DNA of 40,861 bases from Acidobacteriaceae bacterium (lineage in GTDB: Bacteria > Acidobacteriota > Terriglobia > Terriglobales > Acidobacteriaceae), in contig CAJCIM010000012.1 in assembly GCA_903970395.1 (NCBI GenBank), positions 1 to 40,861 of the forward strand, written 5' to 3'. The translations under genes and the position numbers were made by a program. Below the pieces are notes generated by a model that ran no database searches, was not told the origin of the DNA, and saw only the letters and a list, made by a program, of their open reading frames with translations. Positions 1-40,861 of this stretch are shown piece after piece. Within the stretch, counting starts at the first letter, position 1. Every line of letters starts with the position of its first letter.

Positions 1-159
1 ACCCTCCCACCAATCACTAAACTGATCCAAACTCGCTTCGCAGGACAACGGACGTATCCCTCCTGCTACCTTCTCCTACAAACAACCGCCCGCGAAAGTG
101 TCCCACTCGGTTCTACCTCAGTTCAAATGCGATTGCCCTGGGCGCGAGCGTACCGCCCC

Positions 160-323
160 TTGACACCCCAGTTACAATAAAAGTGAATCAGAAACCCGGC
201 CCAAGCCGGGTTTTGTCGTCTCACAGCTCTTTCTCAACTAGAACCGGAAACCTCGCCCGCAAATCGGGTTCCACCCCTAACCCCAATTTGCTCCGGACTT
301 TACCTCCAAAACCAAGGGAGGGT
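160..323 (+). ncRNA. Structured intergenic element, copy A (candidate small RNA)
   Basis: A non-coding block shared with a second copy at 31864-32030. Parts in order: TTGACA (160-165), exactly 7 nt, TACAAT (173-178); a perfect 9-bp hairpin (192-200 with 205-213, loop CCAA) running into TTTT; then a second hairpin in which GCAAAT plus GGG (259-268) pairs with CCCCAATTTGC (281-291) around a loop containing TTCCACC and CTAA; then a small CCTCC/GGAGG hairpin ending at GGGAGGGT (316-323). The + orientation is chosen because the T-run follows the first hairpin. The neighbouring coding gene is on the opposite strand, so copy A is not an obvious mRNA leader. Whether it is transcribed is inference. 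Bases 1-159 hold nothing else I recognise. Confidence 0.4.
192..213 (+). terminator. Intrinsic-terminator-like hairpin in element A
   Basis: Nine perfect base pairs (AAACCCGGC with GCCGGGTTT) around a CCAA loop, followed by T residues. It lies only about 15 nt after a -10-like TACAAT, so a transcript starting there would stop almost at once unless it is antiterminated. Confidence 0.5.
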
Positions 324-347
324 CTCCTCTACCGTCCGCTGGCAGCC

Positions 348-1229
348 CTATCTCAACTCCTTGATCGCCTTCTCCGCCGCTTTCTTCGTCTTCGGCACAG
401 GATCAAGCGTCAGCGTCTTCTTGTACTCCGCCAGCGCCTCATCCAGCTTGCCCAGCTTTCGAGCCGCATCCGCCAACGCAAGATGCGCATCTGGATCATC
501 GGCCTGCACCGTCACCGCATCCGACGCCCGCAGATACGCTCCACGAAAGTTGCTGTCGGCCATGTAAAATCCGGCAACGCTCAGGTCTTCTGCCTCGCGC
601 TCCGAAGGCGTCTGCTCCTTGGCCTTCGGAACCACCTTATGCGGCTTCTTGATCACGGTATCGTCATCCGCCAGCGGCCCCTTGGACTCAGGATCATCCG
701 GCGGCAGCCCATTGAACGCCCCACCTGAACTGCTTGAACTGGAAGAGGAACTCCCGCTGGAAGATTCACCTGAACTCCCCGCATCCTTCAACCCGCCTCC
801 ATTACCACTCGGAGCATCTGACGGCGCAACCGTACCATCTGGCGTCACCAATGGAGTCTTATCCTCGCCCGGGAACGGAAACGCCTTTGCCGGATCACTA
901 GCACCGGCCCCACTCTGCGGCGCGCCCTGAACCTGCCCGTTTCCCGACTGAGGCTGCTGCCGCTGATTCTGCGCCGCTGGCTGCTGGCTAGGCGTCTCGC
1001 CCGGGAAAGGAAACTGCTGCGCCGGGTTCGCGCCATCGGCCGCCGGGGTAGGCGTCCTCCGTGCAGGAGCCTGATCCAGCCCGCAGTTCGGCACAAACAC
1101 CTGCTTGCCGCTCGCATCCGGCAGATAGCAACCACCCTGCGACGACGGCTGCTGCGGAGTCTGCGCCCCGGCCACCGCCGCATACCCGAACACTACCGCC
1201 CAACGCACAGTTGTCCGCAAAAGCTCCAT
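348..1229 (-). CDS. Secreted TPR-containing protein, function unknown
   Basis: About 293 residues. An N-terminal hydrophobic segment (MELLRTTVRWAVVFGYAAVAG then AQ) looks like a Sec signal peptide, so the protein is probably exported. The middle is low complexity: Pro/Gln/Gly-rich stretches, two near-identical copies of a PFPGE motif, and a run of about nine serines. The C-terminal ~80 residues read as tetratricopeptide-type helices (DPDAHLALADAARKLGKLDE), which usually mediate protein-protein contact. The ATG at 1229 is preferred over an upstream extension because that extension is encoded by a simple repeat, and because a -10-like TCTAAT lies 6 nt before this ATG. It is divergent from the SET gene. 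No catalytic domain is visible. Confidence 0.75.
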   Translation of the reverse strand: MELLRTTVRWAVVFGYAAVAGAQTPQQPSSQGGCYLPDASGKQVFVPNCGLDQAPARRTPTPAADGANPAQQFPFPGETPSQQPAAQNQRQQPQSGNGQVQGAPQSGAGASDPAKAFPFPGEDKTPLVTPDGTVAPSDAPSGNGGGLKDAGSSGESSSGSSSSSSSSSGGAFNGLPPDDPESKGPLADDDTVIKKPHKVVPKAKEQTPSEREAEDLSVAGFYMADSNFRGAYLRASDAVTVQADDPDAHLALADAARKLGKLDEALAEYKKTLTLDPVPKTKKAAEKAIKELR

Positions 1230-1235
1230 ACCACT

Positions 1236-1241
1236 ATTAGA
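1236..1241 (-). promoter_or_regulatory. Candidate -10 element, leaderless start of the TPR gene
   Basis: TCTAAT on the minus strand (five of six bases of TATAAT) ends 6 nt before the ATG, and no Shine-Dalgarno sequence is present. The spacing would put the transcript start at or next to the start codon. No convincing -35 was found. Confidence 0.35.
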
Positions 1242-1251
1242 CGACAACCGC

Positions 1252-1376
1252 GCAAGAAGGAGTAGTGGGTAAAAAGGAGTAATGAGCAAGGAGTAGTGAG
1301 TGAAGAGTAGAAAACGTCTCACTAGACGAGCCGCCCTTCACTACTCCTTACTCGCTACTCCTTACTCACTGCCTCT
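1252..1376. repeat. Inverted array of short GGAGTAGTGAGT-like repeats
   Basis: On the left arm, degenerate units of the form AAGGAGTAGTGAGT repeat about every 13-17 nt (1257-1310). The right arm (1338-1373) carries the reverse complement, with units such as ACTACTCCTTACTC. The two arms could fold into a long imperfect hairpin between the divergent TPR and SET genes. Translated, the arms give the artefactual HYSLLxTPYSLL-type peptide. Confidence 0.6.
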
Positions 1377-1381
1377 CTTGC

Positions 1382-1387
1382 TATACT
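1382..1387 (+). promoter_or_regulatory. Candidate -10 element, leaderless start of the SET gene
   Basis: TATACT ends 7 nt before the ATG at 1395. There is no Shine-Dalgarno sequence in the gap (CCGGCCA), which suggests a leaderless mRNA. No clear -35 is visible. Confidence 0.4.
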
Positions 1388-1394
1388 CCGGCCA

Positions 1395-1868
1395 ATGCCT
1401 CGCACAAACGCCAGCTCTCCACGCCTTCTCGTCCGCTCCTCCGCCATCCACGCCGCCGGCTGCTACACCCTGGACGCTATACCCCGCGGCCGCCGCTTTC
1501 TCGAGTACGACGGCGCGCGCATCACTAAGTCCGCTGCCGACGAGCGCTACGCCGACCGTCCCGTCACCTACCTCTTCGGCTTCGGCGGCAAGGGCGACGT
1601 GATCGACGGCTTCGGCACCGCAATGTTCCTCAACCACTCCTGCTCCCCCAACTGCGAGACAGAGGAGCACAACGGCCGCGTATTTATTCGAGCCCTGCGC
1701 AACATCGCACCCGGCGAAGAGCTGCTCTACGAGTACAACCTCTACGACTCCGATGACGACACCGCCGACTGCTACTGCGGCGCCCCCCAGTGCCGCGGCA
1801 CCATGTTCTCCGAAGACGAAGTCAAACGCCAGGCCCGCAAAAAAGCCCGGAAGCCCGCAAAGGCCTAG
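1395..1868 (+). CDS. SET-domain protein (lysine methyltransferase-like)
   Basis: 157 residues. SET domains transfer methyl from S-adenosylmethionine to lysine side chains; they are best known from eukaryotic histone methyltransferases and also occur in some bacteria. Visible motifs: the pseudoknot motif NHSCSPNC (residues 80-87), GEELLYEY (107-114, corresponding to the GEELTYDY motif with its catalytic Tyr), and a compact post-SET Cys cluster CYCGAPQC (126-133) which, with an upstream Cys, could bind zinc. The length fits a minimal SET plus post-SET protein. The substrate is unknown. The basic C-terminus (RQARKKARKPAKA) could aid binding to acidic partners; that is inference. The stop codon overlaps that of the convergent downstream gene within a single CTAG. 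Confidence 0.85.
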   Translation: MPRTNASSPRLLVRSSAIHAAGCYTLDAIPRGRRFLEYDGARITKSAADERYADRPVTYLFGFGGKGDVIDGFGTAMFLNHSCSPNCETEEHNGRVFIRALRNIAPGEELLYEYNLYDSDDDTADCYCGAPQCRGTMFSEDEVKRQARKKARKPAKA

Positions 1869-3283
1869 CTCCTTACTTGGCCCAGACGCTTCATCGGAAG
1901 CCCGTTTCGCGTCTTTTGGAAGTAGCAAATCTCCACCAGCGTCGGCCAGAGCTCAATGGATGCGCGGATGACAGAGACAGCGTCGTCCACGATACGAAGC
2001 AGGTTGTGCTGGAAGAAGTCAGGCTCGAATCCGTAAAAGGCCTTCTCCAGATTTGCAGCGAAGAGCCGTAACGCATCGACTCGTTCCTGGTTCTTCGCCT
2101 TTTCAGCCGAAAGCACCGCGCGACGATGGAGGTTCGTGATCTTCGCCAGGATCTCCTCACCGTCCTGCGCCGTCACCTCGCCCGTGTACTCGAACGAGAT
2201 GCCCAGCTCATCGACATTGGTCAACGACGCTTTGATCTTCCGCTTCAGAAGGTTGGCGATCTCCTCGTTCAGTATCTCGGACGCAGGAGGGTTGCGCATG
2301 TAGTTGCTCTTGGTGTGATGCTGGGCCGCATCCACATGGGCAGCAACAATGCCCTCCTGCTGAATCCATAGCCGATAGATATAATCCTCAAAGCGGAGCC
2401 GCGTGGGGAAAAACGGCGGCAATCCAAACGTGTTGTCATAGCCTGCCACACCACAGTCCATACGCCAGTTCACGTTCGTCACCGCAGGCCTGAAGTTCAC
2501 CAGCACGTAAAGGTCATTCAACTCCTCCGGGCTCAGCTGTCCCTCATCACTCAGAAACATATCTACGAAGTCGATTGCATCGATATCGTTTGTTCCGGAT
2601 CGAAACGTCTGCGCCATCTTCACGATCGCGTTCTCCGACACCGCGCCACGATGCAAGATCATCGTATTGTCTTCCGTCAGTCCCTTCGTCGAGTTGGTCT
2701 CCAAGTCCATCGCATTGTCCAGCAGGAATTCGCCGCGCTCGTAGTTCTCAGGAATCTCGGCCACCGGCTTTCCCAGCACATCCTGAAAGGCAGACAGTAT
2801 GTCGAATGACTTCCGTGCATATCCGTTCTTACCGACCTTGTGAAGGCGCCCACGGCTGATCTCGTCGTCTTCCAACGACTCAGGACTGTCCTCCATCAGC
2901 GAGTAGGGACGCATATCGTCATCGGAGCTGACCATCAGCCCACCTAACGTGTACATCAATGTGTAGTTTCGATTGCCCCCGTAGCTGGGCCGAAAGAGGT
3001 TCTTTACCAGTGGCTCCAGTCGCTTGTTCCGAAGCCTTGAGTTCACATAGGTAATGAACTCCTCTTTTTCGCGCGGGCCCACATAATAGAGCTCCGAGCG
3101 AGTCTTCAGCGCTTCCAACTCGCTGAAATACTTCTCTACATTCGTGGGCGTCGAATCGTCGAACACGATCATCTCCGGAGAGTGCCCATTTCTCCAAAAA
3201 TGATCGTCATAGGCATGAATTGTTTGGCTCACATCGCGTAAACGATGCGTCGGAACGACAAAGTAAGTCTCAGGTGCATTCAT
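1865..3283 (-). CDS. Putative GT-A-type glycosyltransferase-like protein
   Basis: About 472 residues, apparently cytosolic, with no signal peptide or membrane segment. The N-terminus (TYFVVPTHRLRDVSQTI) resembles the first Rossmann-like strand and helix of GT-A glycosyltransferases. A VSSDDDMRPY stretch (residues 119-127) has the form of the metal- and nucleotide-sugar-binding DxD motif. The C-terminal half (from about residue 330) is helical and Lys/Glu-rich. I do not recognise a specific family, donor or acceptor. The ATG at 3283 is preferred over an in-frame GTG at 3331 because the conserved-looking sequence starts there. It overlaps the convergent SET gene by 4 nt. Confidence 0.7.
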   Translation of the reverse strand: MNAPETYFVVPTHRLRDVSQTIHAYDDHFWRNGHSPEMIVFDDSTPTNVEKYFSELEALKTRSELYYVGPREKEEFITYVNSRLRNKRLEPLVKNLFRPSYGGNRNYTLMYTLGGLMVSSDDDMRPYSLMEDSPESLEDDEISRGRLHKVGKNGYARKSFDILSAFQDVLGKPVAEIPENYERGEFLLDNAMDLETNSTKGLTEDNTMILHRGAVSENAIVKMAQTFRSGTNDIDAIDFVDMFLSDEGQLSPEELNDLYVLVNFRPAVTNVNWRMDCGVAGYDNTFGLPPFFPTRLRFEDYIYRLWIQQEGIVAAHVDAAQHHTKSNYMRNPPASEILNEEIANLLKRKIKASLTNVDELGISFEYTGEVTAQDGEEILAKITNLHRRAVLSAEKAKNQERVDALRLFAANLEKAFYGFEPDFFQHNLLRIVDDAVSVIRASIELWPTLVEICYFQKTRNGLPMKRLGQVRS

Positions 3284-3463
3284 ACGGTTCAGAACATCCT
3301 TCGATGTCTTCGTCGAACGCGCGCCGGCCACCTGCTAACAAGCAGGAACCGGTCGAGGGAATGGGGTTCGATACGAGCCATCACATGAAAGCGTAGGACA
3401 CACCGCGATAAGAAAACCGTAAGCTTTCCATCAGAAAAGCTATAGAAGTACACTGGATATGCC

Positions 3464-3682
3464 ATGGCATTCCCAATTAAAATCTGCACCCTCTGCAAAG
3501 AAGAGTTCGAACTCAAACCCGATAAGCCCGGCTACGCCAACCGCTGCCCCGAATGTAGCGCGCCCGAAGCCGGTTCCACCTCTGCCGATCTCACCGAAAT
3601 CCTCGACGCCAAATCCAAGCGTGAAGCCAACGAGGCACGCCGCGAAGCAATGCGCAACATGCTCTATAAAAAAGACAGCTAG
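3464..3682 (+). CDS. Small zinc-ribbon protein, function unknown
   Basis: 72 residues with two CxxC knuckles, CTLC (residues 8-11) and CPEC (28-31), separated by 16 residues. This is the arrangement of a single zinc ribbon. The C-terminal half (from about residue 40) is a charged helix rich in Lys, Arg, Glu and Ala. No strong Shine-Dalgarno sequence is present. Coding is supported by the codon pattern and by the conserved-type zinc ribbon. Possible roles are nucleic-acid or protein binding; nothing in the neighbourhood narrows this. Confidence 0.65.
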   Translation: MAFPIKICTLCKEEFELKPDKPGYANRCPECSAPEAGSTSADLTEILDAKSKREANEARREAMRNMLYKKDS

Positions 3683-3694
3683 ACTTGTGAGTTT

Positions 3695-3720
3695 GTCATT
3701 CTGAGCGGAGCGAAGAATCT
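3695..3720. repeat. Interspersed repeat, GTCATTCTGAGCG-type
   Basis: A copy of the widespread bacterial intergenic repeat with the core GTCATTCTGAGCGGAGCG, placed between the ends of two convergent genes. It is imperfectly palindromic. Confidence 0.55.
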
Positions 3721-3737
3721 GCTTCCTCTGCTCCTGG

Positions 3738-4307
3738 CTAGCTCCGCTTCCACGCCGTCACCAGCGCCCCACCTGCACCCGTCACCGGATCGCTCGCTGG
3801 GAACTGCACAGTCTTCATCCGCTCCACCATCGCCGCATCCGGGGCCGTGCGGCAGATGTCCCAGTGTTCGCCCTCCGGATACGCTCCCACCACCAGAAAA
3901 TCCTCACTCGCATCCAGCCGGCAGTGCCCTGTGCCGCAAGGCAGCACAGCCACATCGCCCGTCCGCACCGTCACAGCGTGGCCACCTTCACCACCCAACA
4001 TGATCTTTCCCCACCCGCCCGCAAAGCCCAGCACCTCATGCGCAGTCGAGTGGTAATGATGGAAGTCGTATACACCATTCCGCCACTGCGGCGGCCAACC
4101 GTGGCGCTCAAACGCGATCTCCATCGCAGTTGCCACGTCGCCTGTCGCAGCAAACACATCCCGGTACAGCAAGACCGGCAATGCCTCATTGTTCGGCATC
4201 CAGCCATTACGCTTCAGATGTAGCATCTCGGGCTTCACTTCGGCAGCAAACATCTTCCGAGCTCCCATCCCGGCCGCCAGCAACACTCCAAACTTGCGCC
4301 TGTCCAT
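3738..4307 (-). CDS. Cupin-fold protein with Tat-like leader (YjlB-like)
   Basis: 189 residues. The N-terminus MDRRKFGVLLAAG has the twin-arginine pattern followed by a hydrophobic stretch, so export by Tat is plausible. The core (YDFHHYHSTAHEVLGFAGGWG, then LGGEGG and TGDVAVLPCGTGH) matches the two cupin motifs with metal-ligand histidines and a glutamate, closest to the YjlB-like cupins of unknown substrate. The ATG at 4307 is favoured because GGGAGG lies 8 nt upstream. It probably binds a divalent metal; no enzymatic reaction can be assigned. Confidence 0.8.
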   Translation of the reverse strand: MDRRKFGVLLAAGMGARKMFAAEVKPEMLHLKRNGWMPNNEALPVLLYRDVFAATGDVATAMEIAFERHGWPPQWRNGVYDFHHYHSTAHEVLGFAGGWGKIMLGGEGGHAVTVRTGDVAVLPCGTGHCRLDASEDFLVVGAYPEGEHWDICRTAPDAAMVERMKTVQFPASDPVTGAGGALVTAWKRS

Positions 4308-4349
4308 TGCCGTGCCTCCCTTGGACAATTAGACGCTAAAAAACGAAGA

Positions 4350-4375
4350 CCCAACTCGATAGTTCTCGAATTGGG
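4350..4375 (-). terminator. Intrinsic terminator of the His-rich peptide gene
   Basis: Read on the minus strand, a 10-bp stem with one G-U pair (CCCAATTCGA with TCGAGTTGGG, 6-nt loop) is followed, after a few bases, by TTTTTT. It lies between the small secreted-peptide gene and the cupin gene and should end the former. Confidence 0.55.
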
Positions 4376-4408
4376 CTTAGTCCCGCAGGTCACGCCTACG
4401 GTCGAATG

Positions 4409-4552
4409 TTAGCGGCAATGACGGTGGTGATGGCTGTACCAGCAGTGCCTATGACCCTGATGTCCAACCCTGACCACCACTTGTGCACTCGCTGCAGGTA
4501 CCAGCGGCGCGAAGAACAACAGTGCGAGTAACCCGAGCATATATTTCTTCAT
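4409..4552 (-). CDS. Small secreted His-rich peptide
   Basis: 47 codons. The N-terminus MKKYMLGLLALLFFAPLV then PAASAQ is a textbook Sec signal peptide with an AxA-like cleavage site. The predicted mature part is only about 23 residues and carries seven histidines and two cysteines (GHQGHRHCWYSHHHRHCR), so metal binding is plausible. An extension upstream of the ATG at 4552 lacks a good start. It is followed by its own terminator. I do not recognise a family. Confidence 0.5.
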   Translation of the reverse strand: MKKYMLGLLALLFFAPLVPAASAQVVVRVGHQGHRHCWYSHHHRHCR

Positions 4553-4662
4553 AGCTTTCTGATGCCAACGATCCCGCTGGAGTTGTGATTCGCGCGCGGA
4601 ATGGCCGTATCGCTTACGATAAAGGCACACCAAGGCATCGCCAGTTCAAACATAGAGTCAAA

Positions 4663-5604
4663 ATGTTGAAACGGTCGATCATTGCAGCCCTTCTACTCTC
4701 TGGTACTCTCGCCGCCTTCACTGCGCGTCGAACGCTGCCCGTCCACGGCGCCTCTACCTTACCCACACCCTCCTGTAACCGCGCCACTGCCGCCAGTTTC
4801 CTCGACCGGCGCGAGTTCTGATGGCAAGCATGGCCACGCGCACAGAAGGGCCACGGTACCGTCTGCATCTCTTGCCACACCAACGTCCCGTACGCAATGA
4901 TCCAACCCCTCGTTACTCCGCGACCTCCACACCACGGCGCTCCCGCCAGCTGAGCAAACCATGTTCGCCAGCGTCGTAAAACGCGTCTCAAACTGGGACA
5001 AGATGGAGCCCTTCTACTCCGACGCGAAGAACGGCGCAGGCAAGACAGTGGAGGCACACAACACCGAAGCTGCCCTCAACGTCATCACTCTCGCCAGCTT
5101 CGACACCCATCTCGGCCATCTGCGCCCAATCACAGTCACAGCCTTCAACCACGCCTGGGCACTGCAGAAGACCACCGGCGATCTCGCCGGCTCCTGGAAG
5201 TGCAGAACTTCCACCTCGGCACCTGGGAGGGCGACTAGTCTGGCGACCAAAACACCGCTTTGCTCACCTTGGCCGTCTACGAGGCTCCCGGCCGTTACGC
5301 CCAACGCTCCAACGTCCAGCCTCATCTCGTCTCCATGCGCGCCTACCTCCGCGCACACTACGCCACGCAACCACTGCTCAACCAGCTCTACATTCTCGGG
5401 ACCTCGCAGTGCGACACCACGCTACTCACAAACGCCGAGCGCAAAGCCCTTCTCGCAACACTTCAGCAGAATCAGCAAGCCGACGGCGGTTGGAACACCT
5501 TCGCCCTTAACCACCACAGGCAAGTCGACGACTCCCCAGCGCCCACCGCCAGCGACGGCTACGCTAGCGCCAGCGCCGTCCTCGCACTCGATAAAACAAG
5601 GTAG
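4663..5604 (+). pseudogene. Decayed gene of a secreted CxxCH/terpenoid-cyclase-fold repeat protein
   Basis: Pieces in different frames reassemble one ancestral protein. Frame 1: signal peptide MLKRSIIAALLLSGTLAAFTA and FLDRREF, then a TGA (4819-4821) where the family seems to have Trp, then WQAWPRAQKGHGTVCISCH with a c-type haem-like CxxCH. A frameshift near 4915-4925 leads into RVSNWDKMEPFYSDAKNGAG. A second frameshift near 5195-5203 is followed by an in-frame TAG (5236-5238), then YLRAHYATQPLLNQLYILG and QQNQQADGGW, a prenyltransferase/squalene-oxidase-type repeat. The C-terminal repeat is also cut off at 5604. At least four lesions make a functional product unlikely. The family is one I know from acidobacteria; its role is unknown to me. 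Confidence 0.8.
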
Positions 5605-5670
5605 CAAACGCAAAAGGGCCGCGCAAAGTAGCTCTCACCGGCCATTCACCTCCTCCACACCCAGCGGCGA

Positions 5671-5676
5671 TACAAT
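5671..5676 (+). promoter_or_regulatory. Candidate -10 element, leaderless start of dnaX
   Basis: TACAAT ends 8 nt before the dnaX ATG, with no Shine-Dalgarno sequence between. Transcription would begin at or next to the start codon. The -35 region is not recognisable. Confidence 0.35.
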
Positions 5677-5684
5677 CGAACTCG

Positions 5685-7700
5685 ATGGCCGCCTACCAAG
5701 TCCTAGCCCGTAAATACCGCCCACTCAGCTTCTCGGACGTCATCGGGCAGGACCACGTCACCCGCACCCTCATCAACGCGCTCGGCCAGGGCCGCATCGC
5801 GCACGGCTACATCTTCTCCGGCCACCGCGGCATCGGCAAAACCACCATCGCCCGCATCCTCGCCTCGGCGCTCAACTGCCGCAACATCATCGGCTCGACC
5901 GAACGCCCCACGCCCGAGCCATGTAACCAGTGCGAGTCTTGCCTCGAGATTCGCCAGGGCAACGCCGTAGACGTCATCGAGATCGACGCCGCCACCAACC
6001 GCGGCATCGATGAAATCCGCGAACTCCGCGACGCGGCCCGCTATCGCCCCTCGCGCGATAAATACAAGATCTACATCCTCGACGAGGCGCACCAGATCAC
6101 TGACGCCGCCTTCAACGCCCTGCTCAAAACCCTCGAAGAGCCACCCGACCATATCGTCTTCATGATGGCCACCACGCAGCCCGAGGACATCCCGCAGACC
6201 ATCCGCTCGCGCTGCCAGCACTTCAGCTTCCATGCCGTCAAACTGGACGACATCGTCGGCCAGCTCCGCACCATCGCCACCGCCGAGCACATCCTCGCCG
6301 ACGACACGACGCTCTCGCTCCTCGCCGAAGCCGGCGACGGATCCATGCGCGACGCCCTCTCCATCATGGATCAGGCTATCGCCAGCGCACCCGTAGTCGA
6401 CGGTCAGCCCGCACTCGCCGCCGATCAGGTCCGCGAGCTCATGGGCACGGTCTCCAACGTCATCTACGAGCAGATCCTAGAGGCTGTCCACGCCAACAAC
6501 TCCGCCGACGTGCTCACCATCATCGGCCGCCTGCTCGACGCCGGCAACGGAGCGCCGCAACTGGCCCGCCAGTTCGTCCGCTACCTCCGCAACTGCGTCG
6601 TCGCAAAGATCACCGGCTTCATACCCGGCGCGGACGCCACCGGAGTTACCGCAGACCTGCTGCAGATCTCCGCTGAAGAACGCCAGCGCGCCGCCCGCTC
6701 AGCAACACTTTTTACCGAAGAAGAGCTCTCGCGCTTTCTCAGCATCATGCTCCGCACCTTTGACGAGCTCGGCTATAGACAAGAACAGCGCTTCCACTTC
6801 GAGCTCGGCCTTCTCAAGCTCGTCCATGTACAGCGCCTCGTCCCCATCGAAGAGCTCCTCTCGCAGCTCGGCGCCAAACCCACCAACACGCCGTCGACGA
6901 AGCCCTCATCCATCAGCGCTCCCCGTGAGCCTGTCGCAAACTCTCCATTCGTCACATCGTCAGCAAGAGCGACCACTACCGAATCCCCCTTCGCCAGCGA
7001 CGCCTCACGCAAAACACCTGTAGCCTCGAGTCTGGGTAACCCAGGTCTCGCTTCTGAGACCTGGGATAGAACCAGCACTACCGGCTCTCTGGCTCTCGCA
7101 CCCGAGCCCATCGCACCTGCACCAAGCACCCGCCCGCAGCTCGTCGTCCCCCCAGTCGCTGTCGCGGAACCTATCGTCATCGTCGCCGACCCCATCATCA
7201 CAGAACCCTCCATCGTCAACCCTCCCGCCGAAACTTTGTCATCTCGACCGGAGTCTGTCCCTTCTGCGGACATAGCAGAGAAACCTGCAGTTAGTTCTGC
7301 CAACACTCTCGACCTCACCGAACTCCAGCACACGCTCTCCTCTGCGCTGGCAGCCGTCAAAGGCCAAACCTCCGCCTCCGAGCAGATCGAAGACGCCACG
7401 CTCACCCTCAACGACAACACCCTAGAGATCCAGACGACCCTCTCGAAGACTATGCTTCCAGTCGTAATCAATGCGGAAGCCGAACGCATCCTCAAAACCA
7501 CGCTGCGCTCTACCACCTTCGCACACCTCACGCTGAAGCTCATCCCCGGCGCACCAGCGGTCTCCGGTAAACCCAAGTCTCCACGTGCTGCCGCCTCTGG
7601 CTCCGCCGCTGACCTCGCGCAGAAACACCCCATCGTCCAGCAGGCCATACAACTCTTCTCCGCAGAGATCAGCAACATCATCGACCTCCGCGAAAAATAG
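5685..7700 (+). CDS. dnaX: DNA polymerase III subunit gamma/tau
   Basis: 671 residues. This is the clamp-loader ATPase of the replisome: it loads the beta sliding clamp, and its tau form couples polymerases to the helicase. Visible: Walker A GHRGIGKT (residues 46-53), four zinc cysteines (65, 80, 83, 86), Walker B ILDEAH (131-136), and the SRC arginine-finger motif (175-177). Helical domains follow to about residue 390, then a long Pro/Ser/Thr/Val-rich linker and a C-terminal tau domain. The linker contains two palindromic-repeat-derived stretches (7040-7065 and 7235-7288). recR starts 37 nt downstream; the ybaB gene often found between the two is absent. The first ATG fits the family N-terminus. 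Confidence 0.97.
   Translation: MAAYQVLARKYRPLSFSDVIGQDHVTRTLINALGQGRIAHGYIFSGHRGIGKTTIARILASALNCRNIIGSTERPTPEPCNQCESCLEIRQGNAVDVIEIDAATNRGIDEIRELRDAARYRPSRDKYKIYILDEAHQITDAAFNALLKTLEEPPDHIVFMMATTQPEDIPQTIRSRCQHFSFHAVKLDDIVGQLRTIATAEHILADDTTLSLLAEAGDGSMRDALSIMDQAIASAPVVDGQPALAADQVRELMGTVSNVIYEQILEAVHANNSADVLTIIGRLLDAGNGAPQLARQFVRYLRNCVVAKITGFIPGADATGVTADLLQISAEERQRAARSATLFTEEELSRFLSIMLRTFDELGYRQEQRFHFELGLLKLVHVQRLVPIEELLSQLGAKPTNTPSTKPSSISAPREPVANSPFVTSSARATTTESPFASDASRKTPVASSLGNPGLASETWDRTSTTGSLALAPEPIAPAPSTRPQLVVPPVAVAEPIVIVADPIITEPSIVNPPAETLSSRPESVPSADIAEKPAVSSANTLDLTELQHTLSSALAAVKGQTSASEQIEDATLTLNDNTLEIQTTLSKTMLPVVINAEAERILKTTLRSTTFAHLTLKLIPGAPAVSGKPKSPRAAASGSAADLAQKHPIVQQAIQLFSAEISNIIDLREK
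7040..7065. repeat. Palindromic repeat inside dnaX (GCTTCT-loop type)
   Basis: A perfect 10-bp inverted repeat (CCCAGGTCTC with GAGACCTGGG) around a GCTTCT loop, in frame in the tau linker. The same core, GTCTCGCTTCTGA, recurs at 37724-37736. Confidence 0.75.
7235..7288. repeat. Second repeat-like stretch inside dnaX
   Basis: TTTGTCATCTCGACCGGAGT and a downstream AGAGAAACC match the layout of the intergenic repeat at 14832-14890 (GTGTCATCTCGACCGAAG, later GGAGAGACC). Here the stretch is translated as part of the disordered linker. Confidence 0.5.
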
Positions 7701-7737
7701 TCTTTTCGTCTACCACTACTCTCTACGCTCTGTCTCT

Positions 7738-8352
7738 ATGCAACGCTTCGCCGAACCCATGGCCCGACTCATCGACGAACTCCGTAAGCTTCCCGGAGTC
7801 GGCACCAAATCTGCGCAGCGCTACGCCTTCCACATCCTCCGCTCCTCTGACACCGACGCCAACGCGCTTGCAGCCGCCATTCACGCGCTCAAACAGCACC
7901 TCCGCCTCTGCTCGCTCTGCAACAACATCACCGACGTAGACCCCTGCCACTACTGCACGAACCCCACCCGCAACGAGCACCTCATCTGCATCGTCGAAGA
8001 ACCTACTAATATCGCGGCCATCGAAAAGACCCGCAGCTACAACGGCCTCTACCACGTCATTCACGGCACGCTATCGCCGGTCAACGGCATCGGCCCCGAC
8101 CAGCTTCGCCTCACCAACCTCTGGCCGCGCCTTGCCAAACTCACCGAGGACGCCACTGCAGAACTCATCCTCGCCGACTCTCCAACCGTCGAAGGCGAAG
8201 CCACCGCACGCTACCTCGCCGACGAAACCCACCGCCGCTTCTCCACTCTTCGCATCACCCGAATCGCCACCGGCGTCCCTGCCGGCTCTGACATCGAGTA
8301 CGCCGATGAGGTCACCATGACTCGCGCCCTCGAAGGCCGCCGCACCCTCTAG
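7738..8352 (+). CDS. recR: Recombination mediator protein RecR
   Basis: 204 residues, the normal length. With RecO (and RecF) it helps load RecA onto SSB-coated gapped DNA. Visible: N-terminal helix-hairpin-helix (LRKLPGVGTKSAQRYAF, residues 15-31), a four-cysteine zinc finger (Cys58, 61, 70, 73), and a Toprim domain starting at LICIVEEPTNIAAIE. The C-terminus is the conserved ADEVTMTRALEGRR. The ATG at 7738 matches the family start, and the 37-nt gap after dnaX suggests co-transcription. The start has no Shine-Dalgarno sequence; the upstream stretch is pyrimidine-rich. Confidence 0.97.
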   Translation: MQRFAEPMARLIDELRKLPGVGTKSAQRYAFHILRSSDTDANALAAAIHALKQHLRLCSLCNNITDVDPCHYCTNPTRNEHLICIVEEPTNIAAIEKTRSYNGLYHVIHGTLSPVNGIGPDQLRLTNLWPRLAKLTEDATAELILADSPTVEGEATARYLADETHRRFSTLRITRIATGVPAGSDIEYADEVTMTRALEGRRTL

Positions 8353-8391
8353 CCTCCACGCACGATCAACCCTCCCCAAGGAAACGTCACC

Positions 8392-9393
8392 ATGCAGCCC
8401 ATGATGCCTCGCCTCGATCGCCGCCAGTTTCTCCGTCAGAGCTTCGCCTTCAGCGCCCTTGCCGTTACCGGAGCCGCCAAAGCACTCGCCCTCGCACCCA
8501 ACGCCTCCGCACACCACATCCTTATGTTCGGCGACTGGGGCTGGCAGGACGACGTCGCCGGGCAGAGCAGCGTCGCCTCCGCCATGGTCAAGTACGCGCA
8601 GGCCCACAAGCTCCACACCGATGCTCTCTTCATGCTCGGCGACAGCTGGTACGGCCCGCTCACCGGCGGTATCGACAGCCCTCGCTGGCACGACCAGTTC
8701 GAGCAGATGTACCCCGCCAGCGTCTTTCCCGGCCCGGCCTACTCCATCATGGGCAACCACGACTACCAGCGCATGCCGCCCGAAGTAAACAAGCGCGACA
8801 CTGAGCTCGCCTACTCACGTCGCGGCAACACGCGCTGGACGCAGCCCGCTCTCTGGTACACCTTCGACATGCCGCACATCAAGGTCATCGCGCTTGACTC
8901 CAACGTGCACGGCGGCCACGGCAACGACGCAGTCAACTTCACCCTCACAGAAGACGAGCAGGCAAAGCAGCTCGCATGGTTCGCTGCAGAACTCGACAAG
9001 CCCACCGACGCGCCCTTCACAGTCGTCATGGGCCATCACCCCATCTTCTCCAACGGCCCGCACGGCGATCACAAGATCCTCATCGCCGACTGGGAACCCC
9101 TGCTGCGCAAGCACAACATCCCGCTTTACCTGGCCGGCCACGACCACGACCTGCAGCACCTGGAGTTCGAAGGTCACCCTACCTCCTTTGTCTGCTCCGG
9201 CGCAGGCGGCGCGGATCTCTACGACCTCAAGATCCCCGAGGACAAGCGCGGCCCCTACGCCAAGAAGGTCTACGGCTTCACGCACATGGAAGCCACCACA
9301 AAAACCCTCACCCTGCGTCACATCGACGCCTCCGGTAACACCATCCACGCCTTCACCAAATCCCGGGACGGGAAAGTCACTCTCCTCACCTAG
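8392..9393 (+). CDS. Exported metallophosphoesterase (purple acid phosphatase-like)
   Basis: 333 residues. A twin-arginine signal (LDRRQFLRQSFAFSALAVTG) directs export by Tat. The calcineurin-like metal-binding motifs appear in order: GDWGW, LGDSWY, GNHDY, GHHP and GHDHD, covering the expected Asp, Asn and His ligands of a dinuclear metal centre. The layout resembles tartrate-resistant acid phosphatases. It probably releases phosphate from organic esters outside the cytoplasm; the substrate is unknown. AAGGAA precedes the ATG at about 7 nt. It lies 39 nt after recR, but its own Shine-Dalgarno sequence and unrelated role suggest only loose linkage. Confidence 0.9.
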   Translation: MQPMMPRLDRRQFLRQSFAFSALAVTGAAKALALAPNASAHHILMFGDWGWQDDVAGQSSVASAMVKYAQAHKLHTDALFMLGDSWYGPLTGGIDSPRWHDQFEQMYPASVFPGPAYSIMGNHDYQRMPPEVNKRDTELAYSRRGNTRWTQPALWYTFDMPHIKVIALDSNVHGGHGNDAVNFTLTEDEQAKQLAWFAAELDKPTDAPFTVVMGHHPIFSNGPHGDHKILIADWEPLLRKHNIPLYLAGHDHDLQHLEFEGHPTSFVCSGAGGADLYDLKIPEDKRGPYAKKVYGFTHMEATTKTLTLRHIDASGNTIHAFTKSRDGKVTLLT

Positions 9394-9495
9394 CCTATTT
9401 ACTAGATCCAGCCTTATTCACCCTTTACCTCAAATTGGTACTATCTACAGACCATCATGACGACTACACCACTCTCTCCCGTTGAAGGCAAATCT

Positions 9496-10179
9496 ATGAA
9501 TGCACCCATTGTTTTCGTCAGTGGCAGCAAAGGCGGTGTCGGCAAGTCCATCACCACCATGGCTGTGCTCGACTACCTCTCCACCAAGCAGCAGATGCTC
9601 AAGCTCGTCGACGCCGACACCAGCAACCCCGACGTCTTCAAGTCCTACGGACGCGCCGTCGAATCCGAGCAGGTCGATCTCGACGATGTCGAAGGTTGGA
9701 TTCAGCTCGTCAATACCGCAGAATCACCCTCCTTCAAGACCGTCGTCGTCAACACCCCCGCACGCAACAACGACGGCGTCCGCAAACACGGCACCGTCCT
9801 TCTCGACGCTCTCAAGGAACTCCAGCGCCCCCTCATTACCCTCTGGATCATCAACCGCCAGCGCGACTCCCTCGACCTGCTCAACGAGTACCTCGACCTC
9901 ACTGCCAACCACGGCACCGTCCACGTCGTGCAGAACGGCTACTTCGGCGAAGCAAAAAAGTACGAGCTCTACAACAACAGCTCCATCAAAGACCGGGTCA
10001 CGCAACAGAACGGCAAGACCCTCTTCCTGCCCGACCTCGCCGACCGTGTCACCGACGACCTCTACTCCAAACGCATCACTCTCGCCCAGGCCGGCGCCCA
10101 GATGAAGATTGGCGACCGCGTCGAACTGCAGCGCTGGCGCACCGCCGTCGCCGACATGTTGAACCCTCTCAGCCTTTAA
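9496..10179 (+). CDS. ParA/MinD-type P-loop ATPase
   Basis: 227 residues from the ATG at 9496, which has GAAGG upstream; an in-frame ATG at 9457 (12 nt after TACTAT) is the alternative. The N-terminus has the deviant Walker A GSKGGVGKS with its signature lysine, followed by LVDADTSNPDVF, the usual switch/Walker B' region of the SIMIBI class (ParA, MinD, TraL-like). There is no amphipathic MinD C-terminal helix and no adjacent parB, minC or mobilisation gene. The partner and cargo are unknown, and it stands alone between a phosphatase gene and a repeat. Confidence 0.8.
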   Translation: MNAPIVFVSGSKGGVGKSITTMAVLDYLSTKQQMLKLVDADTSNPDVFKSYGRAVESEQVDLDDVEGWIQLVNTAESPSFKTVVVNTPARNNDGVRKHGTVLLDALKELQRPLITLWIINRQRDSLDLLNEYLDLTANHGTVHVVQNGYFGEAKKYELYNNSSIKDRVTQQNGKTLFLPDLADRVTDDLYSKRITLAQAGAQMKIGDRVELQRWRTAVADMLNPLSL

Positions 10180-10197
10180 CTAGCAGCCTGTCTTTTT

Positions 10198-10232
10198 GTT
10201 TGTTATTCCCGAAGGGAATCTGCGTCTCGCTC
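10198..10232. repeat. Interspersed repeat, TTCCCGAAGGGAATCTGCGTCT-type
   Basis: Contains TTCCCGAAGGGAA, a perfect small palindrome, and matches the repeat at 34131-34170, which has the same ATCTGCGTCT tail. It sits between convergent genes (ParA-like and gpmI). Confidence 0.6.
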
Positions 10233-10247
10233 GAATCAACACCACAA

Positions 10248-10287
10248 CGCCAAGTTTCGCCACAACTCCCGTGGCGAAAACTTGGCG
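10248..10287. terminator. Long hairpin between convergent genes
   Basis: CGCCAAGTTTCGCCAC (10248-10263) pairs with 10271-10287 over 16 bp with one bulged A and a 7-nt loop. No T-run follows on either strand, so it may be a bidirectional transcription or mRNA-end barrier, or simply a palindromic repeat. Confidence 0.5.
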
Positions 10288-10329
10288 CCTTTCGTTGCGC
10301 CCTTTGCGGGAGCACCTTTTCCCTTGCTT

Positions 10330-11943
10330 TTACTCCAGAGCAGACACAACCCGCAGATCACCGCCCGTCATCTCCACCGGCAGCCCCATCTCCATCAAAC
10401 CCAGCACCGTCGGCGAGATGTCCCTGAGCGACCCACCTTCACGCACACCAATCTTCTTACCCAGATCCGTCACCAGCACAAACGGCACCGGGTTCGTCGT
10501 ATGCGCAGTATGCGGCCCACCGCTCACCGGATCGATCATCAGCTCCGCATTGCCATGGTCTGCCGTAATGATCCATGACGCCCCATGCTGCTTCACCGCC
10601 TGGTAAATCCGCGCCAGTTGTGCATCGACAGCCTCCACAGCTTTCACCGTCGGCTCAATCTTTCCCGAGTGACCCACCATGTCAGCATTAGCAAAGTTCA
10701 CGATAATGACATCGAACGCCGTATCGTTGATCGAGCGGCAAACAACATCACCAATCCCCTCGCTCGACATCTCCGGCGCAAGATCATACGTCGCCACCTT
10801 CTTCGACTGCACCAGCTCGCGGTCCTCGCCAGCAAATGGCTTTTCGATACCTCCGTTGAAGAAGTACGTCACATGCGCATACTTCTCTGTCTCCGCCACA
10901 CGCAGATTGCGCAGCTGAGCTTTTTCCATGAGGTTCGCCAGCAGGTTGTCCATGCTCTCCGGCGGAATCACCACCGGCAACTTGAACTTCGGGTCATACT
11001 GCGTCATCGACACATAGTGCAGCCCCTGCGGCACGCTCGCCATCGGAATCTCCGCCTCAAGCTCCGCAGCCTTCGGCAGGTCCATCCCCATCGCGGCGTT
11101 CAACCCACTCCGCCGCGCCAGCACGCGCGTCACCTGCCGCACACGGTCCGCACGATAGTTGAAGCAGATGACCGCATCCTCATCACGAATCGGCCCAACC
11201 GGCGTGCCCGCATCATCCACGCAGACAAACGGCTCGACAAACTCATCGGTGATCTCGTTGTGATAGCTCTCGCGCACCCGCGCAATCGCATCCACATACT
11301 TCACACCAGCGGTCTGCCCCGTCACCATCGCGTCGAACGCCTTGCGCTCTTTCTCCCAGCGATAGTCGCGGTCCATCGCAAAGTACCGCCCGCTCACACT
11401 CGCGAGCCGGCCCACACCATACTCCGTAAACTTCTGCTGCAATTCCTCCAGGTATCCCGCCCCACTTGTCGGCAGCGTATCGCGCCCATCCATAAACGCA
11501 TGCACAAATACCCGCGTCAGCCCCTGCTGCGCAGCCATCTTCAGCAGCGCATACAGGTGCCGCACATGCGAGTGCACACCACCATCGCTCACTAGCCCGA
11601 TCAGATGCAGCGCACGCTTATCGACAGCAGCATGACGCATCGCCGCCAGCAGCGTCGCATCTTCAAACAGCGAACCGGTCATGATCGCGGAATCGATCCG
11701 CGTCATATCCATCCGCACCACGCGCCCCGCACCCAGGTTCAGATGCCCCACCTCGGAGTTCCCCATCTGCCCATCTGGCAACCCCACAAAGTGCTCGCTC
11801 GCGCGAATCAGCGTGTTTGGATACTCCCGCAGCAGCATGTCATACGTAGGCTTCCGCGCCAGCGCAATCGCATTGGCAGCAGTCTCGGCCCGGTAACCCC
11901 AGCCGTCAAGAATGGTCAGGATGACCGGTCCGTTCTTTCGCAT
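10330..11943 (-). CDS. gpmI: 2,3-bisphosphoglycerate-independent phosphoglycerate mutase
   Basis: 537 residues. It interconverts 3- and 2-phosphoglycerate in glycolysis/gluconeogenesis, using two Mn ions and a phosphoserine intermediate. The sequence opens with the metal-binding ILDGWG (Asp13). The nucleophile Ser63 lies in [10 protein letters not shown], and later motifs include [29 protein letters not shown] and TADHGNAE. Length is slightly above the usual ~510-515. The ATG at 11943 has AAGGA 6 nt upstream. It starts 9 nt after the eno stop codon, so eno and gpmI form an operon for consecutive steps. Confidence 0.97.
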
Positions 11944-11952
11944 TCTCAATCC

Positions 11953-13428
<1,476 letters not shown>

Positions 13429-14784
13429 TCACCGCGCTGCTTCCATCCCCACCCTGCCTAGCCAGTTCCCCTCCTGTATCTCTGCAATGGGCATCATTAG
13501 CCGCACACGAGTCCCCCTGCCCGGCCTGCTCACCAACTCCACCTGAGCCGCATCCCCATACAACACCTGCATCCGCTCCTTCACATTCTTCATCCCAATC
13601 CCCGACCCCTCGCGAACCACCCCGCTCACCGCGCTCGTCACCGGCCCACCCGGCTCCATGCCCACACCATCGTCCTCTACCTCCAGCACTAGCATCCCAT
13701 CCACAATCCGGCTTCGCAGAGTCACCGTCCCGCCACCAATCCGCGGCTCCAGCCCATGCTTGATGCTGTTCTCAATCAGCGGCTGCAACACCATGCTCGG
13801 GACAACTACCGGCAGCGTATTCTCCGCAATATCCTTCACCACCTTCAACTTCGCCCCAAACCTCACCACCTCAATATCCAAGTAGTCATCCGTAAAAGCC
13901 AACTCCTCTTCCAGCGGCACAAACGCATCGCGGTCCCGCAACAGCGTCCGTAGAATATTCGCCAGCTTCACAATCATCTCGCGCGCCAGCTCCGGCTTGC
14001 TCCGCACCAGCGACGCAATCGAGTTCAGCGTGTTGAACAGAAAGTGGGGATTGATCTGCCGCTGCAGAGCATCCAGCCGTGCCTCCAGCAGCAGCCGGCT
14101 CTGTTCCTCCAGCTTGCGCTCAATCCGCACCGCATTCCAAATCTTCAGCGGAATGCCCACCACCACCGGCGCACACGCGCATATCAGCAGTTCCACGTAC
14201 CAGTAGCTTGAGTACAGCGCAAAGTACCGGTGCGGATACCAGTGGCTCAACACACTCGCCGCAAACTGAGTCACCGTCAGCAGCATCAGCAGAAAAATCT
14301 GCCGGTCCAGGTGAGGATGCGTCACCGTCCGCATCACCCACCGGTACAGGCTAAGATCGATCAGCGGCGTAAATCCCCAGATGTCCTCCTCATCGGAAAA
14401 CCGCTTGTACGCTCCAAAGATCAGCGCCACCACCAGGTTCACACCCAGCGCAAAGAACTCGCCATGCTTCACCGCCGGCAACGCCAGCAGCAGTCCACCG
14501 ACCATCCCCCACCATGGCCCCAGCAGCAGACCTACAATCGCCGTCGCCTGGAATGAGATATCTGCAGCAAGAAAATTCTGCACGCGTACGCGGATCAGCA
14601 CACCCGCCATCAACGGCAGGCATATCCAGGCAATTAGCTGCAGCGTCTCCCCTGCACTGCGCTCCTTCATCAGAAGAAGCCTCTTGAACCGATTCGCTCG
14701 CGCCAGCGAACTCGCCACCGCAGCCGCCACGCCCAACTCGACGAGCAGCGTAATCCATATCAGCTTGGAATCATTCGCATACAC
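13429..14784 (-). CDS. LytS-type sensor histidine kinase
   Basis: 451 residues from a GTG start. The N-terminal ~210 residues hold several hydrophobic membrane spans resembling the 5TM-5TMR_LYT sensor region. The cytoplasmic part has the His_kinase (LytS-family) motif LQRQINPHFLFNTLNSI with the phospho-acceptor His247, then the ATPase N-box LIENSIKHGLEP and G-box GSGIGMKNVKERM. Kinases of this class usually partner a LytTR response regulator encoded next to them; none is present here. The signal is unknown. eno lies 186 nt downstream on the same strand. Confidence 0.93.
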   Translation of the reverse strand: MYANDSKLIWITLLVELGVAAAVASSLARANRFKRLLLMKERSAGETLQLIAWICLPLMAGVLIRVRVQNFLAADISFQATAIVGLLLGPWWGMVGGLLLALPAVKHGEFFALGVNLVVALIFGAYKRFSDEEDIWGFTPLIDLSLYRWVMRTVTHPHLDRQIFLLMLLTVTQFAASVLSHWYPHRYFALYSSYWYVELLICACAPVVVGIPLKIWNAVRIERKLEEQSRLLLEARLDALQRQINPHFLFNTLNSIASLVRSKPELAREMIVKLANILRTLLRDRDAFVPLEEELAFTDDYLDIEVVRFGAKLKVVKDIAENTLPVVVPSMVLQPLIENSIKHGLEPRIGGGTVTLRSRIVDGMLVLEVEDDGVGMEPGGPVTSAVSGVVREGSGIGMKNVKERMQVLYGDAAQVELVSRPGRGTRVRLMMPIAEIQEGNWLGRVGMEAAR

Positions 14785-14831
14785 GCCTCTACTCTACGCG
14801 ACTGAACGGGCTGTCCCAACCAACCCAAGAA

Positions 14832-14890
14832 GTGTCATCTCGACCGAAGCCGAACAGCCTCACCGTTCGGAGTAGTGGAGAGACCCGCTT
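14832..14890. repeat. Interspersed palindromic repeat, TGTCATCTCGACCG-type
   Basis: GTGTCATCTCGACCGAAG is followed by a CCGAAC/GTTCGG hairpin (14850-14870), then GGAGAGACC and a small AGAGA/TCTCT hairpin. It lies between the divergent kinase and ribA genes; a related sequence is embedded in dnaX. Confidence 0.55.
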
Positions 14891-14950
14891 CTCTGCCCAA
14901 ACCTTGGGCCTCACCTTCACCCCATGAATCCTCTGCCTCTCCCGCGAATC

Positions 14951-14956
14951 TATAAT
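14951..14956 (+). promoter_or_regulatory. Consensus -10 element, leaderless start of ribA
   Basis: A perfect TATAAT ends 6 nt before the ATG at 14963. The expected start of transcription, about 7 nt downstream, is the A of the start codon, and no Shine-Dalgarno sequence exists. No -35 of consensus quality is present at 16-18 bp. Confidence 0.45.
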
Positions 14957-14962
14957 CCTGTT

Positions 14963-15601
14963 ATGGCTTTAGTAAGCGTTCGCCAGGTCGCCGATGCAGA
15001 CTTCCCCACCCGCTGGGGACACTTTCGTATCCTCGGGTTCGAAGGCACCTTCAACCCCGTCGACCCCGGCCGGAAGCCCTGCGAATCCGCCGTGGCGCTC
15101 GTCATGGGCGACATCCACGCCCTCGACGCCGCTGTCAACCCAATCGCGCCGATCATCCGTATCCATTCTCAGTGTCTTACCGGAGACGTCTTTCACTCTC
15201 TCCGCTGCGACTGCCATGACCAGCTCCACCTCGCCCTCGGCCGTATCGCCGCCGAAGGCACCGGCATCCTGCTCTACGAGCAGCAGGAGGGCCGCGGCAT
15301 CGGCCTCATGGCCAAACTCCGCGCCTACGAGCTCCAGGATCAGGGTCTCGACACCATCGAAGCCAACGAACAGCTCGGCTTCCGCGCCGACTACCGCGAG
15401 TTCGAACTCCCTGCCGCCATCCTCAAGCACCTAAAGGTCCCCGCCGTCCGCCTCATCACCAACAACCCCGAAAAGGTCTCCGCCCTCGAGGACGATGGCA
15501 TCAAGGTCGTCGAACGCATCTCCGCTACCATCCCCACCGAGCCCACCTTCGAGCGCTACCTCCAGACCAAGCACGAAAAAATGGGCCACCTCGTCAGCTA
15601 G
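14963..15601 (+). CDS. ribA: GTP cyclohydrolase II
   Basis: 212 residues. It opens GTP to the diaminopyrimidine that begins riboflavin synthesis, releasing formate and pyrophosphate. Zinc ligands Cys71, Cys82 and Cys84 appear in HSQCLTGDVFHSLRCDC; the catalytic EQQEGRGIGL follows; ITNNPEK is the conserved C-terminal motif. This is a stand-alone RibA with no fused DHBP synthase (RibB), and no other rib gene is nearby. The ATG at 14963 is preferred over one at 14924 because a perfect -10 lies between them and the conserved part starts later. Confidence 0.95.
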   Translation: MALVSVRQVADADFPTRWGHFRILGFEGTFNPVDPGRKPCESAVALVMGDIHALDAAVNPIAPIIRIHSQCLTGDVFHSLRCDCHDQLHLALGRIAAEGTGILLYEQQEGRGIGLMAKLRAYELQDQGLDTIEANEQLGFRADYREFELPAAILKHLKVPAVRLITNNPEKVSALEDDGIKVVERISATIPTEPTFERYLQTKHEKMGHLVS

Positions 15602-15666
15602 TCACGGTCTTCATATTTCAGATTTCACCTTCAACGCACCTCGCTAACCGCGCAAGAAGGAGACAC

Positions 15667-16275
15667 ATGCCCGACCTAGAACACCTCAAACACGCCCCTG
15701 CCGACCTCGGCCTCAACGACCTCATCGCTAGCCGCTGGTCGCCACGCGTCTACACCGACAAGCCCGTCTCCAACGAAGACCTGAAGAAAATCTTCACCGC
15801 CGCTTCCTGGGCCGCATCCTCCTCCAACGAGCAGCCGTGGCGCTTCATCATCGGCCACAAAGGCGACGACACCTACAACAAGATCTTCGACTGCCTCGTA
15901 GAGTTCAACCAGAGCTGGGCCAAGTCCGCACCCGTCCTCATCCTCACCCTCGCAAAGACCACCTTCACCAAAGATGGCAGCCCAAACAACGCATGGGCGC
16001 TCCACGACACAGGCGCCGCCTCCGCGAACATGTGCCTGCAGGCCATCGCGCTCGGCATCCACACCCACGGCATGGCTGGCTTCGACAAGGACAAGGTCCG
16101 CACCCACTTCAATCTCCCCGCCGAATACACCGAAGGCGCCATCTGGACTCTCGGCTACCTCGGCGATCCCGAAACCCTTCCCAAGCACCTCAAAAAGATG
16201 GAACTCGCCCCACGCACCCGCAAACCACTCTCCGAACTCGTCTTCACCGAATTCGGCACGCCCGCCAAACTCTAG
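15667..16275 (+). CDS. Nitroreductase-family flavoprotein
   Basis: 202 residues. The family uses FMN and NAD(P)H to reduce nitro groups, quinones or enones. Visible: SRWSPRVYTDKPV with the FMN-phosphate-binding Arg/Ser pattern near the N-terminus, AASWAASSSNEQPWRFI (residues 45-61), the helix GAASANMCLQAIALGIHTHGMAGF, and a C-terminal TLGYLGDPE. Length is typical of the short subfamily. AAGGAG sits 6 nt before the ATG. The gene is monocistronic and ends just before a strong hairpin. The substrate is not predictable. Confidence 0.92.
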   Translation: MPDLEHLKHAPADLGLNDLIASRWSPRVYTDKPVSNEDLKKIFTAASWAASSSNEQPWRFIIGHKGDDTYNKIFDCLVEFNQSWAKSAPVLILTLAKTTFTKDGSPNNAWALHDTGAASANMCLQAIALGIHTHGMAGFDKDKVRTHFNLPAEYTEGAIWTLGYLGDPETLPKHLKKMELAPRTRKPLSELVFTEFGTPAKL

Positions 16276-16285
16276 CCGCACACAA

Positions 16286-16313
16286 GAGGCGCTTCAAACC
16301 ACTGAAGCGCCTC
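16286..16313. terminator. Strong hairpin between convergent genes
   Basis: A perfect 11-bp stem (GAGGCGCTTCA with TGAAGCGCCTC) with loop AACCAC, placed 10 nt after the nitroreductase stop and 13 nt from the end of the convergent VWFA-like gene. There is no U-tract, so it may act as a bidirectional or factor-assisted terminator. Confidence 0.6.
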
Positions 16314-16326
16314 ACGACCGCCCGCC

Positions 16327-17430
16327 CTACTTCATCGAAATGCCTTCACCCGTCACCCAGTAACTCGCGCGCGCGGACACTTGAAACTCAGGATGACCAG
16401 CGATCAGAAGCTGCAACGAATGAAAACCGGACGTCTTCGACGTAGGACGAAAGCTCAGCGAGTACGTATTAGCGAAGTGATTCGCCAGAGCTGCAAGCTG
16501 CTCTTCGAGCTCCGCCTTCGATGCAAACGGCAACGCCTCACCTCCTGCCAGCGTCGCAATCGTCGCCGAGGTATCCTCACGCATAGCCTTCAACGCAACC
16601 CCAAGCGGCTCCCCAAGATTGAACGTATGCAATAACGGCGGCAGATTGGGCACGTACTGGTAGGGAGCGTTTTCATGGCGCGGCTTGGTGAACTGGTCCT
16701 TAAACCATGCTTTCTCCGGCGAGAAAGCGAGGCATTCGACCGTGATGTTGTTCTCGCCAAGACGCCGGATGACATCTTCAGCCTTCGCGTTGCTGTTTTC
16801 ATCGCGCGTTTGACTGATGAGCAGGATGATGCGGCGGTACGTCGGTGGCTGGTTGCTCAGAAGATCAATCCCGTAATCGACAGCATCGAGAATAGCCGCG
16901 CCGCCATCGCCTTTACGTGGATGAACAAAGCCATCTTCAATGTCCGACACGCGTGGCGTGAAATCCCACGCATACTCTGGTTGGCTATCGAAGCTGAGCA
17001 TAGCAACTCGGTACGGATGGTTAGCCGTGAGATACCACAGCATCGTACCAAGCTTCGCATAGGTGGGAAGCTGCTCGACGGCCGCCCCGCCCGTCTGCAG
17101 TAGAACCAACACCGACAGCGGTTGATGCTCAACATCTTCAAGCGTCACAGCTTGAGCAACGCCGTTATCGGTGAGCAGAAAGTCAGAGGCGCTCAACGTC
17201 GGGAGCGACTCCGCAGAAGGAGCACGCACCAGTGCGGGAACGATGACCAGATTGGTTGTCGTCGTGATGGAAGGCGACGCCTGCGTCTGCGCAGGAGACA
17301 AACTCTGGGACAGGCACTCCCCATGCGAGATAAACGCAACCAGCATCATCATTGCCATTTGCAGGACACTATGACTGCCGTGCGCGCTGGAAACATTCTG
17401 CACTAATTTATTGTAGGCTCTACGCTTCAT
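16327..17430 (-). CDS. VWFA-related acidobacterial-domain protein (TIGR03436-like), secreted
   Basis: 367 residues. A hydrophobic segment (LQMAMMMLVAFISHGECLSQ, about residues 23-42) is a likely signal peptide, though the start codon is uncertain and has no Shine-Dalgarno sequence. The rest follows the von Willebrand A-related family common in acidobacteria: TTTTNLVIVPALVR, SASDFLLTDNGVAQ, a VWA-like beta-alpha fold with PYRVAMLSFDSQ, a DAVDYGIDLL helix, YRRIILLISQTRDENS, and a C-terminal TYSLSFRPTSKTSGFHSLQL. The position where a MIDAS DxSxS would be reads LVLLQTGGAA, so classical metal binding is probably lost. The function is unknown; an extracellular adhesion-like role is only a guess. 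Confidence 0.85.
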   Translation of the reverse strand: MKRRAYNKLVQNVSSAHGSHSVLQMAMMMLVAFISHGECLSQSLSPAQTQASPSITTTTNLVIVPALVRAPSAESLPTLSASDFLLTDNGVAQAVTLEDVEHQPLSVLVLLQTGGAAVEQLPTYAKLGTMLWYLTANHPYRVAMLSFDSQPEYAWDFTPRVSDIEDGFVHPRKGDGGAAILDAVDYGIDLLSNQPPTYRRIILLISQTRDENSNAKAEDVIRRLGENNITVECLAFSPEKAWFKDQFTKPRHENAPYQYVPNLPPLLHTFNLGEPLGVALKAMREDTSATIATLAGGEALPFASKAELEEQLAALANHFANTYSLSFRPTSKTSGFHSLQLLIAGHPEFQVSARASYWVTGEGISMK

Positions 17431-17510
17431 AAGTTGGGCATACGAGTAGAATCCCGTTAGAGTCCATCGCAGGAACTTCCTCCAGCAAAGCCTCTCGCAG
17501 GTACTCGTCC

Positions 17511-20399
17511 TTGCCTCAAAACCTCAAGACACTCGACGCTACCTTCCCGCCACCAAGCTCCGCACGCAAGCGCATCTTGCTCGTCCTCGCGGCAGTCCTT
17601 CTCCTCGTCGCCCTCAGCGCGCGTAGGCTGCTCAGCGAGTGGGTGGATCTCCTCTGGTTCCGCTCGCTCGGCTATAGTCAGGTCTTCTGGCGTACCACTT
17701 TCCTTAGTTCAGCCGTCTTCGCTGTCTTCACTCTGCTCACCTTTGCTGTCCTCTTCGCGGCTTTCTCCGCGCTCCGCAGAGCCCACGCGAACGATCTCCC
17801 TCGCGTCCACAAGATATATCTCCAGGGCAGCCCGCTCAATCTCTCTATCGATCCAATACTCAGTAGCGCCTCCTGGATCATTGCCATCATCGGGGCCTTC
17901 ATCAGCGGCACCTCGATGCTCAGTGCATGGCCCACCTTCGCGCTCTTCCTCTACGCGCCCCGTACCTCTGCCGTCACCGATCCGGTCTTCGGCCGTTCGC
18001 TCAGCTTCTTCCTCTTCACTCTGCCGCTTCTGAACCTGTTGCTTGACTGGCTGCTCACGCTGGCCTTCGTTATTGGCTTTGCGGCCATCTTCATGGCGCT
18101 GCTGGCCAGCAGCACACGCGCCGTGCAGGCACGCACCGAAGGTGCAGACATCCACCGTTACGCCCCCTCGCTCTGGCGAGGCCTCTCCTGGGCACTCGCC
18201 TTCCTCCTCCTCGTCCTCTCGGCAAACGTATATGTCTGCCGCTTCCAAAAGCTCCTCGACACTCACACTCTCTTTGACGGCGTAACCTATACCGACGCGC
18301 ACATCCTCATCCCCGGCCTTCTGCTCGTCTCGCTCGCTCTCCTCGTCGGCGCCTCACTTGCTGCCCTGAACGCTATGCGCGCAGCCCGGGGCACAGCGAT
18401 CGTCACCGCCGCAGCTCCAGCCGTGATCGTCTATATCGCGCTCTCGCTGGTCAGCTGGTACGTCACAAGCTTCATCGTCCGACCCAATCAGCTCGACCGC
18501 GAAACGCCCTACATCTCTCACAACATCCAGAACACCCGCGGAGCCTTTGGTCTCGACCACTTCGACCGTACGGAGTTCCCTGCCGAAACATCCGTCACCG
18601 CCGCCGACCCGGCCGAGAACCAGCCCACGCTGCAGAACATCCGCCTCTGGGACTGGCACGCGCTGCAGGACACCCTCCGCCAGGTTCAGGAGATACGCAC
18701 CTACTACGACTTCCCCGATATCGATATCGACCGCTATAACCTCAACGGCACCACCCGCGAGGTCATGCTCGCCGGCCGCGAGCTCAACGTCGACAAGCTC
18801 CCCGATAGCAGCCGTAACTGGATCAACGAACGCCTCATCTACACTCACGGCTATGGTGTAACCATGAACCCCGTCAACGGCTTCACCGCCGAGGGCCTGC
18901 CCAACCTCCTGCTCAGCAACATGCCTGTCCAGAGCTCAGTCACCGGCCTCAACGTCTCCCGCCCTGAACTCTACTTCGGCGAACTCACGAACACCGATGT
19001 CTACGTCAAGACCCACCAGCAGGAGTTCGACTACCCACAGGGCCAGTCCAACAACCTCACGTCCTATCAAGGCACCGGCGGCCTCTCTATCGGCGGCGAG
19101 CTCCGCCGCATCCTCATCGCCATGGACCGTGGCGATCTCGGCAAGGTCCCTTTCTCAGACGACATCACTCCCGACAGCCAGCTACTCATGCGCCGTAACA
19201 TCCGCGAGCGCGTCGCCACCCTCGCGCCGTTCCTCACATTCGACTCCGATCCCTACCTCGTCGTCGGCGACGATGGCCGTCTCTCCTGGATTCTCGACGC
19301 CTATACCACCTCCGACTCCTACCCCGACGCCACACACTACACGCTACCCGATGGCGCCTCCGTCAACTACATCCGAAACAGCGTCAAGGCCGTCATCGAC
19401 GCCTACAACGGCACCACAACCTTCTACGTCTTCGACTCCACCGACCCTATTCTCGCCGCCTGGCAGCATATCTTTCCGGCCATCTTCCGCGACGCCTCCG
19501 CCCTCCCTCCTGACCTGCGTCGCCACATTCGCTATCCCGAAACTCTCTTCAGCCTTCAGGCGCAGGTTTACGCGCTCTACCATATGACCTTGCCAGGGGC
19601 CTTCTTCAACCGCGAAGACCTCTGGACCGTCGCCACCGAAACCACCAACCAGCCCAACTCCGACGGCTCTGGCCAGCAAGGCGTGCAACCCATGCAGCCT
19701 AACTTCGTCCTCATGAAGCTACCCGGCGAAACCAAGGCCGAGTTCGTCGAAATCCTTCCCTTCACCCCGGCCAACCGCAACAACCTCATCAGCTGGATAG
19801 CCGCCCGGTGCGATGACCCCCACTATGGCGCGGCCATCGTCTACGACTTCCCTAAGACTCGCCTCATCGACGGACCACAGCAGATCGAAGCCCGCATCGA
19901 CCAAAACGCTCAGCTCTCTGGTCAGCTCACACTCTGGAACCAGCAGGGTTCCCACGTCCTCCGTGGCAGCCTGCTCGTCATCCCCTCCGGCAAGGCTCTC
20001 CTCTATGCCGAACCAATCTACCTGCAGGCACAGCAGAGCCCAATGCCCGAACTCCGCCTCGTCGTGCTCGCGCTACAGGATCGCCTCGCCTATGGCCCCG
20101 ACTTCCAGAGCGCCCTCGCCGCGCTCTTCAACGGCCAGCCTTCTTCACTCAGCTCTTCGAACACATCAGGCGCATCCGACACGGATACCGGTACTCCATC
20201 GACAGCTCAATCCACGTCGTCGACACCCAAGGCCATTCCCTTCGCCAGCAGCACCCTCATCTCACAAGCCGCTCAGGACTTCGACGACTACCAGCACCTC
20301 ACCGCGGCAGGCAAACTTACGCAGGCCGGCCAAAAGCTCGACGACATTAAACGCATCCTCGAGCAACTCAACCAGTACCCCAGCGCTCAGCCCCACTAG
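17511..20399 (+). CDS. UPF0182 (COG1615) family large membrane protein
   Basis: 962 residues from a TTG start; no ATG is available near the N-terminus. About seven hydrophobic spans occupy the first ~330 residues, with family features such as WVDLLWFRSLGYSQVFW and the RPNQLDRETPYISHNI motif just after the membrane part. The long extracytoplasmic domain continues to about residue 880 (LYTHGYGVTMNPVNG, PELYFGE). The C-terminal tail has a Ser/Thr-rich linker (SSLSSSNTSGASDTDTGTPS) and then a predicted helix. The family is widespread but its function is not known. It stands alone between the VWFA-like gene (divergent) and marR (convergent). Confidence 0.93.
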   Translation: MPQNLKTLDATFPPPSSARKRILLVLAAVLLLVALSARRLLSEWVDLLWFRSLGYSQVFWRTTFLSSAVFAVFTLLTFAVLFAAFSALRRAHANDLPRVHKIYLQGSPLNLSIDPILSSASWIIAIIGAFISGTSMLSAWPTFALFLYAPRTSAVTDPVFGRSLSFFLFTLPLLNLLLDWLLTLAFVIGFAAIFMALLASSTRAVQARTEGADIHRYAPSLWRGLSWALAFLLLVLSANVYVCRFQKLLDTHTLFDGVTYTDAHILIPGLLLVSLALLVGASLAALNAMRAARGTAIVTAAAPAVIVYIALSLVSWYVTSFIVRPNQLDRETPYISHNIQNTRGAFGLDHFDRTEFPAETSVTAADPAENQPTLQNIRLWDWHALQDTLRQVQEIRTYYDFPDIDIDRYNLNGTTREVMLAGRELNVDKLPDSSRNWINERLIYTHGYGVTMNPVNGFTAEGLPNLLLSNMPVQSSVTGLNVSRPELYFGELTNTDVYVKTHQQEFDYPQGQSNNLTSYQGTGGLSIGGELRRILIAMDRGDLGKVPFSDDITPDSQLLMRRNIRERVATLAPFLTFDSDPYLVVGDDGRLSWILDAYTTSDSYPDATHYTLPDGASVNYIRNSVKAVIDAYNGTTTFYVFDSTDPILAAWQHIFPAIFRDASALPPDLRRHIRYPETLFSLQAQVYALYHMTLPGAFFNREDLWTVATETTNQPNSDGSGQQGVQPMQPNFVLMKLPGETKAEFVEILPFTPANRNNLISWIAARCDDPHYGAAIVYDFPKTRLIDGPQQIEARIDQNAQLSGQLTLWNQQGSHVLRGSLLVIPSGKALLYAEPIYLQAQQSPMPELRLVVLALQDRLAYGPDFQSALAALFNGQPSSLSSSNTSGASDTDTGTPSTAQSTSSTPKAIPFASSTLISQAAQDFDDYQHLTAAGKLTQAGQKLDDIKRILEQLNQYPSAQPH

Positions 20400-20431
20400 C
20401 CGGGCACATATGACTGGCAGGGATGATGTCC

Positions 20432-20896
20432 TTATCGCTCCAGCCTCTCCACAACCGCCTTCATCACGGCATCCACCACCGCCAGTTCTTCCGCAGTAAA
20501 CCCCTGCCACAAGTTGCGGTCCATCGCCTGCGCAATCTCTCGCGCCTTCATCAGCAACCGTCGCCCTTTGCTCGTCAGTTCCGCCACCAATACTCGATAG
20601 CTCGCTTCACTCGGCCTGCGCCGCACCCACCCATGCTCCTCCATCATCGCTAGCATCGCCTGCCCCGACTGCGGCGTAACAGAGCACAGCCTCGCGATCT
20701 TCGATCCCGATATCTCTGCATTCTCAGCAATCGTCCACAGCATTCGCAGTTGCGACGTTGTAATCCCTAGCGGCTGCAACTCCTCATCCAGCAATACCCG
20801 GCACCCTTGCAGTACAGCCTTCATCCTGGAGATGCGCTCCAGGACCGGCCTCGCGATCGGCGTCGCCACGGATTGTTTCTTGTTTAAAGAATCCAT
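20432..20896 (-). CDS. MarR-family transcriptional repressor
   Basis: 154 residues. MarR proteins are winged-helix dimers that often repress adjacent efflux pumps and are released by small phenolic or drug-like ligands. Visible: an N-terminal dimerisation helix, the recognition region ISGSKIARLCSVTPQSGQAMLAMMEEHGWVRR, the wing (RPSEASYRVLVAELTSKGRRLL), and a C-terminal dimer helix. The ATG at 20896 has AGGA upstream, and both the start codon and this Shine-Dalgarno sequence lie inside the twin palindrome, consistent with autorepression. It is divergent from the MFS pump gene, its likely target. Confidence 0.92.
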   Translation of the reverse strand: MDSLNKKQSVATPIARPVLERISRMKAVLQGCRVLLDEELQPLGITTSQLRMLWTIAENAEISGSKIARLCSVTPQSGQAMLAMMEEHGWVRRRPSEASYRVLVAELTSKGRRLLMKAREIAQAMDRNLWQGFTAEELAVVDAVMKAVVERLER

Positions 20897-20933
20897 ATCA
20901 GCTTCCTGATATCTTATATCAGGAAGCTGACAT
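20895..20933. promoter_or_regulatory. Twin-palindrome operator for the MarR regulator
   Basis: Two tandem 18-bp palindromes with arms ATATCAG/CTGATAT: the first at 20895-20912 (perfect, centre CTTC), the second at 20916-20933 (one mismatch, centre GAAG). Their centres are exactly 21 bp apart, two helical turns. Together they also form a perfect 15-bp inverted repeat about CTT (20898-20930). The site covers the marR start codon and the marR-MFS intergenic region. Confidence 0.8.
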
Positions 20934-20969
20934 ACAGAAAATTGGCAAAGGCTTTTAGTAACGAACCGC

Positions 20970-22556
20970 ATGGCCTACGACGCAAACTGGAAACCCAAGC
21001 ATAATCCCTGGGCCATCGCCCTCACCGTCACCCTGGCCACCTTCATGGAGGTACTTGACACCTCCATCGCCAACGTCGCTCTCCCGCACATGGCCGGCTC
21101 GCTCGGTGCCTCGCAGGACGAAGCCACCTGGGTGCTCACCAGCTATCTCGTCGCTTCCGCAGTCATCCTCCCAATCTCAGGCTGGCTCTCCGACCGCTTC
21201 GGACGCAAACGCTTCTACATCACCTGCGTCATTATGTTCACGGCCTGCTCGCTGCTCTGCGGCCTCGCACCGACGCTTCCCTTCCTCGTCTTCGCCCGCG
21301 TGCTCCAGGGACTCGGCGGCGGCGGCCTCGCGCCATCGGAGCAGGCCATCCTCGCCGACACCTTCCCCGTAGAAAAGCGCGGCCAGGCCTTCGCCGTCTA
21401 CGGCATGGCTGTCGTCGTCGCACCAGCCATCGGCCCCACGCTCGGTGGCTGGATCACCGACAACTTCAACTGGCACTGGATCTTCTTCATCAACATCCCC
21501 ATTGGCCTCTTCTCCATCTGGCTCAGTTCTCGAATGGTGCAAGATCCTCCAGCACTCGTCGCCCGCCGCAAGGCATCCAAGGGCAAACGCGTCGACTTTA
21601 CCGGCCTCGCTCTCGTCGCCTCCGGCGTCGGCGTCCTGGAGTTCTTCCTCGACAAGGGCCAGGAAAAGGACTGGTTCGGATCTCATGCCATCGTCGCCGC
21701 AGCCATCATCGCCGCCGTGCTGCTCGTCACCTTCGTCTTCTGGGAGTGGAACCACGAAGACCCCATCGTTGACCTCAAGCTCCTCAAGAACCGCAACTTC
21801 GGCACCGCCGTCTTTCTTCAGCTCGTTCTCGGCATGGTGCTCTTCGGTTCCACCGTGCTCATCCCGCAGTACCTGCAGACGCTCCTCGGCTTCACGGCGC
21901 AGCTCGCCGGCGAAGCGCTCTCACCCGCCGGCTTCGTTATGATGTTTATGATGTTCGTCGCCGGCCGTCTCATCGGCAAGATGGATCCGCGCGTCCTCGT
22001 CTGCATCGGCTACACCGTCACCGCCATCGGCCTTTACAACCTCACACGTCTCTCGCTCGACACCAGCTTTGCCACCATCACCGAGTGGCGCATGTTCCAG
22101 GTCATCGGCCTGCCTCTGGTCTTCATCCCCATCAGCACGCTTAACTACGTCGGCGTGCCCACCACCAAGATGAATCAGATCTCCAGCCTCTCCAACTTCG
22201 CTCGCAACCTTGGCGGCAGCGCCGGCACTGCCCTGCTCACAACCTTCCTAGCCCGCACTGCGCAGACCCACCAGATGCAACTTGCCACGCACACTGTCGC
22301 GGGCAGCATCGGCTACGACCGCTACATCGCCGGAATCAAGACCCTCGCACAGTCACAAGGCATGAGTGCCGCCCAGGGCACGCAGGTCGCCGTCGGCTAC
22401 GCCTACCAGCAGATGCTCCGCCAGGCCAGCATGTTGAGCTACAAGAACGCCTTCGCCATCCTCTCCTGCGTCATCCTCTGCCTGACACCGTTGCCCTTCG
22501 TCATGCGTCTGCCCACCAAAGCAGCCAAGTCATCACCAGAGGCAGCAGCGCACTAA
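20970..22556 (+). CDS. MFS efflux transporter, DHA2 (EmrB/QacA) family
   Basis: 528 residues with about 14 hydrophobic segments, the DHA2 drug:proton antiporter layout in the inner membrane. TM1 carries VTLATFMEVLDTSIANVALP (DHA2 motif D1), motif A is GWLSDRFGRKRFY, and motif C is AVVVAPAIGPTLGGW. EmrB-type pumps often work with an EmrA membrane-fusion protein; none is adjacent. Divergence from marR and the shared operator predict derepression by a substrate-like inducer. The ATG at 20970 has no good Shine-Dalgarno sequence. Confidence 0.95.
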   Translation: MAYDANWKPKHNPWAIALTVTLATFMEVLDTSIANVALPHMAGSLGASQDEATWVLTSYLVASAVILPISGWLSDRFGRKRFYITCVIMFTACSLLCGLAPTLPFLVFARVLQGLGGGGLAPSEQAILADTFPVEKRGQAFAVYGMAVVVAPAIGPTLGGWITDNFNWHWIFFINIPIGLFSIWLSSRMVQDPPALVARRKASKGKRVDFTGLALVASGVGVLEFFLDKGQEKDWFGSHAIVAAAIIAAVLLVTFVFWEWNHEDPIVDLKLLKNRNFGTAVFLQLVLGMVLFGSTVLIPQYLQTLLGFTAQLAGEALSPAGFVMMFMMFVAGRLIGKMDPRVLVCIGYTVTAIGLYNLTRLSLDTSFATITEWRMFQVIGLPLVFIPISTLNYVGVPTTKMNQISSLSNFARNLGGSAGTALLTTFLARTAQTHQMQLATHTVAGSIGYDRYIAGIKTLAQSQGMSAAQGTQVAVGYAYQQMLRQASMLSYKNAFAILSCVILCLTPLPFVMRLPTKAAKSSPEAAAH

Positions 22557-22859
22557 GTCTGGCGTAGGGATTAATCCACTCAGGCCGAGGTCGCATTACG
22601 AATGCGTATTACGTATCGAAAAGCGTGTTTCTACCAATACTGGCGTAGTGGAAAAGGGCTATACTTCTTGCGGCTCACCTTGTGCGCCATCTTCCTCGCG
22701 CAGATTTATCAACTAAGTCCTTACGGGTTGACGAGTTCTCTGCGAAAAATTCTCTGACTCGGCTGTGCCATCTCACTAAAGACAAGTTGGGGGTTGCTTG
22801 TCAGTCCTTGAGATTATGACACGCTATTCGAAATCGGGCCCCGACCTATGAGGGACGAT
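22557..22859. other. Intergenic region at the left edge of the accessory island
   Basis: About 300 bases without a supported gene. The C-rich bias of the + strand stops here. It contains a -10-like TATACT, but with no convincing -35 at standard spacing. I see no attachment site, tRNA remnant or terminator. Confidence 0.5.
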
Positions 22860-23681
22860 ATGACCTCAGCCCAACAACACAAACGTTTCCAGGTATCCAG
22901 GATCGTTCTGGCTACAGATCTCACCATCAAATCAGACGCCGCAACCGATTACACCAAATTTCTCGCTCGAAAATTTCATTCGGTCGTTCTGATCGTTCAC
23001 ATCATCGATAAGACGCTGCACAACGTAGTGGCGAGAGCTATAGGCCGGCCTACTACAGCGGGTTTGCGCACCGAAAGAATGAAAGACTTGTTGCAGGTCA
23101 AATCAAATATCTCGGGAGCGGGCATTCCAACCAGAGAGATATTGTATGAAGGTCATCCTGTAAGTTCAGTCCTGGTCATGCTGGCTCGGCAGCGCAAGGC
23201 AGACTTGATCGTAGTGGCTGCCAACCAGAAACTGGCGGAAGCAGAGTTGAGTACGCTGTCGGTGTTGGAAGACGTTCTACCTGCCTGCCAATGCCCGTTG
23301 ATCGTGGTGGGTATGCGGAGGTATCGCGAACGGCGATTGCCCGAACTCTCCACTGTTATGTATATCGAGGCGGGATCAGGCACCAGCGACCTTTCAGCTT
23401 CTTCCTACAGCGCAGCATTCGCAGATCAAGCGGGAGCCACGTTGACTACGCTCAAGGTCGAAATCTTGGACGCGGTCTCGGAACGCTCAGATCGGATCAA
23501 GCCTGCGAGCTACCGTGATGCGATGATTCGAGGCATCGTTGATGTTACAGAAGAACGCAACGCGGACCTCATCATCTGTAGCCTCTCTAAGAAAAAGCAC
23601 ATTGCCCAGAAGGAGCGACTCTATCTTATTAGATATCTGATCATGCTCGCGCGGTGTCCTGTGATGATCCTATGTACCTAA
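22860..23681 (+). CDS. Tandem universal stress protein (UspA-like)
   Basis: 273 residues with two Usp-like halves (about 12-145 and 155-273). The first opens SRIVLATDLTIKSDAATDY and includes GHPVSSVLVMLARQRKADLIVVAA; the second ends ADLIICSLSKKKHIAQ and MLARCPVMILC, the usual last strand. The ATP-binding GxxG-(9x)-G(S/T) motif is not recognisable in either half, so it may belong to the non-ATP-binding Usp proteins. The ATG at 22860 has GAGGG 5 nt upstream; an ATG at 22848 is the alternative. Codon use is less C-biased than the genes before 22.5 kb. Confidence 0.85.
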   Translation: MTSAQQHKRFQVSRIVLATDLTIKSDAATDYTKFLARKFHSVVLIVHIIDKTLHNVVARAIGRPTTAGLRTERMKDLLQVKSNISGAGIPTREILYEGHPVSSVLVMLARQRKADLIVVAANQKLAEAELSTLSVLEDVLPACQCPLIVVGMRRYRERRLPELSTVMYIEAGSGTSDLSASSYSAAFADQAGATLTTLKVEILDAVSERSDRIKPASYRDAMIRGIVDVTEERNADLIICSLSKKKHIAQKERLYLIRYLIMLARCPVMILCT

Positions 23682-23702
23682 GGCGCTGCGTACAAATAAA
23701 AC

Positions 23703-23722
23703 GCGGGCCCCGAAGGACCCGC
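23703..23722 (-). terminator. Intrinsic terminator with UUCG tetraloop
   Basis: On the minus strand GCGGGTCC-TTCG-GGGCCCGC forms an 8-bp stem (one G-U pair) closed by C-G on a UUCG loop, followed by GTTTTATTT. It lies 34 nt after the stop of the Ig/beta-helix gene and also faces the end of the convergent USP gene. Confidence 0.85.
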
Positions 23723-23755
23723 ATAATGATGCAGATACAGCGTATGCAGACTTAG

Positions 23756-25858
23756 CTATTCAATGGCGCCGATCGAAGGCGGCACAGGTCGAACAACTCC
23801 GTTGATATCTGTAGGAGAAGCCTTTGTGCTTGTTCCTGCGCCAAGAGCGGGCGAAGTGGATTGAAGGCTGAAATCCGTTGTTGAGTTGAAGAGTGGGTTT
23901 GAGATCACCGGCCGGGAATCGAAGCTCGGCGCAGCTCCTGCACCGAACCATAGGTTGTTCGATCCGGTGACGGCTGTGGTGCCTGACTCGATGTAGGGCT
24001 CAGTGGCGTTTGGCTGCAAGCAGATGTTGTTGTTCAGCTGTATGCCTGCGCCGGCAGTCACAATCCCAAAGCATCCGTTCTGATTCCCAGTCGTGTAGCC
24101 ACCTGCATCAACGATTGTGTTGTTGTAGAGGTACACGGTGCCGGATGTAGCTGCGGGAGGATCTGAGTTGATCGCAATGCCTGCTTCATTGGCTACGCCA
24201 TAGGGGTTCGAAGCAATCGCGACATGCGAGATGACGTTGTTGTAAGCCTCAACGACTCCCAGCGAAGGATCTACCGAAGCCAGACCGATGCCATCGCAGT
24301 ATCCGCCCGTGATCACGTTGTCGTGAACATGCAGATCAGACAAGTTGCCGCCCGAGCTCGCATGGAACATGATGCTGCGGCAGTAGCCCTTGAAGCCCTG
24401 GCCGACATTGTTCCACCCCACATCGGCATGGTTGACACCCGTTGAAAAGTAGACAGCGTGGTAGGTTTTATCGACGTTGCCGCCGGTGTTGTTGACCACG
24501 TTGCCATCGAACACCCAGGTATCTGCTGGCGTTTCTGTTTCACCTAGAACACAAGCCGTGTCGCCGATACCCGTAGGAGGTGCAGGACAGGAGAAGGTGT
24601 TGTTGATGATGCGTGCGTTGCCGGCTTCATCATCGATGGCGGAGGCCTGTCCGATGACCGAGAGATTCGCAATGGTCAGATACTTGCCCCAGCCGTGTAT
24701 TCCATTCGAAACCGATGTGCTGCCGATATTGACAGTGCCGCCAGGATAACCAACGATGGCGAGCTGCTTGGTTGGCGAGGAGCCGCCGATGTCGGTCGAC
24801 ATCACAGCGCTGTAGCCGCGTCCGTCGTCCGTGTTAACCACCACGCCTGGCTCCAGGTAGATGACCGTGTTCTGAGCAGGCGAGCTGTTGTCGTTCGATG
24901 TGACGGAGTTGAACGCTGCCCGCCATGTCTTGAACGGAGCGCTGAAAGATCCCGTGTTCGAGTCCAGGCCAGAAGGCGATACGAACACGATCGTAGTCGG
25001 AGTCACAGTGAAAGGCACACCATTCGAGGCCAGGCCATTCACAGTAACTTGGATATTGCCGGTAGTCGCAGCGCTTCCAAGCTGTGTCACGATGACGCTA
25101 TCGCTCCATGAGCAGAGGCTGCAGTTGGTTACCAGGTTTCCGCCCAGTTGGACGGTGCTGCTGCCCTGGCTGGCTCCAAAATGATCTCCGAAGATGCGGA
25201 CGTAAACACCATTGCCGTTATCGCCGCCTGTTCCGGAGCCGACATTGAGGTCTGTGTAGTGGATATGCGGTGCACCCGCCGTCGAACTTCCTGTCGAACT
25301 TGACACAGCGTTGACTGTAATCGCCGCAACGGCAGAGGTCGTACCGCCTGCTCCAGTAGCTGTAAGGGTCGCCTGCGAGCTTGCGGTCGGGACCTCAGTC
25401 ATCGAGCCGGAGGTTGCAACTGCAGCGCCATTGAGGGTCGCCGAAGTTGCGTTTGTCGTAGTCCAGGTCAGCGTAACGCTCTGACCTGCGCTCACCGTAC
25501 TGGGAGAAGCACTCAGCGTTGCGGTTGGTGCGGCCGTTGTCTTTGAGTTGACTGTAATCGCCGCGACGGCAGAGGTCGAACCACCTGCACCCGTTGCCGT
25601 AAGAGTTACCTTCGAGGTTGCGGTGGGAACCTCAGTCATCGAGCCGGAGGTTGCAACTGCAGCGCCATTGAGGGTCGCCGAAGTTGCGTTTGTCGTAGTC
25701 CAGGTCAGCGTAACGCTCTGACCTGCGCTCACCGTACTGGGAGAAGCACTCAGCGTTGCGGTTGGTTTTCCTTGGTGGTGATTTCTATGAGACGATTGGG
25801 CCGGTGAGACTTGCATACCGATCGCGAGAACGGCAAGAAATACAGTATTTTTTTTCAA
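23756..25858 (-). CDS. Secreted Ig-repeat / parallel beta-helix protein
   Basis: 700 residues from a TTG start with GGAG 5 nt upstream; the following KKNTVFLAVLAIGMQVSPAQ is a signal peptide. Two nearly identical 79-residue Ig-like repeats follow (PTATLSASPSTVSAGQSVTL ... AVAAITVN), then an IPT/TIG-like stretch (VYVRIFGDHFGASQGSSTVQ), then a right-handed parallel beta-helix region (from about residue 310) with repeated short NNTF/NNV/NNTI turns, as in pectate-lyase-like and DUF1565-type proteins. It is probably a surface or extracellular carbohydrate-binding or carbohydrate-cleaving protein. No catalytic residues can be named. A UUCG terminator follows the gene. Confidence 0.85.
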   Translation of the reverse strand: MKKNTVFLAVLAIGMQVSPAQSSHRNHHQGKPTATLSASPSTVSAGQSVTLTWTTTNATSATLNGAAVATSGSMTEVPTATSKVTLTATGAGGSTSAVAAITVNSKTTAAPTATLSASPSTVSAGQSVTLTWTTTNATSATLNGAAVATSGSMTEVPTASSQATLTATGAGGTTSAVAAITVNAVSSSTGSSTAGAPHIHYTDLNVGSGTGGDNGNGVYVRIFGDHFGASQGSSTVQLGGNLVTNCSLCSWSDSVIVTQLGSAATTGNIQVTVNGLASNGVPFTVTPTTIVFVSPSGLDSNTGSFSAPFKTWRAAFNSVTSNDNSSPAQNTVIYLEPGVVVNTDDGRGYSAVMSTDIGGSSPTKQLAIVGYPGGTVNIGSTSVSNGIHGWGKYLTIANLSVIGQASAIDDEAGNARIINNTFSCPAPPTGIGDTACVLGETETPADTWVFDGNVVNNTGGNVDKTYHAVYFSTGVNHADVGWNNVGQGFKGYCRSIMFHASSGGNLSDLHVHDNVITGGYCDGIGLASVDPSLGVVEAYNNVISHVAIASNPYGVANEAGIAINSDPPAATSGTVYLYNNTIVDAGGYTTGNQNGCFGIVTAGAGIQLNNNICLQPNATEPYIESGTTAVTGSNNLWFGAGAAPSFDSRPVISNPLFNSTTDFSLQSTSPALGAGTSTKASPTDINGVVRPVPPSIGAIE
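25392..25529. repeat. Direct repeat within the Ig-domain coding region, copy 1
   Basis: 138 bp, identical by eye to 25629-25766 at a period of 237 bp (79 codons). It encodes most of one Ig-like unit; flanking parts of the unit have diverged at synonymous and a few non-synonymous sites. Confidence 0.85.
25629..25766. repeat. Direct repeat within the Ig-domain coding region, copy 2
   Basis: Partner of 25392-25529; in-register copies of this kind can expand or contract by recombination without breaking the frame. Confidence 0.85.
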
Positions 25859-26112
25859 GGGAGCTCCGGAATCTCGACCTTCAGGCGCGGGGAGTCGGCC
25901 AATCCCCGGTTGGAGAATTGGACGCGCACACGCTGTCAGGCGCACGACCGCGCGGCACTGAAGCCGAGGATGCGCTTGAAGTAGAGATTGTGAGTGGGGA
26001 GGTTGCGCTTAGCTGCGGGGAAGATTCCAGACCTAAGCTCTCATTGCACGTGGTGAATAGTTCTCCCACGCCTTTGGGGGCTGTTTTGACCCTATCGTAA
26101 GGCGGTGGAGTG

Positions 26113-26126
26113 TGCAAACTTTTGCA
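26113..26126. promoter_or_regulatory. Small palindrome TGCAAA-CT-TTTGCA
   Basis: A perfect 6-bp inverted repeat with a 2-bp spacer, 8 bp from the CRP-like site. It could bind a dimeric regulator; the regulator is not identifiable. Confidence 0.35.
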
Positions 26127-26134
26127 TACTCTAT

Positions 26135-26150
26135 TGTGATTAAAATCACA
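26135..26150. promoter_or_regulatory. CRP/FNR-type binding site
   Basis: TGTGATTAAAATCACA is a perfect match to the E. coli CRP core TGTGA-N6-TCACA, and both arms are complementary to the sixth base. It lies 277 bp upstream of the Ig/beta-helix gene start, read on the minus strand. Whether this organism's CRP-family protein uses this site is inference. Confidence 0.45.
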
Positions 26151-26529
26151 GACAGCTCAAAACAGTATTCGTAAGTGTATGAAAAAAAGCGATGAGTCTT
26201 GGCGTAATCGATTCACGCTATCAACATCAATTTTGGCCGCATACGTGCCAACCTCTCGACTCCGCAGAACGCCAGAGGAGTATTTCCGAGTCGGCTTATG
26301 GGCGCTCTCTGTTAGGCCATAGCCGCGCCAAGGAGACGATCAGCTCTGCGTCGGGCGACACTCTCGTCATCGGATCACACATCCCTCTGTGGTCTCCTCA
26401 TGGCGTTCATCGCGTATGGCCGAATATTCCTCAAGCCAATCTTGAACGGCGCCCTGCATCAAACTGCCCTTTGCAAACATTGGGGCCGAGAAGTAAAGAT
26501 GCGAAGTTTGCACTGGAACATGATGCGAA

Positions 26530-27390
26530 TCAGTTCTCCGTAGGCTTCGTGATGTGGTCGATTACAAGATTTGGCACAGGCTCGTGTACCCCTTCGAGTT
26601 TGAGCCCAAGCTGCTCCTGCACCGCGGTGAAGATCGACGGCCAACTGTCGGGATCGTGCGCGGACCACTCCCGGCCAAACTGAAGCGTGTAATTGTAGGT
26701 GCCGGTGAGACCGGTCTTGTCAACGACAGGCGCTTCTACCATCGAACTCAGGGCGCCAGTAATGGCGCGCACCGGGGAATTCGATCCGACAAACTCGAGG
26801 CCATGCTGCGATCCATGAGCCTGGACGTTGGCGGGAGGCGGCGGCGGGGGTGCCTCTCCATTCGCGGGAGGCGGCGGCGCGGGTACAGCCTGCATCTTCA
26901 CGCCCCCTTTGGCCACAACCAGGTTGTAGATGGCGCTATTGCGAGTTTCGAGATGCGTCTTCAGGCCCAGGCGTTCAGTCAACAGCACGCGAATCGCGTT
27001 TCGCTTTTCCAGCCGGACCTCGTTGTCGGTGAGCTTGGCGAGCCACGCATCGGTGGCTTCGTCCGAACGGGCCTGAATGTCGTAGAACGTGTTCGTGGCC
27101 CAATCAGGCGCACCGACAACCGGGGCATCAAAGCCATAAGCTATCTGGAGAAGCGCTTTGATAGGCAGGTTCGTGGCTTCGAAACGGCTGGAGTGCGGCG
27201 GACTGGAGACCGACACGTGGAAGTTGGCGTCCGGCGGCGGTGCAAGGCGTATGGTGGCAACGTCAAAGGTGAGCTTGGGCGTATAGCCGGGTTCGTCCAC
27301 GATAGGGGCCTGCGCGCGCGCGGAGAGACCAGACACTAAGGCGAGAACGGCCGCAAGCAGAATAATTTGTTGAGGAACGATACGGAGCAT
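26530..27390 (-). CDS. TIGR03435-family secreted protein
   Basis: 286 residues. Signal peptide: LRIVPQQIILLAAVLALVSG then LSARAQA. Diagnostic family pattern: FDVATIRLAPP, FEATNLPIKALLQIAYGF, PDWATNTFYDIQA, RNAIRVLLTERLGLKTHLETRN, a Pro-rich insert (PAPPPPANGEAPPPPPPAN), PVVDKTGLTGTYNYTLQF, and a C-terminal VQEQLGLKLE. The family is highly expanded in soil acidobacteria and has no known function. AAGGAG lies 10 nt before the ATG. It stands alone, flanked by long intergenic regions. Confidence 0.92.
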   Translation of the reverse strand: MLRIVPQQIILLAAVLALVSGLSARAQAPIVDEPGYTPKLTFDVATIRLAPPPDANFHVSVSSPPHSSRFEATNLPIKALLQIAYGFDAPVVGAPDWATNTFYDIQARSDEATDAWLAKLTDNEVRLEKRNAIRVLLTERLGLKTHLETRNSAIYNLVVAKGGVKMQAVPAPPPPANGEAPPPPPPANVQAHGSQHGLEFVGSNSPVRAITGALSSMVEAPVVDKTGLTGTYNYTLQFGREWSAHDPDSWPSIFTAVQEQLGLKLEGVHEPVPNLVIDHITKPTEN

Positions 27391-27809
27391 GGGCGTTGAA
27401 CTCCTTGCGAAGATAATACGGCTGAATGAGCCGCCCGCTTCTAAACAAATAGATCAAACGATACTACCCGCTTCTCTCCCACAAAGCCTTCCCGTTGTTG
27501 CCCTCTCCTATACTTCCACGCCTACCCAACCGAAGCGCGTTTTCAGGACTGATAGATGCAGATCGACTTCGAAACGCGCTTTGGCCTGTTGGCAAAAGCT
27601 GAGTATGCCATTCGTTCTGCGCTCGCAGTTTTTCCAGAGTTTCTACGTTTATATGAAGGGATGACCTGAGCATGTGGACCTCTCCGTGGCCCCCGGCGAT
27701 CCGGAAGCCTTGTCACCAGAGCACCTCCTCGGCTGCATGCAAGTCGTTGGCTGAGCGCGAGACGCAAGCGTGACGCCGAGGAAATTATGGAAATGGACTG
27801 TATGAGACT
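27391..27809. other. Intergenic region without a supported gene
   Basis: About 420 bases. A 37-codon open frame at 27556-27669 (starting MQIDFETRFG, AGGA 7 nt upstream) is possible but unsupported. No repeats or RNA features were recognised. Confidence 0.4.
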
Positions 27810-29270
27810 TCAAACCATTTGGTGGGCATCCGGGTTGAACTCTCCGGGCGTCGGCTCGGGATTATTCTGGCCTCGGCGAGTTGAGAGCATACCAGCGATA
27901 GTGTCGGTATATTGCTTTACGGTAGAACCCAGGTCATAGTCTTTATTGTTAAGATTCATCACGCCGGAGCCCATACTGACTGCTGTTCCCGCGACCTGCG
28001 CAATGCTCGGCGCATTCCCGGTAACACCCGCCAGTGACGCCACGGTACCACCAAACTTCAAAGTACTGCCGACAACCTGCCCTAGGCGCACCATCTGCTC
28101 TGGAGTAAGCGCCTTCCCCGCCGAGACAGCCTCATAGGCCTGCGTCAATGCATTGGCTCCTTCTGAAAGAGCCCAGGTTACGGAAGACGCCTTATTGGCC
28201 CCCGCGCTTCCGGTGGCACCCCCGATGACCCCAGTGACTCCGGAAGTTGTGTTTAAAACCCCTTTCATTAGATCGATCCCGGCGGATAAGAGCTGCTTCT
28301 GCTGTTGAGGACTGGAGTCTGAACTTAAGAGATTGCTGAATTCGACTCCCGCAGTTCCGGCTTGCCAAAGACCGCCCACTCCAAACAAGCTCTCACCAGC
28401 TATTCCAGTCTTGGTGCTGCCGGCTAAAGTCCCCGCTTCAGAAAGAACATTACTGACTTCACCCAGGGTCTTTCCGCTGAGCAGGTTGAAACTAGCTGCT
28501 CCCGAACGTCCACCTTCTTCCGTCTCAGGGAGTTCTTCAACCCGCATAGGTATTCGGCGCAGAGGTTCCAGATGTGTCGGTACGCGGCGCAGAGGCTCGA
28601 GCCGCCCGGAAGCCAGGGAAGAAGAGATTTGGGACGAGCCTGGCTTCAGCGCTCCCGAATTTTGCCCCCCTATTTGCGACGCGTTTTGCGAAACAGGCTG
28701 TCGATGGGTCGGTGACTCTTGAAGAGTAGAGCCAGACTGGCTCTTGTTCTCTCCGGCGAGCTCCGAAGGGAAGGCTGGCTGGCTTAAGGGGGTCGCGGTT
28801 CCTGTACCTGGATTTACTGCCGGCTTCGAAGCAAATGGAAGAGGACGCAGGTTTCCACCCGGATTCAAATTACCCGCCGAAGCCAAAGATGAACTTCCGA
28901 AATGATGCGACTGCGCCTTACTCATTGGAGGATATATGTGCATGCGCTGAAGATAGGCTCCTCCAGAATCCTGAGCGTTTTGTTGTACCGGGCCTGAAGA
29001 GAGAGGGATGGCCTGTTCCGCCATCTCTCCTGATGAACCTGTAACTTCCAGAGAACCATCCGAGGAGGTGACGGCCGCTACGGCATGGGCAACCTCTGCA
29101 TTGGAAGGTTGTTCAGAATGGACAGGAGACAACTGCTGAGACGCGGTCTGGCTTACAGGCGCTCGGGATTGGGTCGAGTCTCCTTGTGCTGCCTGTTGAT
29201 CTACTGGCAAATCCAGATCTGCATCCGAGTTTTTAAACTCGTTTCCGCTTAAACTATTCAATGACGTCAT
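27810..29270 (-). CDS. Unrecognised Ser/Gln/Gly-rich 486-residue protein
   Basis: Not a family I recognise. Residues 1-250 are disordered in character, rich in Ser, Gln, Pro and Asn, with a duplicated motif LEPLRRVPTH / LEPLRRIPMR around residues 225-245. Residues ~265-460 are Gly/Ala/Ser/Val-rich helices with weak hydrophobic stretches (GVTGVIGGATGSAGANKAS, GGTVASLAGVTGNAPSIAQV). There is no signal peptide. A disordered N-terminus plus a Gly/Ala helical part resembles some secreted effector or translocator proteins, but no secretion genes are nearby, so that is speculation. The upstream Shine-Dalgarno sequence is weak. It is solitary within the compositional island. Confidence 0.6.
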   Translation of the reverse strand: MTSLNSLSGNEFKNSDADLDLPVDQQAAQGDSTQSRAPVSQTASQQLSPVHSEQPSNAEVAHAVAAVTSSDGSLEVTGSSGEMAEQAIPLSSGPVQQNAQDSGGAYLQRMHIYPPMSKAQSHHFGSSSLASAGNLNPGGNLRPLPFASKPAVNPGTGTATPLSQPAFPSELAGENKSQSGSTLQESPTHRQPVSQNASQIGGQNSGALKPGSSQISSSLASGRLEPLRRVPTHLEPLRRIPMRVEELPETEEGGRSGAASFNLLSGKTLGEVSNVLSEAGTLAGSTKTGIAGESLFGVGGLWQAGTAGVEFSNLLSSDSSPQQQKQLLSAGIDLMKGVLNTTSGVTGVIGGATGSAGANKASSVTWALSEGANALTQAYEAVSAGKALTPEQMVRLGQVVGSTLKFGGTVASLAGVTGNAPSIAQVAGTAVSMGSGVMNLNNKDYDLGSTVKQYTDTIAGMLSTRRGQNNPEPTPGEFNPDAHQMV

Positions 29271-29557
29271 AGATATCTATGCCTTTTTGTCTCTCATACA
29301 GCAGACGAACTTCAGATAAACCTCAGAACTAATCTGGCACAGAGGTCATAAAAATGGCATAAAAGTCTGGCGAAGACTAATTCCAGGGGACCTTCGCGCT
29401 ATGCGTTCTCGGGCCCATGGACGCGAGTGGTCACTAAACAACTAGCGGCTGAAACGCCGCGCCGCTAACGCAGAAGATGGAACTTTGCTTCGGGAAGGTT
29501 TAGATTCGCATAACTCATTTGATTGAGCTAGTAAACCATCTATGACAATACAAAATT
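29271..29557. other. Intergenic region between unknown gene and bioB remnant
   Basis: 287 bases, AT-richer than the surroundings. A TAGCGGC/GCCGCTA hairpin with an 11-nt loop (29443-29467) is present without a T-run. Nothing else recognised. Confidence 0.4.
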
Positions 29558-30530
29558 ATGTTTGAAAGTTCTCTGCTTGTACCCGAACCTCTGATGGAGG
29601 TATTCGTGAATCCGCTTCTTGTACGCGCACTCGAGGTCTATCACCTTCCGCTCTTTGACTTGATCGATCAGGCACATCAGGTGCATCGGCAATGGCATAA
29701 TCCCGCCGACGTTCAACGCTGTGTGCTGCTTTCCATCAAGACGGGCGGCTGTCCAGAGGACTGCGGCTATTGCTCGCAATCAGCTCATCACGAAGCGAAT
29801 GTGCCGCGCCAGCTTCTATTGACGCTGGAGGAAGTCCGGACTGCGACACGCCATGCGAAAGAACATGGAGCAAGCCGTCTCTGCATGGGAGCTGCCTGGA
29901 GATGCGCTCCCAACGGTGAGCCCTTCGAACGAGTGCTCAATATGGTTCGGGAGATCAAGTCATTCGGCCTGGAAGCATGTGCCACCCTGGGAATGCTGGA
30001 TCAGGATCAGGCCAACCGATAGAAAGATGCAGGCCTCGACGCGTACAACCACAACCTGGATACAAGCCGCGAATTCTATGGACAGGTCATTACCACGTGG
30101 ACATTCGACGATCGCCTAAGCACTATAGAAGCCGTGCGCAAAGCTGGGATCACAGTCTGCTGCGGCGGCATTCTCAGACTGGGAGAAAGCGAAATCGATC
30201 GCTGCCGGCTTCTAGCTGAGCTCGCCTCGATGCAGCCGCAACCGGAATCTGTTCCGATCAATCTTTTAGTTCCAATTGTAAGGAACGCCGCTCGGATCTG
30301 CCAAGCCCGTAAAGAGCACAGACTTGATACTGGTCATTGCCGTAGCGCGCGTACTCATGCCGCAGTCACGAGTACGCCTGTCCGCAGGCCGGCTTTCACT
30401 CAATCATGAAGCGCAGTTGCTCGCCTTCTTTGCGGAAGCGAACTCGATCTTTATCGGCGACAAGCTCCTGACCACCCCGAACGTTGCCGAGGATGACGAT
30501 CAGCGCCTCCTGGCTGAGGTCGGCGCCTGA
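29558..30530 (+). pseudogene. bioB: Biotin synthase pseudogene
   Basis: Biotin synthase is a radical-SAM enzyme that inserts sulfur into dethiobiotin. The catalytic core is still readable: radical-SAM cluster [86 protein letters not shown]. Two lesions break it: an in-frame TAG at 30020-30022 (between QANR and KDAGLD, where a Leu is typical) and a one-base insertion near 30273, so that GTPL and everything after is in another frame. Motif conservation suggests recent loss. Another route to biotin, or a second bioB, is expected elsewhere. No other bio genes adjoin it. Confidence 0.9.
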
Positions 30531-30648
30531 TGCAGTCATCAGGTATTGCCTAATCGCCGATGCGCTCATCGCGGTCCGGGCTCGCACACAGATGTCGGCT
30601 TCTCATCACGAATCAAGCAGACCGGTAGAGATAGACTTTCGCTACTTC

Positions 30649-31761
30649 CTAACCACCCCACCGCTCCCACGGCGTCACACACCCCTCCCAACCCGCAGGC
30701 AGATTCGGAGCCTTATAGCTCGGGTCTTCCGCCAACTTGAGCTTCACTGTCTCATGCACCGTCGAGCCCTCAGGAATCTGCCGCCGCCGCCCAAGCGGAA
30801 TCGTCCACTGCCGCTTCTCCGTCGTGAAGTTGTACACATGCTTCGGAATAAACTCCAGTGGCCACCAGTACCACTTTAGCGACTCATGCACCTTCTGGTT
30901 CGGGTCCGGCTCCACAGGCGGCTTCGTCGCGGACTGCCCCAGAATCTTCGCCACCTTCGCCGCATCCACCCGCAGCCCTAGCGAAACTGCCTCACACAGC
31001 ATCCACTCCAGCGTAATCTGCGTCAGCCCGCTCTCCGGCGGCGCATACGACCCACCCACGTCGGAGTGCGTCCCCGCAAACCATACCTGCTTGATCGTCT
31101 GCCCCGGATACGCCGGGCCCCACAGGTTGTTGCGAAAGAAACACCGCCGCTCGTCGATCGAAACCGCATGGCGTCCGTTCTTCATCGCCGGGTTCCGCGC
31201 CGTGTACGGCAGCTTCAGCGGGTCCCATATCATACCCACCGAGCTCACCGTGTCCCACACCCCCACGCACTGAATCTCCACCGCGCGGCTGAAGCAACCT
31301 TTGAATCCCGCTGCCTCCGCAAAGTGCTGCTGCATGCCCGCAGCCTTGCGGCTCCTGCGCGCAAACATCTTTAGCACATACGGAATCAGCCCCTCATTCC
31401 CTGCCCGCAGCAACCCGAACATCTGCAGCATCGCCGAAACCGCGCGCACCGTGTACGCACCGCGACTGAACCCGAACAGGTAGATCTGGTCGCCGTCCTC
31501 ATAGGCGTTCATCAGGAACCGGTACGCATCGCCCGCATACCCCAGCAGCCCCGCGCCAAATCCAAGCCCCAGCAGCATAGACCACGTCGCCTCAATCCAG
31601 TTCCGCGACGTCGCCGACCCCATCGTTCCCAACCCAGGATGGTAGTAGCAGACCTGCCCCTCATCCTGCATCAGCGCGTGATACAGATTCACTACGTTGG
31701 TATTGCGGTCGCCGTACTCACCGCCGGTCCCATCGCAGCAGATCACAATATTCTTGCCCAT
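30649..31761 (-). CDS. DUF2235 alpha/beta-hydrolase-like protein
   Basis: 370 residues. Family motifs: IVICCDGTGGEYGDRNTNV at the N-terminus, nucleophile elbow GFSRGAYTVRA (Ser99), CVGVWDTVSSVG (probable catalytic Asp) and WFAGTHSDVGGSY (probable catalytic His). DUF2235 includes the Tle1 phospholipase effectors of type VI secretion, but many members are free-standing; no VgrG, PAAR or immunity gene is visible here, and the product has no signal peptide. GGAGG lies 5 nt before the ATG. The C-terminal part (KWYWWPLEFIPKHV) is typical of the non-effector members. Its substrate is unknown. Confidence 0.88.
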   Translation of the reverse strand: MGKNIVICCDGTGGEYGDRNTNVVNLYHALMQDEGQVCYYHPGLGTMGSATSRNWIEATWSMLLGLGFGAGLLGYAGDAYRFLMNAYEDGDQIYLFGFSRGAYTVRAVSAMLQMFGLLRAGNEGLIPYVLKMFARRSRKAAGMQQHFAEAAGFKGCFSRAVEIQCVGVWDTVSSVGMIWDPLKLPYTARNPAMKNGRHAVSIDERRCFFRNNLWGPAYPGQTIKQVWFAGTHSDVGGSYAPPESGLTQITLEWMLCEAVSLGLRVDAAKVAKILGQSATKPPVEPDPNQKVHESLKWYWWPLEFIPKHVYNFTTEKRQWTIPLGRRRQIPEGSTVHETVKLKLAEDPSYKAPNLPAGWEGCVTPWERWGG

Positions 31762-31863
31762 CGCCGCCTCCGTTCAAACGTCACTTCAAACAGACAGATC
31801 CGCGGCGCTCTCACGCCTCCACCTACACCCTAAAGAATCGATGCCAGAGAGCCTAACCCGTTC

Positions 31864-32030
31864 TTGACACCGGGTCTATACTTAAATCGGAGGACATCCC
31901 CTCGCCCGGCATATGTCGGGCGTTTGTGTCTTCGGGCCCACACTCGGCACAGAACCCCCTCAGCTCATTGGGTGGTTCCACCGCTAACCCCAATCCACTG
32001 CGGATTTTAGCCTCAAAAACGTGGGAGGGT
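31864..32030 (+). ncRNA. Structured intergenic element, copy B (candidate leader or small RNA)
   Basis: Second copy of the element at 160-323: TTGACA (31864-31869), exactly 7 nt, TATACT (31877-31882); a terminator-like hairpin (31903-31922); then ATTGGG (31967-31972) pairing with CCCAAT around the conserved GGTTCCACC and CTAA segment; then CGGATTTTAGCCTC and GGGAGGGT (32023-32030). The final ~57 bases are roughly three-quarters identical to copy A, with changes that keep the hairpins. Unlike copy A, it lies 77 nt upstream of a gene in the same orientation (phosphodiesterase, 32108), so it could act as a leader. Confidence 0.4.
31903..31922 (+). terminator. Terminator-like hairpin in element B
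   Basis: CGCCCGGC pairs with GTCGGGCG (8 bp, one G-U) around ATAT and is followed by TTTGTG. It starts about 20 nt after the -10-like TATACT. Confidence 0.4.
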
Positions 32031-32107
32031 GCGCCGCCTATTCATGGGCCATTCTCCGCTCTCTGAAATACTGTCTAACATAACTAAAATCGCAGGTAGA
32101 ACATAAC

Positions 32108-34117
32108 GTGATCAAGCCGCTCTTCGCCTCCGCAGTCGCCGTCCTTGCTCTCAGCGCATCCGCGCAGCAGCCCGCAGCCAAACCGCACCACAACGTCATC
32201 ATCTTTGTGGCCGACGGCCTCCGCCGCAACTCCGTCACGCCGGAAGACATGCCGACGCTCTACCGCATCCGCACCGAGGGCGTCGACCTCCGCAACAGCC
32301 ACTCGGTCTACCCGTCGGTCACCACCGCGAACGCCTCCTCCATCGCCACCGGCCACGGCCTCGGCGACACCGGCGACTACGGCAACGTCATCTACCCGGG
32401 CCGCTACCTAACAGACCCCTTCGCGCCCGCGCCCACCGACGGCATCGCGCCCTTCCTAGAAAACGACGGCGTCCTCGCCTCCATGAACGCCGACTTCAAT
32501 GGCAATTACTTCGGCGAGACCACACTCCTCACCGCCGCGCACGATGCCGGCTACAGCGTCGCCGCTATCGGCAAGCTCGGGCCCACAGCCATTCAGCTGC
32601 TGCCCTTCGTCAAGCGCAACGAACTCGGCCAGATGGCCGTCCCAGACGCTCTGATCGTCGACGACTCCACAGGCCACGCCAACAGCGTCCCTCTGCCGCT
32701 CGACTTCGCCGAACGCCTCGCGCACTCCGGCTTGCCGACTGAAGCACCTCTCCGCACCAACGGCTACGCACCCGACTCGCAGTGGTCCAACGGCTTCGGC
32801 GGCGACGCCGCCACACCCGGCACGCTCGCCGCCAACCACGTGCAGGAGCAGTGGTTCGCCGACATCACCACCAAGCTCGTCCTCCCAGGCTTTGCCGAGG
32901 CCAACAAGCCCTTCGTCATCCTCTTCTGGTCACGCGACCCCGACGGCACGCAGCACAACCAGGGGGACAGCCTCCAGAAGCTAACCCCCGGCATCAACGG
33001 CGACTCGTCACGCCTCGCACTGCGCAATGCTGACCACTGCCTCGCGCAGCTCATCGAATGGCTCGACAAGCACCCCGGCATCAAGGCCAACACCGACATC
33101 GTCGTCACCTCCGACCACGGCTTCGCCACAGTCAGCCGCCGCGAGCTTGAAGCCGACGGCACCACCGTCGCCACGCCCTCCGCCGCGCTCACCTACGCGC
33201 CACAGGGCCACGACAAGCCCGAACCGAAATCGACGCTGCCCACCGGATTCCTCGGCATCGACCTCGCTCTCTTCACGCACCAAAAGCTCTTTGACACCGG
33301 CAAGCGCTCCACCACCGGCGACTCCGTCTACGCAGAGGTCCCGCTCAGCGGCGAAACCTCCGGCTACCCAAGCGACGGCAGTGCCCTCCTCGGTGAAACT
33401 GTGCACAAGCTCGACGGCTCCGACGCCCGCATCATCATCGAAGCCAACGGCGGCACAGACTTCCTCTACGTCCCCAGCAAAGACGCGCAGATCGTCGCCG
33501 ACACCGTCGCCGCACTCTCTGACCTCGACTACATCTCCGGCATCTTTGTCGACGACACCTTCTGCCCCACCGCCACCAGCTGCCCCGGAGCGCTGCCGCT
33601 CACCAGCGTCGGCCTCAAAGGCTCTAGCAAGATTCCCAACCCCACCATCGCGGTCACCTTCAAGCACTTCTTCCTAAAGCCCGACGACAAACATCTGGAT
33701 GCCATGCAGTACGGCATCCAGATCACCGACACCAACCTGCAGGAGGGCCAGGGCAACCACGGTGCTCTCGCCCGTGATCAGACCTGGAACAATATGGCCG
33801 CCATCGGGCCAGACTTCAAAAAGGGCTACGTCGACCCGGAACCGGTCGGCAACATTGACATCACACCCACCATCGCCGCGGTGCTCGGCATCAACATCAC
33901 CGCCCATGGCGAACTCAAAGGCCGCGTCATAACCGAAGCCCTCTCGGACTCGAAGACCGCTCCCAAATCCGCCGCACCCGGCAAGACGCTCGTCAGCGCC
34001 CCCGCAGCCAACGGCCGCCGTACCATTCTCGACTATCAGGAACACGACGGAGTCCACTACTACGACCGCGCCTGCCTCATTAAAGCCGAAGGCGACTCCC
34101 CCACCTGCCCGGAGTAG
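32108..34117 (+). CDS. Exported phosphodiesterase/alkaline-phosphatase-superfamily protein
   Basis: 669 residues from a GTG start. A signal peptide (IKPLFASAVAVLALSASAQQ) exports it. The type I phosphodiesterase/nucleotide pyrophosphatase core is visible: metal site HNVIIFVADGLRRNSV, the nucleophile region SVYPSVTTANASSIATGHG (Thr in YPSVTT), WSRDPDGTQHNQGD, and TSDHGFATV near the second metal site. A later NHGALARD and IDITPTIAAVLGI complete the alkaline-phosphatase-like fold. It probably hydrolyses phosphodiesters or nucleotides in the periplasm; the substrate is unknown. Its leader contains structured element B. It is convergent with the DinB gene. Confidence 0.9.
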   Translation: MIKPLFASAVAVLALSASAQQPAAKPHHNVIIFVADGLRRNSVTPEDMPTLYRIRTEGVDLRNSHSVYPSVTTANASSIATGHGLGDTGDYGNVIYPGRYLTDPFAPAPTDGIAPFLENDGVLASMNADFNGNYFGETTLLTAAHDAGYSVAAIGKLGPTAIQLLPFVKRNELGQMAVPDALIVDDSTGHANSVPLPLDFAERLAHSGLPTEAPLRTNGYAPDSQWSNGFGGDAATPGTLAANHVQEQWFADITTKLVLPGFAEANKPFVILFWSRDPDGTQHNQGDSLQKLTPGINGDSSRLALRNADHCLAQLIEWLDKHPGIKANTDIVVTSDHGFATVSRRELEADGTTVATPSAALTYAPQGHDKPEPKSTLPTGFLGIDLALFTHQKLFDTGKRSTTGDSVYAEVPLSGETSGYPSDGSALLGETVHKLDGSDARIIIEANGGTDFLYVPSKDAQIVADTVAALSDLDYISGIFVDDTFCPTATSCPGALPLTSVGLKGSSKIPNPTIAVTFKHFFLKPDDKHLDAMQYGIQITDTNLQEGQGNHGALARDQTWNNMAAIGPDFKKGYVDPEPVGNIDITPTIAAVLGINITAHGELKGRVITEALSDSKTAPKSAAPGKTLVSAPAANGRRTILDYQEHDGVHYYDRACLIKAEGDSPTCPE

Positions 34118-34130
34118 CTCAAACCTCCCT

Positions 34131-34170
34131 TTGGTTTGTCATCCCCGAAGTGAATCTGCGTCTTGCTTGT
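34131..34170. repeat. Interspersed repeat forming the DinB gene end
   Basis: TTTGTCATCCCCGAAGTGAATCTGCGTCT-type repeat matching 10198-10232. On the minus strand it supplies the last codons (KQDADSLRG) and the stop codon of the DinB-like gene. A small CAAACC/GGTTTG hairpin (34120-34138) overlaps its edge. Confidence 0.55.
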
Positions 34171-34663
34171 GCAGGAGCGAGTGCACAACCTTCGCCGTCG
34201 TCACCATCTGCCCACTGTGCCGCTGCGTATGCTCGGCACAGTGGATCAGCAGCCCCGCAACCGTCGTTCGCAACATCTTCCGCCCCACGCCACGAGCTTC
34301 GCTGAAGCTCTCCGGCGCGATCGCACGCACACGCTCCATCGCAAGCACAACACCCTTGCGAAACTCGGTCAGCACCTCGCTCGCTGTACCGGTCTCATCC
34401 ATCTCCCACGCGAGCACTCGCGACTGCTCTTCACTCAGCTGCTGCCCTTCGGCATAGGTCAGCAGCCGGTCCAGCGACCGCGCCATATGACGCAGCTGAA
34501 ACGCCACTGGCGGCAATCCTGCCGGTCGCTGAAACATCGCCGCATCGTTCAGCGGAGCAGCCCAGCGCTCCGCATCCTCAGCCGCCAGCTCCAGTGCATG
34601 AAGCACCGCGCGCCGCACCGGCTCAACCTCGGTCATCGTCCCACGCAACCACGGCTCTACCAT
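34139..34663 (-). CDS. DinB-superfamily protein
   Basis: 174 residues. The DinB/YfiT fold is a four-helix bundle with a metal site of three histidines. Here LRHMARSLDRLLTYAEG (first His) and the late HCAEHTQRHSGQM motif (two His) fit. Members include thiol-dependent transferases and stress-induced proteins of unknown role. The ATG at 34663 shares one base with the TGA of the upstream lipoprotein gene (TGATG), so translation is probably coupled; it is the last gene of the osmoprotectant operon. The C-terminal peptide comes from an interspersed repeat. Confidence 0.88.
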   Translation of the reverse strand: MVEPWLRGTMTEVEPVRRAVLHALELAAEDAERWAAPLNDAAMFQRPAGLPPVAFQLRHMARSLDRLLTYAEGQQLSEEQSRVLAWEMDETGTASEVLTEFRKGVVLAMERVRAIAPESFSEARGVGRKMLRTTVAGLLIHCAEHTQRHSGQMVTTAKVVHSLLHKQDADSLRG

Positions 34664-35253
34664 CAGCGCGCTCCCCCAACCGATTTGCAGTCCGCAACGC
34701 AGGCCCACACCGACAGCGTCGCAACGATCCTGTTCTCACCCGGCCGCACCCTCGGGTCCACCATCATCGACTGCTCCCGCACGTCGCGCAACACAAACAC
34801 CTCTGACGACATCGGATCTAGTGAGCACTCACGCTCACCACCCGGCCGCCCAGCAACGCCGCAAGGCAGCGACAGAAAGTTCGCCGCCCGCACCACACCT
34901 TTGCCCGTCGAAAGCTGCTCTCGAGTCATCACACCAGCGAACACCGGCTGCGTCGCACTCAGCTTCACCCGCAGCCGCGTCGAGTGCATCGGCACATCAA
35001 ACACGCGCCCCTGCGAAGGCCTCGTCGCGAAGCTCTCCTGGTCATACTGCTTCCACCCAAACTTTGGAGCCACACCGCTCGTCGCAGGCGCAGCATTCGT
35101 CTGCGACGATACAGTCGACTCAGACGAAGCAGGCATCGCACTCTGCACAGCAGCAGCCGGACTACTCACAATCGCACTCTCAGCCGGACGCGATCTCTTG
35201 CATCCAGCCATCACCACCAACAGTAATCCGACGATCGAGATACCCTTGTTCAT
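34663..35253 (-). CDS. Lipoprotein of unknown function in the osmoprotectant operon
   Basis: 196 residues from the ATG at 35253. The N-terminus MNKGISIVGLLLVVMAGCKR is a lipoprotein signal with lipobox VMAGC. A Ser/Ala/Thr-rich linker leads to a globular part (from about residue 70) with KYD-like beta strands (RVFDVPMHSTRLRVKLSA) and four cysteines in the last 60 residues. An alternative ATG at 35280 forms a TGATG overlap with the binding-protein stop and would add nine basic residues. The family is not recognised. Position suggests a role with the ABC transporter; that is inference. Confidence 0.75.
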   Translation of the reverse strand: MNKGISIVGLLLVVMAGCKRSRPAESAIVSSPAAAVQSAMPASSESTVSSQTNAAPATSGVAPKFGWKQYDQESFATRPSQGRVFDVPMHSTRLRVKLSATQPVFAGVMTREQLSTGKGVVRAANFLSLPCGVAGRPGGERECSLDPMSSEVFVLRDVREQSMMVDPRVRPGENRIVATLSVWACVADCKSVGGAR

Positions 35254-35279
35254 CGCTCTTAGTCTACGACCACACCGCA

Positions 35280-36227
35280 TCACAACCCCTTGCGCGCTCG
35301 AAACTCCCGCACCACATCGCCCACATCGCGATGCTGGCTTTCCACCGCCAGGTTCATCGCCCGCATATCATCGGCACTCACCTTGCCAGCCAACCTCTGC
35401 ATCGCCACACCAATCTGCGGCCACCGCTGCAACGACTCCTCCCGCACCAGCGGTACAGCCTCATACGGTGGAAAGTAGTGCCGATCATCCTCCAGCGCCA
35501 CAAAGTCCAGCGCCTTGATCGCCCCATCCGTCGAGTTCCCCGCGACAATGTCCACCTGCTTTGCCGCCAACGACCGATACAGCAACCCTAGCTCCATCGT
35601 CCGCGGCTCACCCGCAAACCGCAGCCCATACGCCGCACTCAACCCACGCAGTCCATCTGGCCGCTCCGCAAACTCATACCCAATACCCAATCGGAACTCT
35701 GGGTGCTCCACAGCCTGCCCTGAGCTCGTCGATCGGTCTCGCTTTTGAGACGTGAGTTTTGTCAGCTTCACTACATCACCAATCGTCTTCAGCCCAAACC
35801 GCCGCGCATCCTCACCGCGTACCACCATCGCAAACGTATCCTCGAACCCCAACCCCGGCCCCACACGCACATGGTAACGCTGCTCATACAACCGCGACAC
35901 CGTCGCATCCACCCGCGCCGCATCGCGGTCAAGCGGCTGCTTCAGAATCGCCGTCAACGCCGTCCCTGTGTACTCCACATACCCATCAATCCTGTTCGAT
36001 ACCAACGCCTGCTGACACAGATAACTCCCCGCCAGCCAGAACCGCCTCTCCACCGGTCCACCACCGCTAGCCTCAATCTCCTGCGCCAGCAACTCCCCCA
36101 GCACCACCTGTTCCGTAAAATCCTTGGCCCCAATCACCACATGCGAAGACCGCGGCGGCGCACACGCTGTCACCGCGACAAGAACCCCAAGCACGAGGAT
36201 TCTCAGTTGGCGTTGAAGACGTCCCAT
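35280..36227 (-). CDS. Quaternary-amine ABC transporter substrate-binding lipoprotein (OpuC/OsmF-like)
   Basis: 315 residues. Lipobox VTACAPP anchors it outside the inner membrane. The OpuAC-type fold is evident: VIGAKDFTEQVVLGELLAQEIE, RIDGYVEYTGTALTAIL, GLGFEDTFAMVVR, FAERPDGLRGLSAAYGL, VDIVAGNSTDGAIKALDFV. It binds glycine betaine, choline or similar compatible solutes. An insertion of about 17 residues (LTSQKRDRSTSSGQAVEHPE) sits between TIGDVVK and FRLGIGYEF and is encoded by palindromic repeat sequence at 35713-35755. The ATG has GGAAGG just upstream and overlaps the end of the DUF1444 gene by 25 nt. Confidence 0.93.
   Translation of the reverse strand: MGRLQRQLRILVLGVLVAVTACAPPRSSHVVIGAKDFTEQVVLGELLAQEIEASGGGPVERRFWLAGSYLCQQALVSNRIDGYVEYTGTALTAILKQPLDRDAARVDATVSRLYEQRYHVRVGPGLGFEDTFAMVVRGEDARRFGLKTIGDVVKLTKLTSQKRDRSTSSGQAVEHPEFRLGIGYEFAERPDGLRGLSAAYGLRFAGEPRTMELGLLYRSLAAKQVDIVAGNSTDGAIKALDFVALEDDRHYFPPYEAVPLVREESLQRWPQIGVAMQRLAGKVSADDMRAMNLAVESQHRDVGDVVREFRARKGL
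35713..35755. repeat. Palindromic repeat inserted in the binding-protein gene
   Basis: Contains CCTGCCCTGAGCTCGTCGAT (a relative of the widespread CCTGAGCTTGTCGAAGG repeat) next to GGTCTCGCTTTTGAGACG, a 5-bp hairpin whose core resembles the dnaX repeat. It is in frame and translated. Confidence 0.7.
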
Positions 36228-37069
36228 TGGCCTTCCTTACGAACAAGTAAAGTCCCCGAAATTAAATAACTCCCTGAGGTTAATATCTCCTCTGAATGTT
36301 TTCGAATAGCAGCCAAGCCCTCCGTCGACTCAGCTCCGGTGAAAAAGATCACATCGCGTGCCGGAGCGACCACCACTAAATCGCCATCAACACTTCTCGC
36401 GAGATCATTCCACAACCCATCGAACAGAAGCAGACTTGCCGTGTAATCCCCTCCCGCAGTTAGCAAATACCACGGCCCATCTCCGTGTTGTTCAGCAGGC
36501 GGCATTACTTTTCGCAAATTCTCTTTGGCTAATTCCTTGATTGCATCTTTCGCCACTCCCGCAGCCGCCACATCGCTTCGTTTTAGACTACGCATTCGTT
36601 CTGGCAAGTCTTCCGCATACACCACCCACAGATCGCCACAGAGGTGCTCGACACATGGCTCATGCTCTGACTTAAACATGGCCATGTATTGAGAGTCTTT
36701 GATCATGGCAACGATTCGTTCTGGAACAACGGGATCAGAGGGTTCATTCAGGCTCACGGCCAAGCCCAGATAGCGTTCCAGCATCATCTGCCGGTTCTCG
36801 GCATCTCGTGAATATTGAAGCCATGCATTGTCCATGTAGGTCGTAGACTCTTTGCCCTGCGGGCTTACGGCTCTAACAACAGACTCCCCGGTCATTTCCA
36901 ATTGATGATTGGGCATCCGCTCTTGTAAGAGTTTGAAGTACAAAAGAAGGAACTCATCGCGGCTGCAGTTCCTCGTAAGTAACCGATCCATCGTTGAAGG
37001 CTCATGAGCTTGCGCCAAAGGAACCCTCGCAGCTTCGCCTATTTTCTTTCCAAAAGGCCAGAGCTTCAT
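36203..37069 (-). CDS. DUF1444-like protein inside the ABC transporter operon
   Basis: 288 residues, cytosolic. The sequence (LLTRNCSRDEFLLLYFKLLQERMP, YMDNAWLQYSRDAENRQMMLERYLG, LWVVYAEDLPERMRSLKRSD, LLTAGGDYTASLLLFDGLWNDLA) resembles the DUF1444 family, of unknown function. Its ATG overlaps the permease stop as ATGA, and its 3' end overlaps the start of the binding-protein gene by 25 nt, so it is a genuine operon member, not a chance neighbour. Less C-biased codons than the flanking transporter genes suggest a different origin. The family assignment is from memory of the pattern. Confidence 0.75.
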   Translation of the reverse strand: MKLWPFGKKIGEAARVPLAQAHEPSTMDRLLTRNCSRDEFLLLYFKLLQERMPNHQLEMTGESVVRAVSPQGKESTTYMDNAWLQYSRDAENRQMMLERYLGLAVSLNEPSDPVVPERIVAMIKDSQYMAMFKSEHEPCVEHLCGDLWVVYAEDLPERMRSLKRSDVAAAGVAKDAIKELAKENLRKVMPPAEQHGDGPWYLLTAGGDYTASLLLFDGLWNDLARSVDGDLVVVAPARDVIFFTGAESTEGLAAIRKHSEEILTSGSYLISGTLLVRKEGQWDVFNAN

Positions 37070-37695
37070 CTCCTCACCACCATCCTTTTCTCCGCCAACC
37101 CCAACACTCCATCCGCACAAAGCGCCAACAGCGCCGCCGGCACCGCTCCGGCCAATACCAGCCCGTTATCAACACTCGCCACTCCACGAAAGATCAGTTC
37201 ACCCAATCCACCCGCACCAATCGCCGCCGCAATCGTCGCTACCCCGACACACGTCACTGTAGCCGTCCGCAATCCGGCGAGAATCACACTCGCAGCCATC
37301 GGCAGCTCCACCTTCGTTAGACGTTGCCAGCTCGTCATCCCCAGAGCATTCGCGACATCCACCAGCGCCGCATCCACACTCCTGATCCCCGCATACGTAT
37401 TCCGCAGGATCGGCAACAGCGCATACCCTGTCAGCGCCACAATCGCCAGCCGAGCGGCTCTGTCGCCCAGAAACGGCACCGGCAGCAGTAGCCCAAACAG
37501 CGCCAGGCTTGGAATCGTCTGCAGCACATTCGCCACACCCAGCAACGGTCGCGCCCATCGCTCATGCCGAGTCAGCCACACCCCCAACGGCAGCGCAATC
37601 AACACCGCAAACAGCATCGCGTTCGCCGTCAGCCACACATGCTCAAACGTCAGCCGGGCAATCTGCGCCCCATACCGCTGCAGAAACTGCCTCAT
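37066..37695 (-). CDS. Quaternary-amine ABC transporter permease (OpuB/OpuC type)
   Basis: 209 residues with about six membrane spans. The EAA-like loop ALGMTSWQRLTKVELPMAASVILAGLRTA, which contacts the ATPase, is clear, and the N-terminal HVWLTANAMLFAVLIALPLGVWLT is characteristic of the betaine/choline permeases. Only one permease gene is present, so it probably works as a homodimer, whereas many relatives have two. The start ATG overlaps the ATPase stop (ATGA), and its own stop overlaps the DUF1444 start (ATGA). Confidence 0.94.
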   Translation of the reverse strand: MRQFLQRYGAQIARLTFEHVWLTANAMLFAVLIALPLGVWLTRHERWARPLLGVANVLQTIPSLALFGLLLPVPFLGDRAARLAIVALTGYALLPILRNTYAGIRSVDAALVDVANALGMTSWQRLTKVELPMAASVILAGLRTATVTCVGVATIAAAIGAGGLGELIFRGVASVDNGLVLAGAVPAALLALCADGVLGLAEKRMVVRR

Positions 37696-38507
37696 GACGC
37701 GCCATCCGTTCTGGATGCCCCATGTCTCGCTTCTGAAATATGGGTGGGAATCACCTCAACGCGATGTGTCGCCTCAATATAAGCCCTCACCGTCTCATTC
37801 TCCGACGCCCGCACCTCACTCGCAGCCATCTCCGCTACCACACGCCCCGCCTCCAGCAGCACCACACGATCAGCCAGGTACAGCGCCTCCTCAAGATCAT
37901 GCGTCACGAGGATTGTCGTCGTCCCCACCCGTCGCAGCAACTCCCGCAGCATCGTCTGCATCTCTACACGTGTCAGAGGATCGAGCGCCCCAAACGGCTC
38001 ATCCATCAGCAGCACCTCAGGCTCACTAGCCAGCGCACGAGCCAGCCCCACCCGCTGCCGTTGTCCGCCGCTCAGTTGCCACGGATACCGCCCCATCAGA
38101 TCGCTCGGCAGCCCCACGAGCTCCAGCATCTCCGCAACTTTCGCCACAATCTCAGCTTTGGATCTCCCCGCCAGCTCCAGCGCCATCCCCACATTGCGCT
38201 CCACCGTCATCTGTGGAAATAGCCCTGTCTCCTGGATCACATACCCGATCCCCCGCCGCAACGCGATCACGTCCACCGCGCTTACATCGCGCCTACCCAC
38301 CAGTACGCGCCCACTCGTCGGCCTCACCAGGGCGTTCACCGTGCGCAGCAGTGTCGTCTTACCACTACCGCTGCGTCCCAGCAGCGCCGTCGTAGTCCCA
38401 GCCTCAACCTTGAACGAAATATCCGTTAAAAGCCGACGACCGCCCTCGCCTCTCGGCGAACCGGTCTCGAAGCTCACCTGCGCGAACTCGACACCTTGGG
38501 CGGCCAT
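37692..38507 (-). CDS. Quaternary-amine ABC transporter ATP-binding protein
   Basis: 271 residues. Walker A GRSGSGKTT, Q-loop QETGLFPQMTV, signature LSGGQRQR, Walker B VLLMDEPFGALD and H-loop VTHDLEEAL are all intact. There is no C-terminal CBS pair, unlike OpuAA/ProV. The last ~15 residues (HISEARHGASRTDGAS) include sequence from a palindromic repeat (37719-37744). GGAG lies 4 nt before the ATG. It begins 22 nt after the P-loop kinase-like gene and overlaps the permease gene, so all are probably co-transcribed. Confidence 0.96.
   Translation of the reverse strand: MAAQGVEFAQVSFETGSPRGEGGRRLLTDISFKVEAGTTTALLGRSGSGKTTLLRTVNALVRPTSGRVLVGRRDVSAVDVIALRRGIGYVIQETGLFPQMTVERNVGMALELAGRSKAEIVAKVAEMLELVGLPSDLMGRYPWQLSGGQRQRVGLARALASEPEVLLMDEPFGALDPLTRVEMQTMLRELLRRVGTTTILVTHDLEEALYLADRVVLLEAGRVVAEMAASEVRASENETVRAYIEATHRVEVIPTHISEARHGASRTDGAS
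37719..37744. repeat. Palindromic repeat at the end of the ABC ATPase gene
   Basis: An imperfect 10-bp inverted repeat (CCCATGTCTC with GAAATATGGG) with the same GCTTCT loop as the dnaX repeat at 7040-7065. It is translated as part of the ATPase C-terminus. Confidence 0.65.
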
Positions 38508-38529
38508 CTGTCTCCATCAGAACTGGCTT

Positions 38530-39330
38530 CTAACCTTCTACGGCCTCGGGCTGTGTCTCACCAGTCGCTTCCGGCTCACCCGGTGTCGCTGCACCCTTCA
38601 CCCGAACCACGGTGATCTTGTCGAAACCCTCTTTGAACGTCGGCGGCCTCAGCCTCTCCGACATCTTGTGCATCACCTCGTCGGTCACCTGACGATCCCG
38701 CTTCGAGTTTCGCTCCAGGCACACGGCCAGCGGCACATCGAAAAACACCGCCTGCACCTCGTACCCAAAACTCTTCGCCATCTTGATCCACTGCCGCCGC
38801 TCGTGCGGACTCAGATTCGTGGCATCCACATAGTTCCACGGCATCTTGGCGATCAGACGTGCCCGCAGAAGGCTGCGCAGCGTGCTGAATACCAGTCCCT
38901 GGTAGCGCTGCTCGGTAATATCGTCGAACAGAATATTCCGCAGCATATCGCTAGAAAGCGGCTGCACCCCCCGGCGCTTGTACCAGGTTGTCTTGCCCGA
39001 ACCCGGCAGCCCAATCGTCAGCACCACATAACCGCGCGGCGACTTCGCCGAAACAGCCAGCGGCTCTGCCGGCGGCGTCGCAAGCGACTCCGGCTGCGTC
39101 TCGTGTACCACCTGCGGCTGAGGCGGCGTAACGGGCACCTCTGCCTCGACGGCTGGTGCCTCTACCGGTATCTCCGGCTGGGCCGCCGCTATCGGCTCCG
39201 GGTAGCTGGGCCTAAGCGGCGCCGGCTGGTTTGCAGGAATCTCCTGCCCAATCTTGCCCGTGGACTCCGATTCATTCGGTCCACGCTTTGAACGTCTTCT
39301 CATGAGTGTGCCGCGCAACCAATCGCGCAT
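38530..39330 (-). CDS. P-loop kinase-like protein with Pro-rich N-terminal region
   Basis: 266 residues if the ATG at 39330 is used; ATGs at 39303 or 39378 are possible and no start has a convincing Shine-Dalgarno sequence. Residues ~1-95 are basic, then Pro/Ala/Glu-rich and probably disordered. From residue 100 there is a polynucleotide-kinase/zeta-toxin-like P-loop domain: VVLTIGLPGSGKTTWYKRRG, SSDMLRNILFDD, YVDATNLSPHERRQWIKMAKSFGYEVQAVFF and a lid-like CLERNSKRDRQV. It probably phosphorylates a small molecule, nucleic acid or protein; the substrate is unknown. It is the first gene of the osmoprotectant operon and divergent from gap. Confidence 0.82.
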   Translation of the reverse strand: MRDWLRGTLMRRRSKRGPNESESTGKIGQEIPANQPAPLRPSYPEPIAAAQPEIPVEAPAVEAEVPVTPPQPQVVHETQPESLATPPAEPLAVSAKSPRGYVVLTIGLPGSGKTTWYKRRGVQPLSSDMLRNILFDDITEQRYQGLVFSTLRSLLRARLIAKMPWNYVDATNLSPHERRQWIKMAKSFGYEVQAVFFDVPLAVCLERNSKRDRQVTDEVMHKMSERLRPPTFKEGFDKITVVRVKGAATPGEPEATGETQPEAVEG

Positions 39331-39463
39331 ATAACGGTGTTGTAACACACCCGTCCCTGTGCCGCCAAAGTTGTGCATACTGGCTGCCACCTCCCTCCTA
39401 TCGCAACTCGTCTCTTCTGCTCCATTTGGTATCCTTGATTGGATTAAGGAGAATCACCACAAC

Positions 39464-40489
39464 ATGGCAGTTAAGGTAGGCATCAACGGCTTCGGCCGCA
39501 TTGGACGCAACGTCTTCCGCACCGCTTTGGGCAACCCCGACATCGAATTCGTAGCCGTCAACGACCTCACTACCCCCGCTACCCTCGCCCACCTCCTCAA
39601 GTACGACTCCATCCTCGGCAACCTCAAGAACGAGATCTCCGCCACCGAAGATTCCATTATCGTCGACGGCAAGGCCATCAAGGTCTTCGCCCAGCGCGAC
39701 CCAGCCCAGCTCGACTGGGCCTCCGTCGGCGCCGAGATCGTCGTCGAGTCCACCGGCTTCTTCACCGATGCCACCAAGGCCAAAGCGCACCTCGGTGGAG
39801 CCCTCAGCGATGGGAAAACGACAGTCAAGAAAATCATCATCTCCGCCCCGGCCTCCAACGAGGACATCACCCTTGTCCTCGGCGTCAATGACGACAAGTA
39901 CGATGCGGCCAAGCACAATGTGATTTCGAATGCGAGCTGCACTACGAATTGCCTGGCTCCGGTGGTGAAGGTGCTGCACGATACGTTTGGGATTGCGTCG
40001 GGCATTATGACGACGATCCACAGCTATACGAACGACCAGGTGATTCTGGATACTCCGCACAAGGATTTGCGGCGCGCGCGGGCGGCGGCGCTGAGCATGA
40101 TTCCGAGCTCGACGGGTGCGGCCAAGGCGCTGCGGTTGGTGATTCCAGAGATGGACGGGAAGCTGGATGGTTTTTCTATGCGCGTGCCGACTCCGAATGT
40201 GTCGGTTGTCGACTTGACCTTTGTTAGCGAGAAGCCGATTGATGTGAAGAGCGTGAATGCGGCGCTGAAGGCAGCGAGTGAGGGGCCGCTGAAGGGGATT
40301 CTTGGGTATACCGAGGAAGAGCTGGTGTCGACTGACTTCCGCGGGAATCCGCTGTCGAGCATTGTCGATAGCAAGCTGACCAAGGTGATTGGGAATACCG
40401 GCAAGGTGATTAGCTGGTACGACAATGAGTGGGGCTATTCTAGCCGGGTTAAGGATTTGATTTTGTTCTTAGTGAAGAAAGGGCTGTAA
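39464..40489 (+). CDS. gap: Glyceraldehyde-3-phosphate dehydrogenase
   Basis: 341 residues. It oxidises glyceraldehyde-3-phosphate with NAD to 1,3-bisphosphoglycerate. NAD fold: VKVGINGFGRIGRNVFR. The catalytic Cys159 is in SNASCTTNCLAP and the active-site His in IHSYTNDQ; the C-terminus is WYDNEWGYSSRV. AAGGAG precedes the ATG at 12 nt, and the conserved MAVKVGINGFGR fixes the start. Codon use changes sharply near codon 145: before it nearly every codon ends in C, after it mostly in G or T. No frame disruption accompanies the change, so the enzyme should be functional. Confidence 0.97.
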   Translation: MAVKVGINGFGRIGRNVFRTALGNPDIEFVAVNDLTTPATLAHLLKYDSILGNLKNEISATEDSIIVDGKAIKVFAQRDPAQLDWASVGAEIVVESTGFFTDATKAKAHLGGALSDGKTTVKKIIISAPASNEDITLVLGVNDDKYDAAKHNVISNASCTTNCLAPVVKVLHDTFGIASGIMTTIHSYTNDQVILDTPHKDLRRARAAALSMIPSSTGAAKALRLVIPEMDGKLDGFSMRVPTPNVSVVDLTFVSEKPIDVKSVNAALKAASEGPLKGILGYTEEELVSTDFRGNPLSSIVDSKLTKVIGNTGKVISWYDNEWGYSSRVKDLILFLVKKGL

Positions 40490-40674
40490 GCAGGAGTTTC
40501 ATTTCACTTAGGAGAATCTCGATGAAAGCTTCCTTTGGTTACTTCGATTCAAATCTTGGCGCGGCGGAGCTATCGCTGCGCCAACGGTGTTTTCGGGTGT
40601 GACCTTGTGGCGCTGGCGATTTACTCGGTCATACTTCCGCTGTATTACGTTCTACGCAAAACGGAAGAACCAAG
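40490..40674. other. Intergenic region after gap
   Basis: 185 bases. A 26-codon frame at 40522-40602 (MKASFGYFDSN) has AGGAG 7 nt upstream, but its peptide resembles nothing I know. No terminator hairpin was found after gap. Confidence 0.35.
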
Positions 40675-40861
40675 CTAGATGGCGTCGACGTATTTGAAGG
40701 GGCGGAGGCCGGCGGACTTCCAGAAGTAGGCCAGGATGATGATGCTGGCTACGGCGGCGTAGGCGCACCAGAGGGAGGTGAAAGCGTAGCGTTTTACCGT
40801 CATGACCAGGAGCAGAAGCGCGAGGTTGACAGTGCCGAAAATGATCATGTCCTTGATGCGG
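40675..40861 (-). CDS. Membrane protein, C-terminal part only (5' end outside window)
   Basis: The last ~61 codons of a gene entering from the right edge, ending TAG at 40675-40677. Two hydrophobic spans are visible (MIIFGTVNLALLLLVMTV and LWCAYAAVASIIILAYFW), and the tail ends KSAGLRPFKYVDAI. Codons end mostly in C on this minus-strand gene, the reverse of minus-strand genes to the left, consistent with the skew switch inside gap. The family cannot be named. Confidence 0.7.
   Translation of the reverse strand, partial: RIKDMIIFGTVNLALLLLVMTVKRYAFTSLWCAYAAVASIIILAYFWKSAGLRPFKYVDAI

Follow-up and report, generated by a model that had tools for sequence, protein, structure and literature searches.

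Mosaic genes that arise by homologous recombination between species consist of two parts whose nearest relatives differ and which meet in frame at homologous positions. The gap gene described here shares this two-part ancestry and the in-frame homologous join, but differs from natural mosaics in that its native flank persists elsewhere in the same assembly. The other system with which it compares is the chimeric contig of mixed-sample draft assemblies. As in such contigs, codon composition and nearest relative change at one point in a conserved gene near a contig end, the native continuation is on other contigs and a second ortholog is present in the assembly; the difference is that the join in this case keeps the reading frame and the gene looks intact. 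SkewIT (PMC7717575) flags misassembly by strand skew on whole chromosomes, whereas the signal at this locus is at the level of codons in a single gene, and the sampled complete genome of the relative G007 has mosaic skew in any case.

The window, i.e. the whole stretch of DNA that was analysed (40,861 bases), is the entire contig C12, and the switch lies 0.97 kb from the contig end. The features around it are as follows.

35280 to 38507, minus strand: genes of ABC transporters, identified by eye from the sequence, upstream of gap; native.
38530 to 39390, minus strand: AAA_33 kinase-like gene; native.
39464 to 39880, plus strand: 5' part of gap, with C-ending codons; native.
39797 to 39817, plus strand: seven-codon insertion in gap, from an alignment with 30 gap copies of relatives.
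39881 to 39921, plus strand: junction interval (strongest bracket 39,881–39,888, outer limit 39,921).
39889 to 40489, plus strand: 3' part of gap, with G-ending codons; judged foreign.
40675 to 40861, minus strand: 3' end of a gene for a DUF6629 membrane protein, truncated where the contig stops, with the family named from the copy on contig C165; judged foreign.

The gap reading frame is open across 341 codons and its product is a full GAPDH with the Gp_dh_N and Gp_dh_C domains. Four-fold-degenerate sites ending in G number 4/67 in codons 1–145 and 70/84 afterwards. The single best change point is codon 148 (39,905), with a log-likelihood gain of 51.6 that was matched by 0/500 shuffles. Sites that separate C-type from G-type relatives (nine and seven, respectively, picked by us from the 27 genomes) confine the junction to 39,880 | 39,889; the outer limit moves to 39,922 should the T at 39,889 be a private (native) change. 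The active-site Cys is codon 159 (39,938), which places the junction ∼50–57 bases ahead of the active-site codon. Base counts on the plus strand are 29 C and 7 G in 39541–39600 and 27 G and 16 C in 40081–40140, an exact match to those given in an earlier note on this DNA. That note also described an abrupt change near codon 145 of an intact gap, just ahead of the active-site Cys, and a plus strand that is C-rich to the left of the switch for genes of either strand; the change point and open frame, the position of the Cys codon and the four genes that were checked bear out each of these observations.

In the orientation of gap the skew is −0.270 to the left of the switch and +0.227 in the last 0.97 kb of the window. 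A change from negative to positive skew on the plus strand, as seen here, is by the usual convention origin-like and not terminus-like. Searching Rfam across 38,000–40,861 gave no match at the gathering score. Separately, the native part of gap contains an in-frame 21-base insertion (39,797–39,817, codons 112–118) that is found in none of the 30 aligned copies of relatives.

The switch is exceptional both in the genus and in its own genome. Among 1,372 gene calls from the genus (∼1.7 Mb, a base total taken from a first scan of a nearly identical set), the window gap has the strongest within-gene switch, with a gain of 48.0 (computed with an automatic longer start) compared with 21.6 for the next. 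A coding-score trim was applied to these calls, which include the window and count two 6 kb stretches of G007 twice; several of the other switches sit close to gene ends. Within the same genome, the window gap is again the strongest of 486 gene calls in 42 stretches (617 kb), with the next at 13.7. The 30 gap copies of relatives comprise 28 from 27 genomes of the same genus, all of other species, and two from other genera. Their largest half-to-half difference is 0.18, compared with 0.41 in the window, and the same mosaic gap occurs in 0/30 of these copies, all of which are from other species.

Seven of the relatives have a G-type gap (G019, G020, G001, G014, G013, G021 and G005); G007, G027 and G016 are among the C-type copies, and others are intermediate. 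The gap of G021 has a smaller switch of a different kind (2/12 sites ending in G up to codon 35 and 115/132 later; gain of 13.4, 0/500 shuffles), and weaker signs of a change point are present in G020, G019 and G013; the test in relatives is valid only for loci stored on the strand of gap itself. Some G-type gap genes open with 20–35 C-type codons, most clearly that of G021 (L014/L123; also L004, L006 and L013), which makes the contrast between the window and its relatives less clean.

The first scan, of 1,208 ORFs, had returned several strong within-gene switches in G007. Five of the six inspected beside the window gap read as ORFs extended into non-coding-looking DNA, and the scan was therefore repeated with the coding-score trim. 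The remaining case, dnaX of G001, reads as a real switch. In the dnaX genes of two G-type genomes, G014 (L341) and G001 (L350/L369), the last 43–58 codons change from C-type to G-type (0.13 to 0.80 over 15 sites in G014 and 0.21 to 0.86 over 22 sites in G001), and in both genomes dnaX and gap retain the same relative strand. This tail switch is absent from the other 22 full-length dnaX reads. The dnaX gene of the window is at 5691–7697.

Among named sequences, the nearest matches to gap come from Acidobacteriota, headed by an uncultured Terriglobus. The genome itself was placed using dnaA, since rpoB was not found in it. Its DnaA shares 99% identity with the G007 protein and is grouped with G007 (SH-aLRT of 84) and G015 (99) in a tree of 21 rows, consisting of 20 of the 27 relatives and the genome's own copy; the long terminal branch of G009 in this tree is probably a wrongly read row. 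The gap genes of these two relatives are low in G-ending four-fold sites in both halves, G007 strongly (3/73 and 7/99) and G015 more mildly (16/58 and 25/90). Codons 1–143 of the window gap have G007 as the nearest relative by DNA (91.2%, compared with 76.2% for G019) and G015 by protein (97.1%). In the tree of the left half from DNA at all codon positions, a clade of the window with G007 is not rejected (AU p = 0.48) and a group uniting the window and the seven G-type genomes is (p = 0.009), but with codon positions 1 and 2 the clade with G007 is mildly rejected (p = 0.046). The genes to the left agree with this placement. A homolog of the AAA_33 kinase is present in 28/28 genus genomes and adjoins gap on the same contig in all except G004, and the ABC transporter genes at 35280, 37066 and 37692 are matched in G007 and G015 with the order largely kept (the gene at 36203 is unmatched). 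The best reading is that bases 1 to ∼39,888 belong to this genome, with gap lying in a C-rich stretch.

The right side of the junction has other affinities at the DNA level. The 3' part of gap is nearest to G019 (89.0%, compared with 73.1% for G007), and the tree of the 3' half contains a fully supported set of 14 rows in which the window is joined by the seven G-type genomes and by six others of intermediate composition. A clade of the window with G007 is rejected when all codon positions are used (AU p = 6 × 10⁻⁵⁰). Codon composition contributes to this placement; the trees from codon positions 1 and 2 come to no decision (p = 0.24–0.32), and S/W recoding of third positions is given little weight, as the C-to-T change is itself strand-biased. 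The protein of the right half has the highest identity to G007 (95%), and a clade uniting it with the seven G-type genomes is mildly rejected in the protein test (p = 0.036). It shares R224, E229, S238 and M239 with G007, G002 and G022, each of these residues also being present in some other relatives, while S255 is common only to G007 and G015. The earlier note had called for separate trees of the two halves: DNA at all positions places the halves differently, but positions 1 and 2 and the protein do not decide the clade of the donor. Since the right-half protein carries residues of the genome's own clade and does not clearly match the sampled G-type clade, the donor would, judging from sequence, be an unsampled lineage and none of the sampled genomes; it may be a relative nearer to the clade of this genome.

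Beyond gap, the DUF6629 piece at the end of the window is 82% identical to that of G019 over 61 amino-acid residues, and 65.5% identical over 58 to the copy on contig C165 of the same assembly. The gene downstream of gap in the window is also the gene found within 1 kb after gap in eight relatives. The lack of a G007-type insertion after gap was considered as a sign in its own right and dropped, as the insertions of G007 and G015 differ from each other.

A search with the contig end located the second DUF6629 gene of this genome on C165, a contig of 9,233 bases of which 6,696 were read. This gene is 83% identical in nucleotides to that of G007 and lies ∼530 bases past a TonB receptor gene, as in G007. 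The TonB receptor gene is in turn 81% identical in nucleotides to, and colinear with, the region of G007 from +771 to +4097 after gap, such that the two genes on C165 have the order, orientation and spacing seen downstream of the G007 gap. The first 86 bases of C165 encode a tail with 68% identity over 25 amino acids to the G015 gene directly after gap, where the matching tail is 693–767 bases past the gap stop; this match is short and is not seen at the DNA level. Near its left end, C165 carries a transposase-like gene (L339, 154–1133) in two frames, IS630-like by eye, on the side of the TonB receptor gene where the native gap is expected; this gene is a possible cause of the contig break.

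The next landmark of the locus is pgk, found on the strand and contig of gap and downstream of it in 21/27 relatives, and on another contig in six. The pgk of this genome is on contig C211 and is C-type (27/172), with 88.1% nucleotide and 96.4% amino-acid identity to that of G007; in this comparison the rows of G018 (52.9%) and G012 (31.3%) look shifted, and G013 is outside it. In the orientation of gap the skew of C165 is −0.146 over the 6,696 bases (near zero across the TonB receptor, then −0.20 to −0.37 over the final 2 kb of the portion read) and that of the pgk region of C211 is −0.208; nowhere are the stretches read from these two contigs G-rich. Codon composition separates the two DUF6629 copies in the same way, with coding-strand four-fold sites ending in G at 91/101 in the C165 copy and 101/116 in G007, compared with 5/28 in the window copy and 10/113 in G019. 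A native 3' half of gap was not found, either by a search with the G007 gap DNA (best 40 of 78 candidates) or by protein (6/6 candidates). Because the native continuation on C165 and C211 is C-rich or near zero in skew, this genome's chromosome most likely does not turn G-rich at gap.

Strand skew in the genus was sampled in G007, from 20 stretches of 6 kb, a 400 kb region and the region around gap. The sampled chromosome (L160–L179 and L230–L249) is a mosaic of blocks of about −0.28 and about +0.28 with near-zero islands, and there are several sign changes within 400 kb, not two clean replichores. Across the 27 relatives of the same genus, the order and strand of gap, the kinase gene and pgk are constant wherever a contig is shared, and the skew of the locus is opposite between clades. 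The window contains an island of its own at 22600–30600 (skew of +0.023, with a lower GC of 0.551) inside a block with a skew of about −0.25; it has the look of acquired DNA to which the strand skew does not extend. One relative, G025 (L127, L128), has two gap genes, one of them without a kinase neighbour in the stretch read, and this second gap may be a paralog or contamination (4%).

We hold it to be probable, with good confidence, that the last 0.97 kb of C12 is congener DNA wrongly joined in assembly, giving a chimeric contig end. The assembly is a draft of 214 contigs (94.7% complete, 3.7% contamination) that appears to derive from a mixed sample or a metagenome, and we infer that the join arose in assembly and not in the cell. 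In such a process the native 3' half of gap would have been left unassembled, and the assembler probably extended the contig through a short conserved run common to both gap sequences into a congener whose gap and DUF6629 locus has the opposite skew; the DNA from ∼39,889 to 40,861 would come from this congener, with the contig ending 973 bases past the join. The frame of gap survives because the join is at homologous positions of orthologous genes. By DNA the two sides differ in nearest relative, with the protein signal partly contrary, and the true continuation of the left side is elsewhere in the assembly, as the downstream block on C165 and C211. It is the presence of this native continuation that favours a contig join over a change in the chromosome. 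The shared run at the join would measure eight bases between strongly diagnostic sites, or as many as ∼41 should the T at 39,889 be native, which is short for an assembler k-mer. The eight-base bracket would lengthen if the native gap had AAT at codon 142, a codon that accounts for 16/165 of the Asn codons in C-type genes of the window. The earlier suggestion that the right side had been replaced by DNA of opposite skew stands in so far as the right side looks foreign, but the evidence points to a joined contig and not to an altered chromosome.

The alternative that takes the sequence at face value is a real mosaic gap, in which recombination with a congener (for example through DNA uptake) replaced the 3' half and at least 0.4 kb downstream and ended in a conserved part of the gene. 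The join is in frame and at homologous positions, the diagnostic sites that bracket it lie very close together, and the right-half protein carries residues of the own clade, as expected of a donor close to this genome. All of this fits such an event, as does the fact that the searches of the assembly gave no other 3' half of gap. However, C165 and C211 still carry the native block from downstream, which means that the foreign piece would have to be an insertion or a short adjacent tract; moreover, the switch is close to the contig end, and no equally strong reversal occurs in the other 1,371 genus gene calls or in the other 485 of this genome. We therefore regard a real mosaic as unlikely, though still worth weighing. 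A native 3' half with its synonymous sites rewritten in place by reversed mutation pressure would likewise account for the own-clade residues, but this would require a C-to-G change at about three quarters of the four-fold sites, against a change of 9% in the left half after the divergence from G007, and the neighbouring DUF6629 gene is present twice in the assembly, in a divergent form. The probability of such rewriting is close to nil.

The earlier note had offered two further readings. In one, two inverted copies of gap recombined, leaving both of them chimeric and the intervening DNA inverted, and the second gap of G025 gives this some precedent in the genus. Yet when the assembly was searched with the gap DNA (best 40 of 51 candidates), with the protein (6/6) and with the G007 gap DNA (best 40 of 78), neither an inverted second gap nor a reciprocal chimera emerged: apart from two DNA matches of ∼30 bases, one gap was found in the 94.7% complete assembly. 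In addition, C12 carries both flanks of the same ancestral gap locus, i.e. the upstream kinase gene and the downstream gene, and the native flank found elsewhere is not G-rich, which together make such a recombination highly improbable. The other reading placed a replication terminus within gap. A change of skew at a single point would suit a replication landmark, although the direction in the window is that of an origin. Against either an origin or a terminus, the 59 kb around gap in the complete relative G007 show no change of sign, with skew that is negative or close to zero, the dnaA of G007 is 1.6 Mb from gap, that of this genome is on another contig, and the right flank of native DNA is either C-rich or close to zero in skew. 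A landmark of replication within gap is accordingly very doubtful.

Returning to the chimeric contig end as the preferred explanation, the switch in gap is most likely not a real feature of the chromosome that needs explanation, and the gap sequence of the window is unsafe as a marker. Were the mosaic allele true instead, an intact enzyme gene would be written in two opposite codon dialects, and in this genus the limits of recombination tracts would be readable from codon-level strand skew with a precision of tens of bases. In a genus with such strong strand skew, a chimeric contig end can mimic an intact gene with a dramatic biological switch, and codon-level skew reveals such a chimera when the rest of the assembly is also searched for the native flank.
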